This document shows positions 1 to 64,000 of a DNA stretch of 64,000 bases, piece by piece. The notes below the pieces were generated by a model. The model was not told where the DNA came from. It made no database searches and worked only from the letters and a program-made list of their open reading frames with translations. Origin of the DNA: an uncultured Acholeplasmataceae bacterium (GTDB taxonomy: Bacteria > Bacillota_I > Bacilli_A > Acholeplasmatales > Acholeplasmataceae); contig CAKMKH010000031.1 in NCBI GenBank assembly GCA_927441705.1, positions 1-64,000 of the forward strand, written 5' to 3'. Position 1 is the stretch's first letter; every line of letters begins with the position of its first letter. The position numbers and the translations under genes were made by a program.

Positions 1-262
1 GTTGTATAAAAAACTTCGATTTTGGATATTGAAGAAGCCATTGTTAACATATTTGATGACCCAACAAAAATCGAAGTTTTTTATACAACAAAAGAAGGAC
101 TTCCGGTGATAAAAATATGATTAAATGTATTGTTGTATAAAAAACTTCGATTTTGGATATTGAAGAAGCCATTGTTAACATATTTGATGACCCAACAAAA
201 ATCGAAGTTTTTTATACAACAAAAGAAGGACTTCCGGTGATAAAAATATGATTAAATGTATT
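1..262. repeat. Two perfect tandem copies of a 131-bp unit (1-131, 132-262); each copy begins with a 23-nt inverted copy of its own downstream sequence (1-23 vs 67-89; 132-154 vs 198-220)
   Basis: Direct reading: both copies identical from gttgtataaaaaacttcg to ...aaatgtatt; a third copy starts 'gttgt' then diverges into rlmH. Confidence 0.95.
156..251 (+). pseudogene. C-terminal tail of the gene upstream of rlmH (DIEEAIVNIFDDPTKIEVFYTTKEGLPVIKI*), 5' part absent from window; stop overlaps rlmH start (ATGA)
   Basis: In-frame translation to TGA 249-251; also present in the first tandem copy (25-120). Confidence 0.6.
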
Positions 263-691
263 GTTGTCGGAAAAATGAATCATAAGTATTTAAATGAAGG
301 AATTGAATATTATAAAAAGCAACTTCCTACTCAATTAGAAATGATTGAAATCAAGGATGAAAAAGATGCTTCTGGAATGGAAGCTGAGGGTATAAATATA
401 TTAAATAAAATTAAGGATTCTGATGTTGTTGTTGCACTAGCAATTAAAGGAAAAATGATGGATAGTTATCAGTTTTCTAAACTAATTGAAGATGTCAACA
501 CCTATCAGCAAGGAGACTTAGTTTTTGTTATCGGTGGATCTTATGGATTATCAAAAGCTGTATATCAAAGATCAAACCATCAAATATCTTTTTCTAAAAT
601 GACGTTTCCACATCAAATGATGCGTCTTATATTAGTAGAACAAATATATCGTGGGTTTATGATTATGAAAAATCACCCATATCACAAGTAA
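248..691 (+). CDS. rlmH: 23S rRNA (pseudouridine1915-N3)-methyltransferase RlmH
   Basis: Family signature GDLVFVIGGSYG..., SKMTFPHQMMRLILVEQIYRGFMIMKNHPYHK. Confidence 0.95.
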   Translation: MIKCIVVGKMNHKYLNEGIEYYKKQLPTQLEMIEIKDEKDASGMEAEGINILNKIKDSDVVVALAIKGKMMDSYQFSKLIEDVNTYQQGDLVFVIGGSYGLSKAVYQRSNHQISFSKMTFPHQMMRLILVEQIYRGFMIMKNHPYHK

Positions 692-704
692 GGATTGATA
701 AATT

Positions 705-1340
705 ATGAAGAAAAAATATATATTTTGGGATTTTAATGGAACTATTTTGGACGATCGTCGATTATGCTTTGACATTTTAAATGAGATGCTTGAAGAAAAT
801 GGACGAAAAAAAGTAACCTTAAAAGATTACTTAATGATTTTCGATTTTCCAGTTAAAAATTATTACGCAAAAGTTTATGATTTAAATGAAACACCATTTA
901 ATGTATTATCAAATAGATTTATAGAACTTTATCAACCAAGAAGTATGAACGAAAAACTTCACTTAGGTGTCATTGATACAATTTTCTATTATAAATCTAT
1001 GGGTGTTAAAAACATATTATTATCGGCATCTGAAAAAGATAATTTAAAGGAACAAGTGGGACATTTTGGTATAAGCCATTATTTTGATGACATATTAGGC
1101 ACACAAAATTCACATGGTGAAAGTAAATTAGAAGTTGCTAAAAAATATGTCAAATCTAAAAAGATTAAGGGTAGTGATGCTGTAATCATTGGAGATACCC
1201 TCCATGATGCTGAAGTTGGAGAAGCTTTAGGCTTTGATATAATATTATATACTAAAGGACATCAACATAAGAGTAGACTTAAAGAATACCAAACCATTGA
1301 CAATTTTTATGAATTAAGCGATATCATCAATAAAAAATAA
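705..1340 (+). CDS. HAD-family hydrolase (phosphoglycolate phosphatase-like)
   Basis: DFNGTILDD motif I, GDTLHDAEVG motif. Confidence 0.85.
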   Translation: MKKKYIFWDFNGTILDDRRLCFDILNEMLEENGRKKVTLKDYLMIFDFPVKNYYAKVYDLNETPFNVLSNRFIELYQPRSMNEKLHLGVIDTIFYYKSMGVKNILLSASEKDNLKEQVGHFGISHYFDDILGTQNSHGESKLEVAKKYVKSKKIKGSDAVIIGDTLHDAEVGEALGFDIILYTKGHQHKSRLKEYQTIDNFYELSDIINKK

Positions 1341-1372
1341 ATGACAATCACAAACGATTGTCATTTTCTTTT
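1341..1372. terminator. Bidirectional terminator between convergent genes
   Basis: aaatgacaatc-acaaac-gattgtcattt stem flanked by A/T runs. Confidence 0.75.
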
Positions 1373-2986
1373 TTAAAGTATGTAATACAGCATTAATGAT
1401 AAGAATGCAATATAAAATATGAATAAATAATTTGCTGATTCAAAAGTAATTTGATATTCTCTTATTACTCTAACAGGCTTGTAATCTTTTGAAATATAGT
1501 ATTTATATAAAACATATCCGATTGCAATGTACATAAAATAGTCTATCCAAGATCTTAAATCAAATAGTTTCACGTATGAGAAGTCTATATTAAAGATTGC
1601 TAGGCCAATTTCTTTATAAAAAATACCAATAATAATACATAATATACCTATAGTTATAATCGATACGAATTGTTTTGCATCTTTTCGTTTTTCTAATTTA
1701 ACTTTTTCACCAAATAGTATTTGTGAAAATTTTAGGAATGAAGTCACAGTTCCAATGTTTATTAAAGCAAACAAAAACATTTTAAATGGATCTGCTTTAA
1801 AACTATACTTCACAAGTGTTTTAGAAACATAACCATTAAAGAAGGGTGCTCCTGAGATTGCTAGCATACCTATTATTAAAAATATTGAAGTTAATGGCAT
1901 CGATTTAAAAACACCTCTAATGGCATATATTTTCTTAGTTTTATACTCATATATGATTAATCCTGCACATAAGAATAATAAAGATTTAAATAAAGCATGA
2001 TTTACTAGATGAAATAACCCACCATAATAAGATAACCCGTAACCATAAGAAAGTCCCATCATCATTATACCCACTTGAGAAATAGTGTGGTGTGCTAAAA
2101 CTTGTTTCAAATCTTTTTGTGAGAGGGCTAGAATTACTCCTACTAAAGCAGTGAATGCGCCAATATAAAATAGTACTTCAGTCATTTGATATGTTTCATA
2201 ACCAAACATATAAACATGAACTCTTATAAAAAGATAAAGACCTCCTTTAACCAATAATCCAGATAATAAGGCAGATAAAGAAGTATAGGCAACACCATGC
2301 GCACGGGGAAGCCAAGTATATAGTGGGAATAAAGCGGCTTTTACACTTGCGCCAGATATCATCATAATATAAGCAAACTTGATGATTGGTTCATTGGCAT
2401 GATCACTAATATGTGTTGCTAGATATGCCATGTTGATTGACCCATATGTATAATATAGTATAATGATTCCGATTAAGAAAAACATCGCACCAAGTGTATT
2501 TAATAACAAGTAATAAATCGCAGCTTTAAGGGAAGGTCCATTTTTCTTAAAGGATATCAAGATTGTAATTAATACTGTAATAAGTTCTAAAAAAACAAAA
2601 AGATTAAATAAATCGTTTGTTTGCAAGAAAGCTAAAAAGATACCCTCTAAAAACATTAAGAAAAATAAATATTTATGATATTTACTATTTGTTTTAAATG
2701 TGTAGAATAAAATCATTGTCCACATAAAAATCGTTAATCCAATAAATAACAACGATAGACTATCATTTCTTAAAGTAATCGCAAATCTTTCATCCCATCC
2801 ACCTAAAATAATGAATGATATACTAGGATCATTGGGAAGTTCGTAAACATAATATCCAAGTAAGAAGATAAGAATAAGCTGTGTAAGAAAAACTATGTTA
2901 GTTATGAATTTATTTTTAATTAAATAAATAATAACTGCACTAATAATTGGTACAAATATAAATAATACAGGAATAAACTGCGCCAT
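1373..2986 (-). CDS. mrpD: Mrp/Mbh-type antiporter subunit D (NuoN-like)
   Basis: Polytopic proton-conducting antiporter family sequence (SGASVKAALFPLYTWLPRAHGVAYTSLSALLSGLLVKGGLYLFIR). Confidence 0.88.
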   Translation of the reverse strand: MAQFIPVLFIFVPIISAVIIYLIKNKFITNIVFLTQLILIFLLGYYVYELPNDPSISFIILGGWDERFAITLRNDSLSLLFIGLTIFMWTMILFYTFKTNSKYHKYLFFLMFLEGIFLAFLQTNDLFNLFVFLELITVLITILISFKKNGPSLKAAIYYLLLNTLGAMFFLIGIIILYYTYGSINMAYLATHISDHANEPIIKFAYIMMISGASVKAALFPLYTWLPRAHGVAYTSLSALLSGLLVKGGLYLFIRVHVYMFGYETYQMTEVLFYIGAFTALVGVILALSQKDLKQVLAHHTISQVGIMMMGLSYGYGLSYYGGLFHLVNHALFKSLLFLCAGLIIYEYKTKKIYAIRGVFKSMPLTSIFLIIGMLAISGAPFFNGYVSKTLVKYSFKADPFKMFLFALINIGTVTSFLKFSQILFGEKVKLEKRKDAKQFVSIITIGILCIIIGIFYKEIGLAIFNIDFSYVKLFDLRSWIDYFMYIAIGYVLYKYYISKDYKPVRVIREYQITFESANYLFIFYIAFLSLMLYYIL

Positions 2987-3315
2987 TATTTATCCCCCTT
3001 AAAAATAACTTTCCATTCTATGCTTCCATAGTGGTGAAAAATTTTAATACAAAGCATAAGAGCTAATGAAGTTATCGTAGATCCGATAACAATAGTTGTT
3101 ATCATTAAGGCTTGAGGAAGCGGATCAACAATATCTAGTCCAAGGGTAGTTAGTATTGGGATAAGACCACCTTCATATGCACCAAAATTTAAAAATAATA
3201 AAATAGTTCCAGCTTCAACAATTGTTATACAGAAAACAGATTTTATGATATTTTTACTAATAGCTAAACCGTAAATTCCTATAAGAATTACGATAAACGA
3301 TAAAATCGGATTCAT
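2986..3315 (-). CDS. mrpC: Mrp/Mbh-type antiporter subunit C (NuoK-like)
   Basis: Small NuoK-like protein, DPLPQALMITTIVIGSTITSLALML. Confidence 0.88.
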   Translation of the reverse strand: MNPILSFIVILIGIYGLAISKNIIKSVFCITIVEAGTILLFLNFGAYEGGLIPILTTLGLDIVDPLPQALMITTIVIGSTITSLALMLCIKIFHHYGSIEWKVIFKGDK

Positions 3316-3316
3316 A

Positions 3317-4018
3317 TTATCTGCCCTCCTTTAAGAATGCTGTAAAAATTGCTACTAAACCTAATGAAACTTTTGCACCAATTAATATATTCATAGCTGT
3401 TAAGAAAATTGCTTTATATTCAATATTTGAATTCACTGGCATAAAGTTTGTGAAAAGTTCTCCTCTTGTAAAAAAAGATAATGATGATATTAGGATAAGA
3501 AATAGAAATAGAAATTTTTCAATAGTTAATACACGGTGGACATTCACAGTTTTAGTTATGTCAATATAATATAGAATTAAAATAGCAGTAGCAACTATTG
3601 CGCCACCTTGAAATCCTCCACCAGGAGATAAGTGACCATTGACGATAACATAAATGCCAAATAGTAACATGATTGGATATAAAATTCTACTGAATGTAAC
3701 AAATAATTCAGGAGTTTTTTGTTTATCTAGCATAAATGTTGCATTTTTCTCATCAATCGTATGTTCAGAGATTAACATAACACCGGAAACCGCAATAAGG
3801 AGAATTGCTGCTTCAAATAAACTATCAAAAAGTCTATAGTCCAAGTATATGCCCGTTACTAAATTAAGACTGCCTGTATCGGTATATCCATTTTGGCTAA
3901 AAAATATTTTTCCTGAATTATTATAAATCCCTTCAAATGATTCCATAGATGTTATAAAAACAAATAATATAAAAACTAATAATAAGATAAGTGTTATTCT
4001 TTTAATCAATGGACTCAC
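3317..4018 (-). CDS. mrpB: Mrp antiporter MnhB-domain subunit with MbhE-like N-terminal extension
   Basis: GHLSPGGGFQGGAIVATAIL MnhB motif; N-terminal TGIYLDYRLFDSLFEAAILLIAVSGV. Confidence 0.85.
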   Translation of the reverse strand: MSPLIKRITLILLLVFILFVFITSMESFEGIYNNSGKIFFSQNGYTDTGSLNLVTGIYLDYRLFDSLFEAAILLIAVSGVMLISEHTIDEKNATFMLDKQKTPELFVTFSRILYPIMLLFGIYVIVNGHLSPGGGFQGGAIVATAILILYYIDITKTVNVHRVLTIEKFLFLFLILISSLSFFTRGELFTNFMPVNSNIEYKAIFLTAMNILIGAKVSLGLVAIFTAFLKEGR

Positions 4019-4571
4019 CTTCCTTAAACGTTACGATTTCTATATAATCGTAAGCGAAGGTTTCTTTGATAAGGTGGTCCATCAAAATAGAACTTTGTTT
4101 ACCTTTTAAAATAAATTTTTGTTTTACATGATCAAAAGAAATAATTAAATCCACGTTTAAATCAGTTGTTAAGTCTTCATCTGAACCCTTAATGTTTGCA
4201 CACACATTCATTTTTAAGTCGTTATGATCAACGAAATTATTTAATACTTGATAAAGTTCTATGTTCTTTTCATCTATATTCTCATCAGTGATATGATCAT
4301 GATCCACACGATCTAAAACAATGAATTCTCTTTGTCTAGAAATACTGATAACATAAATGAGTGGGATAATTGCAGATCCTATGGCAACTTCAGCAATGGC
4401 AACATCAGGAGCTTGATTTAAAACATAGAGTGTAGCAGCAACTAGTCCAAAAGAAGAAATGTAGATAATAATCGTAAAGTTTTCTTTATGAAAAACAATA
4501 GCTAAAGCAATAATAATTAAAAGAACTTGAAGTAAAGTAGGTATAAGATCATTCATTTTTGACATCCTCAC
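4002..4571 (-). CDS. DUF4040/MbhD-like subunit (equivalent to part of the MrpA C-terminus)
   Basis: APDVAIAEVAIGSAIIPLIYVISI motif; position in the operon. Confidence 0.75.
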   Translation of the reverse strand: MRMSKMNDLIPTLLQVLLIIIALAIVFHKENFTIIIYISSFGLVAATLYVLNQAPDVAIAEVAIGSAIIPLIYVISISRQREFIVLDRVDHDHITDENIDEKNIELYQVLNNFVDHNDLKMNVCANIKGSDEDLTTDLNVDLIISFDHVKQKFILKGKQSSILMDHLIKETFAYDYIEIVTFKEGESID

Positions 4572-4857
4572 TTTCTTTTAGAGGTATGCCAATTAAGTAA
4601 GCAGATCTTATGTTAACATGAGAACTAATTGGATTTGTGATGACTAAAAATAAAATAAGAAGAACTAATCTAAAACCATACTCAATTTGCCATGTAATAA
4701 ATACCAGTGAAAATAATACTAAAAAACTACCTACTGTATCAATAGTTGCAGCGGTTAAAATTCGAGTATATAAATTTTTTAATGAAAATATGGCAATCAT
4801 GCCAAATATTATAAACAGCCATGCGATAGCTATAATGACATAAGCGATAATATTCAT
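4549..4857 (-). CDS. mrpG: Mrp antiporter subunit G
   Basis: MnhG-like small membrane protein (NPISSHVNIRSAYLIGIPL). Confidence 0.8.
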   Translation of the reverse strand: MNIIAYVIIAIAWLFIIFGMIAIFSLKNLYTRILTAATIDTVGSFLVLFSLVFITWQIEYGFRLVLLILFLVITNPISSHVNIRSAYLIGIPLKESEDVKNE

Positions 4858-5129
4858 TTTTGTCTACTCCCTGCCATAATAAATTTTGAAAGTAGGGTCA
4901 TCGTCAAAAATCCGATGATACCATAAGTGATCGCGATATCTAGTAATACAAGACGTTCTAAGTAAACAGCATATACTGCAATAAATAGAACAACTTTAGC
5001 AGACATTAAGTTTAACATCAAGATTTTGTCCCAAAGTGTTTTTGAATAGATAAGTCTAATTAAAGATAGGATCATTGCAATGACTAAAACGAATAGAGTG
5101 ATTAATAAGAATAATTTAATTAGAGTCAT
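4854..5129 (-). CDS. mrpF: Mrp antiporter subunit F
   Basis: MnhF-like small membrane protein, operon position. Confidence 0.8.
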   Translation of the reverse strand: MTLIKLFLLITLFVLVIAMILSLIRLIYSKTLWDKILMLNLMSAKVVLFIAVYAVYLERLVLLDIAITYGIIGFLTMTLLSKFIMAGSRQK

Positions 5130-5631
5130 AATGATCCTCCTTTTTCAATAAGAATTTTTCAAAACGATCTCTAATAGGTTTTGCAAGAGTTTCATGATCT
5201 GTTTTAGGATCGGCAAGCACCATCACAAAAATAGTTTTATTTGTAACTTCAATACTAATAGTTCCTGGTGTTAGTGTAATAGAATTAGCCACTATAGCAA
5301 CTTGAATTGGAGTCAAGTGTTCAAGAGTTATCTTAAATACAACGGGTTCATAATTACCTTTAAATAAGTTTATAACATATAAGATGGATGATCTAAATAT
5401 TTCATAAAAGAGAACAAAGAAATATAAAAATAATTTTCCAAAGTGTACACCTTGAAATTTAAAACCTTCATCATCATATAAAACTTGATATGTAAATATG
5501 GCAACAAAAAAAGAAATCGCCACACCGAAAATAATAGTTCTTAATTCAAAATTGAAATTGAATAAAAACCATAGTATCAGCATGACGATAAAAAATTTTA
5601 ATCTAGAGATTATATTTTTCACGAGCATCAT
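5116..5631 (-). CDS. mrpE: Mrp antiporter subunit E
   Basis: VAIVANSITLTPGTISIEV MnhE motif. Confidence 0.88.
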   Translation of the reverse strand: MMLVKNIISRLKFFIVMLILWFLFNFNFELRTIIFGVAISFFVAIFTYQVLYDDEGFKFQGVHFGKLFLYFFVLFYEIFRSSILYVINLFKGNYEPVVFKITLEHLTPIQVAIVANSITLTPGTISIEVTNKTIFVMVLADPKTDHETLAKPIRDRFEKFLLKKEDHYDSN

Positions 5632-5796
5632 TCTCCCAAATGAAATTTTATTATATTATATCATAGGATAATAACTAATCATAGAGTGTAAGGAATGTAG
5701 GCTATATATTTTCATTTTTATATCTCTATATGATAAAAATTTATATTCATATGACTCAAAATATGATATGATAAATAAAAAGGAGATAATATAAAT

Positions 5797-6231
5797 ATGA
5801 AGAAAAGAGCGACCACTTTTTTTAAGGGGTTTAAAGAATTTATTTCCAAAGGTAATATCATTGATTTAGCTGTTGCGTTCATTATAGGGGTTGCATTTAA
5901 AGAAATAATTACCTCTTTGGTAAATGATATTATTATGCCACTAGTGACATCTTTAACAGGAGAAGCAAATTTCACAGATCTTGTTTGGTACATCAACAAT
6001 GCTGAAATTAGATATGGTTCATTTATACAACAAATCATCGAATTTTTAATTATTGCGTTTAGTATCTATGCCGCAATAACACTTGTAATAAAGAGAAAAG
6101 AATTTAATGAAAGAGTAGCTAAAGATCATGCTCCAGTTGTCGAAGAAGCACCAAAAGAAGTTGTTATACCTGAAGATATAAAATTATTAACTGAAATTAG
6201 AGATCAATTAAAAGAAATACAGAAGAAATAA
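5797..6231 (+). CDS. mscL: Large-conductance mechanosensitive channel MscL
   Basis: FISKGNIIDLAVAFIIGVAFKEIITSLVNDIIMPLV. Confidence 0.95.
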   Translation: MKKRATTFFKGFKEFISKGNIIDLAVAFIIGVAFKEIITSLVNDIIMPLVTSLTGEANFTDLVWYINNAEIRYGSFIQQIIEFLIIAFSIYAAITLVIKRKEFNERVAKDHAPVVEEAPKEVVIPEDIKLLTEIRDQLKEIQKK

Positions 6232-6240
6232 GGAGATTAT

Positions 6241-7092
6241 ATGAAGAAAATAGCAATATTAACTTGTAGTAATGCAGGTCTAGATTATCTTGATTATCCA
6301 AAAGATATTCGTATATTACGTTCTGTTATTCATTTTGGGACAGATGAAAGTTTTAATGACTTTATTGATATGGATGCAAAAACTTTTTATGAGCGCATAA
6401 AAAAAGATCCAAATGATATTCCAAAAACATCATATGTATCTATAGGCAAAATGATAGAAACTTTTGAAGAGTTAGAAAAAGAAGGTTATGAGGAAGCATT
6501 AGTCATTGTGATTTCTTCAGAACTTAGTGGACTTTATGAAGCTGTTAAAAGAACTGCTAGTGAAGTTAAAATTAAAGTTACTGTTTTTGATTCTAAAACT
6601 TTAGCTTATGGCGAAGCTTATATGGTATTAGAAGCACATCGTTTAGCACAAGAAGGAAAAAGTGTCACAGAAATTCTACCTTATCTAGAGAAAATAAGAG
6701 ATCACGATAAAGTCTTTTTTGCAGTTGATACCCTTTTATATCTTGTTAAAAATGGCAGACTATCAAAACTCTCTGGTACACTAGGAACAATGTTGCAATT
6801 AAAACCGTTATTAGTATTAGGTGACAATGGTAAAGTTGAAACTCTAGAAAAGATCAGAACTATACATAAAGCACACATGCGTGTTTTAGAAAAATATATT
6901 GAAGAGACAAAAAACAAAAATGTAATCACATATATTTCTCATGCTCATGCAGATGAATATGTGGGTTGGTTTGTATCGAAAATCAAAGAAGCATTTCCAG
7001 ATAGAGAAGTTATTGTTGCTTATTTAACACCAGTTGTTGGCGCACATACTGGTCCTAATGGTATTGGTGTTGGATATATTCAAATTGACTAA
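6241..7092 (+). CDS. DegV family (fatty-acid-binding) protein
   Basis: PKTSYVSIG, LVIVISSELSGLYE, FAVDTLLYLVKNGRLS, HTGPNGIGVGY. Confidence 0.92.
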   Translation: MKKIAILTCSNAGLDYLDYPKDIRILRSVIHFGTDESFNDFIDMDAKTFYERIKKDPNDIPKTSYVSIGKMIETFEELEKEGYEEALVIVISSELSGLYEAVKRTASEVKIKVTVFDSKTLAYGEAYMVLEAHRLAQEGKSVTEILPYLEKIRDHDKVFFAVDTLLYLVKNGRLSKLSGTLGTMLQLKPLLVLGDNGKVETLEKIRTIHKAHMRVLEKYIEETKNKNVITYISHAHADEYVGWFVSKIKEAFPDREVIVAYLTPVVGAHTGPNGIGVGYIQID

Positions 7093-7106
7093 TTTAATTT
7101 AATTAA

Positions 7107-7150
7107 AAGGGATTTTGGTAGATGTACTCAACCAAAATCCCTTTTTTATT
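7107..7150. terminator. Bidirectional terminator (aaaagggattttggt...accaaaatccctttttta)
   Basis: Long stem with T run between convergent genes. Confidence 0.85.
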
Positions 7151-8110
7151 TTATGCGTTTTCAATAACAGCAACTATTGGAATAAGCAAGAATGCGATCC
7201 ATGATATTTCAAACAATCCAAAGAAATAACCTAGGCTATAAAATATCACAACTGCAATGAATGGCATGTATGGTGTGATTTTTTTAGAATGATCAAATAA
7301 GAAGATAGATGTTACAGGTATTAAAAGCAGAATCATCCAACTATATCCCCAACCATCTAGCAATAAACCAATTGCTAAAAAAGTTGATAATGATAATAAC
7401 AAAACGATAAGAAAGGTAATTGCACTTTTTCTTTTTAAAGGATCTTTTATGACTAATTCGAATTTAAGTTCTGCAAAATATAAGCCAACTATAGCTGGTA
7501 AAAGAAATCCAAAGAGGCCAATCATGAAATCATTATACATGTATCCCATGATAAGATAAAATGCAGCAGCTAATAGTAGTGATCCAACAAACATTAATTT
7601 CTTTATTGTATTCTTTTCATAAATCATTGAAACTATTGGAATAATCAAAAATATCAACCACGTAGGATTCCAGTTAGAAGTATAAGTTCCCACCAATATG
7701 AAAATAACAATTGCTAAAAATGGTGATAAAGCAACTATTTTTTCTTTTGTATCAGTGCTTAATATAATTGCAGTTACAGGGATTAGCAAGAACACAAGCC
7801 ATGTCGGATGCCAGATGTCAGTAGTTAAACCGATAAGCATAAATGTTATGACCGCAAAAAACGGAGATAAAGCTATGATTTTGTTACTATGTTTTTTTGA
7901 ACTTTTTAGGGTTAACGTGTCTCTTAGCTCATAATAAACTTGTTTTGGTTGTCCCAACAAATTATAAACTTCTTCATCCGATAATCCTCTTTCTAGAGCA
8001 TCATCATACATTTGCTCATAATCTATAAGAACGTCTTTTATTTCTTCGTCTTTTATTTCGTGTGATAATAATTCCTGTCTTAGTGCTTCTAAATATAATT
8101 TTTTATTCAT
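7151..8110 (-). CDS. HAAS/DUF1700-like membrane protein with repeated transmembrane units
   Basis: N-terminal HAAS-like region (YLEALRQELLSHEIKDEEIKDVLIDYEQMYDDALERGLSDEEVYNLLGQP); repeated PFxAVIxFxLxG...W.P.WL.FLLIP; pairs with a PadR regulator. Confidence 0.75.
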   Translation of the reverse strand: MNKKLYLEALRQELLSHEIKDEEIKDVLIDYEQMYDDALERGLSDEEVYNLLGQPKQVYYELRDTLTLKSSKKHSNKIIALSPFFAVITFMLIGLTTDIWHPTWLVFLLIPVTAIILSTDTKEKIVALSPFLAIVIFILVGTYTSNWNPTWLIFLIIPIVSMIYEKNTIKKLMFVGSLLLAAAFYLIMGYMYNDFMIGLFGFLLPAIVGLYFAELKFELVIKDPLKRKSAITFLIVLLLSLSTFLAIGLLLDGWGYSWMILLLIPVTSIFLFDHSKKITPYMPFIAVVIFYSLGYFFGLFEISWIAFLLIPIVAVIENA

Positions 8111-8423
8111 TAAATGTTCCTCCTACGATTTTAAATACACCATTTAAAAATGTTTTCCATTCTTTTACGTTTTCGTTTAATCTTTTTTTTCCTTCTGTTG
8201 TTATTTGATAATATTTTCTTGGCGCACCAAGATTAGTCTGTTTTTCATATATTGTAAATAGATCTTGAGCTGTTAGTCTTCTTAATATAGGATATATAGT
8301 GTTTTCGTTGACATCTATGTCAGTAGCAAGCCTTTCAATGACTTCAAATCCATACATGTCTTTCTCGTTTATCACATACAATATGCACATCTCAAGGATG
8401 CCTTTTTTTAGTTGAGTGTTCAT
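8103..8423 (-). CDS. PadR-family transcriptional regulator
   Basis: KKGILEMCILYVINEKDMYGFEVIERL...ENTIYPILRRL...GAPRKYYQITTEGKKRL. Confidence 0.92.
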   Translation of the reverse strand: MNTQLKKGILEMCILYVINEKDMYGFEVIERLATDIDVNENTIYPILRRLTAQDLFTIYEKQTNLGAPRKYYQITTEGKKRLNENVKEWKTFLNGVFKIVGGTFNE

Positions 8424-8438
8424 TAAATCCTCCTTTAC

Positions 8439-8485
8439 TGTGTTTTACACACTACTAATATATCACATGTACTGTGTGAAACACA
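8439..8485. promoter_or_regulatory. Candidate PadR operator: two TGTGTnnnACACA palindromes (8439-8451 and 8473-8485)
   Basis: TGTGTTTTACACA and TGTGTGAAACACA, 34 bp centre-to-centre, directly upstream of the padR-like gene. Confidence 0.7.
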
Positions 8486-8576
8486 ATACCAAAACAAAAA
8501 AATCTTTATTTTTTTTAAATCTTGTCTTTTTATTTTTATTGTGATAATATATCAACAAATAGATGAGGTGACGTCT

Positions 8577-8624
8577 ATGTTAAAAATGAAAAAGGTTGTT
8601 TATTATTATTCATATAAGATATAA
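8577..8624 (+). CDS. Putative Tyr-rich leader peptide MLKMKKVVYYYSYKI
   Basis: ATG with upstream gaggtg SD-like sequence; TAT TAT TAT TCA TAT run; directly precedes the DAHP synthase/tyrA operon. Confidence 0.7.
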   Translation: MLKMKKVVYYYSYKI

Positions 8625-8640
8625 GGACTGCTAAATCTAA

Positions 8641-8730
8641 GGCATTCCTTTTTGTGAATTGTAAAGGAACAGCCAAATCATGATTATAAAAATCATCCTT
8701 GGGGTTCCTCAGGGATTTTTTATTTTTTAT
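8641..8730 (+). promoter_or_regulatory. Candidate attenuator: hairpin 8645-8651/8663-8669, terminator-like hairpin 8688-8720 followed by T tract, alternative pairing 8665-8670/8704-8709
   Basis: ttccttt/aaaggaa stem; aaaaatc..cct/agg..gattttt stem then tttatttttt; aggaac complementary to gttcct. Confidence 0.6.
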
Positions 8731-8755
8731 AGGTATCCAAAAGGAGATATAACTT

Positions 8756-9775
8756 ATGATTATTAAAATGAAGAAAGATGCAACTAAGAAACAGTACCAG
8801 AAATTGGCTGAATTTTTAGAAAGCAAGCATTTAGAAATAAGAGATGTTAGTAGTAAACAAGTACATATTTTTGGGATAATCGGTGATACATCATCTTTTG
8901 AACCTGTAGACTTATATGCTTTTGAAGGTGTAGATGAGGTTACAAGAGTATCAACACCATTTAAAAAAGCATCTAGAAGTTTTAAAAAAGAAGATACGAT
9001 CATTAAATTAAAGTATGGTGTGGAAATTGGTGGAGACCAATTTGTGATGATGTCTGGACCATGTTCAGTTGAATCTGAAGAACAATTAAGAATCATTGCA
9101 AAAACTGTCAAACAATCTGGAGCACGTATTTTAAGAGGTGGTGCTTATAAACCAAGAACATCACCTTATGCATTTCAAGGTCTTGGTGAAGAAGGACTAA
9201 AAATCTTGAGAAGAGTAGCTGATGAACATGAACTTTTGGTAGTTACTGAAATTCCAAGTTCTGATTTATTACCATTATTTGAAGAATATGTGGATATCAT
9301 TCAAGTTGGGGCAAGAAATATGCAAAACTTTGAACTGATGAAAGCTCTTGGCAAATCAACAAAACCAATTTTACTAAAAAGAGGATTATCCGCAACAATA
9401 GAAGAGTGGTTGATGAGTGCTGAATATATCATGAGTGGCGGAAATGAACAAATCATATTATGTGAAAGAGGTATTCGTACCTTTGAGAAGTACACAAGAA
9501 ATACACTTGATATTTCATCAACATTAGCGATTAAAGAATTATCACATTTGCCAATCATTATTGATCCTTCTCATGCAGCGGGTAGATGGAGTATGATTGA
9601 AAAATTATGTTTAGCAAGTCTAGCAGTTGGTGCAGACGGTTTGATTGTTGAAGTCCATCATGATCCAGAACATGCTTTAAGTGATGGTGCACAATCTTTA
9701 AAACCAAAAAAATATTTACAAATGGTAGAATCACTTAAAAAAATGTCTGAACTATTAGGTAAGAAATACAGATGA
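8756..9775 (+). CDS. aroF: 3-deoxy-7-phosphoheptulonate (DAHP) synthase
   Basis: MSGPCSVESEEQL, RGGAYKPRTSPYAFQGLGEEG, IIDPSHAAGR. Confidence 0.95.
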   Translation: MIIKMKKDATKKQYQKLAEFLESKHLEIRDVSSKQVHIFGIIGDTSSFEPVDLYAFEGVDEVTRVSTPFKKASRSFKKEDTIIKLKYGVEIGGDQFVMMSGPCSVESEEQLRIIAKTVKQSGARILRGGAYKPRTSPYAFQGLGEEGLKILRRVADEHELLVVTEIPSSDLLPLFEEYVDIIQVGARNMQNFELMKALGKSTKPILLKRGLSATIEEWLMSAEYIMSGGNEQIILCERGIRTFEKYTRNTLDISSTLAIKELSHLPIIIDPSHAAGRWSMIEKLCLASLAVGADGLIVEVHHDPEHALSDGAQSLKPKKYLQMVESLKKMSELLGKKYR

Positions 9776-10602
9776 AAGTTTTTATTGTTGGCTTAGGACT
9801 TATTGGTGCATCTTATGCCGAAGGATTAAAAAAAGCTGGGCATAAAATATATGCATATAATAGAACTGTAAGTATTTTAGAAAAAGCAATTAACGAAAAT
9901 ATAATAGAAAAAGATAATAGTATTAAACATCTAGAAACTGCTGACCTTATCATTTTAGGATTATATCCAAAGCATAATATTGAGTTTTTAAAATCACAAG
10001 CACACTTATTAAAAAAAGGGCAAATCATTACAGACGTCAGTGGAACAAAAGCTTGGATGGTTCCCGAAATAGAAAAAATATTACCTGATGGTATAAGTTA
10101 TACATCTCATCATCCTATGGCTGGTAAAGAAATTTCAGGATATGATGCAAAGGATGCAAATATATTTAATGGAGCTAATTTTATCATCGTCAAATCTAAT
10201 AAATCACTAGAAATAGATGAAAAAATTTTAAGAATCATCGCAAATGACCTTAAATTTGGTAAAATAACGGTGACAAGTCCTAATAAACATGATGAACTTA
10301 TTGCATTTACATCGCAATTAACGCATGTCATCGCAGTTAGTCTAGTACAAAGTGATCATTTAGAAGAAACACCACAAGCAACTGGTGATTCTTATCGTGA
10401 TTTAACTAGAATCGCAAAAATCAATGAAACAATGTGGACAGAATTATTTCTAGAAAACAAAAGTGCGTTACTTCAAAAAATCGAAGACTTTGAAGAACAA
10501 CTAGATACTTTAAAAGAAATGATAAAAACAGATGATAAATCAAATATTGAAAAATATTTGAAACAAGCAAAAGAAAAGAGGAAGACATTTGATGATGCTT
10601 AA
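9772..10602 (+). CDS. tyrA: Prephenate dehydrogenase
   Basis: VGLGLIGASYAEGLKKAGH Rossmann motif, HHPMAGKEISGYDAKDANIFNGANFI. Confidence 0.92.
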   Translation: MKVFIVGLGLIGASYAEGLKKAGHKIYAYNRTVSILEKAINENIIEKDNSIKHLETADLIILGLYPKHNIEFLKSQAHLLKKGQIITDVSGTKAWMVPEIEKILPDGISYTSHHPMAGKEISGYDAKDANIFNGANFIIVKSNKSLEIDEKILRIIANDLKFGKITVTSPNKHDELIAFTSQLTHVIAVSLVQSDHLEETPQATGDSYRDLTRIAKINETMWTELFLENKSALLQKIEDFEEQLDTLKEMIKTDDKSNIEKYLKQAKEKRKTFDDA

Positions 10603-11602
10603 AATGGAGACTTATGATATTTATGTTGGCCATCATGAAATTGACAAATTACAAGACTATATAAAAAACATATATAATCAAAAAGATATTTTTATTGTGA
10701 CTGATGACAATGTTGATCATTTATATCATGATCTAATTTCACATAAATTAAGTGATTTTAACCTCCATTTTGTTAAGATTAAACCAGGTGAAACATCAAA
10801 ATCTTTTGAAACGTATTTAGAAACTATAAATAGATTAGTTGAAAAAGGAATTAAAAGGAATCATTTATTAATCGCTTTGGGTGGCGGTGTTGTAGGAGAC
10901 TTAACTGGTTTTATAGCTGCTACTCTTTATAGAGGTATTAGTTTTGTTCAAGTACCAACAACACTACTTAGTCAAGTCGATAGTAGTATAGGCAGTAAAG
11001 TAGGAATCGATTTAGATAAGGGTAAAAATCTAGTAGGATCATTTTATTCGCCTAAGTTTGTAGTAATCGATCCCATGTTTTTAGAAACACTTGATGAAAG
11101 AGAATATCATCAAGGTGTTGCCGAGATGATTAAAGCAGGGTTAATTGCGAATAAAGAACTCTATGAGTTTTTTAAAACAAATAATAAAGTAACTGAAAAA
11201 GAAATACTTATGGCTTTAAATGTTAAAAGAGATGTTGTTATAAAAGATCCATTTGATCATTATGAACGCATGATTTTAAATTTCGGGCATACTTTCGGAC
11301 ATGCTATCGAAAAAAAATATGAGTATAAAACATATAAACATGGTGAAGCTATAAGTTATGGCATGATGATTGCTATTGAAATTGGTATTAAAAAAGGTAT
11401 AACACCATCATATATTTATGAAGATGTTAAAAAAGTTTTAGAAAATAACAAACTTATTGAATCTCCATATTTTACAATAGAAGCATTAAAAGATTATATA
11501 AAAACAGATAAAAAGAGTATGGCAGATGTCTTTTATTTCATATGTCTAAAAAATATTGGACAAAGTATCATAACAAATCTAAAAGTAGGTGACCTTAAAT
11601 GA
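10589..11602 (+). CDS. aroB: 3-dehydroquinate synthase
   Basis: ALGGGVVGDLTGFIAATLYRGISFVQVPTTLLSQVDSSIGSKVGID. Confidence 0.95.
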   Translation: MMMLKMETYDIYVGHHEIDKLQDYIKNIYNQKDIFIVTDDNVDHLYHDLISHKLSDFNLHFVKIKPGETSKSFETYLETINRLVEKGIKRNHLLIALGGGVVGDLTGFIAATLYRGISFVQVPTTLLSQVDSSIGSKVGIDLDKGKNLVGSFYSPKFVVIDPMFLETLDEREYHQGVAEMIKAGLIANKELYEFFKTNNKVTEKEILMALNVKRDVVIKDPFDHYERMILNFGHTFGHAIEKKYEYKTYKHGEAISYGMMIAIEIGIKKGITPSYIYEDVKKVLENNKLIESPYFTIEALKDYIKTDKKSMADVFYFICLKNIGQSIITNLKVGDLK

Positions 11603-12873
11603 ATGTTACAATTAAACCGTCAAAATTAAATGGTGTAGTAAATGTAGTAAGTTCAAAATCATTATCGCATAGATATGTGATTGCTGCTGGACTAGCGAAA
11701 GGAACTTCAATTGTTTATAATGTTTTAGACTCTGAAGATTTATCAGCAACCAAAAAGGCACTAGAGGGTTTGAATGTCAGCTTTGAAAGAGAAAAAGTCA
11801 TTGCATCTGAATATAAACTGATTAATAACGAAGTTTTTTGTCATGAATCTGGTTCAACTTTAAGATTTATGATCCCTATTTACATGTTGCAAAAAGAAAA
11901 AGTTGTTTTTCATGGAGATAATCGATTGATAGATCGACCGATCGATGTTTATGAAACGCTATTTAGAGATAAAACTTTAGGCTTTAAATATTTAGAAGAA
12001 CCTCATTTCTTACCTTTAGAAGTACAAGGGAAAATTGAAGGAGGTCATTTTCCAATATTAGGTAACATAAGTAGTCAATTTGTATCAGGATTATTATTTG
12101 CATTGCCACTTGCCAAAAAAGATTCTGATATTGAATTATTAACACCACTATCATCTAAAGGATATGTGGATATGACTTTAGATACTTTAGTTAAATTTGG
12201 TATTGAATATACGTGGGAAGGCAATCATATTTATATTAAAGGTAAACAAAAATATCAACCTAAGGTAGTTACTGTAGAGGGCGATTTTTCTCAAGCTGCT
12301 TTTTGGATGGTTGCTGGAACTATCAATAAACACCAACTCCCGTTACAGCTAAGAAACTTAGATCCTGATAGTAAACAAGGCGATAAAATAGTTGCTGATA
12401 TTATTTCAAAGATGGGTGGATATTTATATTTCCAAAGAGATTTAAAACAATATGTTGTTCATCCTAGACAGACAAAAGCTGTAACCATTGATGTTGATCC
12501 AAATCCAGATTTAGGACCAGTACTTATGGTTTTAGCTGCACTTTCTGATGGGGAAACACATTTTATTAATTGTAAAAGATTAAAGATTAAGGAATCTGAT
12601 CGACTTCAAGCCATGTATGAAGTACTTACAAAACTTGGCGTTGAAATGCGTATCACTGATGACGAAGCCTGGATTAAAGGACAAAAATCTTTTAAAGGTG
12701 ATTTAACGATAGATTCATATAATGATCATAGAATTGCAATGGCAATTGCAATAGCAAGTCTAAGAGCAGATGGAGATATCACAATAACGAATAGTGAATG
12801 TGTAGCAAAGAGCTATCCAACATTTTTTGAAGTATTTAAATCACTTGGAGGACATGTAAGTGAAGTTAAATGA
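11599..12873 (+). CDS. aroA: 3-phosphoshikimate 1-carboxyvinyltransferase (EPSP synthase)
   Basis: SKSLSHRYVIAAGLAKG, RLKIKESDRLQAM, DSYNDHRIAMAIAIASLRADG. Confidence 0.95.
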   Translation: MNVTIKPSKLNGVVNVVSSKSLSHRYVIAAGLAKGTSIVYNVLDSEDLSATKKALEGLNVSFEREKVIASEYKLINNEVFCHESGSTLRFMIPIYMLQKEKVVFHGDNRLIDRPIDVYETLFRDKTLGFKYLEEPHFLPLEVQGKIEGGHFPILGNISSQFVSGLLFALPLAKKDSDIELLTPLSSKGYVDMTLDTLVKFGIEYTWEGNHIYIKGKQKYQPKVVTVEGDFSQAAFWMVAGTINKHQLPLQLRNLDPDSKQGDKIVADIISKMGGYLYFQRDLKQYVVHPRQTKAVTIDVDPNPDLGPVLMVLAALSDGETHFINCKRLKIKESDRLQAMYEVLTKLGVEMRITDDEAWIKGQKSFKGDLTIDSYNDHRIAMAIAIASLRADGDITITNSECVAKSYPTFFEVFKSLGGHVSEVK

Positions 12874-13120
12874 TCTAAGAAAGCAAATTGAAGATGTTGA
12901 TCAAAAAATGCTTGAACTATTTTTAGCTCGTATGGATATTTCAGCTCAGATAGGTGCTTATAAAAAAGAACATCAATTACCAATCCTAGATGAAAAAAGA
13001 GAACAAGAACTTCTAGAAAAACAAAAAGCATTACTTGGTAATGACATTTTATGGCCACTTTATAGAAAGTTTTTAATAGAAATTATGAAATTATCTAAAG
13101 AGTATCAAAAAATATGTTAA
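12860..13120 (+). CDS. Chorismate mutase (AroQ type)
   Basis: LRKQIEDVDQKMLELFLARMDISAQIGAYKKEHQLPILDEKRE. Confidence 0.9.
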   Translation: MKLNDLRKQIEDVDQKMLELFLARMDISAQIGAYKKEHQLPILDEKREQELLEKQKALLGNDILWPLYRKFLIEIMKLSKEYQKIC

Positions 13121-13890
13121 AACTAGGTTTAATTGGTCAATATATCAGCTATTCTAAATCACCTGCGATTCATAATTTTATGAAATCATATTTAAATATA
13201 GATCTGACCTATGATTTGTTAGATGTTAATCAATCAAATTTAAAATTATTGATTGAAGAACTCAAATTAGGAATGTATCAAGGATTTAATGTTACTCAAC
13301 CCTATAAAGAAATAATGATGGATCTTGTAGATGTTATTACACCAAAAGCAAAACTAATTAAAGCCATAAATACCATATATATTAAAGATGATAAAGTAAT
13401 TGGTGATAATACTGATTATGATGGTTTTTTAGGACTGCTTAATTTGAATAATATTGATATGCAGTCTAAGAGTGTGTTTATTTTAGGTACTGGTGGAGCA
13501 GCAAAAGCTTGTTTTCATGTCTTAAATGATCAACATGCCAACGTAAAGTATGTAACAAGAGATATTTTGAAAGTAAATAATGATACGATTACATATCAAG
13601 ATTTATATAGAGTTAAAGCAGATTTTATCATTCAAGCTACACCAGTTGGCACATATCCCAATGTAGATGAGTCTATTCTAGATAAAAACTATGTTAAAGA
13701 TAAGTTTGTGATTGATTTGGTTTATAGACCTCAAAAAACTCAAATCTTAAAAGATTCAAAAGCTGGTATTAATGGCGTAGATATGTTAATTATCCAAGCC
13801 ATAAAATCTTTATCGCTATGGACTGATAAAGAGATTTTAGTTACAAAGGAATTACGACAAAAATTGAAGGAAGTGGTTTTGGATGAATAG
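13114..13890 (+). CDS. aroE: Shikimate dehydrogenase
   Basis: GLIGQYISYSKSPAIHNFM, NTDYDGFLGLL, ILGTGGAAKA. Confidence 0.95.
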   Translation: MLKLGLIGQYISYSKSPAIHNFMKSYLNIDLTYDLLDVNQSNLKLLIEELKLGMYQGFNVTQPYKEIMMDLVDVITPKAKLIKAINTIYIKDDKVIGDNTDYDGFLGLLNLNNIDMQSKSVFILGTGGAAKACFHVLNDQHANVKYVTRDILKVNNDTITYQDLYRVKADFIIQATPVGTYPNVDESILDKNYVKDKFVIDLVYRPQKTQILKDSKAGINGVDMLIIQAIKSLSLWTDKEILVTKELRQKLKEVVLDE

Positions 13891-14869
13891 TTACGGACAT
13901 TTATTTAAAGTAACACTATACGGCGAGTCTCATCAAGAAGCAATTGGTGTTATCGTAGATGGACTTCCAGCGGGCACAAAGATAAATGAAGAGCTCATAA
14001 AGAAAGACTTAGAAGCTAGAAAGCCTAAACATATAGGGACTACCCCAAGAAAAGAATCTGATCATTATTCAATTACAAGTGGTGTATTCAATGGTTTAGC
14101 TACGGGGTCACCTATCCACGTAATGATAAAAAATGAAAATGTAGTTTCGAAAGATTACGCACATTTAAAAGCACATCCTAGACCTGGACATGCAGATTTT
14201 GTCAGTGAAGTTAAGTATAAAGGATTTCAAGATTACAGAGGTGGGGGCAGATTTTCAGGCCGTCTTACAGCAGCTTTAGTAGTTGCTGGAAGTTTAGCAA
14301 AAATGGCTCTACCATTTGAGTTAACTCATAGCCTAAAACAAATAGGAACCTTAAAAGATATGACGAAACTTGATGATTATATTCTTGATGTTCAAAATCA
14401 AGGAAATTCAGTAGGCGGAACCATAGAAATCACAGTGAAAAACATGATAGTAGGCATAGGAGAACCTTTTTTCAACAAACTTGATGCTGAACTTGCAAAA
14501 CTCTTGTTTTCAGTTCCAGCAGTTAAAGGTGTAGAGTTTGGATTAGGATTTGAAGGCATTGAGTTGCTAGGTAGCGACTTTAATGATGCACTTGTAGATG
14601 AGAAAGGAAATACTAAAACAAATAATTCAGGTGGTATTACTGGTGGTATTTCTAATGGTAATGATTTAAAGATTAATGTATTTATCAAGCCGACTTCAAG
14701 TATTCAAAAAGCACAAGATACATATAATCTGAAATCTCAAAAAATAGAGACTCTAGATATTGGTGGAAGACATGATGTTGCAATCGTCAGAAGAATTGGT
14801 ATTATATTAGAAAATGTAGTTGCAATCGGTTTACTCGACCAATACTTAATGTATAAAGCATTTTTATAA
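13883..14869 (+). CDS. aroC: Chorismate synthase
   Basis: VTLYGESHQEAIGVIVDGLPAG, GGRFSGRLTAALVVAG, GGISNG. Confidence 0.95.
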   Translation: MNSYGHLFKVTLYGESHQEAIGVIVDGLPAGTKINEELIKKDLEARKPKHIGTTPRKESDHYSITSGVFNGLATGSPIHVMIKNENVVSKDYAHLKAHPRPGHADFVSEVKYKGFQDYRGGGRFSGRLTAALVVAGSLAKMALPFELTHSLKQIGTLKDMTKLDDYILDVQNQGNSVGGTIEITVKNMIVGIGEPFFNKLDAELAKLLFSVPAVKGVEFGLGFEGIELLGSDFNDALVDEKGNTKTNNSGGITGGISNGNDLKINVFIKPTSSIQKAQDTYNLKSQKIETLDIGGRHDVAIVRRIGIILENVVAIGLLDQYLMYKAFL

Positions 14870-14879
14870 AGTTCAAATG

Positions 14880-14907
14880 ACTAGAACAAAAGTTCTAGTT
14901 TTTTTAT
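14880..14907 (+). terminator. Rho-independent terminator of the aro operon
   Basis: ctagaac-aaaa-gttctag + T7. Confidence 0.85.
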
Positions 14908-14948
14908 GCTTGCATATAGAAAAAAGACATGATACTATATATATGAAC

Positions 14949-14968
14949 ATATGAACATTCGTTCATAT
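14949..14968. promoter_or_regulatory. Candidate ArsR/SmtB-family operator ATATGAAC-ATTC-GTTCATAT
   Basis: Perfect 8-bp dyad immediately upstream of the ArsR-type gene. Confidence 0.8.
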
Positions 14969-14981
14969 ATAAGGAGGGAAT

Positions 14982-15353
14982 ATGAACCCATATACATGCG
15001 ATGCAATCTTCGTACATGAAGATACCATTAAAGAAGTACAAATGAACATATTAAAACCAAAAGAGATTGATAAGATATCAAAATTGTATAAAGCAATTTC
15101 TGATCCAACAAGAATTAAGATACTTTTTGCTTTAAAATCTCATGAACTGTGTGTTTGCGATATTTCTGTGATTTTAAATATGTCTCAAAGTTTAATATCT
15201 CATCAACTTAAAATATTAAAAGATGAAGATTTAGTCAGAATTAGAAAAGATGGTAAAACAAGGTTTTATAGACTAGCTGATAATCATGTTCACACATTGT
15301 TTACACAAGCCATAGAACATATTAGTGAGGATCATGATGAAGAAAACATTTGA
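14982..15353 (+). CDS. ArsR/SmtB-family metal-responsive repressor (CadC-like)
   Basis: ISDPTRIKILFALKSHELCVCDISVILNMSQSLISHQLKILKDEDLV. Confidence 0.92.
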   Translation: MNPYTCDAIFVHEDTIKEVQMNILKPKEIDKISKLYKAISDPTRIKILFALKSHELCVCDISVILNMSQSLISHQLKILKDEDLVRIRKDGKTRFYRLADNHVHTLFTQAIEHISEDHDEENI

Positions 15354-17436
15354 GATTAGAGATATTGATTGCGCGAATTGTGCACTCAAAATCGAAAATG
15401 AATTTAAAAAAATCGAAGGACTCAGTGATGCAAAAATAGATTTTGCCAAACAAAAGATCTATATTGATGGTGATATTAAAGATATTGATGCAAACTTTCT
15501 TGAAAAAATCGCAAAAAAGATTGAATCAAGCGTAACTGTCTATGAAAAGGATCAAGTTATTGATAATAAGCGTAAGTTCACACTTAATCACTTGAGTGTT
15601 ATAATTGGCTTTCTCATACTGATTGCATATTTATTGATTCATACATTTGTATATGCGTTTGCAATTGAAACATCTTTTATATTTTACTTAGTTTCATATC
15701 TTTTTATTGGTGGTAAAGTTATTTATAAGGCGCTTAGAAATATCTCTCGTGGACAGATATTTGATGAGAATTTCTTAATGATGGTTGCAACTATTGGAGC
15801 ATTTTTTATAGCTGAATATATCGAAGGGATTGCCGTCATGCTTTTTTATCAGATCGGGGAGTACTTTCAAGATTTAGCTGTAAATAAATCTAGAAATAAC
15901 ATCCAAGCATTGATGGATTTAAAACCAAATATTGCACATTTATATCAAGAGGATAAAATTCAAGATGTAAAACCAGAAGATTTAAGTATTGATCAGGTAA
16001 TCATAGTTAAAGCAGGAGAAAAAATTCCAGTTGATGGCATTATATTAAGTGGTCAGACACATTTAGACGAAAGCAGTTTAACAGGAGAATCAAAACCTAT
16101 CTATAAAGAAGTTGATGATAAAGTTTTATCAGGCTCATTAAATATTAACGGCTCAATAACAGTACTAGTTAGTAAAACATACAAAGATTCAAGTGTGTAT
16201 AAAATTATAGATTTTGTTGAGAAGAACGTATCCAAAAAAGCAAAAACAGAGCAATTTATTACGAAATTTGCGAAGTATTATACACCAATTGTAGTTGGAA
16301 TTGCTGCAATATTAGCTTTCTTAGTACCAGTAATCGCGTTTAATCTAAATCAAACAAGTTATCAAATTGAATTTCCTATATATTTAAAAAGAGCATTAAT
16401 CTTTTTGGTTATTAGTTGTCCATGTGCACTTGTATTATCTGTTCCATTATCTTTTTATGCAGGTATTGGAAAAGCATCAAGAGCAGGAATTTTGGTGAAA
16501 AGTGGAAGTGATTTAGAATCTTTTAGTCAAATTGATCATTTTGTATTTGATAAAACTGGTACACTTACAAAAGGCGAATTTGTAGTCTCTAAGGTTTATG
16601 CAGAAAATGAAGAGGAAATACTTAAGCTGGCATCTCATGCGGAATCTAAATCGAATCATCCAATTGCCTTATCTGTCATGAGAGCGTATAAAAAGCCAAT
16701 TATTGAAAAAGATATAGATGCATTTGAAGAGATTTTTGGATATGGCATAAAAATCTTGTATCAAAATAAACTTTGTTTAGTCGGAAATGAGAAATTATTA
16801 AACAAATATAATATTACATTTGATATTCCAGATATAAAGCATACAGTTATTCATGTTGCTTATGACCAAAAATATATTGGATATATAGTAATGGAAGATG
16901 AAATGAAAATCACTTCTAAAGAAACAATTAATCACCTAAAAAAATTAAACAAAAACATATCGATGGTCACAGGAGATCATAAATTTATTGCTTTAGATAT
17001 CGCAAAAAAACTAGGTATTGACCAGGTTTATTATGAACAATTACCTAATGATAAAAAAGATATTATTGAGAAATTAAAGAGAAATGAAAAAATCGCTTTT
17101 ATTGGTGATGGAATCAATGACGCACCAGTATTGATTAGTGCTGATCTTGGTATTTCTATGGGATCATTAGGCAGTGATTTAGCAGTTGAGGCATCTGATG
17201 CAGTCATTATGAATGATGAACCTGCTCGTCTAATTGATGCTATTTATATATCTAGACTCACAAAACGAGTAGTCATTCAAAATATATTATTAGCTGCAGG
17301 AACGAAATTTATTGTACTTATCTTAGGTGCCTTAGGGCTTGCAAATATGTGGTTAGCAATATTTGCAGATGTAGGTATCTCTCTTATTGCTGTTATTCAC
17401 GCAATGAGTATCTTAAGAGAAAAAAAACGAAGTTAA
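15334..17436 (+). CDS. cadA: Heavy-metal (Cd/Zn/Pb-type) P1B ATPase; start adjusted from GTG 15325 to ATG 15334
   Basis: DIDCANCALKIE metal-binding motif, SCPCALVLSVP, DKTGTLTKG, GDGINDAPVL. Confidence 0.92.
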   Translation: MMKKTFEIRDIDCANCALKIENEFKKIEGLSDAKIDFAKQKIYIDGDIKDIDANFLEKIAKKIESSVTVYEKDQVIDNKRKFTLNHLSVIIGFLILIAYLLIHTFVYAFAIETSFIFYLVSYLFIGGKVIYKALRNISRGQIFDENFLMMVATIGAFFIAEYIEGIAVMLFYQIGEYFQDLAVNKSRNNIQALMDLKPNIAHLYQEDKIQDVKPEDLSIDQVIIVKAGEKIPVDGIILSGQTHLDESSLTGESKPIYKEVDDKVLSGSLNINGSITVLVSKTYKDSSVYKIIDFVEKNVSKKAKTEQFITKFAKYYTPIVVGIAAILAFLVPVIAFNLNQTSYQIEFPIYLKRALIFLVISCPCALVLSVPLSFYAGIGKASRAGILVKSGSDLESFSQIDHFVFDKTGTLTKGEFVVSKVYAENEEEILKLASHAESKSNHPIALSVMRAYKKPIIEKDIDAFEEIFGYGIKILYQNKLCLVGNEKLLNKYNITFDIPDIKHTVIHVAYDQKYIGYIVMEDEMKITSKETINHLKKLNKNISMVTGDHKFIALDIAKKLGIDQVYYEQLPNDKKDIIEKLKRNEKIAFIGDGINDAPVLISADLGISMGSLGSDLAVEASDAVIMNDEPARLIDAIYISRLTKRVVIQNILLAAGTKFIVLILGALGLANMWLAIFADVGISLIAVIHAMSILREKKRS

Positions 17437-17456
17437 ACATTGTTTAACTTTTTTCC
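17428..17456 (+). terminator. Terminator overlapping the end of the P-type ATPase gene
   Basis: aagttaaac-attg-tttaactttttt. Confidence 0.75.
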
Positions 17457-17487
17457 TTTATAAAGTATAATAGATTTAGGTGATATT

Positions 17488-19455
17488 TTGGAAACGAAAC
17501 TTGATCAAATCAAAGGTGTAGGACCTAAAACTTTATATGTTTTAAGACAAAAAAAGATATGGTCTACTTATGACCTTGTTTTAAACTATCCAAAAACATA
17601 TCAAGATTTTACTATTGATCAAATAAATCGATTAAAACACAAAGATAAAATAACTGTTTCAGGTAAGATTACTTCACCAATAAAGAGTAATCCATACGCA
17701 AAAACTCATGTTTCGACATTTTATATGGAACTCTTAGGTGATCAAATAGAAATTGTCGCATTTAATAAACCATATTTGGCTAAACAGTTTGCATTAAATG
17801 ATGAGATTGTTGTACAAGGAACATATCAGTTTTATAAGCATCAAATTATTGCTCAAACAGTTGTAAAAAAAGAGAAAAACATAGACATAAAACCTATCTA
17901 CAATATTGAATCTCTACACGACAAAACAATCACAAATATTATATCAACTATTTTTAGTGAGGAACAAGTTCAAATCTATGAAACGATTCCAGAGATGTTT
18001 TTAGAAAAATATCATTTACTTTCAAGAATTGAAGCATTCAAAAAACTGCACTTACCAAAAACATTTGATGATATTAAGCAAGCAAAAAGAAGATTTAAAT
18101 ATGAAGAAGCATTTTACTTACAACTAAAACTTATTTTTGAACTTAAGCAAAATCAAGTGCAAAGAAGTCCAATAAATTATGATATCGGAAGTATCAAGGC
18201 GTTTATTAGCGAACTCCCATATGAACTCACAAATGATCAAAAACAAGCTGTAAATGACATCTATAAAGATTATAAGAAGGATTATGCTCATTATAGACTT
18301 ATACAAGGTGATGTCGGCTCAGGAAAAACACTAGTATCACTCATCGCAACACTACCCATGATACAGACTAAAAGGCAAGTGGCTTTTATGGCACCAACAG
18401 AATTACTTGCTAATCAACACTATCAATATTTTAAATCACATTTAAAAAAGACTAGAATTGCACTTCTAACAGGCAAAACAAAACAAAAAGATTTGCTAAA
18501 GCAAGCTATTAAAGATCATGAATATGATATTATTATAGGCACACACGCTTTAATAGAATCAAACGTAGAATTTAATAATCTAGGCTTGATTATTATTGAT
18601 GAGCAGCATAAATTTGGTGTCGATACAAGAAACAAACTTATCGATAAGTCATTATGTAAAGATGTCATATTTCTAACTGCTACACCAATTCCAAGAACGC
18701 TTGCGATGGTTGCATTTGGTGAGTCAAATGTCTCAATTATTAAAGAAAAGCCGAGCCAAAGAAAAAAAATTGAGACCCATTATTTATTAAAAAAAGATAT
18801 TAAAAAACTTTATGATGCAATCGATGAAAAAATAAAAAATAAAGAACATATTTTTGTCGTAGTTCCTGCAATTTCATCAGATAAAGTTGATGATAACATT
18901 GAAACAGTTAAACAAGAACTTATATTGAATTTCAGTTGTCCAATATTTGTTTTACATGGACAACAATCAAATGATATGCAAAATGAACAAATGGAAAAGT
19001 TTATGTATACACCAGGAAGTATATTACTATCTACAACCATGATAGAAGTAGGTCTTGATATACCAACAGCAACTTTGATTGCCATCTATTCTGCTGAATA
19101 TTTTGGATTAAGTCAACTACACCAATTAAGAGGTAGAGTTGGAAGGTCAAATCTTTCTTCTCAATGTTATGTAATATCAGAAAAAGATGATATTGAAAGA
19201 TTAGAAATACTAACAAAAACAGATGATGGTTTTAAGTTATCAGAATATGATCTACTTCAAAGAGGACCAGGTGATTTTTTAGGACAAGAACAAAGTGGAT
19301 ATTTAAATTTCAACTTTCTTGATTTACTTAATGATTATCCGATTTTACTTGAAGCTGCCAAAAATGTTTCTTGGCTCATAGAACAAAAAGACTTTAACAC
19401 AAATTCGAAATATAAATATTTGCATAGACACATTAAAAACACATTAAAAATATGA
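17488..19455 (+). CDS. recG: ATP-dependent DNA helicase RecG (TTG start)
   Basis: LIQGDVGSGKTLVSLIATLPM, DEQHKFGVDTR, LTATPIPRTLA, QLRGRVGRSN. Confidence 0.95.
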   Translation: METKLDQIKGVGPKTLYVLRQKKIWSTYDLVLNYPKTYQDFTIDQINRLKHKDKITVSGKITSPIKSNPYAKTHVSTFYMELLGDQIEIVAFNKPYLAKQFALNDEIVVQGTYQFYKHQIIAQTVVKKEKNIDIKPIYNIESLHDKTITNIISTIFSEEQVQIYETIPEMFLEKYHLLSRIEAFKKLHLPKTFDDIKQAKRRFKYEEAFYLQLKLIFELKQNQVQRSPINYDIGSIKAFISELPYELTNDQKQAVNDIYKDYKKDYAHYRLIQGDVGSGKTLVSLIATLPMIQTKRQVAFMAPTELLANQHYQYFKSHLKKTRIALLTGKTKQKDLLKQAIKDHEYDIIIGTHALIESNVEFNNLGLIIIDEQHKFGVDTRNKLIDKSLCKDVIFLTATPIPRTLAMVAFGESNVSIIKEKPSQRKKIETHYLLKKDIKKLYDAIDEKIKNKEHIFVVVPAISSDKVDDNIETVKQELILNFSCPIFVLHGQQSNDMQNEQMEKFMYTPGSILLSTTMIEVGLDIPTATLIAIYSAEYFGLSQLHQLRGRVGRSNLSSQCYVISEKDDIERLEILTKTDDGFKLSEYDLLQRGPGDFLGQEQSGYLNFNFLDLLNDYPILLEAAKNVSWLIEQKDFNTNSKYKYLHRHIKNTLKI

Positions 19456-19486
19456 TATAATAAAACATACGAAAGAAGGGATACTT

Positions 19487-20494
19487 ATGATACGTATTGC
19501 AGTCGATGGCATGGGTGGAGATTTCGCACCTGAACCTATAGTAAAAGGAACACTTAGCGCTTTAGATAAATTTGAAAATGTTGAGATCGTACTTTTTGGT
19601 GATGAACAAAAAATGGCTCCTTTTTTAAAGGATCATCCTAGACTAAAAGTTGTTCACACACCTTTCTTTTTATCTATGGGAGAAAAAGACCCAATAAAAC
19701 AATATAGAACAAACAAAGAACTATCGATGTTTAAAGCTCTTCAAGCATTAAAAGATAAAGAAGTAGACGCTGTAGTAAGCGCTGGACCTACACAAGCATT
19801 AGTTGTTGGTGGGCATTTTATCGTTAGAAGAATGGCATCAATGAAGAGAGTTGCGATTGCACCAATTATTCCTTCATATGATAAACGAGGAAGAATACTA
19901 CTTGACTCAGGAGCTAATGTAGATTTAAGACCAGAACATCTACGAGATTTTGCAGTTTATGCAACTGTAGTTGCTGAAAAGGTATTAAAAAGAGATAAAC
20001 CAACTGTAGCACTACTTAATATTGGAACTGAAGAAGGCAAGGGTAGAGAATTTGATGTTGAAACTTATAATCTTTTAAAGGTTGAACCAAATATTAACTT
20101 CTATGGGAATTTAGAACCTAAAGAAGTATTTACTACTGAAGCTGATATTCTACTTTCTGATGGATTTACAGGCAATATAGTCATGAAAGCGATGGAAGGT
20201 ACTGCTAAAGGTTTAGGTATGGTATTAAAACGAGAAATTAAATCATCATTGCTTGGTAAAATCGGTGCCATATTGATGAAAAAATCATTAACTAATTTCA
20301 AAAAATCATTAGACGCATCAGAAATTGGTGGTGCACTATTGATGGGACTAGATGGAGTTGTCATCAAGGCTCATGGATCATCAAATGATTATGCATTTTT
20401 TAATGGTATTAGACAAGCAAAAGAAATGGTAGAAGCCGATATCATAAAAAAAGTATCTGAAGCTTTAGAAAAAAAGGAAGTTGAAAATAAATGA
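19487..20494 (+). CDS. plsX: Phosphate acyltransferase PlsX
   Basis: IRIAVDGMGGDFAPEPIVKG; DGVVIKAHGSS. Confidence 0.95.
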   Translation: MIRIAVDGMGGDFAPEPIVKGTLSALDKFENVEIVLFGDEQKMAPFLKDHPRLKVVHTPFFLSMGEKDPIKQYRTNKELSMFKALQALKDKEVDAVVSAGPTQALVVGGHFIVRRMASMKRVAIAPIIPSYDKRGRILLDSGANVDLRPEHLRDFAVYATVVAEKVLKRDKPTVALLNIGTEEGKGREFDVETYNLLKVEPNINFYGNLEPKEVFTTEADILLSDGFTGNIVMKAMEGTAKGLGMVLKREIKSSLLGKIGAILMKKSLTNFKKSLDASEIGGALLMGLDGVVIKAHGSSNDYAFFNGIRQAKEMVEADIIKKVSEALEKKEVENK

Positions 20495-21165
20495 AAGATT
20501 TACTAAATAAGTTAAATCTTTTGTATAAGGATGAATCCCTTTATGTTAGAGCATTAACACATGCATCATATGCATATGAAAATCAAACTGAAAACAATGA
20601 AAAATTAGAGTTTTTAGGAGATGCAGTTATTGAACTTTTAACAAGTGATTATCTTTATCAAAAAGATTTAGCAGATGAAGGTGAACTCACCAAAAGACGT
20701 GCACAAGCCGTTTGTGAGGAAGCACTAGTGATATTTGCAGAGAAAATTGATTTAAAAGATTATTTATTGTTAGGAAAAGGCGAACAATTAAGAGGACCAA
20801 ATCCATCCATGATTGCTGATGCTTTTGAGTCTTTATTTGGTGCTGCATATCTTGACTTAGGATTTAGACAAACACAAAAACTATTTCAAAAAATCATGGT
20901 ACCTCATTTAAACCTTGTATGGGATATAAAAGATTACAAATCAGCGCTTCAAGAATATATTCAAAGCGGAGATAAAAGAAATATAAGTTATCAAATTATA
21001 AAAGAAGTGGGTCCATCCCATAAAAAGATATTTGAAGCTGCTGTAAAATTAGATAATCACATCACACTTGGTATCGGTACAGGAAAATCAAAAAAAGAAG
21101 CTGAACAAAATGCAGCTCACGATGCTTTAAAGAAGGGTAATTATGATTTTAAAGAGATTGTATGA
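20491..21165 (+). CDS. rnc: Ribonuclease III
   Basis: NEKLEFLGDAVIELL; C-terminal dsRBD GTGKSKKEAEQNAAHDAL. Confidence 0.95.
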   Translation: MKDLLNKLNLLYKDESLYVRALTHASYAYENQTENNEKLEFLGDAVIELLTSDYLYQKDLADEGELTKRRAQAVCEEALVIFAEKIDLKDYLLLGKGEQLRGPNPSMIADAFESLFGAAYLDLGFRQTQKLFQKIMVPHLNLVWDIKDYKSALQEYIQSGDKRNISYQIIKEVGPSHKKIFEAAVKLDNHITLGIGTGKSKKEAEQNAAHDALKKGNYDFKEIV

Positions 21166-21757
21166 GGAATATGATTTTTCAATAGAGCGAATATTGCTAA
21201 AAGAATATAGAAAACTTTCTTTAAGCATGCAAGAAGTTACTATACTAATTGCACTATTTTCGATTTATAAAAAACGTAAAACATTTTCTACACTTGCAAT
21301 ATCTAGACGTGTAGAGTATCATTCTAATGAAATTGGAGAAATCGTTGAATCTTTATTAGATAAAGGTTTTTTAACAATCTCTTTAGACTTTAAAGATCAA
21401 AAAGAAAGAGAAGTCTTCGATTTAACACCGACATTTGAAAAAATTGAAAATTTATATAGATTAGAAGAAGCAGAAAAAGAGAAACAAATAATCGAAAATG
21501 ATGTGAGCAATGTCATTTTAAAATTCGAACAAGGATTAGGTAGACCACTAAAATCTTATGAACTAGAAAATATAAGAAAATGGTTTGAAGAAAAGACATA
21601 TAGTTATGATCAAATCATTAAAGCTATTGATCAAGCGGAAGAAAAAGTAAGCATTAAGTATGTAGAGCGAATTTTAACGCAACAACCGATTCATAAAATT
21701 GAAATTGATCAAGATGTTGAAGATGCACTTGATGAAATCTTTAAAAGTATTAAATGA
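21143..21757 (+). CDS. dnaD: DnaD-domain replication protein
   Basis: FEQGLGRPLKSYELENIRKWFEEKTYSYDQIIKAIDQA. Confidence 0.85.
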   Translation: MILKRLYEEYDFSIERILLKEYRKLSLSMQEVTILIALFSIYKKRKTFSTLAISRRVEYHSNEIGEIVESLLDKGFLTISLDFKDQKEREVFDLTPTFEKIENLYRLEEAEKEKQIIENDVSNVILKFEQGLGRPLKSYELENIRKWFEEKTYSYDQIIKAIDQAEEKVSIKYVERILTQQPIHKIEIDQDVEDALDEIFKSIK

Positions 21758-22389
21758 AAAATGCAGAATATATATTAAATACACTTGATCAAATGTTTCC
21801 TAATGCTACAGTCGAACTTAACCATAAAAATAATTTTGAACTATTAGTTGCAGTTGTTCTAAGTGCACAAACAACTGATATAGCAGTTAATAAAGTGACT
21901 CCACAATTATTTGAAAAATACCCTACACCATACGATTTATCTCAAGGTAATCTAAAAGATATAGAAAGTTTAATTAAAACAATCGGTTTATATCATAATA
22001 AAGCGAAGAATATTATAGCATTATCAAATATTTTAGTTGAACGCTATCAAGGGGTTGTCCCATCAAATAGGATAGATTTAGAATCACTTCCTGGAGTAGG
22101 GCGAAAAACAGCAAATGTTGTTTTATCAAATGCCTTTGATACACCTGCTTTAGCTGTAGATACTCATGTTGCAAGAGTATCAGTTAGACTTGGATTCGCT
22201 AAAGAAGGAGATTCTGTATTAATAATTGAACAAAAATTAATGAAAAAAATTCCGAGAGAAAAATGGCAACAAGCTCATCATCAATTTATATTTTTCGGAA
22301 GATATCACTGCTTATCAAGAAGTCCTAAGTGCAGTCAATGTCCATTATTTGATATATGTAAATACAAAGATAAAACAAAGCACTTATGA
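21754..22389 (+). CDS. nth: Endonuclease III
   Basis: LPGVGRKTANVVLSNAF, VDTHVARVSVRLG, C-x6-C-x2-C-x5-C Fe-S cluster motif. Confidence 0.95.
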   Translation: MKNAEYILNTLDQMFPNATVELNHKNNFELLVAVVLSAQTTDIAVNKVTPQLFEKYPTPYDLSQGNLKDIESLIKTIGLYHNKAKNIIALSNILVERYQGVVPSNRIDLESLPGVGRKTANVVLSNAFDTPALAVDTHVARVSVRLGFAKEGDSVLIIEQKLMKKIPREKWQQAHHQFIFFGRYHCLSRSPKCSQCPLFDICKYKDKTKHL

Positions 22390-22433
22390 TAAAGTGAGTT
22401 GATCAACAGCTCATTTTTTTATGTTTTTTTTCA

Positions 22434-22471
22434 AATGTATTTCAAATCTATTCTTATGGATGAAATACATT
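22434..22471. promoter_or_regulatory. Inverted repeat AATGTATTTCA-N16-TGAAATACATT upstream of the HTH/TPR regulator
   Basis: 11-bp perfect arms 22434-22444 and 22461-22471. Confidence 0.7.
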
Positions 22472-22502
22472 ATAAATAATAAAAAATATACGGGAGGGAA
22501 TT

Positions 22503-23735
22503 ATGAGCATCAACATGATTGAACTAAAACATTTAGTTCAAAAAAGACAATCCGGCAAAGAATATATCGGATTACCATTTGGTTCAGCAATTAGATATTT
22601 AAGAAAGGAGTTAAGGATAACATTAGAGGAAGCTAGTAAAGGCATATGCAGTTTGTCTTATCTCTCAAAGGTTGAAAACCAAAACATAAGTGCAAGCGAT
22701 GAGTTTATCGAGAAGTTCAAAAAGAAATATGATATGAAAGATGCATATGACTATGATAAAGATAATTTTAAAGAACAAATAGAGTATATCATTGATGCTT
22801 GTCTAAAAGATCATAAAATAGATCGAAAAATGGTCATGTACTATGATGATCGAGTTGATTATCAATCGCTTTTAGTTGAGTTTGCTTATGAAGTATTAAA
22901 TAATAATTATGATAAAGCAGAACTGTCATACAAAAACTTAGTTCAACTTATATCTTCAATGCCTCAAGAGGCATTTATGATCACAATGATTTTGGTAAAT
23001 CATATTCTTTATTACGAGATGAGATATAGTGATGGATTATCACTTTTAGATATAATTGAAAAACAAGATCCATATTCAAATGAAATTGCATTACTTATCA
23101 AAAAATGGAAATTAAAACATGGTTTTCAAATTAATAATGCAATGCTTGTTTCTACAATTTATCAACCATATGAAAAAGAGCTTATCAAAAAGCATCTATT
23201 TGAACAAGTCAAATCAACAAATGTGCATAAGCTTATGTATCAGTCGAGGTTTATTTCTTGTAAGCGTATGAAAAGTGAAATCTCAGGCATAAATGATCTA
23301 AGTGAAACAGATAAACATTACTTGATTGCAAAATGTCATTTTCATTCAGGTGATTATGAAAAAGCTTTAGCAATAAGTTCAAAATATTACAATCAGTCAG
23401 TGCAGTGGATGGCTTTGCATCTTTTAGCACTAGATCACCTAAAACATGTTGATCCTATTTTTAAAATTCTTGATGAAACAAAAGACTATGAGCATCCACT
23501 TTATAAACTTTTATCAAAACATCTTACAATAAAGTATAAAGCTAAACAAGAAGAAATTGTTAATTACATAAAAAAGGATATACTAGTACATAATTTAATT
23601 ACAGAAGACTATGATATTTTAATCTATCTCATGCGAGATTGCGAAAGATTATTATCCAAATTTCAGTATTATAAAGATGCTGTATCGGTATATCGTCACT
23701 TCTTAAGTAAACTATATAAAAATTCATATGCTTAA
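22503..23735 (+). CDS. HTH (XRE-type) transcriptional regulator with long helical/TPR-like C-terminal domain
   Basis: IRYLRKELRITLEEASKGICSLSYLSKVENQNISA HTH; repeated helical C-terminus (HFHSGDYEKALAIS). Confidence 0.7.
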   Translation: MSINMIELKHLVQKRQSGKEYIGLPFGSAIRYLRKELRITLEEASKGICSLSYLSKVENQNISASDEFIEKFKKKYDMKDAYDYDKDNFKEQIEYIIDACLKDHKIDRKMVMYYDDRVDYQSLLVEFAYEVLNNNYDKAELSYKNLVQLISSMPQEAFMITMILVNHILYYEMRYSDGLSLLDIIEKQDPYSNEIALLIKKWKLKHGFQINNAMLVSTIYQPYEKELIKKHLFEQVKSTNVHKLMYQSRFISCKRMKSEISGINDLSETDKHYLIAKCHFHSGDYEKALAISSKYYNQSVQWMALHLLALDHLKHVDPIFKILDETKDYEHPLYKLLSKHLTIKYKAKQEEIVNYIKKDILVHNLITEDYDILIYLMRDCERLLSKFQYYKDAVSVYRHFLSKLYKNSYA

Positions 23736-23844
23736 GCAAATATTAAGAAATAAGATGGCAACATCTTATTTTTTTGCCTTATTCAAGCCATATTGTATTG
23801 ACTAAATAAAGTTATTAATATATACTATTTAGGGCTAAGGAGGG

Positions 23845-25695
23845 ATGAACATGCGCACAATAAAACTATTCAGATTAGCTAAAGGGTTCTTATTTCTATT
23901 CATTATTGCTGCCTTGTTAACAACAATTCATCAATATACATATTCAAATGTTCCCTTGTTTACTCAGTATTTAATTAAAACTTTATTAGATCAACCAGGC
24001 ATAGCTGATGGTAGTGTTAGTGTAGGTGAAGTAAACCTGCCTTCTTTTGTGTTAACCTTCTTTAGACGAGATACAGAAATCTTAAATATAATATTACGTA
24101 TTGCAGCTGCATTACTTATTTTACAGGTATTTAGATTCTCATTGAGATTTTTTGAAATGTGGATTAAAGGTGCTTTACTAGAAAAAATGGCAGAAAAGAT
24201 GAGAATAGGTTTATATGGACATATTCAAGACCTTGATTATGAATTTCATAATAATGCAGATACTGGAGATTTGATTCAAAGATGTACAACTGATGTAGAG
24301 ACTACTACAACGTTTTTAACAACAAGAATGCTAGATTTGATATATTTAATAGTAACACTAATCTTTGGTGCTTACCAATTATTCTATATTAATTCTACGA
24401 TGGTATGGATATCTCTTTCATTAATTCCTTTAGTAGCAACATCATCTATTATATACTTTGTTAAGATTGATAAAATATTTCAAAACATTGAAGAAACTGA
24501 ATCTTCAATGATGACGGTTGTTCAAGAAAACTTATCAGGTTCAAGAGTGGTAAGAGCATTTGCGAATGAAGCTTTTGAAATAACAAAAATGGAAACTAAA
24601 AATAGAGAATACGCTGACGCACTTAAAAAAGCAAGCGGTATTGTTGCAGTTTATTGGGGAAGCATGGATTTTATTAGTATTACTCAATACTTAGTAATTA
24701 TTGCTGTAGGTGTATTCGCAGTTAGAAATCAAACGATGGATGCTGCAGGTGTTGTTGCATCACTTGCCCTTGTTGGGATGTTAATTTGGCCAATTAGAGG
24801 GTTAGGACGTATTATTAGCGATTATGGTAAAGCACTCGTTGCATCAGATAGAATCTATCATATTTTAGAAAAACCAAGCGAGTATTTAAACGATGGCAAA
24901 CAAGAGCCAACAATCAGAGGTAACATTGAATTTAAGAATGTATCATTTAGATTTCCAGATACTCAAGAGCATTTATTAAAAGATGTTAACTTTAAGATTA
25001 AAGCTGGACAAACAGTTGCAATCATCGGTAGAACGGGTAGTGGAAAATCAACCATTATAAATATATTAATGCGTATGCATGAATATCAAAGTGGTCAAAT
25101 ATTGATTGATCAAGTACCATTAAATGATATTAAGAAAAAATATATTAGAAACCAAATAGGCGTAGTTTTACAAGATCCATTCTTATATTCGAAAACAGTT
25201 TATGAAAATATAGCGATTGCACATAAAGATGCGCTAAAAGATCGAGTTATAAAAGCAGCAGAAATAGCTGCATTAGAAAAAGACATTAGAACCTTCAAAA
25301 AAGGTTATGAAACAATAGTTGGTGAAAAAGGTACTACTTTATCAGGCGGACAAAAACAAAGAGTTGCAATTGCACGTGTTTTAGTTCAAGACAAACCAAT
25401 TTTAATATTTGATGATGCTTTAAGTGCTGTTGATACGCAAACAGACATAATGATAAGACAAGCATTACTTGCAAAACAACATAAACAAACAACCATCATC
25501 ATTACACACCGAATCACTACTGCGAAAGAAGCAGATCAAATTATCGTCTTAGATAAAGGATCTATCGAAGCAATTGGTACCCATGAGCAATTAAGTCAAC
25601 AAGATGGATTATACAAAAAACTATGGGATATCCAAGGTAAGTTAGAAAGAGAATTTGAAAAGACTGTGAAGGTAGGTGACGAAAATGCATCATGA
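23845..25695 (+). CDS. ABC exporter half-transporter (permease + ATPase), subunit 1
   Basis: Walker A IGRTGSGKSTI, signature LSGGQKQRVAIARVL. Confidence 0.92.
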   Translation: MNMRTIKLFRLAKGFLFLFIIAALLTTIHQYTYSNVPLFTQYLIKTLLDQPGIADGSVSVGEVNLPSFVLTFFRRDTEILNIILRIAAALLILQVFRFSLRFFEMWIKGALLEKMAEKMRIGLYGHIQDLDYEFHNNADTGDLIQRCTTDVETTTTFLTTRMLDLIYLIVTLIFGAYQLFYINSTMVWISLSLIPLVATSSIIYFVKIDKIFQNIEETESSMMTVVQENLSGSRVVRAFANEAFEITKMETKNREYADALKKASGIVAVYWGSMDFISITQYLVIIAVGVFAVRNQTMDAAGVVASLALVGMLIWPIRGLGRIISDYGKALVASDRIYHILEKPSEYLNDGKQEPTIRGNIEFKNVSFRFPDTQEHLLKDVNFKIKAGQTVAIIGRTGSGKSTIINILMRMHEYQSGQILIDQVPLNDIKKKYIRNQIGVVLQDPFLYSKTVYENIAIAHKDALKDRVIKAAEIAALEKDIRTFKKGYETIVGEKGTTLSGGQKQRVAIARVLVQDKPILIFDDALSAVDTQTDIMIRQALLAKQHKQTTIIITHRITTAKEADQIIVLDKGSIEAIGTHEQLSQQDGLYKKLWDIQGKLEREFEKTVKVGDENAS

Positions 25696-27514
25696 AGATG
25701 ACAATGATGTTCAGTATAAAGTTCAGCTATCAACATGGAAAAAAATTATTGGTATTGTTTTTCAATCTAAAAAGAGAATCGTTTTATTAATCTTGTTTTC
25801 GAGTTTTGTTGCAGTATTAGATGCAATGATTCCACTTATTAACAGATATGCAATTGACGTCTTCTTTATCGAAGGAGATTATTCAACTTGGCCATATTTT
25901 GTTGCGGTAAACATATTTGTTGCTGCTGGTTTTGGTATTTCTGTTTGGGGATTTATTCGTCAGGCGGGTATCATTGAAGCAGAAACAAGTTATGAATTAA
26001 GAAGACAAGCTTTCAAAAATTTACAAAAATTGTCATATAGCTATTTTGATCAAACGCCACAAGGCTGGATCATGGCTAGAATGACTTCAGATGCAAGAAG
26101 ACTATCATTAATTATTTCTTGGGGTTTAGTTGATTTTGTTTGGGCTGGTTTATCCATGCTATTTATTATGATCATTTTATACATTACATTCTTTAAATTG
26201 GCAGTTATCGTAACGCTAGTTGTACCAGTGATGTTTGTAGTTGCATATTTCTTTAGAAAACTAATTTTAAAACAACATCGTATTGCAAGAAAGCACAATT
26301 CACAATTAACAGCACAATATAACGAAGGATTTTTAGGTGCCAAAACAACGAAAAGTTTAAGTATTGAAGGTCAAAATTTTGATGAGTTCTCATATACTGC
26401 TCATCAATTAAAAACTGCAAGCATTAGAGCAGTTATATCATCAGCTGTATTCTCATCCATACTTTTAGTATTAGCATACTTTGCAGTAGGCACAACAATG
26501 TTTCAAGGCTCTATTTATGTATTGGAATTTATTATTACAGTAGGGACCTTACAAATGTTTATTGCTTATGCTGTCAATTTCTTTGAACCAATCATGGCTA
26601 TCTCAAGAATTCTATCAGATTTCCAGAATGCTCAAGCATCAGCTGAACGTATTGTTGGTTTAATAGAAACACCATCTGATTTAGTTGACACAAAAGAAGT
26701 TGAAGAAGAATATGGCACACTTTTTAATGATAAATTAGAAAATTGGGAAGAATTACAGGGTGAAGTTGAGTTTAGAGATGTTACATTTTATTATTTAGAA
26801 AATGAAATGATTCTAGAAAACTTTAGTTTAAAAGTTAAACCGGGAACAAATGTTGCTCTAGTTGGGCACACAGGGTCTGGTAAAACGACACTAGTTAATC
26901 TTTTATCAAGATTTTATGAACCAAAAGGTGGACAAATATTAATTGATGGTAAAGATTATAAATCAAGAAGTATCCATTGGTTACACAAACGATTGGGTTA
27001 TGTATTACAATCTCCACATTTATTTAGTACAACAGTTTTAGAAAATATTAGATATGGAAGACTAACCGCAAACGATGAAGAAGTTAAATATGCTGCTAAG
27101 ATGGTTGGTGTTGATGATTTTGTTAAGCATTTAGATAAAGGTTATGATACATTTGTTGGCGAGGGTGGTAATTTATTATCTGTTGGTCAAAAACAATTGA
27201 TATCTTTTGCAAGAGCTGTTTTAGCGGATCCTAAAATTCTTATTTTAGATGAAGCTACCTCTTCAATTGACTCTGAATCTGAACTTGTCATTCAACAAGC
27301 AACTGATAAACTTCTTAAAGGTAGAACTAGTTTCATAGTTGCACATAGATTATCAACAATTGTTAAGAGTGATTTGATTGTTATGCTCGAGATGGGTAAA
27401 ATCATTGAAATGGGCACTCATGATGAACTGATAGCTGCTAGAGGTCAATATTACGACTTATATCGAAATCAATTCTTTAGAGAAAATGAAGATCGATTTA
27501 ACTTAGGTGAATAA
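25676..27514 (+). CDS. ABC exporter half-transporter, subunit 2
   Basis: Walker A VGHTGSGKTTL; degenerate signature LLSVGQKQLISFARAVL; ILDEATSSID. Confidence 0.92.
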   Translation: MTKMHHEDDNDVQYKVQLSTWKKIIGIVFQSKKRIVLLILFSSFVAVLDAMIPLINRYAIDVFFIEGDYSTWPYFVAVNIFVAAGFGISVWGFIRQAGIIEAETSYELRRQAFKNLQKLSYSYFDQTPQGWIMARMTSDARRLSLIISWGLVDFVWAGLSMLFIMIILYITFFKLAVIVTLVVPVMFVVAYFFRKLILKQHRIARKHNSQLTAQYNEGFLGAKTTKSLSIEGQNFDEFSYTAHQLKTASIRAVISSAVFSSILLVLAYFAVGTTMFQGSIYVLEFIITVGTLQMFIAYAVNFFEPIMAISRILSDFQNAQASAERIVGLIETPSDLVDTKEVEEEYGTLFNDKLENWEELQGEVEFRDVTFYYLENEMILENFSLKVKPGTNVALVGHTGSGKTTLVNLLSRFYEPKGGQILIDGKDYKSRSIHWLHKRLGYVLQSPHLFSTTVLENIRYGRLTANDEEVKYAAKMVGVDDFVKHLDKGYDTFVGEGGNLLSVGQKQLISFARAVLADPKILILDEATSSIDSESELVIQQATDKLLKGRTSFIVAHRLSTIVKSDLIVMLEMGKIIEMGTHDELIAARGQYYDLYRNQFFRENEDRFNLGE

Positions 27515-27521
27515 AAAAAGT

Positions 27522-27573
27522 AAAAAGACATCAAAATCTCTATGATGAAATAGAGGTGATATGATGTCTTTTT
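27522..27573 (+). terminator. Terminator-like compound hairpin (12-bp outer stem, 6-bp inner stem) containing the RBS and start codon of the next gene
   Basis: aaaaagacatca 27522-27533 / tgatgtcttttt 27562-27573; inner ctctat 27538-27543 / atagag 27550-27555. Confidence 0.8.
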
Positions 27574-29627
27574 TCTTTTCTTTTTTTAGACTAACTATTT
27601 TTTTATTTAACGTTATCTGGGTAGATACAATAGTAGATGTTCCAGTGCATTCTGATATTAATGATTATGTTGATCTACCACAAGCTTTTTTATATGAAGA
27701 TGGGGAAATTGTTGAAAATGCAGTTCCATACTATAGAAATAACGGTGTAGATCGAACGTTTTTATCTACTGTTAATACAAATTATGTAAAAGCATATAAT
27801 ATTTATTATGAAGTATATTTTGCATTATATGATATAACCGATAAGGTTCAAATCACTTTTAATGTTGTAGATCAAACAAATCCAGTCATTTCGAATTTAT
27901 CAGAATATACAATAGATATAGGAGATAAATTACCAGATTTTAGAAATTATCTTGTCTTTGAAGATAATTATGATAGTTCAGATCAATTAATTATTGATAT
28001 CAATACTACGTTAGTTATAGAGAGTCAAATCGGTTCATATCCTATTTTATATACGATTAGAGATTCATCAAATAATAGCCAAACTTATGAAACGTTACTT
28101 CATATTATAGATAGAATACCACCTAGTATCACTTTAATTAAACCCATAGTGATAGATGTACATACCGCCATTGAGAAAGAGAAGTTTTTAAAAATAGAAG
28201 ATAATTATGATCTAAATTTAAACATCCATATAGATGACAAAAACGTAGATTATCATATCATAGGAAATTATGAATTCACCATAACTGCAATAGATTCGTC
28301 AAAGAATTTTAATCAAAAAGTTTATACAGTCTCAATTGTTGATCGAATATCGCCAACAATCATATTGAAGTCTTATCCTGAAACTATTAATGTTTTTGAA
28401 GAGATAACAGATCAACTGCTAAGGAGTTATGTACTAGCATTAGAAGATAATTACGATATAATTGATATTAAACAAATTCATATTACACATGATATTGATA
28501 CGGCTCGAGTTGGAAAATATAAAATTTATTATCAAGTGAGAGATTCATCTTTAAACGAAGCAAATATCTCTTTAGAAGTTGAGGTTGTTGATCAAGTAAA
28601 ACCAAATATAGAAATCATAGAACCTTTTATTTTTGAAGTGTTTAGTGAACCTTCAAGTCTATATAATCATTTTGTTATGAATGATAATTATTGTTCTACA
28701 GATGATTTGAAAACGACTATAACAACAAATTATAAACTCGATGTTATCGGAAAATATGATATTAAAATTGAAGTAGTTGATACGTATAAAAATAAGGCAG
28801 TCTATATGGGGATTATTGAAATCATCGATAGCACACCTCCTGAAATTATAGAATTATCAGAAATTATTATTACAGATTTTAAAGAAAAAGATTTATCGAT
28901 TTATTTTAGAGCTATTGATGGATATGATCAAAGCGATTTAGAAATATATGTCGATGATCAATTAGTTATCTACGATAAAATAGGTGATTATGAGATTACA
29001 GTTTATGCATATGACCAATCGAATAATGAGGCAATGACAACGTCTTCAGTTATTATCATTGATATAAGCGCACCTACTTTAATACTAACTCATGATTTCA
29101 TAAATTTAGGAATAGGTGAACAAAAGGTAGACTTATATGATTACGTCTTAGAAATTCATGATAATTATGATACTCTTGATAAAAACAATCTTATGATTGA
29201 ATCATCCATAAACTATCAAATTCCTGGAACCTACAAAGTTACATATCTAATTATGGATAGCTCACTCAATCAAACCATGAAATCACTAAATGTATACATT
29301 AATGATTATGATAAACCAAATATAAATGCAGATACAATGTATATTAATATGTATGAAACAGTTGATCTTCTTGAAGGTTTATCTATATCTGATAATGTAG
29401 GTGTATTAGGCATATATTTTAATCCAAAAGTGATAGATACATCATATCCGGGCACGTATAAAGTCACTTATATCGTTATAGATGAAAGTGGAAATACGAA
29501 TCAATTGATTAGGGAAATACACATTAATGAAATTGAAAAACCTCTTAAAATAGAGGCATTTATTCCAATAATTATTGTATCAATTCTATCAGTATCAGTG
29601 ATATATTACTTATACAAAAAAATATAA
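27561..29627 (+). CDS. Surface-exposed membrane-anchored protein with about six to seven Ig-like (DUF5011/HYR-like) repeats
   Basis: N-terminal hydrophobic signal, repeated '...ED(N)NYD...' Ig-like units, C-terminal TM helix. Confidence 0.75.
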   Translation: MMSFFFSFFRLTIFLFNVIWVDTIVDVPVHSDINDYVDLPQAFLYEDGEIVENAVPYYRNNGVDRTFLSTVNTNYVKAYNIYYEVYFALYDITDKVQITFNVVDQTNPVISNLSEYTIDIGDKLPDFRNYLVFEDNYDSSDQLIIDINTTLVIESQIGSYPILYTIRDSSNNSQTYETLLHIIDRIPPSITLIKPIVIDVHTAIEKEKFLKIEDNYDLNLNIHIDDKNVDYHIIGNYEFTITAIDSSKNFNQKVYTVSIVDRISPTIILKSYPETINVFEEITDQLLRSYVLALEDNYDIIDIKQIHITHDIDTARVGKYKIYYQVRDSSLNEANISLEVEVVDQVKPNIEIIEPFIFEVFSEPSSLYNHFVMNDNYCSTDDLKTTITTNYKLDVIGKYDIKIEVVDTYKNKAVYMGIIEIIDSTPPEIIELSEIIITDFKEKDLSIYFRAIDGYDQSDLEIYVDDQLVIYDKIGDYEITVYAYDQSNNEAMTTSSVIIIDISAPTLILTHDFINLGIGEQKVDLYDYVLEIHDNYDTLDKNNLMIESSINYQIPGTYKVTYLIMDSSLNQTMKSLNVYINDYDKPNINADTMYINMYETVDLLEGLSISDNVGVLGIYFNPKVIDTSYPGTYKVTYIVIDESGNTNQLIREIHINEIEKPLKIEAFIPIIIVSILSVSVIYYLYKKI

Positions 29628-29711
29628 ATTATATCTTTTGACTTTAGTCTTTAATTAAACTATAATATGAGCGTAATAAAGATATATACTATAAAAAAGG
29701 AGTGTCAAAAT

Positions 29712-30140
29712 ATGGCTGACGTATTATTAGTTTACTGGAGTGGTACAGGCAATACTGAAATCATGGCAGAAAAAGTTAAAGAAGGTCTTGAATCTTCAGG
29801 ATTATCAGTTGACTATAGAGCTGTAGATGCAATTGAAGCTGATGAAGTTTCTGCATTCGATAAAGTAGTATTTGGATGCCCATCAATGGGTGTAGAAACA
29901 TTGGAAGAAGATGAATTTGAACCTTTCTTTGAAGCAATTGAAGGTTCTTTAGCAGGAAAAAAAGTTGCTTTATTCGGATCTTATGGTTGGGGTGAAGGTG
30001 AATGGATGGAAGCATGGGAAGACCGTGTAAAGGATGCTGGTGCAGAGTTATTTGAATCAGGATTAAAAATCAATTCGACTCCAAGCAGTGAAGAAGAAGA
30101 TGAATGTGTTGAATTTGGTTCAGCATTCGCAAAATTCTAA
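29712..30140 (+). CDS. Flavodoxin (start adjusted from 29667 to ATG 29712, preceded by an aaaggagtg RBS)
   Basis: VLLVYWSGTGNTEIMAEKVKEGL FMN-binding motif; FGSYGWGEGEWME. Confidence 0.92.
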   Translation: MADVLLVYWSGTGNTEIMAEKVKEGLESSGLSVDYRAVDAIEADEVSAFDKVVFGCPSMGVETLEEDEFEPFFEAIEGSLAGKKVALFGSYGWGEGEWMEAWEDRVKDAGAELFESGLKINSTPSSEEEDECVEFGSAFAKF

Positions 30141-30154
30141 TTAAACATATTAAA

Positions 30155-30181
30155 AATGCTAAATTATAGCATTTTTTTTAT
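30155..30181 (+). terminator. Terminator after flavodoxin
   Basis: aaatgcta-aatta-tagcatttttttt. Confidence 0.8.
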
Positions 30182-30234
30182 AACCACATAAAAAGAACTA
30201 TCAAAAACATGTATAATAAATATAGGTGAATCAT

Positions 30235-33201
30235 ATGATTGGGACATTATATATTCAAAGTTCATATTCAATGCTAAAAAATGCCATACCCTTACCAGTT
30301 TTAGTTGAAAAAGCTATTTCAGGAGGATATGATTTTTTAGCTTTATCAGATGAGCAACTTCACGGTATGATTCATTTTTTTAATTTAACAGATAAACACC
30401 AATTAAAACCTATCATAGGACTTCATATCGATGTGTCTTTTCAGCAAGAAGAGTCTGATTTTTTAATTTATGTAAAAAATCAAATAGGCTATCAAAATTT
30501 GTTAAAAATAAGTTTGTTGAAAAGTCAAAATGAATTAACATATGATTTACTTGTAGAACACCAAGAAGGTTTAGTCGTAGTGACTTCAAAACATTCAATT
30601 ATTGATAGATTATTATTAAATAAAGATATAGAAAAAGCGATGTCAATTGCTATTGAATTTAGAGAAAAGTTTGAAAGTTTCTATTTTGGTTTGTCGTTAG
30701 ATTCTTTTGATGCGGAAGTTATAGTGGCACCTCAATTGAAATCATTATCAGAACAACTCAATATAAAGATACTTCCTATCCATCAAACTTCATACATTGA
30801 AGAAAATGATAAAGAAGTATATGAAGCGCTCATCAAAATTGATAACGAACAAAATGAAGTAAAAGAAGATGAAAACTATCATTTCATGGACAAAGACGCT
30901 TTGATTAAACATTTTTCTGATTATCCTATTGTCTTTGAAAACTTAGATGAAATGGTTTTTTCAATTGATTTTAAGTGGGTTAAACCCAACTTCGATATGC
31001 CTAAATATGATATTAAAGGAACATCATCTAAAGCATTTTTAAAATCGTTAGCAATTAAAGGACTTAAAAAAAGGTTAGAAAATAAGAAAAGTGATCATAA
31101 AGAATATCAAGATAGATTGATCTATGAGCTTGATGTAATACATAATATGGGATTTGATCACTATTTTTTGATTGTTTTTGATTTTGTTAGATATGCTAAA
31201 ACACATGATATTCTTGTGGGTCCAGGCAGAGGATCCGCAGCAGGATCACTTGTATCGTATTGCTTAGGTATCACTGATGTTGATCCAATTGAATATGATT
31301 TATTATTTGAAAGGTTCTTAAATCCAGAACGTATTACCATGCCAGATATTGATATGGATTTTCCTGATAATAAAAGAGATGAAGTTATTAGTTACGTTCA
31401 AAATAAATATGGCAAAAATCATATGATTTCTATTGTAACATTTGGAACATTCGCTTTACGCTCATCTATAAGAGATATTGCTAGAGTGATGAAGATTGAT
31501 ATACAGAGAGTTAATGCAATAATAAAAAGAGTATTAAATGATCAAGTTGACACAAAAGACGAAGAAACGGTAAGATTGTTAAAGGTTGCTAAAAAAATTG
31601 AAGGTCTTCCAAGACATACAGGAACACATGCAGCAGGCATGATATTAGCAGAGCAAGATTTGTCAAAATACATCCCATTGCAACAAATGGCAAATGGTTT
31701 TTACCAATCTCAATTTGAGGCTAGTGATTTAGAATCATTAGGGCTTTTAAAAATAGATTTTTTAGGAATTAGAAACTTACAAATTATACACGATGTCGTA
31801 GACCTTATTCAAGAGGAAAACTCGGATTTTAAATTAAATAATATACCTCTTGATGATTCAAAAGCTTATGAATTATTAAGTCGTGCTCAAACCCAAGGTG
31901 TTTTTCAACTTGAATCAAATGGTATGAAGAACGTTTTACGCAAGTTGAAACCTCAAAATTTCGAAGATATTGTAGCACTTTTAGCATTATTTAGACCAGG
32001 ACCAATGAATCATATAGACGAATACATTGAGAGACGACATGGGAAACCATATGAGAATATTCATCTACTTCTCAATGACATATTAAAGCCAACTTATGGT
32101 ATTATTATCTACCAAGAACAGATCATGAGAATAGCTCATGAATTTGCAGGATACACACTTGCAGAAGCAGATTTGCTTAGAAGAGGAATATCCAAGAAAA
32201 ACAAAGAAATCTTAGAAAAAGAACGCATAAGATTTGTTGAAAAGTGTAGTGAAAAAAAATATCCAAAAGAAACCGCAGAGACTATTTATGATTTGATAGT
32301 CAAGTTTGCAGATTATGGATTTAATCGAAGCCATAGTGTAGCATACGCTTTAGTTGCATATCAAATGGCATATTTAAAAGCTAACTATTATGATAAATTT
32401 ATGACGGTATTATTATCAAATGTTATTGGAAATGATCAAACTATATATGATTATATACTTGAATTAAGAAAGAATAATATCAAGGTTTTACCACCAAATA
32501 TTAATCTTTCAACAGATCAATTCAAATTAGTTAATCATGATATTCTTATGCCACTTACTCAAGTAAAAAGCATAGGTAAAACACAAGTTCAAAAAATACT
32601 TGATGCTAGAACTGAAAATCATTTTCAAGATTTTCAAGATTTTAAACATAGGTTGAAACAAGTAATTAATGACAAAAATATAGAAATGCTTATCCATAGT
32701 GGTTCGCTAGATGTGTTTAATCTTAATCATCATACAATGATTGAAAACAAAGATGCTAGTCACGCTGGATATGAATTGTATATATCTGATTTTAAATTGA
32801 GAGATTATGAAGAATACAGTTTTATCGACTTAGCACTTTATGAAAAAGAAGCTTTAGGGTTTAATTTAACTCATCATCCCTTACAACGCTATGAAAACTA
32901 CATTAAAGAACATAAACTTCAAACTATTGCAGATATAAAAAATGTGCCATATGCGAAAATATTAGGATATATTATTCAAAAGAAAGTCATCAAAACAAAA
33001 CAGGGTAAATCAATGGCATTTATAAAAATTGATGATGGACAAAATCAAATAGAGGCAACACTCTTTACACAAAATTATGTTAAGTATCAAAATATTCTAG
33101 ATGATAAAGTGAAATTATTTGAAATAAAAGAAAATGATTTCAATGGAAAAATAACTTATATTATCGAAAAATTGTATACTATTGAGGAGGTTTCCTCATG
33201 A
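30235..33201 (+). CDS. dnaE: DNA polymerase III alpha subunit (DnaE type; start adjusted to ATG 30235)
   Basis: VGPGRGSAAGSLVSYCLGITDVDP, MPDIDMDFPDNKR, FNRSHSVAYALVAYQMAYLK. Confidence 0.95.
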   Translation: MIGTLYIQSSYSMLKNAIPLPVLVEKAISGGYDFLALSDEQLHGMIHFFNLTDKHQLKPIIGLHIDVSFQQEESDFLIYVKNQIGYQNLLKISLLKSQNELTYDLLVEHQEGLVVVTSKHSIIDRLLLNKDIEKAMSIAIEFREKFESFYFGLSLDSFDAEVIVAPQLKSLSEQLNIKILPIHQTSYIEENDKEVYEALIKIDNEQNEVKEDENYHFMDKDALIKHFSDYPIVFENLDEMVFSIDFKWVKPNFDMPKYDIKGTSSKAFLKSLAIKGLKKRLENKKSDHKEYQDRLIYELDVIHNMGFDHYFLIVFDFVRYAKTHDILVGPGRGSAAGSLVSYCLGITDVDPIEYDLLFERFLNPERITMPDIDMDFPDNKRDEVISYVQNKYGKNHMISIVTFGTFALRSSIRDIARVMKIDIQRVNAIIKRVLNDQVDTKDEETVRLLKVAKKIEGLPRHTGTHAAGMILAEQDLSKYIPLQQMANGFYQSQFEASDLESLGLLKIDFLGIRNLQIIHDVVDLIQEENSDFKLNNIPLDDSKAYELLSRAQTQGVFQLESNGMKNVLRKLKPQNFEDIVALLALFRPGPMNHIDEYIERRHGKPYENIHLLLNDILKPTYGIIIYQEQIMRIAHEFAGYTLAEADLLRRGISKKNKEILEKERIRFVEKCSEKKYPKETAETIYDLIVKFADYGFNRSHSVAYALVAYQMAYLKANYYDKFMTVLLSNVIGNDQTIYDYILELRKNNIKVLPPNINLSTDQFKLVNHDILMPLTQVKSIGKTQVQKILDARTENHFQDFQDFKHRLKQVINDKNIEMLIHSGSLDVFNLNHHTMIENKDASHAGYELYISDFKLRDYEEYSFIDLALYEKEALGFNLTHHPLQRYENYIKEHKLQTIADIKNVPYAKILGYIIQKKVIKTKQGKSMAFIKIDDGQNQIEATLFTQNYVKYQNILDDKVKLFEIKENDFNGKITYIIEKLYTIEEVSS

Positions 33202-33722
33202 GATTTGATCACTGGACTAAAGAAGAAAAACAACTTTTAGAATATGATTATCAACAATTATTTGCAGATCAAGTGCTTATGATGAAAAAAATATATCGCT
33301 TCAAATCTGATCGAGTTTTATTAAATGATATTCTCAATAATATATCGAGCATTTTGTATCGTTTACTCGATGAAAATCATTTAGAATTTGTTGAAGAACT
33401 AATAGAACGCATGTTCTTGTCTGTTTTTTCTTATGATATTATCGTTTCTAAACAACAGACATTCGGATTTTATAAAATCGATCTTTATTTTTATGATAAT
33501 GGTCATCAAGTAAATTATCGAAATATTACGATAAATTCACTTGATGATTTAAAAAAACTCATTGAAATGATATTATATATTGGTAGGAAATATGATCAAA
33601 TAGCATTGCTAAACCAAGATGATCTAAATAATATAAATGCTCAGCAGTTAATTCTTGGATTTGATGAAGTGTTCATAAAGAACAATATAAAACAATTGCA
33701 TTATGTATTTTACATGCAGTAA
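33198..33722 (+). CDS. Hypothetical protein, translationally coupled to dnaE
   Basis: ORF overlaps dnaE stop; no family recognised. Confidence 0.7.
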   Translation: MRFDHWTKEEKQLLEYDYQQLFADQVLMMKKIYRFKSDRVLLNDILNNISSILYRLLDENHLEFVEELIERMFLSVFSYDIIVSKQQTFGFYKIDLYFYDNGHQVNYRNITINSLDDLKKLIEMILYIGRKYDQIALLNQDDLNNINAQQLILGFDEVFIKNNIKQLHYVFYMQ

Positions 33723-33731
33723 GGATAAATT

Positions 33732-34616
33732 ATGACAAAAAATGATAGATCTAAAATATTATCAGCCATTTATGTTGGTTTAATCATTAACATTTTATTA
33801 ACACTTATCAAACTAGGTTTTGGTATATGGGGAGATGCACAATCATTGATCTCAGATGGGATTAATTCTTTTTCTGATATATTCATGAGCTTACTTATAT
33901 TTTTTGTTTTAAAAGTAGCAACTAAAAAACCTGATAAAGATCATCCATATGGACATCAAAAATTTGAAGGATTAGCTTATTTTACGATTGGTATCTTATT
34001 TTCATTTACAGCCATTTATTTGGGTTATAGAGCTGTATCTAGTATTATCGACTATGCACTATTAGATGAAGTTATTGTTAAACCAAATATTATCACACTA
34101 TATGTTTCAATGCTTGCGTTGATTATAAAAATATTTTTAGCATATTTCTATTTTAAATTAAATAGGAAATATAAAAATCCAACACTAAGAGCTGAATATA
34201 AAAATCATTTTTATGATATTTTTTCTACAGGTCTAACTGTGATTGTTTTAACTTTATCACAATTCGATTTGATTATATTCGACTATATTGGTTCGCTTGT
34301 AATTAGTTTCTTCATTTTGAGGCTTGCTATCCAAATTATAATTGAAGCATCATCATTTCTTGTCGATCAAGCACCAAACCAAGATGAAATAATTGACGTT
34401 GAAATATTTATCAAAAACATTGCGGGTGTATTATCTATTGATGATTTGAGAATTAGGAAGCATATGACTGAAAGATATGTAGACGTCGAAATTGGAGTTT
34501 CTGAAAATTTATCTTTGAAAGAAGCACATGATATAGCAGAAGTTGTCCATCAAGAGGTTGAAAAAAAATATAGGGAAGTTATTCATTGTATGGTTCACGT
34601 TAATCCACATAAATAA
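33732..34616 (+). CDS. Cation diffusion facilitator (CDF) transporter
   Basis: DAQSLISDGINSFSDIFMS, KDHPYGHQKFEGLA; C-terminal CDF domain. Confidence 0.93.
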   Translation: MTKNDRSKILSAIYVGLIINILLTLIKLGFGIWGDAQSLISDGINSFSDIFMSLLIFFVLKVATKKPDKDHPYGHQKFEGLAYFTIGILFSFTAIYLGYRAVSSIIDYALLDEVIVKPNIITLYVSMLALIIKIFLAYFYFKLNRKYKNPTLRAEYKNHFYDIFSTGLTVIVLTLSQFDLIIFDYIGSLVISFFILRLAIQIIIEASSFLVDQAPNQDEIIDVEIFIKNIAGVLSIDDLRIRKHMTERYVDVEIGVSENLSLKEAHDIAEVVHQEVEKKYREVIHCMVHVNPHK

Positions 34617-34617
34617 A

Positions 34618-34867
34618 AAGACACGCCCATCTGGGGGTGTCTTTTTTAACAGATCTTATAGTTTTTCGAATAAGTTTAAATAGAAATATGTGAAAGAGTA
34701 TACAAGTTCTCACCTATGGATGTTTCAAAAGATGATTTAAAACTAATACATGGTGAAGATGAGAAAATAACTAAAGAAAACGTGATACATGGCACATATT
34801 TCTATTTAAACTTATTCGAAAAACTATAAGATCTGTTAAAAAAGACACCCCCAGATGGGCGTGTCTT
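34618..34867. repeat. 75-bp perfect inverted repeat (34618-34692 / 34793-34867) with 100-bp spacer; each arm contains a terminator hairpin and the 3' end of an M20 peptidase gene
   Basis: Direct reverse-complement comparison of aagacacgcccatctggggg...aaatatgtg with cacatatttc...cccccagatgggcgtgtctt. Confidence 0.95.
34692..34829 (+). pseudogene. Displaced C-terminus of the M20 peptidase on the opposite strand (ERVYKFSPMDVSKDDLKLIHGEDEKITKENVIHGTYFYLNLFEKL*)
   Basis: In-frame translation matches the typical M20 C-terminal pattern (xVYRFSP...IHGxxExI...NxxxG..Fxxxl). Confidence 0.85.
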
Positions 34868-36069
34868 ACTATTCCAAACACATTATCAACAGTAGAAGTT
34901 GAAGTTGCTTCAGAGATTTTTAAAACTTCAATTTCTATATTATTGTTTCTAATGACTTTTCTTACTTTTTTTATAACATCAGCTGATGTCTCACCAGGTC
35001 TAATCCTATAATTAATACCAACTGATGCAGAAGTCGGTAGAACATTAATAGCGTCACTTGCTGTAGATGTTGTAAATGCTTGTGTTGTTTTAAACATTGA
35101 TAATAACTCTCCACCAGATATTTTTGCAATCAATTTCACAACTGGTGTAAATATCCAAAGATTTGCAAATATCATTTTGATTGCAAAGCTTTTTGAAAAA
35201 GGCGCAAGCGTATCAAATAATATCTTAACTGAAGAAGTAATTTTTAATTTAAATATATTTGTATTGTTAAGTTTTATTACTGCTTTAGAAAGGATTGTTA
35301 CTGCGGTATCTTTTGGTGGAGTTGATGCATGGCCACCTTTAGAATAAGCAGTTAATTTTAGATTCATAAATCCTTTTTCAGCAATACCAACTACTGCAAC
35401 TTTTTTACTTACACCTGGAAACATATTGGAGACGATTGCTCCACCCTCATCAAGTACAATATAAGGGTTAATGTTATTTTCTTTAAAATATTCAACCATT
35501 AAATGTTGTGTCTCACCATAAATTTCTTCTTCACCAGAAAATGATACGTATAAATCATTTTTAAATTTTTTACCAAGAGAAAAACTGTATTCTAAACTTT
35601 CCATGATAGCATTTAAACTACTTTTTGTATCAAGAGCTCCTCTACCATAGACATATGTCTCATCAATATCACCACCAAATGGATCGAACGTCCAGTTTCC
35701 TTCAACTGAAACGACATCAAAATGGGCCATTAGGACTGTAGGTTCTTCGTCGCTTTCACCTTTAATATGAAATAAAACTCCAGTTCCAATTTCTTTATAA
35801 GTAGCATGTTCATTAATTAGAGGATATCTATTTTTTAAATGTTCTTTAAAACTCTTGAAAGCTTTTTGATCTACCATTTTAGAGTCAAGATATGAGATTG
35901 TTGGGATTTTAATTTTTTGAGATAATGATTCTAAGACTCTAAGCTCATCAATATCATATTTCTTTCTCATTTCCGGATATAAGATGGGTTTAAAGTTTAA
36001 AGTTCTTGTTATAATGACCAATATGATTAGTGTAAAAATTCCAACCAAACCATATATAACATAATCCAT
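34771..36069 (-). pseudogene. M20-family peptidase, 3' end replaced by inverted-repeat sequence (about 35 conserved residues plus native tail lost)
   Basis: MAHFDVVSVE, YGRGALDTKSS, FSGEEEIYG motifs; last ~34 codons read through the 75-bp arm. Confidence 0.85.
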
Positions 36070-36728
36070 TATTTAATCATCCCCTTTTTATATAATACTC
36101 TAGCTACAACTAAAGATATTACAACACCAACAGGAACCATAATACCAACTAACCCACCACTACCAGGTACAGTTAAGAAGAAGATGAGCATAAACAATAT
36201 AGGAACGATAGCAACTTTAAATCTCTTAGTGATATAAACGATACCAATTGCACCAAATAGAGCTGGAATGACGTTGTTAAATGCAGGTTTTAATATATCA
36301 GATTCCAGTATAGGTGCTAGTGGAATGATTAAGATGATTCCTAAAATAATTATGATTGTAGTCGCAATTGAACTAGAAGCAACTGCTATGGTAGCCAATA
36401 CATCGCCTTCATCAGTTCCTTTTTCAATATTTAAGGCATCTTGTGCGTTTAAAGCTGCAGGTACTTTTAAGGAAGTAAGATTTCCTGTCACAAAGGCTAG
36501 ATAACTACTACCTGAACCAAGCATAGGTGTGAAAGTAAATACTTCAATTGTAGTGACTGGCCAAAAGATAACGGCAGTTGCAATAAATCCAGGTAAGAAA
36601 TTTTTAAAAGTTGGCCAAACCCCAGTAAATATACTGATTAATAAAGGTAATGAAATGAATAATCCTAATGCCCCAAGCATCCAAATTCTACCCTCAAAAT
36701 GGATTTGATCTTGATAAGTTCTTTTCAT
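36069..36728 (-). CDS. Polytopic membrane protein, putative transporter subunit next to the DUF5058-like gene
   Basis: About 6 hydrophobic segments; operonic with 36730-37470 and the M20 gene. Confidence 0.7.
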   Translation of the reverse strand: MKRTYQDQIHFEGRIWMLGALGLFISLPLLISIFTGVWPTFKNFLPGFIATAVIFWPVTTIEVFTFTPMLGSGSSYLAFVTGNLTSLKVPAALNAQDALNIEKGTDEGDVLATIAVASSSIATTIIIILGIILIIPLAPILESDILKPAFNNVIPALFGAIGIVYITKRFKVAIVPILFMLIFFLTVPGSGGLVGIMVPVGVVISLVVARVLYKKGMIK

Positions 36729-36729
36729 A

Positions 36730-37470
36730 TTATCTTACCCCCAATAAAGCATAAACTAAGGCAAGACCCATCGATGCAATCATCGATAAAGGTAGTGCAT
36801 AATTTTTTAGCCAATCTTGTTTGAATTTCTTCATTAAGATACCGAAAATAATAATAAATAATGCACTTGTTATTAAAACAAGAATTGCAAGTATAGATAT
36901 ATATGTTTCACCGCTAACTTCATCAGTAACAGGTGCTACAACATAGCCTACAAATGCTGAAATCATACCTAGAAATAAGGCATCCATCATTATGTTTTTC
37001 CAAGTTTCATCTTTTTCTTTGATTTGATCAAATCGCGAACTGATTTTCTTTAAAAATAGTGGAACGATTAATAGTGGTGGAATACACCCTAAAGTCATAA
37101 CCCATAATGCAGTAACAATCATATCAGGTGTGATAGCAGTACTACCAATATCAAGTCCAAATACACCTTTGATTACATTTGTAGCTGCTGGTAGTTCATA
37201 AGTTAAGGCACCTAGTGTGCCTAATCTAAGACCAGCAACCATGGGTCCAAATATTTTTGTTAAAATAACTAATCCAAAAAGAATTGCCATTGATGGAGCA
37301 ATTGAAAAAATCATAGAAGAAGTAATAGTTTTCCTAATTTGCTCTTTTGTAAAATTTAATTCAATAGCTCTTTTTCTAGCTTTTAATAAGAATACTGTAC
37401 TTTGTGCAAGCACATATAAAAAGATAATGCCAACGATGAGATAAATCCACCAAACGTTCAAAAAATCCAC
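36730..37470 (-). CDS. DUF5058-like membrane protein
   Basis: Polytopic membrane protein, start NVWWIYLIVGIIFLYVLAQSTVFLLKARKRAIEL; family assignment from recall. Confidence 0.6.
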   Translation of the reverse strand: MDFLNVWWIYLIVGIIFLYVLAQSTVFLLKARKRAIELNFTKEQIRKTITSSMIFSIAPSMAILFGLVILTKIFGPMVAGLRLGTLGALTYELPAATNVIKGVFGLDIGSTAITPDMIVTALWVMTLGCIPPLLIVPLFLKKISSRFDQIKEKDETWKNIMMDALFLGMISAFVGYVVAPVTDEVSGETYISILAILVLITSALFIIIFGILMKKFKQDWLKNYALPLSMIASMGLALVYALLGVR

Positions 37471-37567
37471 TTATCATCCCTCATTTTCTTTAGTGTGTAA
37501 TTTAGTTTATTATACATCATTTTTTTATAAACTAAAACTACTTGTAAAAAAATAGAAATATATATAA

Positions 37568-37600
37568 AAAAAAGAGTATCCACTGGACACTCTTTAAAAT
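37568..37600 (-). terminator. Terminator of the PPi-type PFK gene
   Basis: Minus-strand stem aaagagtgtcc-agt-ggatactcttt + T8. Confidence 0.8.
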
Positions 37601-38845
37601 TTATTTTTTAATTACTCGTATTTTTTTTAACTGTGCAAATCTTGGAAGTCCATCAACCAATTTAGCTTTTGATTCACCTTGAATTAATGGTAATGCATAA
37701 TCGATAAATTCTTGAGTCAAGCCTCTGCCTCTAGGTTTGATCCATTCAAGTGGAACTTTTTGTTCCTCATTAGCAGCTTTTTTAAGTGGAATCAATCTAT
37801 ATTTAATCTTGTATGGATTTGAAGATACTCTTTCAAAACCAACCATCTTATCAGTAGTTCCCTTTACAGCAGCCTTAACAGCTTTTTGACCAGCTTTGAA
37901 TGCTTCTTCAACGTCTACTTTAGATGCAAGATGAGCAGCTGAGCGTTGCAATAAGCTAAATTCAATAGCTCTAACTTTTACGTTAATTCTATTTGAAACT
38001 TCATTAGCTAATACTTGTGCAGTCCCGCCTAATTGTGCATGTCCAAATGCATCTGTTTTTAATTCTTGCAGTGTTTCAGCAATATATTGGCCTTTATCGT
38101 TTTTGATGCCTTCTGAAACTGCAACTAACACTTTACCTTTTTCTTTTAATATAGATCTTACTTCTACAAAAAATTCTTCGATATCAAATGCAACTTCTGG
38201 TAAATAAATTAAATCAGGACCTTGTCCTTTGTAAGCAGCAAGAGCTGAAGCAGCCGTTAACCAACCAGCATTTCTACCCATTACTTCAACTATTGTAATT
38301 TGTGGAATATCATAAACAGTTGCATCGTGATATAATTCCATAAATGAAGTTGCAACGTATTTAGCTGCACTTGCATAACCTGGAGAATGATCTGTAACAT
38401 TTAAGTCATTATCAATTGTCTTTGGGACACCCATAACATTACAATCATAACCTGATTTTTTAAAGAATTTAGAAATTTTATTACATGTATCCATTGAATC
38501 ATTTCCACCATTGTAGAAGAAATAACGAATATTATATTTTTTAAAGACTTCTAATAATCTTCTATAGTCTGTGTCATCTTTTTTAGGATCAGCTAATTTA
38601 TAGCGAACACTACCTATTGCAGATGATGGTGTATTTTTTAAACGTAATAATTCTTCTTTATCTTCTTGTTTCATGTCATAGAAATCTTCATTTAATATAC
38701 CTTTGACGCCATGAACAGCACCATATACTTCAGTGATATTTTCTTGTTTTAAAGCTTCTAAGAAAACACCAGCTGCACTTGAATTAATTACACTTGTAGG
38801 ACCGCCTGATTGGCCAAGAAGTGCAGCACCTTTTAAATCTTTCAT
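37601..38845 (-). CDS. pfp: Pyrophosphate-type phosphofructokinase
   Basis: LGQSGGPTSVINSSAAG; GGNDSMDT; PKTIDND (Lys typical of PPi-dependent enzymes). Confidence 0.88.
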   Translation of the reverse strand: MKDLKGAALLGQSGGPTSVINSSAAGVFLEALKQENITEVYGAVHGVKGILNEDFYDMKQEDKEELLRLKNTPSSAIGSVRYKLADPKKDDTDYRRLLEVFKKYNIRYFFYNGGNDSMDTCNKISKFFKKSGYDCNVMGVPKTIDNDLNVTDHSPGYASAAKYVATSFMELYHDATVYDIPQITIVEVMGRNAGWLTAASALAAYKGQGPDLIYLPEVAFDIEEFFVEVRSILKEKGKVLVAVSEGIKNDKGQYIAETLQELKTDAFGHAQLGGTAQVLANEVSNRINVKVRAIEFSLLQRSAAHLASKVDVEEAFKAGQKAVKAAVKGTTDKMVGFERVSSNPYKIKYRLIPLKKAANEEQKVPLEWIKPRGRGLTQEFIDYALPLIQGESKAKLVDGLPRFAQLKKIRVIKK

Positions 38846-38962
38846 ATTTTCATCACCATTTCTTTATATATTTTTGTTTTTAACATATATATTTTAACAT
38901 AGATGATATCTAAAATGAAAAAAAATCGTTTTCATAATTTAACAAAAACTAAGTATCTCCCG

Positions 38963-38991
38963 TTTAAAAGATATAACATATATGTTATAAT
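38963..38991 (+). promoter_or_regulatory. Putative pfkA promoter (-35 TTTAAA 38963, 17 bp, extended -10 TGTTATAAT) overlapping 18-bp palindrome TATAACATATATGTTATA (38972-38989)
   Basis: Direct reading. Confidence 0.65.
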
Positions 38992-39031
38992 AAATAGTGG
39001 TTATGAATTTTCACTAAAGGAGAAGCAAATT

Positions 39032-39982
39032 ATGAAAATAGCAGTTTTAACTTCTGGCGGTGATGCACCAGGCATGAATGCCGGTGTGAGAGCTGTAGTA
39101 AGATCTGGAAATCTGTATGGACACGAAGTTTATGGCATCAAAGATGGTTATATGGGCCTTGTTGAAGATAATATGATATTATTAACACACCAAAGCGTAT
39201 CTGGTATGCTCACTAAAGGGGGCACTTTTTTAGGGACATCTAGATTACCTGAATTTAAAGAGCTTAGTGTAAGAAAAAATGCGGTTAAAAATTTAAAAGA
39301 TAGAGGTATCGATGCTTTAATTGTTATCGGTGGTGATGGTACATATCGTGGTGGTATGGAACTTGCTAAAATGGGACTAAAAATTATTGGAGTTCCTGGC
39401 ACTATTGATAATGATATACCTGGCACCGATTTTACTATAGGATTTAATACAGCAGTCGAAACGATTGTTGATGCGATTGATAAATTAAGAGATACATCAT
39501 CTTCACATCAAAGAGTAAGTATTATTGAAGTTATGGGAAGAAGTAGTGGTGATTTAGCAGTTTATGCAGGCATATGCGGCGGCGCTGAGTTTATTATTAC
39601 TCCTGAAAATCCTATGAATAAAGAAGATATGATAGATAAAATTAAAAAATATAAAAATGAAGGCAGAAGACATGCTATTGTTGTGATTACTGAAAAAATA
39701 TTAGATGTTCATCAATTAGCAGAAGAGATTACTGAAAAATCAGGATTTAGTTCAAGAGCAACTGTCTTAGGATATATTCAAAGAGGTGGAGCACCAAGTC
39801 CAGATGATCGTATTTTAGCTTCACGCATGGGTACTTATGCTGTAGAACTACTAAATGATGATATTTATGGTGTTTGTGTGGGTATTAGGGATTCAAGAAT
39901 GGTACATTTGCCATTCGCAAATATTATTGGTCAAAAACGACCAAAAAACGAACTTTATTCACTTGTGAAAAAAGTTTCTTAA
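39032..39982 (+). CDS. pfkA: ATP-dependent 6-phosphofructokinase (start adjusted from 38903 to ATG 39032)
   Basis: KIAVLTSGGDAPGMNAGVRAVVR; GGDGTYRG; PGTIDNDI; RBS aaaggag. Confidence 0.93.
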   Translation: MKIAVLTSGGDAPGMNAGVRAVVRSGNLYGHEVYGIKDGYMGLVEDNMILLTHQSVSGMLTKGGTFLGTSRLPEFKELSVRKNAVKNLKDRGIDALIVIGGDGTYRGGMELAKMGLKIIGVPGTIDNDIPGTDFTIGFNTAVETIVDAIDKLRDTSSSHQRVSIIEVMGRSSGDLAVYAGICGGAEFIITPENPMNKEDMIDKIKKYKNEGRRHAIVVITEKILDVHQLAEEITEKSGFSSRATVLGYIQRGGAPSPDDRILASRMGTYAVELLNDDIYGVCVGIRDSRMVHLPFANIIGQKRPKNELYSLVKKVS

Positions 39983-40033
39983 AAAGGTTTTTATAAAATT
40001 AAAATATAAAATAGATATAGAAAGGATTTTACG

Positions 40034-42658
40034 ATGACAAAATATGTATATTTGTTTAAAGAAGGCGATCAATCAATGAAAAACCTTCTTGGTGGTAAAG
40101 GTGCTAACTTAGCAGAAATGACTAAGATTGGACTTCCTGTACCTCAAGGCTTCACTGTAACAACTGAAGCATGTAATGATTACTATGATCGTGGCAAGAA
40201 AATTGCGCCAGAAATCATAGCTCAAATCGAAAAAGCACTTGCTGAAACTGAAAAAGAAGCAGGTAAGAAATTTGGAGATGCTAAAGACCCATTCTTAGTG
40301 TCAGTACGTTCTGGTGCTAGAGCATCAATGCCAGGGATGATGGATACAATTTTAAACTTAGGTTTAAATGATATATCTGTTGAAGGATTAGCGAAATTGA
40401 CTAATAATCCTCGTTTTGCATATGACTCTTACAGACGTTTCATTCAAATGTTTTCTGATGTAGTAATGGAAATAGATAAAGAAAACTATGAACATTTACT
40501 TGAAAAAATGAAAGAAGAAAAAGGTGTTGAATTAGATACTGATTTAAATGATGAAGATTTAATTAAATTAGTTGGTCAATTCAAAGCTAGATATTTAGAA
40601 TTGAAGGGTGAACCATTCCCTCAAAATCCAAAAGATCAACTAATTGGAGCAATTACTGCTGTATTTAGATCATGGGATAATCCAAGAGCTCATACTTACA
40701 GAAGAATGAACCACATTCCTTACGAATGGGGAACAGCTGTAAATGTACAAGGCATGGTATTTGGTAATATGGGTGAAGATTCTGGTACAGGTGTTGCATT
40801 CACAAGAGATCCATCTAATGGAAATAATGAATTATATGGTGAATACCTATTTAATGCACAAGGTGAAGACGTTGTTGCTGGTATCCGTACTCCAAAACCT
40901 ATTAGTGAATTAAAAGATGATAATCCTAGATTATATGATGAGTTTGTAGCTATATCAAATAAATTAGAAGCTCATTATCGCGATATGCAAGATATGGAAT
41001 TTACTATTGAACGCGGCAAATTATATATGCTTCAAACAAGAAATGGTAAGAGAACTGCACAAGCTGCATTAAAAATTGCTATTGATCTTGTAAAAGAAGG
41101 CGTATTAACAGAAAAAGAAGCTATTTTAAAAGTTGAACCAGGACAACTAGATTCTTTATTACATCCACAATTCAATCCCGCTTCATTAGGTAGTGCTAAA
41201 TTGATTGCTACAGGATTAAATGCATCACCAGGTGCTGCTACAGGCCGCGTTGTATTCAACGCAGAACGTGCAAAAGAAATGAAAGAAAAAGATGGTCTTC
41301 CAGTAATTTTAGTAAGACAAGAAACATCACCTGAAGATATTGAAGGTATGATCGTTTCATCTGGTATTCTAACATCACGTGGTGGTATGACATCACATGC
41401 TGCAGTAGTTGCTCGTGGTATGGGTAGATGTTGTGTTGCTGGTGCTGGATCAATTCGTGTATCAGAAGCTAAAAAACAATTTGAAGTGAACGGTGAAGTT
41501 TACAACGAAGGCGACTGGATTTCATTAGATGGTACTACAGGTAAGATTTATGGTGAAAAAGTTGAAACTATGGATGCTACAGTGTCAGGTGATTTCGAAA
41601 CACTTATGACATGGGCTGATAAATATGCTGCATTAAAAGTTCGTACAAATGCTGATAATCCTAGAGATGCTAAAGTTGCATATGAATATGGTGCTCAAGG
41701 TATTGGTTTATGTAGAACTGAACATATGTTCTTTGAAGGCGACAGAATTTCTGCAGTTAGAGAAATGATCGTTGCTAAAAATCTTGAAGAACGCAAGAAG
41801 GCTTTGGCTAAACTATTACCAATGCAAAAAGAAGACTTTATTGGCTTATACAAAGAAATGAAAGGCTTCCCAGTAACAGTTCGTTACTTAGATCCACCAC
41901 TACATGAATTCTTACCAACTGAAGTTAATGATATTAAAGCATTAGCGAAAGAAATGGGAATTTCTGAAAAAGAATTAACTGATACAATTAATGAGTTACA
42001 CGAAACTAACCCTATGTTAGGTCATCGTGGTGTTCGTTTAAGTGTCACATATCCTGAAATTGCTGAAATGCAAACTCGCGCTGTGATTGAAGCAGCAATC
42101 GAAGTGAATCGTCAAGGTATGAATGTTGTTCCAGAAATAATGATTCCACTTGTTGGTGAAGTTAAAGAGTTAAAATACATTAAAGATGTTGTTGTTAAAA
42201 CAGCTGATGAAATTATTAAAAACTCAAATGTTAAACTAAAATATTCTGTAGGAACTATGATTGAAATTCCTAGAGCTGCATTATTAGCTGATGAAATTGC
42301 TAAAGAAGCTGAGTTCTTCAGTTTTGGTACAAACGACTTAACTCAAATGACATTTGGATTTAGCCGTGATGATGCAGGTAAATTCTTAAGCGATTACTAT
42401 GATAAGAAAATTTTCGTTAATGATCCATTTGCTCACGTAGACCAAAAAGGTGTAGGTAAACTTATGGATATGGCAGTTACCTTAGGTAGACAAACAAGAC
42501 CTGATATTAAGTTAGGTATTTGTGGTGAACACGGTGGAGATCCACTCTCTGTAGAGTTCTGTCATAATATTGGACTTTCTTATGTTTCATGTTCTCCATT
42601 TAGAGTACCAATCGCAAGATTAGCTGCTGCTCATGCTAACATTAAAAACCCAAGATAA
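40034..42658 (+). CDS. ppdK: Pyruvate, phosphate dikinase
   Basis: GGKGANLAEMTKIGLPVPQGFT, TSRGGMTSHAAVVARGMGRCCVAG, SFGTNDLTQMTFGFSRDD. Confidence 0.97.
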   Translation: MTKYVYLFKEGDQSMKNLLGGKGANLAEMTKIGLPVPQGFTVTTEACNDYYDRGKKIAPEIIAQIEKALAETEKEAGKKFGDAKDPFLVSVRSGARASMPGMMDTILNLGLNDISVEGLAKLTNNPRFAYDSYRRFIQMFSDVVMEIDKENYEHLLEKMKEEKGVELDTDLNDEDLIKLVGQFKARYLELKGEPFPQNPKDQLIGAITAVFRSWDNPRAHTYRRMNHIPYEWGTAVNVQGMVFGNMGEDSGTGVAFTRDPSNGNNELYGEYLFNAQGEDVVAGIRTPKPISELKDDNPRLYDEFVAISNKLEAHYRDMQDMEFTIERGKLYMLQTRNGKRTAQAALKIAIDLVKEGVLTEKEAILKVEPGQLDSLLHPQFNPASLGSAKLIATGLNASPGAATGRVVFNAERAKEMKEKDGLPVILVRQETSPEDIEGMIVSSGILTSRGGMTSHAAVVARGMGRCCVAGAGSIRVSEAKKQFEVNGEVYNEGDWISLDGTTGKIYGEKVETMDATVSGDFETLMTWADKYAALKVRTNADNPRDAKVAYEYGAQGIGLCRTEHMFFEGDRISAVREMIVAKNLEERKKALAKLLPMQKEDFIGLYKEMKGFPVTVRYLDPPLHEFLPTEVNDIKALAKEMGISEKELTDTINELHETNPMLGHRGVRLSVTYPEIAEMQTRAVIEAAIEVNRQGMNVVPEIMIPLVGEVKELKYIKDVVVKTADEIIKNSNVKLKYSVGTMIEIPRAALLADEIAKEAEFFSFGTNDLTQMTFGFSRDDAGKFLSDYYDKKIFVNDPFAHVDQKGVGKLMDMAVTLGRQTRPDIKLGICGEHGGDPLSVEFCHNIGLSYVSCSPFRVPIARLAAAHANIKNPR

Positions 42659-42670
42659 TATATAAGATTT

Positions 42671-42711
42671 AAAGAGTTATAGCTATATAAAGTTATAACT
42701 CTTTTTTTTAC
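42671..42711 (+). terminator. Terminator after ppdK
   Basis: aaagagttata-gctatataaag-ttataactcttttttt. Confidence 0.85.
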
Positions 42712-42780
42712 GAAAAAAGGTCGCTTTTTTTGTAAAGATAAAGTAAAATAGTAATGGTTGAATTTATAGGAGGATAGCAT

Positions 42781-44484
42781 ATGATATTTGCAACAATAAA
42801 TTATGGGGATAGTTTAATGTTTGTTTTCGGTGGATTGGCACTATTTATCTTTGGGATAAACATGATGAGTGATAGTTTGAAATCGGCTGCAGGAAATAAA
42901 CTTAAAGCAATTATAGAAAAAACGACTAACACACCTTTAAAAGGTATATTAGTTGGTATCTTTTTAACAATTCTAATTCAGTCTTCATCAGGGACAACTG
43001 CACTAATGATTGGTTTATTAAGAGCAGGACTTATGACACTTCCACAAAGTGTTGGTATCATTATGGGTGCGAATATAGGGACGACTGTAACAGCCTTTAT
43101 CATTGGTTTACCTATAGCAGATTACGGTCTTTTTATTTTGTTCGTAGGGTTCTTAATGAGTTTTATGAAAAATCGAAAAGTTCATCATTTTGGTGGAGTT
43201 CTTATTGGTTTAGGGATGTTATTTGTAGGCCTTAACACAATGAGTGATGGATTAAAACCTTTGGCTCAAACGCAACAAGCAGAAAATATGTTTAATATAT
43301 TTGCGAACAACTGGTTTTTAGGAACTTTATTTGGGACTGTGTTTACAGGAGTTGTGCAATCATCTTCAGCAGCCATTGGTATTTTAGAAAGACTTTATGC
43401 ACTTAATGCTGAAGGTATTACATCAGTATCTTTAAATGGCGCAATACCTATTTTACTAGGGGCAAACATAGGAACAACCATTACAGCGTTTTTAGCATCT
43501 ATAGGTGGAAATATAGAATCCAAGAGAGCATCTTTCATTCATATTTTATTTAATGTAATCTCAGCTGTAGTATTTTTAATAATTCTTATTCCTTATACAA
43601 GACTTATAGCATGGTTTGAAGCATCATTTTTAAAACAATATTCGATGTTAACTATTGCATTTGCACATTTATTTCAAAATGCGATTATGACGGTTACTCT
43701 ATATTTCTTTATCAATAAAATGATATGGTTAAGTAGAAAAGTAGTTAAGGACCAATCTATTCAAGTGATTCCAGATGATATGTTTGATGAAAAACTTATC
43801 CATGAATCACCAATATTGGCTTTAGAGTTTGTTCAAAAAGGTATATTGTATATGGGGTCTATTGTAAAAGATTATTTAGTACTTGCAAAAGATTATAGTT
43901 TAAAAGAAAAAACTGAATCTGTAAATGAAGCATTTACTTTTGAGATGATGCTTGATACATATGACCAAAAGTTACATGACTACCTAATTAAAATCTCGCA
44001 AGCTGGTTTAGATCCTAATAACTCTAAAAAGCTTTCTAGAGACTTAGATACGATTAAAGATTTTGAGAGAATTGGAGATCACTTAACCAATATCATCCAA
44101 TTCTTCATTGAAAGATATAAAGAATCTCAACTTCTATCAGAAGAAGGTAGAAGAGAATTAAATGAATTATATACTGTATTAATTTCTATGCTTGATGATG
44201 TATTAACTAGTTTTCAAAATGGTGATGTTGAAGTTGCTAAACGTGTTGTAAAAAATGAAGATTTAGTTGATGAGTTGGAAGAGTTATTTAGATATCGTTA
44301 TATAGAAAGACTAAAAAATGGTGAGATTACATTTGTGGTTGCTGAAAATTATGCAGATATCTTGTCTAATCTAGAAAGAATTGGCGACCATTTAATGAAT
44401 ATTGCGAGTGCAGTTATAGAACCTTTATACGTACCACAAAGCTTAATTGTTCCAAAGCCTCACGAAATCGATAAAGATATTTAA
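42781..44484 (+). CDS. Na/Pi cotransporter family protein with C-terminal PhoU-like domain
   Basis: [19 protein letters not shown] and [15 protein letters not shown] repeats; PhoU-like helices. Confidence 0.92.
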
Positions 44485-44501
44485 TAAGAAAGTGTGATTC
44501 A

Positions 44502-46457
44502 ATGTTTGATTTAAAAGCACCTTTTGTTCCAAAGGGTGATCAGATAAACGCGATTGAAACTTTAAAAAATAATATAGAATCAGGTATTAAAGAACAAATC
44601 TTACTAGGTGCTACTGGTACTGGTAAGACTTTTACGATGGCAAACATTATTCAAAAACTACAAAAAAAGACTTTGATACTTGCACCTAATAAGACCTTAG
44701 CAGGGCAACTTTATGGTGAGTTAAAAGCTTTTTTTCCAAGTAATAGAGTAGAATACTTTATTTCTTATTATGATTATTATCAACCAGAGGCTTATGTTAT
44801 TTCTACAGATACTTATATTGAAAAAGATTCGTCAATCAACGATGAAATTGATGAAATGAGACATAGCGCAACAGCATCTCTATTGAATCATGATGATGTT
44901 ATTGTGGTTGCATCTGTTTCATGTATCTATGGTATTGGAGATCCTGAAACTTATAAAAATTCAATGATTTTTATGAGAACTGGAGAATCATTTGGAAGAG
45001 ATAAACTTATTAATAAACTCGTTGAGTTAACTTATCAAAGAAATGATATAGATTTTCATAGAGGAACTTTTAGGGTTAGAGGCGATTCAGTGGAGATTAT
45101 TCCTGTTTATGAACGCGCTCAAGGTATTAGAGTATCTTTTTTTGGAGATGAGATAGAGGATATAAAGCGTTTTGATGTCTTAACAGGACAAGCATTAGAA
45201 AATCTTGAATACACTTCTATTTTTCCTGCAACACACTTTATGACAGATAAAGATCGTGTAAGTGAATCGATTAGACGTATTAAAAACGAAATGCAAGAAC
45301 AAATTTCATATTTCAAAGATAACAATCTATTGTTAGAAGCACAAAGAATTGAGCAAAGAACAAGATATGACATGGAAATGTTAGAAGAAATTGGTATATG
45401 TAGTGGTGTCGAAAACTATTCAAGACATCTATCGTTAAGAGAAGCTGGGGAAACACCGGCAACACTTATAGATTTCTTTGGAGATGACTTTTTAATGATT
45501 ATTGATGAGTCACATGTTACTATGCCTCAGGTTAGAGGAATGTATGCTGGAGATAGATCAAGAAAAGAAACACTTGTAAATTTCGGATTTAGATTACCAT
45601 CTGCACTTGATAATAGACCACTTAAATTCGAAGAATTTGAACAAAAAATAAAAAACGTTATATACTTAAGTGCAACACCAGGGAATTATGAACTAGAAAA
45701 AGGCATTCCAATCATCGAACAAATTATTAGACCTACTTTCTTACTCGATCCAGATGTTGAGGTTAGACCATCAACTGGACAAATAGATGACTTATACTTT
45801 GAGATTAAAAAACGTATCGAAAACAACGAACGTATATTAGTAACAACTTTAACCATTAGAATGAGTGAAGATTTAACTGGATATTTTAAAAAGCTCGGTG
45901 TAAAAGTTGCCTATCTACATAGTGAAATTAAATCACTTGATCGTATTAAAATTTTAAGAGAATTAAGAATGGGTAAATACGATGTTTTAATTGGTATAAA
46001 CCTCTTAAGAGAAGGACTAGATTTACCAGAAGTTTCGTTAGTTGCAATACTTGACGCAAACAAACAGGGATTCTTAAGAAGCGAAAGAAGTTTAGTACAA
46101 ACGATTGGTAGAGCTGCTAGAAACTTAAATGGGCATGTGATCATGTATGCAGATACTATTTCACCAGCGATGCAATACGCGATTGATGAGACCAATAGAA
46201 GACGTAAAATTCAATTGACATTCAACGAAAAATATGGCGTTGAGCCAGTTAGTATACGAAAAGACATCAGAGATAATATTTCTATGAAAGAAGATGTAAT
46301 TGAAGAAGAAAAAGACTACACTAAACTAACAAAGAAAGATAAAGATAAAACACTTAAAGCACTTGAAAAAGAAATGCAAGAAGCTGCGAAAAATCTTGAC
46401 TTTGAAAAAGCAGCTGAATTAAGAGATCTTATTTTTGAATTGAAGGCAGCTGATTAA
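44502..46457 (+). CDS. uvrB: Excinuclease ABC subunit B
   Basis: [56 protein letters not shown] motif at the C-terminus. Confidence 0.97.
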
Positions 46458-46458
46458 T

Positions 46459-47103
46459 ATGAAAAAAGATATGACAGTTTTAAAAGCGATGATTGATGCT
46501 GATTATAAAAGACATGTAAAAAAATTCAATAATCTTAAACCAGGGAAAAAATGTGTATTATTAGGTGATTCTATGATGGCATATTTTCCGATTAAAACAT
46601 ATGAACTAGATGAAGAAATGTACAATTTAGGTATTCCAGGTGATACAACGACAGGCGTACTCAATAGAATCAATCAAGTCATTAGACTAAATCCAAAATT
46701 AATTATTTTAAACATTGGCTTAAATGATTTTGTGTTAACAAACCTTTCTCATCAAGAATCACTAGATAACATTTTAGAAATAAGACATCAATTATTAGAA
46801 AGCTGTCCTCATACTTTAGTATTCATAACATCATTAACACCGATTAATCAAAAAGATTTCCAAGATCAAGTCTATCTACTAAATAGAGATCCACAAGACG
46901 CGATAAAACTTAATCAAATGTTAAACAAGAGGATTGATGAAAAACATTTTATAAATCTATATGATGACTTAATAGATGATGAAGGTAAATTGAAACTTGA
47001 ATACACAAGAGATGGTATCCACCTTAATCAAAAAGGGTATCAGATATACTATGATACAATCATGGATTTAATGGATCATATAAATGAAAATGCACACATG
47101 TAA
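46459..47103 (+). CDS. SGNH/GDSL hydrolase
   Basis: LLGDSMMAYFP, LNIGLNDF, DGIHLNQKGY blocks. Confidence 0.85.
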   Translation: MKKDMTVLKAMIDADYKRHVKKFNNLKPGKKCVLLGDSMMAYFPIKTYELDEEMYNLGIPGDTTTGVLNRINQVIRLNPKLIILNIGLNDFVLTNLSHQESLDNILEIRHQLLESCPHTLVFITSLTPINQKDFQDQVYLLNRDPQDAIKLNQMLNKRIDEKHFINLYDDLIDDEGKLKLEYTRDGIHLNQKGYQIYYDTIMDLMDHINENAHM

Positions 47104-47119
47104 TTGTGCATTTTTTTAC
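47091..47119 (+). terminator. Terminator overlapping stop of the SGNH gene
   Basis: aatgcaca-catgtaat-tgtgcatttttt. Confidence 0.75.
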
Positions 47120-47177
47120 ATACATATATAAGGAAATAAAATCATATTTATGTTAAGATATTCATGGAGTTGATATT

Positions 47178-48440
47178 ATGAACGCAAAAAGCCATTATGA
47201 AAAAGGCTTGTCACATTACATATTGAATACACCTAAAAAAAATATCGAATTAGCTATAAATCATTTCGAACAAGCAGCTGAACAAGGATATTCAGATGCA
47301 TACTACTTTTTAGGCAGATTTTATGGATTGGGTGATGGTGTATCACTAGACTTTCATCAAGCAATCGATCATTATCAAAAAGGTATAGCACTTGGTTCTC
47401 ATAAATGTGGGTATGCATTAGGCATGCTTTACTATACAGGAACAGGCGTTGAAAAAGACGAGGATTTAGCCAAAGACTATTTCAAACAAAATTATAGTAT
47501 ATTACTAATGGAAGCTGAAAATAAAGATCCAGTAAGTATACATATATTAGGAACTTACTACTATTACGGATTTAGTGTGCAACGCTATATCTTTAAAGCT
47601 ATAGAGTGGTTCTTAAAATCAAGTGAATTAGGTTATAGTGATTCACAATACATTTTAGGTATGATTTATGAAACTCTTGGCGAAGATAAAAATCAAGTTG
47701 AAACAGCAATTAAATATTATAAAATGGCTGCTTCGCAAGATCATCCATATGCACAATATGCGTTAGGAATCATAGCATTAGAAGCTAATGATTATCATAA
47801 GGCTGAGAAATATTTAGAAAGTGCTGCATTTCAACATTATGCATTAGCAGCATATACACTCGCAAAAATTTATCATGAAAGAGATGCTAAGCATCCACAA
47901 AAAGCTTTTGAGTGGTTTCTAATAGCAGCTAAACAAGATCATACTGAGGCTTGTTATTACGTAGGCTTATACTACCAAAATGGCATGGGTGTAAAACAAG
48001 ATATAAAACAAGCTGTGATTTGGTATGAAAAAGCGGCGCTAAAAAAAGATAAAGATGCTCTTTACCATTTAGCAATGATATTAATTAGACAACCAGAAAA
48101 AAATTTTGAATTGATTGCGAGATTATTAGAACAAGCAGCATCTCAAGATCATCCAAATGCACAATATAATTTAGCTGTCATGTATCAAAAAGGTGATGGT
48201 GTTAAGCAAAGTAATCAAAAAGCATTATTTTGGTATGAAAAAGCAGCTGATCAAAATTTAGCAATTGCACAATACAATTTAGGTATGATCTATTTTGAAG
48301 GTAAATTAATTGAAAAAGATGAATTAAAAGCCAAAGAATTGTGGCAAAAAGCAGCTGATCAAGGATTAGAAGCAGCAGTCAAACTTATGTATTCAATTAA
48401 TAATTATGCAAAATTACAAAAAAGTGAATGGCAAGCATAA
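47178..48440 (+). CDS. Sel1-like repeat (SLR) protein
   Basis: Multiple A..G.. AQY.LG.MY..G.GV..D...A..W..KAA repeats. Confidence 0.92.
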   Translation: MNAKSHYEKGLSHYILNTPKKNIELAINHFEQAAEQGYSDAYYFLGRFYGLGDGVSLDFHQAIDHYQKGIALGSHKCGYALGMLYYTGTGVEKDEDLAKDYFKQNYSILLMEAENKDPVSIHILGTYYYYGFSVQRYIFKAIEWFLKSSELGYSDSQYILGMIYETLGEDKNQVETAIKYYKMAASQDHPYAQYALGIIALEANDYHKAEKYLESAAFQHYALAAYTLAKIYHERDAKHPQKAFEWFLIAAKQDHTEACYYVGLYYQNGMGVKQDIKQAVIWYEKAALKKDKDALYHLAMILIRQPEKNFELIARLLEQAASQDHPNAQYNLAVMYQKGDGVKQSNQKALFWYEKAADQNLAIAQYNLGMIYFEGKLIEKDELKAKELWQKAADQGLEAAVKLMYSINNYAKLQKSEWQA

Positions 48441-48474
48441 AAAAGTTTCCTAATAAAGGAAACTTTTTCTTTTC
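48441..48474. terminator. Bidirectional terminator
   Basis: aaaaagtttcct-aata-aaggaaacttttt between convergent genes. Confidence 0.85.
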
Positions 48475-49686
48475 TTATTCAGCATTTAATTTAATAATTT
48501 CTTTATAAATCTCAACAGCTTTTTCCATTTGTTGAATAGAAGCAAATTCTAATCTTCCATGGAATTGATAACCACCGGTTCCTAAATTAGGACAAATTAA
48601 ACCATCATATGTAAGTCTTGCACCATCTGTTCCACCTCTAATAGGTTCAATTTTAGGTTCGAGACCTTGATTTATAGTAGCTTGTTTTGCAAGCTCAACA
48701 ACATACATATGATCTTTAATGATATCATACATATTAAAGTAACTATCCTTAATTTCAATCTTGACAACTTGATACTCATACTTATCATTTAAGTAATTAG
48801 CGATTTTAATAAAGTCGTCTTTTTGTTTTTTAAATAAGTTTTTATCGTGATTTCTAACTATATATTGCGTGTGCGCGTGTTCTACTTGACCTTGAATTTG
48901 TGTTAAGTGATTAAAACCCTCATAATTTTCTGTAAAGGCAGGATTTAAAAATGTTGGTAACATTTGATGGAATTCAAAAGCAACATGGGCAGCATTGATC
49001 AGTTTGTGTTTTGCTGATCCTGGATGAATGCTTATACCAGTAAAGTTAAGGTTAATAGTTGCAGCATTAAAGTTTTCATATTCAATACCACCGACTTCAC
49101 TTCCATCAGCTGTATATGCAAAGTCTGCCTTAAAAAATTCGAAATCAAATCGATCCGCACCTTGTCCGATTTCTTCATCAGGCGTAAAGCATATGTATAT
49201 ATCACCATGTTTTACATCTTTATGAGTTGTATAATATGCAGCAAGTTCCATAATCTCAGCTACACCACATTTGTCATCAGCACCTAATAATGTGTGACCA
49301 TCAGTAACAATAATATCTTCCCCAATGACTTTTTTTAAAGCTGGATATTGATTTGGATGCATTGAAAGTTCATCATTAAGTCTAACAATTGACCCATCAT
49401 AGTTCTTAATGATTCGCGGATTAACATTTTTACCTGGTGCATCAGGAGAAGTATCAACATGTGCTATAAAGCCTAATGCTTTCTTACCTTCCACATTTTT
49501 TTCAATTTTAGTATACACATAACCATCTTTATCTAAGAATGCATCTAGACCCATTGCTTTTAACTCTTCAACTAATAATCTACTTAAATCTTTTTGTTTT
49601 TCAGTAGAAGGGAAAGTTTTAGACTCATGATCTGATTGTGTATCTATTTTTACATAACGCAAAAATCTATCAATAAGAGTATTCAT
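48475..49686 (-). CDS. pepT: Tripeptide aminopeptidase (peptidase T)
   Basis: RFLRYVKIDTQSD, IAHVDTSPDAPGKNV, LLGADDKCGVAEIMEL, RGGTDGARLTYDGLICPNLGTGG. Confidence 0.95.
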   Translation of the reverse strand: MNTLIDRFLRYVKIDTQSDHESKTFPSTEKQKDLSRLLVEELKAMGLDAFLDKDGYVYTKIEKNVEGKKALGFIAHVDTSPDAPGKNVNPRIIKNYDGSIVRLNDELSMHPNQYPALKKVIGEDIIVTDGHTLLGADDKCGVAEIMELAAYYTTHKDVKHGDIYICFTPDEEIGQGADRFDFEFFKADFAYTADGSEVGGIEYENFNAATINLNFTGISIHPGSAKHKLINAAHVAFEFHQMLPTFLNPAFTENYEGFNHLTQIQGQVEHAHTQYIVRNHDKNLFKKQKDDFIKIANYLNDKYEYQVVKIEIKDSYFNMYDIIKDHMYVVELAKQATINQGLEPKIEPIRGGTDGARLTYDGLICPNLGTGGYQFHGRLEFASIQQMEKAVEIYKEIIKLNAE

Positions 49687-49804
49687 TTATATATCATCCT
49701 TTCTGTATGTGTCTATTATAACGCAAAAAATTGAAAAAATTAAGTCAGATATTAATAATATTAAGCACAAAATTAATTTTCTTTAACTTTTTTTAAAAAA
49801 AGAC

Positions 49805-49833
49805 TTGACAATTGATAAAATGTTTAATATAAT
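49805..49833 (+). promoter_or_regulatory. Perfect consensus sigma70-type promoter TTGACA-N17-TATAAT
   Basis: TTGACA 49805-49810, TATAAT 49828-49833. Confidence 0.85.
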
Positions 49834-49873
49834 CAAAGTGTAAATTAAAAATATTAAGTAAGGCGGCGGTAAA

Positions 49874-50227
49874 TTGCAAAGAAATGAAGTTCTAAATAAA
49901 CTTTCAAAAAATGAGATCAATTATAAAGAAGCATACAATATGTTATATCCAAGAATTAAAACAAAAAAAGTAAGAAAAGCTCACTTTGTAAAATTAAAAA
50001 TCAATATTCCCGATGGCGGAGTTGCAAATGTGATGATAAGATTTTTATTCCTGATCCCTATTCCTATATGGCTAGTTACAATCATTGTTAGAAGAAGATT
50101 GAACCAGTATGTTAGTGATGATATTCCAATATCATTTAGAGATTTAATTCATTTAGTATCAATTAAAGGATCACACATTAAAGTAATGACAAGTGATCAT
50201 ACTAATATTTTAATTAAAACAATATAA
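49874..50227 (+). CDS. Small membrane-associated hypothetical protein with N-terminal EAxxxL helical motif (TTG start)
   Basis: RBS aaggcggcgg; MQRNEVLNKLSKNEINYKEAYNMLYP then hydrophobic segment. Confidence 0.75.
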   Translation: MQRNEVLNKLSKNEINYKEAYNMLYPRIKTKKVRKAHFVKLKINIPDGGVANVMIRFLFLIPIPIWLVTIIVRRRLNQYVSDDIPISFRDLIHLVSIKGSHIKVMTSDHTNILIKTI

Positions 50228-50239
50228 AGGAGAAATAAA

Positions 50240-50662
50240 ATGATGAATCAAAGAAACAAAGTAAATCCAGTTATCTCAGTTTGCCCAGTATGTAAACATG
50301 ATTTAAAGGTAACTAAACTGTCATGTGATCACTGTGACACAGTGATAGAAGGAAATTTCACATTATCAAAATTTAACTATCTAGAAACAGAAAAGCTATA
50401 TTTCATTGAAGTATTTGTAAAAAATAGAGGAAATATTAAAACAATCGAAAAAGAACTCAACATCAGTTATCCTACTGTTAAGAAAATGCTTGATGAAGTT
50501 ATTGTTGGACTAGGCTACTCTTTAGATCCTGAATTAGATAATGAGGAAGAAGAGAAAGAAAAGCAAGAACAAAAAGCTTCAAAAGCAAGTATATTAGAAA
50601 AAATCGCTAATAAAGAAATATCTGTACTTGAAGCTGTGGAGTTGCTTAAAAAAGGAAAGTAA
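50240..50662 (+). CDS. DUF2089-like protein: zinc ribbon, HTH-like, C-terminal EAxxLL motif
   Basis: CPVCKHDLKVTKLSCDHCDT; LYFIEVFVKNRGNIKTIEKELNISYPTVKKML; ILEKIANKEISVLEAVELLKKG. Confidence 0.8.
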   Translation: MMNQRNKVNPVISVCPVCKHDLKVTKLSCDHCDTVIEGNFTLSKFNYLETEKLYFIEVFVKNRGNIKTIEKELNISYPTVKKMLDEVIVGLGYSLDPELDNEEEEKEKQEQKASKASILEKIANKEISVLEAVELLKKGK

Positions 50663-50673
50663 GGTGAATTCAT

Positions 50674-50811
50674 ATGCGTCGTTTATTTGAAAACATGGAT
50701 GATGACAATCAAAGAAAAAAACATAATTATAAAAAACATGATACAATATCAGATTCGAAATATACTATTGAAGATATACACTACATGATGCAATATCATT
50801 TGCATATCTAA
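50674..50811 (+). CDS. 45-aa small protein MRRLFENMDDDNQRKKHNYKKHDTISDSKYTIEDIHYMMQYHLHI (absent from ORF track)
   Basis: RBS aaggtg 7 nt before ATG; sits between two co-directional genes of the same cluster. Confidence 0.65.
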   Translation: MRRLFENMDDDNQRKKHNYKKHDTISDSKYTIEDIHYMMQYHLHI

Positions 50812-50845
50812 AAAAAAACTAAAAAAATAATAAGAGGTGACTAAA

Positions 50846-51229
50846 ATGTCTAAAGATCAATTAAAAGAAGAAAGAATGAAAATATTAGAATTATTGTCAA
50901 AAGGAGTCGTTTCAACTGATGAAGCAGAAAAATTACTCATGGCAATGAGCGGTGCAGAAGAAAATTTTGCAAAAGAAGTAGTTACTCAAAAGAAAGCACC
51001 ATTTAAAATGTTAAAAATATTAGTGGATTCTAATGATGGAGACAAAGTTAGAATGCAAATCCCAGTTGAATTTTCTAAGTTATTAAAAACTGCGAAATTT
51101 AAATCATCAATTGGAAATACTGATATAGATATTGATGCGATTGTAGAAATGATCAGCCAAGGTATTGATGGAGAACTAGTTAATATTGAGTCAAGCGATG
51201 GCGATATCGTTAAGATTGTTGTTGAATAA
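50846..51229 (+). CDS. Hypothetical protein with N-terminal EAxxLL (SHOCT/YvlB-N-like) motif (start adjusted to ATG 50846)
   Basis: MSKDQLKEERMKILELLSKGVVSTDEAEKLLMAM; RBS agaggtg. Confidence 0.75.
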   Translation: MSKDQLKEERMKILELLSKGVVSTDEAEKLLMAMSGAEENFAKEVVTQKKAPFKMLKILVDSNDGDKVRMQIPVEFSKLLKTAKFKSSIGNTDIDIDAIVEMISQGIDGELVNIESSDGDIVKIVVE

Positions 51230-51245
51230 TTGAAAAAAAATATCA

Positions 51246-51277
51246 TTCCACGCTGTTTTCCTTAAAACAGCGTGGAA
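51246..51277. promoter_or_regulatory. Perfect 14-bp inverted repeat ttccacgctgtttt-cctt-aaaacagcgtggaa followed by TATAAT (51285-51290)
   Basis: Direct reading; overlaps the likely -35 region of the ABC exporter promoter; could instead be a terminator without a U tract. Confidence 0.6.
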
Positions 51278-51321
51278 AATATTATATAATAGTATTACAG
51301 CCAACAAAGAAGGAGCACATT

Positions 51322-53094
51322 ATGTTATTCGGGAAACACTTTAGAAAATATTATTTAAAATATGCCCTATTTTTTTTGATAGGGGTTTTTGTATTGATTG
51401 TCGTAGATTGGTTTCAATTAGAGATTCCTAAAATTATAGGGGATATCATTGATACTTTATATCAAACACAAGTTGATGAAACGATGATCTTAGAAGGTAT
51501 AAAACGTATTGCTGTATTGGCTGCCATTATTGCTTTTGGTAGATTTTTATGGCGTTATACAATTTTTGGAGCTTCAAGAAGAATAGAATATCAACTTCAA
51601 AATGTCATGTTCAGACATTCCACTAATTTATCTCAAAGCTTTTATGCCAATGAAAAAGTCGGTGGATTAATGACATATTTCATTAATGATTTACAAGCTA
51701 TTCGTATGGCGTTTGGACCAGGGTTATTAATGTTGGTTGATGGTTTATTTTTAGGTGGATTTGCAGTTTATAGAATGGCAAACCTAAATGGACGACTAAC
51801 AATTATTGCAGCTATTCCAATGCTTATGTTGACTGCTTTGATGGTATTTATTAGAAAGAGTATGAGTGCTAAGTTCAAACTACGTCAGAAAGCATTCGAA
51901 AACTTAAGCGATTTTACCCAAGAAAACTTTTCTGGGATTACCGTAGTAAAAGCTTTTGTTAGAGAAATGAAAGAGTATATGCTTTTCAGACAACGAAATG
52001 ATGAATTATATGCAAAACATATGGGATTCGTTAAATACATGGTTTTCGTTAATATATTTATTTCAATCGCTTTAAATGTTGTTATTTTAACGATTATCGT
52101 TTATGGTAGTACTTTAGTTATATATAGGGAACAAACTGGTTTAACAGCTGGTGAACTCACTGAATATATCAGTTACTTCTTCACCTTAATATGGCCAACT
52201 ATGGCACTTTCTAGATTTATTCAAATACAGTCACAAGCTAAAGCTAGTGCTGAAAGAATCGATGTATTTTTAAATCATGAGATTGAAATTAAAGATAGTA
52301 AAGATTTAGATGATGTTAAAGACTTAAAAGGTAGTATTCAAGTTAAGAATCTTACATTCCAATATCCTGATGGCGATTCACCTGTCTTAAAAGATGTTTC
52401 ATTTGAGATTAATCAAGGTGAGATGGTTGGGATTCTAGGACGTACAGGTTCTGGTAAGAGTTCATTAGTAGATCTATTCTTAAGAATTTATAATTTAAAT
52501 GAAAATCAAGTCTTTTTAGATGGTCATGACATTATGAAATTACCAATACATACCGTTAGAGATACTATTGGATATGTTCCTCAAGATAATTTCCTATTTT
52601 CTGAAACTATCTATTCAAACATTGGATTCGCATATAATGATGTTGATACAACTAAAATTGAAGAAGCTGCAAGACTATCAGATGTTTATGATAATATTAT
52701 GGAGTTTAAAGAAAAATTCTCAACAATTTTAGGCGAACGCGGAGTTACTGTATCAGGCGGACAAAAACAAAGAATAAGCATCGCTCGAGCTTTAGCTAAA
52801 AACCCTGAAATATTAATTCTTGATGATTCAGTGTCAGCTGTGGATACAAAAACTGAAGAAGCTATTATTAGTAATCTTCATCGTGTAAGAGAAGGAAGAA
52901 CAACAATCTTTATTGCTCACCGTATATCAACTGTTAAACGTATGGATAAAATTATTCTATTAGATGATGGTAAGGTAGTTGCTGTTGGATCGCATAAGCA
53001 ACTTCTAAAAACATGCGTCTTATATCAAGATATGGTTAGAAGACAACAACTCGAGAATCTAGTTCAGGGAGGTGACATCGATGAAAGACTTTAA
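51322..53094 (+). CDS. ABC exporter half-transporter, subunit 1 (second pair)
   Basis: Walker A LGRTGSGKSSL; VSGGQKQRISIARAL. Confidence 0.92.
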   Translation: MLFGKHFRKYYLKYALFFLIGVFVLIVVDWFQLEIPKIIGDIIDTLYQTQVDETMILEGIKRIAVLAAIIAFGRFLWRYTIFGASRRIEYQLQNVMFRHSTNLSQSFYANEKVGGLMTYFINDLQAIRMAFGPGLLMLVDGLFLGGFAVYRMANLNGRLTIIAAIPMLMLTALMVFIRKSMSAKFKLRQKAFENLSDFTQENFSGITVVKAFVREMKEYMLFRQRNDELYAKHMGFVKYMVFVNIFISIALNVVILTIIVYGSTLVIYREQTGLTAGELTEYISYFFTLIWPTMALSRFIQIQSQAKASAERIDVFLNHEIEIKDSKDLDDVKDLKGSIQVKNLTFQYPDGDSPVLKDVSFEINQGEMVGILGRTGSGKSSLVDLFLRIYNLNENQVFLDGHDIMKLPIHTVRDTIGYVPQDNFLFSETIYSNIGFAYNDVDTTKIEEAARLSDVYDNIMEFKEKFSTILGERGVTVSGGQKQRISIARALAKNPEILILDDSVSAVDTKTEEAIISNLHRVREGRTTIFIAHRISTVKRMDKIILLDDGKVVAVGSHKQLLKTCVLYQDMVRRQQLENLVQGGDIDERL

Positions 53095-54871
53095 AGACAA
53101 CACCCGTGAACGAAGTGATAAAGAAGTTTTAAGAAGATTAATTAGATATATGATTCCATATAAAGTGCAATTCATATGGATTACAATCATGATGTTTATT
53201 GGGATTGGACTGCAGTTATTACCTCCGTTTTTGATTGGTTTTACTGTTGATACAGTAGCAAGTGACATTTTAACTCAAGATGAAAAATTGTATCGCATTA
53301 TCATCATGGGAGCATCATTCATAGTTGCTTTAGTTGTTGGTAATTTAGTCAACTATTACCAATCGATTATGCTTCAAAAAGTTGGACAACAAACTGTTGT
53401 AACACTTAGAAATGATGTATTCACACATATAGAAAATCTATCAATCGGACAAATTAATGAAGTTCCTGTTGGTAAATTAGTCACAAGAGTTTCTAATGAT
53501 ACGAATACCATCAGTGAAATGTATACAAGTGTTGCAGTTAATTTAATTAAGAATATTATTTATATATTTGCAATACTAATTATTCTATTTACGATTAGTT
53601 GGAAAATCACATTATATGTGATGATTATTCTTCCATTTGTAGTTATTGCCTCGATATTATTTAGAAAGTTTTCAAGAGCATCATATAGAAAAGTACGTGC
53701 CAATGTATCTGAAGTTAATGCATTTCTATCAGAAAATTTATCAGGTATGAAAATAACTCAAATATTCAACCAAGAAGAAAAGAAAAAACGTGAGTTTTTC
53801 CGAAAAACAACTAATTTGAAAAAAAGTTATTTAAGAGAAATTTTAGTATTTGGTATTTATAGACCATCTATTTACTTAGCCTCTATGATCGGAACAATAT
53901 TAGTCCTCTACATTGGTTATCAAGAAGTTATGGCAGGAATCATAACAGCTGGTATTTTATTTAGTTATTATACTTATGTTGGTGATTTCTTCCAACCTAT
54001 ACAACAATTAGCAGAAGAATTTAATATTTTGCAAAATGCTTTTGCAAGTGCTGAAAAGATCTTTGATGTGCTTGATACAAAGCCGTTAATCAATGATGAA
54101 GAAGATGCGATTGAACTTGAATCATTTAGTGGTCGTATTGAGTTTAAAGATGTATGGTTTAAGTATATTGAAGATGAGTGGGTATTAAAAGGTATTAGTT
54201 TTAAAGTCAATCCTGGTGATACCGTAGCTTTTGTTGGAGCAACGGGTTCAGGAAAAACAACCATATTGAGTTTAATTGTCCGTAATTATGATATTCAAAA
54301 AGGACAAATCTTAATTGATGGTATCGATATAAGAAGAATTAAACGTTCAAGTTTAAGAAAACATATTGGACAAATGTTACAAGATGTGTTCCTATTTAGT
54401 GGAACAATTATGGATAACATCACTTTAAAAGATGATGAAATCACTAAAGAAGAAGTAGTGGCAGCAAGTGAATATGTTGGCGCGAACACATTTATTGATA
54501 AAATTCCTGATAATTATGATCATGTTGTGTTAGAAAGAGGAAATAACTTTTCTAGTGGACAAAGACAACTTATATCTTTTGCTAGAGCGTTAGTTTATAA
54601 CCCTAGTTTAATGATTTTGGATGAAGCGACAGCAAATATTGATAGTGAAACTGAAGAATTAATTCAAGAATCACTAGAAAAAATGATGAGTATATCTACA
54701 ATGCTTATTGTTGCGCACCGCTTGTCTACTATCCAACATAGTGACAAAATTATTGTTATGCAAAAAGGTGAGATAAAAGAAGAAGGTAGTCATCAAGAAT
54801 TATTAAAACTAAAAGGTTTATATTACAATTTATATCGACTGCAATATGATGAAGAAATACAAAACAATTAA
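53072..54871 (+). CDS. ABC exporter half-transporter, subunit 2 (start GTG 53072 or ATG 53081)
   Basis: Walker A VGATGSGKTTI; FSSGQRQLISFARALV; ILDEATANID. Confidence 0.92.
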   Translation: MTSMKDFKDNTRERSDKEVLRRLIRYMIPYKVQFIWITIMMFIGIGLQLLPPFLIGFTVDTVASDILTQDEKLYRIIIMGASFIVALVVGNLVNYYQSIMLQKVGQQTVVTLRNDVFTHIENLSIGQINEVPVGKLVTRVSNDTNTISEMYTSVAVNLIKNIIYIFAILIILFTISWKITLYVMIILPFVVIASILFRKFSRASYRKVRANVSEVNAFLSENLSGMKITQIFNQEEKKKREFFRKTTNLKKSYLREILVFGIYRPSIYLASMIGTILVLYIGYQEVMAGIITAGILFSYYTYVGDFFQPIQQLAEEFNILQNAFASAEKIFDVLDTKPLINDEEDAIELESFSGRIEFKDVWFKYIEDEWVLKGISFKVNPGDTVAFVGATGSGKTTILSLIVRNYDIQKGQILIDGIDIRRIKRSSLRKHIGQMLQDVFLFSGTIMDNITLKDDEITKEEVVAASEYVGANTFIDKIPDNYDHVVLERGNNFSSGQRQLISFARALVYNPSLMILDEATANIDSETEELIQESLEKMMSISTMLIVAHRLSTIQHSDKIIVMQKGEIKEEGSHQELLKLKGLYYNLYRLQYDEEIQNN

Positions 54872-54975
54872 TTCATTTTCGAGATGTTAAATGCTATCGA
54901 TCAGTTTGCAAATGATCTTAAATTTTACTTGTCTGGCATCGGTAGTCCGAGTGTTTCAGTTCATAGTTTAGTGAT

Positions 54976-55004
54976 TGGTGGAGAAGCTTAGGCTTCTCTT
55001 TTTT
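54976..55004 (+). terminator. Terminator downstream of ABC exporter pair
   Basis: agaagc-ttag-gcttctcttttttt. Confidence 0.8.
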
Positions 55005-55028
55005 TATAAATTCATAAACTTGAATAGA

Positions 55029-55086
55029 TAAAAAAAAGTTCCAAAACGCCTTTGTAAAGACAAAAGGACAAATGGAACTTTTTTTC
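55029..55086. terminator. Large bidirectional terminator
   Basis: aaaaaaagttcca ... tggaacttttttt outer stem with inner cctttgt/acaaaagg. Confidence 0.8.
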
Positions 55087-55109
55087 TTATTAAAAGTTAT
55101 AAAAAAGTG

Positions 55110-55157
55110 TTTACAAAACATAATTTAAGTGTTAAACTATGTTTGAAAGCGCTCACT
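55110..55157 (+). promoter_or_regulatory. Promoter (-35 TTTACA 55110, N17, -10 TAAACT 55133) with XylR-like operator TAATTTAA-gtg-TTAAACTA (55121-55139) and CRE-like TGAAAGCGCTCACT (55144-55157)
   Basis: Nearly identical to 59211-59250; orientation is antisense to xylR, toward xylA. Confidence 0.65.
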
Positions 55158-56362
55158 CAAATACGCTGGTTATTTATGCTTATTTTATAATTCTCAACAT
55201 TTAAGAATTTTTGAATCAGCACATGTGTCAGACCTAAAACATTTTTTTGAGCTTTATATGTAGAAGTCGTAAGAACATCTAAACTCATGATTTGTGAACG
55301 TAATTTGTTTTTTATAGATGAAATGGATTCTGGAATGCTTTCAACAATTTTAGAATTGATAACAATTGTTTTAGGGTTTAGTGCTAATGATATGTTATTA
55401 ACGATTAAGCTTACATATTCAATAAAATCATGATATATTTCTAAAGCATGTATTTCTTTATTTTTGTATCTTTGAATAAATGTTTCAATGGTTATTCTTT
55501 CTTGAGTTTTTTGGTAATAATCATCAAGTAGTGCTGGCTCGGATATGTATTGTTCAAGACATCCGTAATTGCCACAAATACATTTCTTTCCATTTGGAAC
55601 TATAATTGTATGGCCGATTTCACCAGCATAACCATCTTCACCGCTATAGAGTTTGTGATCGATGATGATACCCATACCAACACCAATTCCAATATTTAAA
55701 GATACTAGATTTTCATCATCTGGATGAGCTAAATGTTCACCCAATGCTGATATGTTAGCCTCGTTTTCAACATATGTTTCAATTCCGGTATAATCTTCAA
55801 TAATTGCTTTTAAATCAATATCTTTCCATGATGTAAATGTTGCATATTTAATCTTTTGAGTTTTTGAAACAATACCATAGATACCAACACCAATACCTAT
55901 TAAACCGTATGTAGAATCTAGAGTATTTGCTTTCAACTCATCTATAGTTTCTAGCAAAACCTTTAAATAAGTAGTGAATTCAAAATCATCGACTTTCTTT
56001 CTTAACTCGAAAACGATGTTACCATATAGATTTGTAATGACACCATAAATTGAATCAGTGAGAAGTTCAATACTGATGATTCTTCCAGCATTTTTATTTA
56101 GAGCAAACACTTTAGCGCTACGACCACTTGTTTTAACTATTTTATCAGTTTCAACAACAATATCTTTATCAACCAATTCTTGGATGATCGTGGATATAGT
56201 GGCTTTATTTAGAGTTGTAAACTTTGAGAGTTCAATTCTTGATGTTTCTCTAAGTTCGATAAGCTTTTCAACGACAAGCTTAATATTCTCGATTTTTATA
56301 GATTGGGTATTAGAAGTTTTCATGGAAGACATCCTTTCTTTATTAATTAAATTATATAACAA
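55157..56362 (-). CDS. xylR: ROK-family xylose repressor XylR
   Basis: N-terminal wHTH (LRETSRIELSKFTTLNKATISTIIQELVDKDIV), ROK motifs GYAGEIGHTIIVPNGKKCICGNYGCLEQY; next to xylAB. Confidence 0.88.
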   Translation of the reverse strand: MLYNLINKERMSSMKTSNTQSIKIENIKLVVEKLIELRETSRIELSKFTTLNKATISTIIQELVDKDIVVETDKIVKTSGRSAKVFALNKNAGRIISIELLTDSIYGVITNLYGNIVFELRKKVDDFEFTTYLKVLLETIDELKANTLDSTYGLIGIGVGIYGIVSKTQKIKYATFTSWKDIDLKAIIEDYTGIETYVENEANISALGEHLAHPDDENLVSLNIGIGVGMGIIIDHKLYSGEDGYAGEIGHTIIVPNGKKCICGNYGCLEQYISEPALLDDYYQKTQERITIETFIQRYKNKEIHALEIYHDFIEYVSLIVNNISLALNPKTIVINSKIVESIPESISSIKNKLRSQIMSLDVLTTSTYKAQKNVLGLTHVLIQKFLNVENYKISINNQRI

Positions 56363-56371
56363 ATAAATAAC

Positions 56372-56391
56372 TTTGACAAAAAAATGTCAAA
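56372..56391. promoter_or_regulatory. Dyad TTTGACA-N6-TGTCAAA between xylR and xylA
   Basis: Perfect 7-bp arms; overlaps the inferred xylR -35 on the minus strand (TTGTCA-N17-TATAAT). Confidence 0.55.
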
Positions 56392-56414
56392 TTCAAAAAA
56401 AGGAGATTTAAAAA

Positions 56415-57734
56415 ATGAGCTATTTTGAAAAAATTAACAAGGTAAAATATGAGGGTTCAAAATCTACAAACCCTATGTCATTTAAGTACTATAACCCTGA
56501 TGAAATCATTTTAGGAAAGTCAATGAAAGAACACCTAAAATTTTCGATGGCATATTGGCATACATTCACTTTCATGGGTGTTGATCCTTTTGGCAAAGAA
56601 ACAATGGAAAGACAATGGGATATTGACAATAAAGATCCAATGGAAAGAGCAAAAGTAAGAGTTAAAGTTGCTTTTGAGTTTATGGAAAAATTAGGTCTTG
56701 AATATTTTTGTTTTCATGATGCTGATATTGCTCCACAAGGTGAAACACTAAAAGAATCAAACGATAATTTGGATGTTATTGTAGACTTAATTGAAAAAGA
56801 AATGAAACGAACTGGCATTAAACTATTATGGGGTACTGCAAACTTATTTAGCCATAAACGTTTTATGCATGGTGCATCAACTTCACCAAATGCTGATGTG
56901 TTTGCATACGCAGCTGCTCAAGTTAAAAAAGCAATGGAAATAACTAAACGCTTAGATGGCGCTGGTTATACTTTCTGGGGTGGCAGAGAAGGCTATGAAA
57001 CACTACTTAATACAGATATGAAACTTGAACAAGATAATTTTGCTCGATTATTACATATGGCTGTTGATTATGCTAAGGAAATTGGATTTACTGGTCAATT
57101 TTATATAGAACCTAAACCAAAAGAGCCAACAAAACATCAATATGATTTTGATAGTGCAACAGTTATTGCTTTCTTAAGAAAATACAATTTAGTAGATTAC
57201 TTCAAATTAAACATTGAAACTAACCATGCTACGCTATCAGGTCACACTATGCAACATGAATTAAGAGTTGCATTTGATCAAGGCTTATTAGGTAGTGTTG
57301 ATGCTAACCAAGGTGATTTACTTCTTGGTTGGGATACAGATCAATTTCCAACAAACCTATACGATACAATCTTAAGTATGTATGAAATTATTCGCGGTGG
57401 TGGCTTTACAACAGGTGGATTAAATTTTGATTCTAAACTTAGAAGAGGATCATACAAAGAAGATGATTTATTCTTAGCACATATAGCTGGAATGGATACA
57501 TACGCAGCTGGGCTTAGAATTGCTGCAAAACTATGGGAAGACAAAGTTCTTGAAAAAAATCTTGAACAACGATACCAATCATATAAAGATGGTATTGGTA
57601 ACGATATTGTTCATAGAAAAGTTGGATTTAAAGAACTAGAAACTTATATATTAAATAAAAAAGAAATTGATCAAAATGATTCTGGTAGACAAGAATATTT
57701 GGAAACAATTATCAATCAATATATTTTAGGTTAG
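56415..57734 (+). CDS. xylA: Xylose isomerase
   Basis: [52 protein letters not shown]. Confidence 0.97.
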
Positions 57735-57744
57735 AGGTCATATT

Positions 57745-59208
57745 ATGTATATCGGTATCGATTTAGGAACATCAAGTGTCAAATTAATATTAGTTTCAGC
57801 TGAAGGCAAAGTACTTTCTTCAGTAACGAATAATTATGATCTTTTAATTCCAAAACCAATGTGGACTGAACAAAACCCAAATGATTGGTATGTGCAAACT
57901 GTAAATGGTTTAAAAGAGCTTGTTAAAGGTCATAAAGATGAAATTAAAGCTATTAGTTTCTCTGGTCAGATGCATGGTCTTGTCATATTAGATGAACATG
58001 ATCAAGTATTAAGAAATGCTATTTTATGGAATGATCAAAGAACTGTAGAAGATGTTGATTATCTAAATGAAGATATTGGTATTGAAACGTTACTTGATGC
58101 GACAGGAAATATTGCCTTAACAGGATTAACCGCACCTAAATTACTATGGGTGAAAAGAAATGAACCAGAATTGTTTAAGCGTATTTCAAAAATCATGTTG
58201 CCAAAAGATTATATAGCTTATATGCTAAGTGGAGTCTTTGCAACTGATGTTTCAGATGTGTCTGGGACATTATATTATGATGTTAAAAATAAAAAATATA
58301 GTGAAAAATTATTAAATATCTTGTCAATTAATGAATCTCAATTGCCAAAGGTATTTGAAAGTTATGAAAAAATAGGCACATTAAAAGAAGAGTTTAAAAA
58401 ATCATTAAATATAAAACAAGATATTGACATCATTATTGGAGCTGGAGATCAAGCTGCAGGTGCTGTCGGTATAGGTATTGTTGATGATGGATTGGCAAGT
58501 GTCTCATTAGGGACAAGTGGTGTTGTATTTGTTGCATCAGATGCTTTCAAAGAAGATCGTAAAAGTTATCTTCAATCGTATGCACATGCAAATGGTAAAT
58601 ATCACATGATGGGTGTTATGTTAAATGCAGCAGGATCGTTAAATTGGTGGAGCGAAAAAATCTTCCAGAATTTTAATTATTCAGATTTCTTCGAAAAACT
58701 TGAACTTACTTCAATAGAGGACTCACTCTATTTTCTCCCTTATTTATCTGGAGAGCGTTCTCCGATTAATGATCCTGATGCAACTGGTGTATTCTTTGGT
58801 CTTCGATTAGAACATCGAAAAGCACACATGGATAGAGCAGTAATTGAAGGTGTTACTTATGCACTTAAACAATCATTTGATCTTATTAAAGACTTAGGCG
58901 TTGAAATCAACCAATTAAGAATCACTGGTGGTGGAGCAAAAAGTCAAGTTTGGGCACAAATGATAGCTGATATTTTTAATGTAGAAGTATTAACAATAAA
59001 AATTGAAGAAGGTCCAGCTCTTGGTGCAGCAATTTTAGCTATGGTTGGAAACGGACTTTATAATACAGTTGAAGAAGCATGTTTAGACATCATAGAAATA
59101 AATAAGAAGTATACTCCTAATAAAGCGAATATCTCCCTATACAAAGCGAAATATTCTGATTTTTTAAAGATTTATCCAACGATTAAAAAATTATATAAAG
59201 ACATATAA
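57745..59208 (+). CDS. xylB: Xylulokinase
   Basis: YIGIDLGTSSVKLILV, FSGQMHGLVILD, LPKDYIAYMLSG, GGGAKSQVWAQMIADIF. Confidence 0.95.
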   Translation: MYIGIDLGTSSVKLILVSAEGKVLSSVTNNYDLLIPKPMWTEQNPNDWYVQTVNGLKELVKGHKDEIKAISFSGQMHGLVILDEHDQVLRNAILWNDQRTVEDVDYLNEDIGIETLLDATGNIALTGLTAPKLLWVKRNEPELFKRISKIMLPKDYIAYMLSGVFATDVSDVSGTLYYDVKNKKYSEKLLNILSINESQLPKVFESYEKIGTLKEEFKKSLNIKQDIDIIIGAGDQAAGAVGIGIVDDGLASVSLGTSGVVFVASDAFKEDRKSYLQSYAHANGKYHMMGVMLNAAGSLNWWSEKIFQNFNYSDFFEKLELTSIEDSLYFLPYLSGERSPINDPDATGVFFGLRLEHRKAHMDRAVIEGVTYALKQSFDLIKDLGVEINQLRITGGGAKSQVWAQMIADIFNVEVLTIKIEEGPALGAAILAMVGNGLYNTVEEACLDIIEINKKYTPNKANISLYKAKYSDFLKIYPTIKKLYKDI

Positions 59209-59212
59209 TATG

Positions 59213-59273
59213 TTTACAAATCTTAGTTTAAATGTTAAACTATATATAGTAAAAAAACATGTAAACCCTTACA
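59213..59273 (+). promoter_or_regulatory. xylG promoter (-35 TTTACA 59213, N17, -10 TAAACT 59236) with operator TAGTTTAA-atg-TTAAACTA (59224-59242) and CRE-like TGTAAACCCTTACA (59260-59273)
   Basis: Perfect 8-bp dyad; same architecture as 55110-55157. Confidence 0.75.
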
Positions 59274-59284
59274 TTACATATAAG

Positions 59285-59303
59285 TATTCAGTTTAACTGA
59301 ATA
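59285..59303. promoter_or_regulatory. 19-bp palindrome TATTCAGTTTAACTGAATA in xylG 5' leader
   Basis: 9-bp perfect arms around one nucleotide, just upstream of the RBS. Confidence 0.55.
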
Positions 59304-59318
59304 ATGAGGTGAACAAAA

Positions 59319-60842
59319 TTGCAAAAAAACAAGATATTAGAGATGAGAGCAATCACAAAATCGTTCCCCGGGGTCAAAGCATTAGATGAAGTAGATCTTT
59401 ACGTTGATGAAGGTGAAATTCATTTTATTGTTGGTGAAAATGGTGCTGGTAAATCGACACTTATGAAAGTTTTAAGTGGAATTTATCCTCATGGAAATTA
59501 CTCAGGTGATATCGTATTCGATGGGAAAATTCAACATTTTCATGGAATCAAAGACTCTGTTAGCGCAGGGATTGTAATTATCAATCAAGAACTTGCATTA
59601 TTTCCTGACTTGTCAGTTTATGAAAACATATTTGTCGGGCATGAGAAAACTAAATCAGATTATTTCATGGACTGGGCTCAGACCAAAAAATTAGCAACTG
59701 AATATTTAAAAATGGTTGGTTTAAAAAAAGTAGATATGTATGATCCTGTTGGATCATATGGTGTTGGCGTCCAACAATTAGTTGAAATCGCAAAAGCATT
59801 AAGCCAAAACGTAAAATTACTTATTTTAGATGAACCAACTGCAGCACTTAACGAAAATGATAGTGCTAACTTATTAAAACTTATTGTGGAATTAAAGAAA
59901 AAGGGCATTACATCTATTATGATTTCACACAAGTTAAAAGAAGTAGAAGCCATTGCAGATTCTTTAACTGTCCTAAGAGATGGAAAAGTCATTTGTAGAA
60001 TGGATAAAACAGACATTAATGAACAAGAAATTATTAAGCACATGGTTGGTCGTGAAATTACAGATATTTTTCCTAAAAGACCAAAATTCGAAGGTGAAGA
60101 ACTTGTATTTGAAACTGTACATTACAATGCATTTGATACTAATAAGAACCGATATGTAGTAAGTAATTCAAATATAAAAGTTAAAAAAGGTGAAGTTGTT
60201 GGTATTGCAGGTTTAATGGGAGCAGGACGAACTGAATTAGCCTTAAGCATTTTTGGGAACTCTAGAAACTATAAGAAATCAGGAAGTACTGTTGTATTTG
60301 GAAAAGTAGTGAACCTATCAACACCAACTAGAGCAATAAGAGAAGGCATCGCATATGTATCAGAAGATAGAAAACGTGATGGTTTAATTCTCGGTGAAGA
60401 TATTGGACAAAACATTACAATCTCTGACCTTAAAAAAATATCAAGAGCAGGATTCTTAAATTTTCCAAAACAATCATTACAAGCTGAAAAATATGTTAAA
60501 GACCTAAATATAAAAACGCCATCAATATTTCAAAAAACTAAAAATCTTAGTGGCGGGAATCAACAAAAAGTTCAGGTTGCAAAATGGTTATTTTCAGAAC
60601 CTCGAATATTAATTCTTGATGAACCAACTAGAGGTATAGATGTTGGTGCTAAATATGAAATTTATACAATTATTAATCAATTGGTTGCAAACGGAATGAG
60701 TATCATTATGATATCTTCAGAATTACCTGAAATCATGGGCATGTGTGATCGAGTTTATGTTATAGCTGAAGGTGTTCAAACCGCTGAGTTTAACATTGAA
60801 GACGCAACACCAGAAAAAATCTTAGCGAAGGCAACATTATAG
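59319..60842 (+). CDS. xylG: Xylose/ribose-type ABC transporter ATP-binding protein (TTG start)
   Basis: Two ABC domains: VGENGAGKSTLMKVLSGIYP; LSGGNQQKVQVAKWL; DEPTRGIDVGAKYEIY. Confidence 0.93.
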   Translation: MQKNKILEMRAITKSFPGVKALDEVDLYVDEGEIHFIVGENGAGKSTLMKVLSGIYPHGNYSGDIVFDGKIQHFHGIKDSVSAGIVIINQELALFPDLSVYENIFVGHEKTKSDYFMDWAQTKKLATEYLKMVGLKKVDMYDPVGSYGVGVQQLVEIAKALSQNVKLLILDEPTAALNENDSANLLKLIVELKKKGITSIMISHKLKEVEAIADSLTVLRDGKVICRMDKTDINEQEIIKHMVGREITDIFPKRPKFEGEELVFETVHYNAFDTNKNRYVVSNSNIKVKKGEVVGIAGLMGAGRTELALSIFGNSRNYKKSGSTVVFGKVVNLSTPTRAIREGIAYVSEDRKRDGLILGEDIGQNITISDLKKISRAGFLNFPKQSLQAEKYVKDLNIKTPSIFQKTKNLSGGNQQKVQVAKWLFSEPRILILDEPTRGIDVGAKYEIYTIINQLVANGMSIIMISSELPEIMGMCDRVYVIAEGVQTAEFNIEDATPEKILAKATL

Positions 60843-60852
60843 AGGTGAGTAA

Positions 60853-62391
60853 ATGAAAAAAATAAATCCAGTATATAAATACTTCTTAACAATGGGATCC
60901 ATGTTAAGAACAAATATTCGTGATTATGGTATGTACATCGCATTAGGAGTCATATTTATTATCTTCTCTATAATGACTGGTGGAAACTTTTTAAAACCGA
61001 ATAACTTTACGAACTTATTAAATCAAACAGCATATGTTTCTGTATTAGCAGTAGGTATGACATTAGTTATTGTTACTAGACAGATTGACTTATCTGTTGG
61101 GTATTTAGGGGCATTTCTTGGCTCTTATGTCATTGTTGCTGTAGAAGTTAATGGTCAGTCTTTAATGTTTGGAATTATATCCGCTTTACTAATCACATTG
61201 TTTGTTGGATTAGTTAAAGGTATGTTAGTTGCAAAAATTAAAATACCATCGTTCGTAGTTACATTAGCAGGTATGTTTATTTTTAAAGGCTTTTTAATGC
61301 TTAAAACAAATAATAGAACAATTCCAACGTCTAATAAGTTTTTTACAGAATTAGGTGTAGGATATCTAACAGATAATACTGTTGGAACAGTTGATCTTTT
61401 CACAGCAATTGTAGGAATCACTTTAATAGTTTTACTTGTGATGTTTGGTATATATAAGCGATCAAAAAATAAAAAACTAGGTATTCCGCTAGAAAAAATG
61501 GAGCTATTCATTACTAAAACAATTATTATGGCGGGCTTAATATTCTTTATCAGTTATACATTATCAAGATTTAGAGGAATATCATATCTATTATTAATAA
61601 CTGCGATTATTGTTGTTATATATCATATATTTACAACTCAAACTGTATTAGGTAGAAGAATATACGCAGTTGGTGGTAATCCAGAAGCTGCTGAATTGTC
61701 TGGTATCAGTGTAGAGAAAATATTAATTATTGTATTTATATCGATGGGTATCTTAGCCTTATTCTCTGGTGTCATGTATGCATCAATGTTACAAAACACA
61801 TCGCCTAATCATGGACCATTCTGGGAATTATATGCGATTGCTGCAGCTTACATTGGTGGAACAAGTGCTAATGGTGGTGTAGGTAAAGTAGTTAATGCAT
61901 TTATAGGTTCAATTGTAATCATGTCACTTAAAAATGGTATGGCATTAGCTGCAGTCAATTCAAATATTGAACCAATTGTATTGGGATCAGTATTATTACT
62001 AGCGGTTATCTTTGATGTTTACACTAGAAACGTTAGAGGCGCTGACATGATCGGTATGCATTATGCTAAACTTGAAAACAAAGATGAATTAAAAGATGCT
62101 AAACACAAGCTTGATGAAGCTAAGCATAATTTGGAAAAAGCAAAAGCTGAAGAAAAGAAACAAATTATCGCATCATATAAAAATAAAATTAATGAAGCAA
62201 GTAATAAAGAAGATAAGAAAGCTTTAATGGTAGAGTTGAAAAGAGAAAAAGATACAAATAGTTCGAAAATCATTGAACTTGAGTATGAGTATTCTAGTGC
62301 ACTTGGTGATTACAACAAGATTAAGGACACGATAAGAAGTGCAACAGAAGACGAATATTCAAGTAAATTGGTAAAAAAAGCAACAAACTAA
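60853..62391 (+). CDS. xylH: Xylose/ribose-type ABC transporter permease with C-terminal coiled-coil extension
   Basis: LAVGMTLVIVTRQIDLSVG; GRRIYAVGGNPEAAELSGI; charged C-terminus ~112 aa. Confidence 0.92.
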   Translation: MKKINPVYKYFLTMGSMLRTNIRDYGMYIALGVIFIIFSIMTGGNFLKPNNFTNLLNQTAYVSVLAVGMTLVIVTRQIDLSVGYLGAFLGSYVIVAVEVNGQSLMFGIISALLITLFVGLVKGMLVAKIKIPSFVVTLAGMFIFKGFLMLKTNNRTIPTSNKFFTELGVGYLTDNTVGTVDLFTAIVGITLIVLLVMFGIYKRSKNKKLGIPLEKMELFITKTIIMAGLIFFISYTLSRFRGISYLLLITAIIVVIYHIFTTQTVLGRRIYAVGGNPEAAELSGISVEKILIIVFISMGILALFSGVMYASMLQNTSPNHGPFWELYAIAAAYIGGTSANGGVGKVVNAFIGSIVIMSLKNGMALAAVNSNIEPIVLGSVLLLAVIFDVYTRNVRGADMIGMHYAKLENKDELKDAKHKLDEAKHNLEKAKAEEKKQIIASYKNKINEASNKEDKKALMVELKREKDTNSSKIIELEYEYSSALGDYNKIKDTIRSATEDEYSSKLVKKATN

Positions 62392-62449
62392 ATTAGTTTA
62401 TAATGGTGCATAAGCACTAAATTATATAAAAAAAGGAGAAGAAAGAAAA

Positions 62450-63634
62450 ATGAAGAGAATTTTTACATTAATTCTTGCAGTAGTAGTTGTATTGTCTTTA
62501 GCTGCATGTGGTGGTAGTGATGTCAAGATTGGTGTCGTATTACCTGATGCATCTGAAGAAAGATGGGCAAATCAAGATGGTGAATTCTTTAAAGAAGAAT
62601 TAAACAAACTTGGTGCTGGATATGAATATGAGATTTTATTCTCAGATGGTGATGAAGCTAAAGAAAAACAAAATGTTGAAGCTTTAATCGCTAATGGCGC
62701 AGAAGTGATTATCATTACTGTTGAAGGTTCTGGTGCAGGTGCTGTTCAAGCTGCTAAAGAAGCTGGCGTTACATTAATCGCTCATGACCGTATGGCTAAG
62801 AGTGCAACTGAAACAGCTGATTTCTACACAACTTTCAATAGTTGGAACGTAGGTAAAGCTCAAGGTGGACATTTAGTAGAAGCTGCTAAAGCTGCTGGTT
62901 ATTCTTCAACAAATAAAGCTGACTTAGCTATATTTGCTGGTAGAGTTGCTGACTGGCCAAATGCTACTTATTTCTTTGGTGGTGCTATGGAAGAAATCCA
63001 ACCTGAATTTGATATGTTCAATATTATTAATATTGATGATACATTCAGTGGTTTAGGTTTCTATACAGAAGCTACATTCACAGATGCTGCAAAAGATGCT
63101 TTACAAGCTGCTATGAATCCTGTTGATACTGACTGGAATGCTGAAACAGCTGGTACTAAAGCTGCTGCATTAGTATCAAACTTAGAAAGTAATAATCTTA
63201 AGACTAGTGATGATGTATTTGTATTAGCTCCAAATGATGACACATCAGCTGCAATTCGTCAAGAATTCGCTAAGATGGCTACTCAATATGATGGTTACTA
63301 TACAACTGGTCAAGATGCTTCAGACGTTGCATTAGCTAGTTTACTAGGCGACGAAGTTAATGGTAAAGGTGTTCAAACTATGACAGTATTTAAAGATACT
63401 CATAAATTAGTTATTAACTCAGTTACTATAGCTAAAAACGTTATTGATGGTAAAGATGGATTAACTGGTTTAACTGGCGGTCCAGAAATCGATGGTGTTC
63501 CAACAGCTTATACACTAATTGATACACTTACTTTTGATGATCCACAAAATACTTATGACTTAATTTTCGCAACTGGTTATAAGAAAGAAGAAAACTCAAC
63601 ATTCTCTAATATTGACTTTAGTCAATGGAAATAA
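62450..63634 (+). CDS. xylF: Xylose-type ABC transporter substrate-binding lipoprotein
   Basis: Lipobox LSLAACGG; periplasmic sugar-binding family pattern. Confidence 0.92.
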   Translation: MKRIFTLILAVVVVLSLAACGGSDVKIGVVLPDASEERWANQDGEFFKEELNKLGAGYEYEILFSDGDEAKEKQNVEALIANGAEVIIITVEGSGAGAVQAAKEAGVTLIAHDRMAKSATETADFYTTFNSWNVGKAQGGHLVEAAKAAGYSSTNKADLAIFAGRVADWPNATYFFGGAMEEIQPEFDMFNIINIDDTFSGLGFYTEATFTDAAKDALQAAMNPVDTDWNAETAGTKAAALVSNLESNNLKTSDDVFVLAPNDDTSAAIRQEFAKMATQYDGYYTTGQDASDVALASLLGDEVNGKGVQTMTVFKDTHKLVINSVTIAKNVIDGKDGLTGLTGGPEIDGVPTAYTLIDTLTFDDPQNTYDLIFATGYKKEENSTFSNIDFSQWK

Positions 63635-63659
63635 TCTAGAGTTCAAAAATTAAATAAGT

Positions 63660-63695
63660 AAAGCATTCTAGTTTCTAGGATGCTTTATTTTTTTA
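63660..63695 (+). terminator. Terminator after xylF
   Basis: aaagcattctag-ttt-ctaggatgctttattttttt. Confidence 0.8.
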
Positions 63696-63783
63696 TTAAT
63701 TAGGAAATTCTATATGACCTATTTTTGTGATTTTCCATAGCCAAAATAACCCTTCTGCATAGGGTTAAACTAAGATTTAATTG

Positions 63784-63987
63784 CTATTTAGTGAACATTT
63801 TGAATTTGTTATAATCTTCTATTACACTTAAACTATCATTATCACATATTGGACATTTAAACCAACCGTCTTTATCCTCATCATAATTGTTGATGTACCA
63901 AACAGAATCTTGTAATACTTCATAATCACAGATAATACATTTCAAATGCGCATTACCGTTACCGTAGCGCTGGATCTTAGTTTTCAT
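63784..63987 (-). CDS. 67-aa zinc-ribbon-like small protein
   Basis: Two CxxC pairs (CIIC ... CPIC); SD-like agagg upstream of ATG. Confidence 0.65.
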   Translation of the reverse strand: MKTKIQRYGNGNAHLKCIICDYEVLQDSVWYINNYDEDKDGWFKCPICDNDSLSVIEDYNKFKMFTK

Positions 63988-64000
63988 AAGTTGGACCTCT

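Follow-up and report, generated by a model that had tools for sequence, protein, structure and literature searches.

A perfect inverted duplication that splits an M20 peptidase gene in an uncultivated Acholeplasmataceae genome is very probably an amplification chimera

In the assembled genome of an uncultivated Acholeplasmataceae bacterium, a gene for an M20-family peptidase is broken by a perfect inverted duplication of its own 3' end, with loss of the segment that encodes its C-terminal metal-ligand region. The break is very probably a chimera made during amplification of the DNA; an artefact is the likeliest origin, rather than the biology of the organism, because the same assembly holds many similar flipped ends. 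The gene itself is probably intact in the organism.

Structure of the rearranged locus

Analysis was centred on a window of 64,000 nucleotides, this being the whole stretch of DNA under study, taken from a 64.7-kb contig. A left arm (34618..34692, plus strand) and a right arm (34793..34867, plus strand) had been proposed to form a perfect 75-bp inverted repeat, and the two proved to be reverse complements at 75 of 75 nt, without mismatch, on either side of a 100-nt spacer (34693..34792, plus strand). No other inverted repeat in the 64-kb window comes near this length: the next pairs have 26–35 nt, are 74–87% complementary and lie over 19 kb from each other. The DNA fold of the repeat region reaches −93.4 kcal/mol, against −18.7 ± 3.5 kcal/mol for shuffled sequences, which places it 21 standard deviations beyond them.

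The left arm retains everything in its original place: the terminator, the M20 stop codon and the last codons of the gene. On the far side of the terminator lies an intact convergent gene for a CDF-family cation efflux transporter (33732..34616, plus strand; Pfam Cation_efflux 3.2e-38, ZT_dimer 1.5e-18; TIGR01297). The terminator hairpin (AAAAAGACACGCCCATCTGGGGGTGTCTTTTT; 34615..34646, an inverted repeat with strand unassigned) is common to both convergent genes, and its RNA fold was calculated at −19.3 kcal/mol (z −6.8). A copy of the convergent-gene terminator had been noted in each arm, and this was confirmed: the left arm has the original, and the right arm carries the M20 end and terminator as a duplicated, inverted copy. 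In the spacer the plus strand now reads the C-terminal codons of M20 (ERVYKFSPMDVSKDDLKLIHGEDEKITKENVIHG), with the residues seen at the C-terminus of intact orthologues.

What remains of the peptidase gene on the minus strand is a truncated ORF of 432 aa (34771..36069; Peptidase_M20 2.3e-12, M20_dimer 2.2e-11). It is native to about position 34867 and then runs on through some 32 foreign residues; alignment with orthologues bears out the earlier reading that M20 homology is lost after ...STVDNVFGIV(R). That reading had also placed the M20 C-terminus on the plus strand, starting at the arm edge. The strand is right, but homology begins at 34683 (EICER...), inside the arm, rather than at 34693, since both sides of the junction share 10 nt. 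With the arm included, the plus-strand C-terminus (EICERVYKFSPMDVSKDDLKLIHGEDEKI...YFYLNLFEKL, then a stop codon) is 94% identical to that of one congener over 48 aa.

As had been noted, the segment with the DSR motif is missing, and it was found neither at the locus nor elsewhere in the sampled genome; a search of the rest of the sampled genome likewise gave neither another intact copy nor a variant from another strain. The lost segment is about 26 aa long (QAIKKTWPEVIVTPYLMVATSDSRHYH-like) and reads (Q)AIKKTWPEVIVxPYLMVATSDSRHYH in orthologues. The histidine of the DSRHY region is a metal ligand in the M20 family, and the encoded product thus lacks the C-terminal metal-ligand region of an active M20 metallopeptidase.

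Comparison with congeneric genomes

The orthologous locus was examined in four congeneric genomes, three of them assembled in one or two contigs. An intact M20 gene was present in all four (477–482 aa), as it was in other family members, and no such inverted repeat was found at the orthologous site in any of the four. Aligned to the congeners, the locus resolves into three pieces, which run plus, inverted and plus. A 76-nt stretch of one congener (G001, 407358-407433) has no counterpart at the rearranged locus, and the deletion is estimated at ~76–80 nt, DSRHYH included.

Both joints show microhomology, of 10 nt at one and 5 nt at the other. At switch point 1/2 (34683..34692, plus strand) the sequence GAAATATGTG is the reverse complement of the last stretch of the gene, CACATATTTC, and also forms the EIC codons of the DSRHYHEICER motif, so that it is shared, inverted, between the two; an orthologue (L005) reads CATGAAATATGTGAG here, and the alignment of the relatives begins at 34683. 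At switch point 3/4 (34862..34866, plus strand) the shared sequence is TGTCT (minus strand AGACA), which is both the base of the terminator and the M20 Arg-Gln codons, the orthologue sequence being GTTAGACAA. The same geometry against four congeners and the microhomology at both joints support a fold-back or template-switch inverted duplication with deletion, as originally proposed.

Tandem inversion duplications, known from Salmonella, consist of direct, inverted and direct copies. The M20 locus resembles them in its inverted copy and the short homologies at its joints, but it comprises one original and one inverted copy, with no third direct copy, has lost parental material and measures hundreds of nucleotides rather than kilobases. 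Another parallel in arrangement is the four-point template-switch model (PMC7954356 and work cited there), in which a sequence is assembled from the fragments L→1, 2→3 (as the reverse complement) and 4→R. Exactly these fragments, in that order and with the middle one reversed, make up the M20 locus, and here too a perfect inverted repeat is created from three ordered pieces. Judged from the sequence, inversion, duplication and deletion would all follow from a single four-point event. The model covers mutations in living genomes, an origin that is improbable for the M20 locus.

The CDF transporter and M20 genes (window 33732-36069) are adjacent and convergent here; in congeners G001, G002 and G004 they are ~8–10 kb apart. 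The segments that lie between them in G001 and G004 have no match at the DNA level in the portion of this genome that was sampled, and the difference in spacing may be either a natural indel or a further rearrangement.

Survey of inverted duplications across the assembly

Perfect inverted repeats with a spacer of up to 1.5 kb were sought in 101 stretches of the same assembly (1.21 of 1.76 Mb; some short contigs read as N), and those with arms of at least 50 nt were counted. There were 15, the M20 locus included; the other 14, spread over 13 contigs, all lie no more than 320 nt from an end. Only ~6% of the sampled sequence is as close as 400 nt to a contig end, and a binomial estimate for such clustering is ~3e-17, a value to be read with the caveat that two pairs share a contig and are hence not independent. 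The arm (75 nt) and spacer (100 nt) of the M20 locus fall within the range of the other cases (51–136 and 52–658 nt, respectively). Perfect inverted duplications of 51–136 nt were recorded at the contig ends of this genome (G000) in L128, L109, L075, L127, L160, L167, L108, L132, L066, L085, L070 and L111. Arms of at least 50 nt were absent from 0.40 Mb of closed relatives, from 0.23 Mb belonging to two further draft assemblies in the family and from 0.39 Mb of other loci, in which the largest was 35 nt.

A k-mer graph of about k = 127 would merge the two strands at some arm length and end the contig there, and the longest arms (129–136 nt) seem to mark that limit. The M20 locus, with an arm of 75 nt, is below it and may in this way have stayed in the interior of its contig.

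Three contig ends are demonstrably rearranged relative to relatives, with inverted pieces and short overlaps. The end of contig C74 (L132) is colinear with G002 and then folds back with a 13-nt overlap and a deletion of 97 nt; after an inverted segment of 176 nt a second jump follows, with a 3-nt overlap, an anatomy nearly that of the M20 locus. At the end of C51 (L109) a fold-back shares ~7 nt, and at the end of C82 (L160) an inverted piece has 9 nt in common with its neighbour. The end of L128 can be aligned to relatives only in part.

Origin of the rearrangement

Of the chimeras of multiple displacement amplification (MDA), more than 85% are reported to be inverted with an intervening deletion; most joints have 2–21 nt of complementarity, and about one junction arises per 22 kb (Lasken and Stockwell 2007, PMC1855051). 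The M20 locus likewise combines an inverted segment, an intervening deletion and short complementary priming sequences (10 and 5 nt, inside the published range), and the distance between its partners is far below 10 kb. The assembly contains many more independent cases, 14 further inverted duplications against none in ~1.03 Mb of controls; such an abundance of like fold-backs at contig ends across the genome favours the amplification-chimera half of the earlier reading. The Pseudomonas umuC fold-back at the start of contig C24 points the same way. Unlike the published chimeras, this one has two joints in a single product and became the contig consensus.

The chimeric molecule would have formed in whole-genome amplification of the phi29 type before sequencing and then entered the contig. 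A displaced 3' end that finishes in GAAATATGTG would anneal on the opposite strand to its complement CACATATTTC, ~110 nt ahead, and be extended backwards for ~175–185 nt through the M20 C-terminus, the stop codon and the terminator. Released at the base of the terminator hairpin, the growing strand would prime again at TGTCT on the original strand, giving a product in which the M20 C-terminus is inverted, the gene end and terminator are doubled and ~76–80 nt are lost. Both the copying in vitro and the role of phi29 are inferred, as the sequencing method is not stated and the library method is undocumented for this genome; a literature search on a single-cell origin for the lineage returned nothing specific. 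Three points count against an amplification chimera: this is the sole contig-interior inverted duplication with arms of at least 50 nt, and the chimera therefore had to be the dominant molecule there; two switches are needed within ~180 nt; and, at 97%, the assembly is more complete than would normally be expected from one amplified cell. An error of the assembler alone is improbable, since reads would not be joined on overlaps as short as 10 and 5 nt.

Alternatively, a genuine and very recent four-point template switch, within or between strands during replication in the living cell, may have inactivated the M20 gene of this uncultivated Acholeplasmataceae bacterium, helped by the 10-nt inverted repeat and the terminator hairpin. 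Equal geometry and microhomology would be expected of such a mutation (PMC7954356), the joint lies in the middle of a 64.7-kb contig, and a return at the foot of a stable hairpin is in keeping with pausing of the polymerase. Against this, the two arms do not differ, and the C-terminal codons left on the plus strand are still open and 94% identical to those of a congener, so little or no time can have passed since the event, and similar contig-end structures, non-native by comparison with relatives, fill the same assembly. We consider a mutation in vivo improbable, and keep it in consideration because the locus is the only interior case and the sample preparation is unstated. If real, the event would be a clean case from bacteria of a short-range template switch with several switch points, ~180 nt long.

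That the structure is a functional DNA element, whether an invertible switch, a mobile element or a large regulatory hairpin, is extremely improbable despite the long perfect repeat and very stable fold, as it is single-copy in the sampled genome, its arms are merely the host gene's own end and terminator, and four congeners lack it at the same site; under neither origin, in vitro or in vivo, is it such an element. A phase-variable or invertible switch was rejected on the further ground that ~26 codons are absent from the sampled genome, so that inversion of the 100-nt spacer would not restore the gene. A mobile element or repeat family was likewise discarded, since a search of the sampled genome with the repeat locus matched nothing but that locus and the opposite arm.

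With an amplification chimera as the preferred origin, the biological weight of the locus is small. Its weight is in quality control: this species-representative genome has numerous fold-back chimeras at the ends of its contigs and very probably one or more in a contig interior. Broken genes, inverted repeats and apparent pseudogenes in it are not to be taken as evolution, and the representative genome merits a flag for chimeric contig ends.

Other contig starts

The start of contig C24 (L083 1-225) is a GC-rich fold-back joined to AT-rich sequence. Its best fit is a Pseudomonas plasmid umuC, 99.2% identical over 125 nt, and it is apparently either foreign DNA or an inter-species joint; L083:1-1500 gave no DNA match to the four congeners. 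E. coli was rejected as its source, with no megablast match and only 60–80% identity in distant mode. At the start of the contig that holds the M20 locus (C31; window 1-260), the first ~130 nt are tandemly repeated, with the inverted pair GTTGTATAAAAAACTTCGATTTT / AAAATCGAAGTTTTTTATACAAC in each copy, which looks like an assembler loop or a contig-end fold-back.
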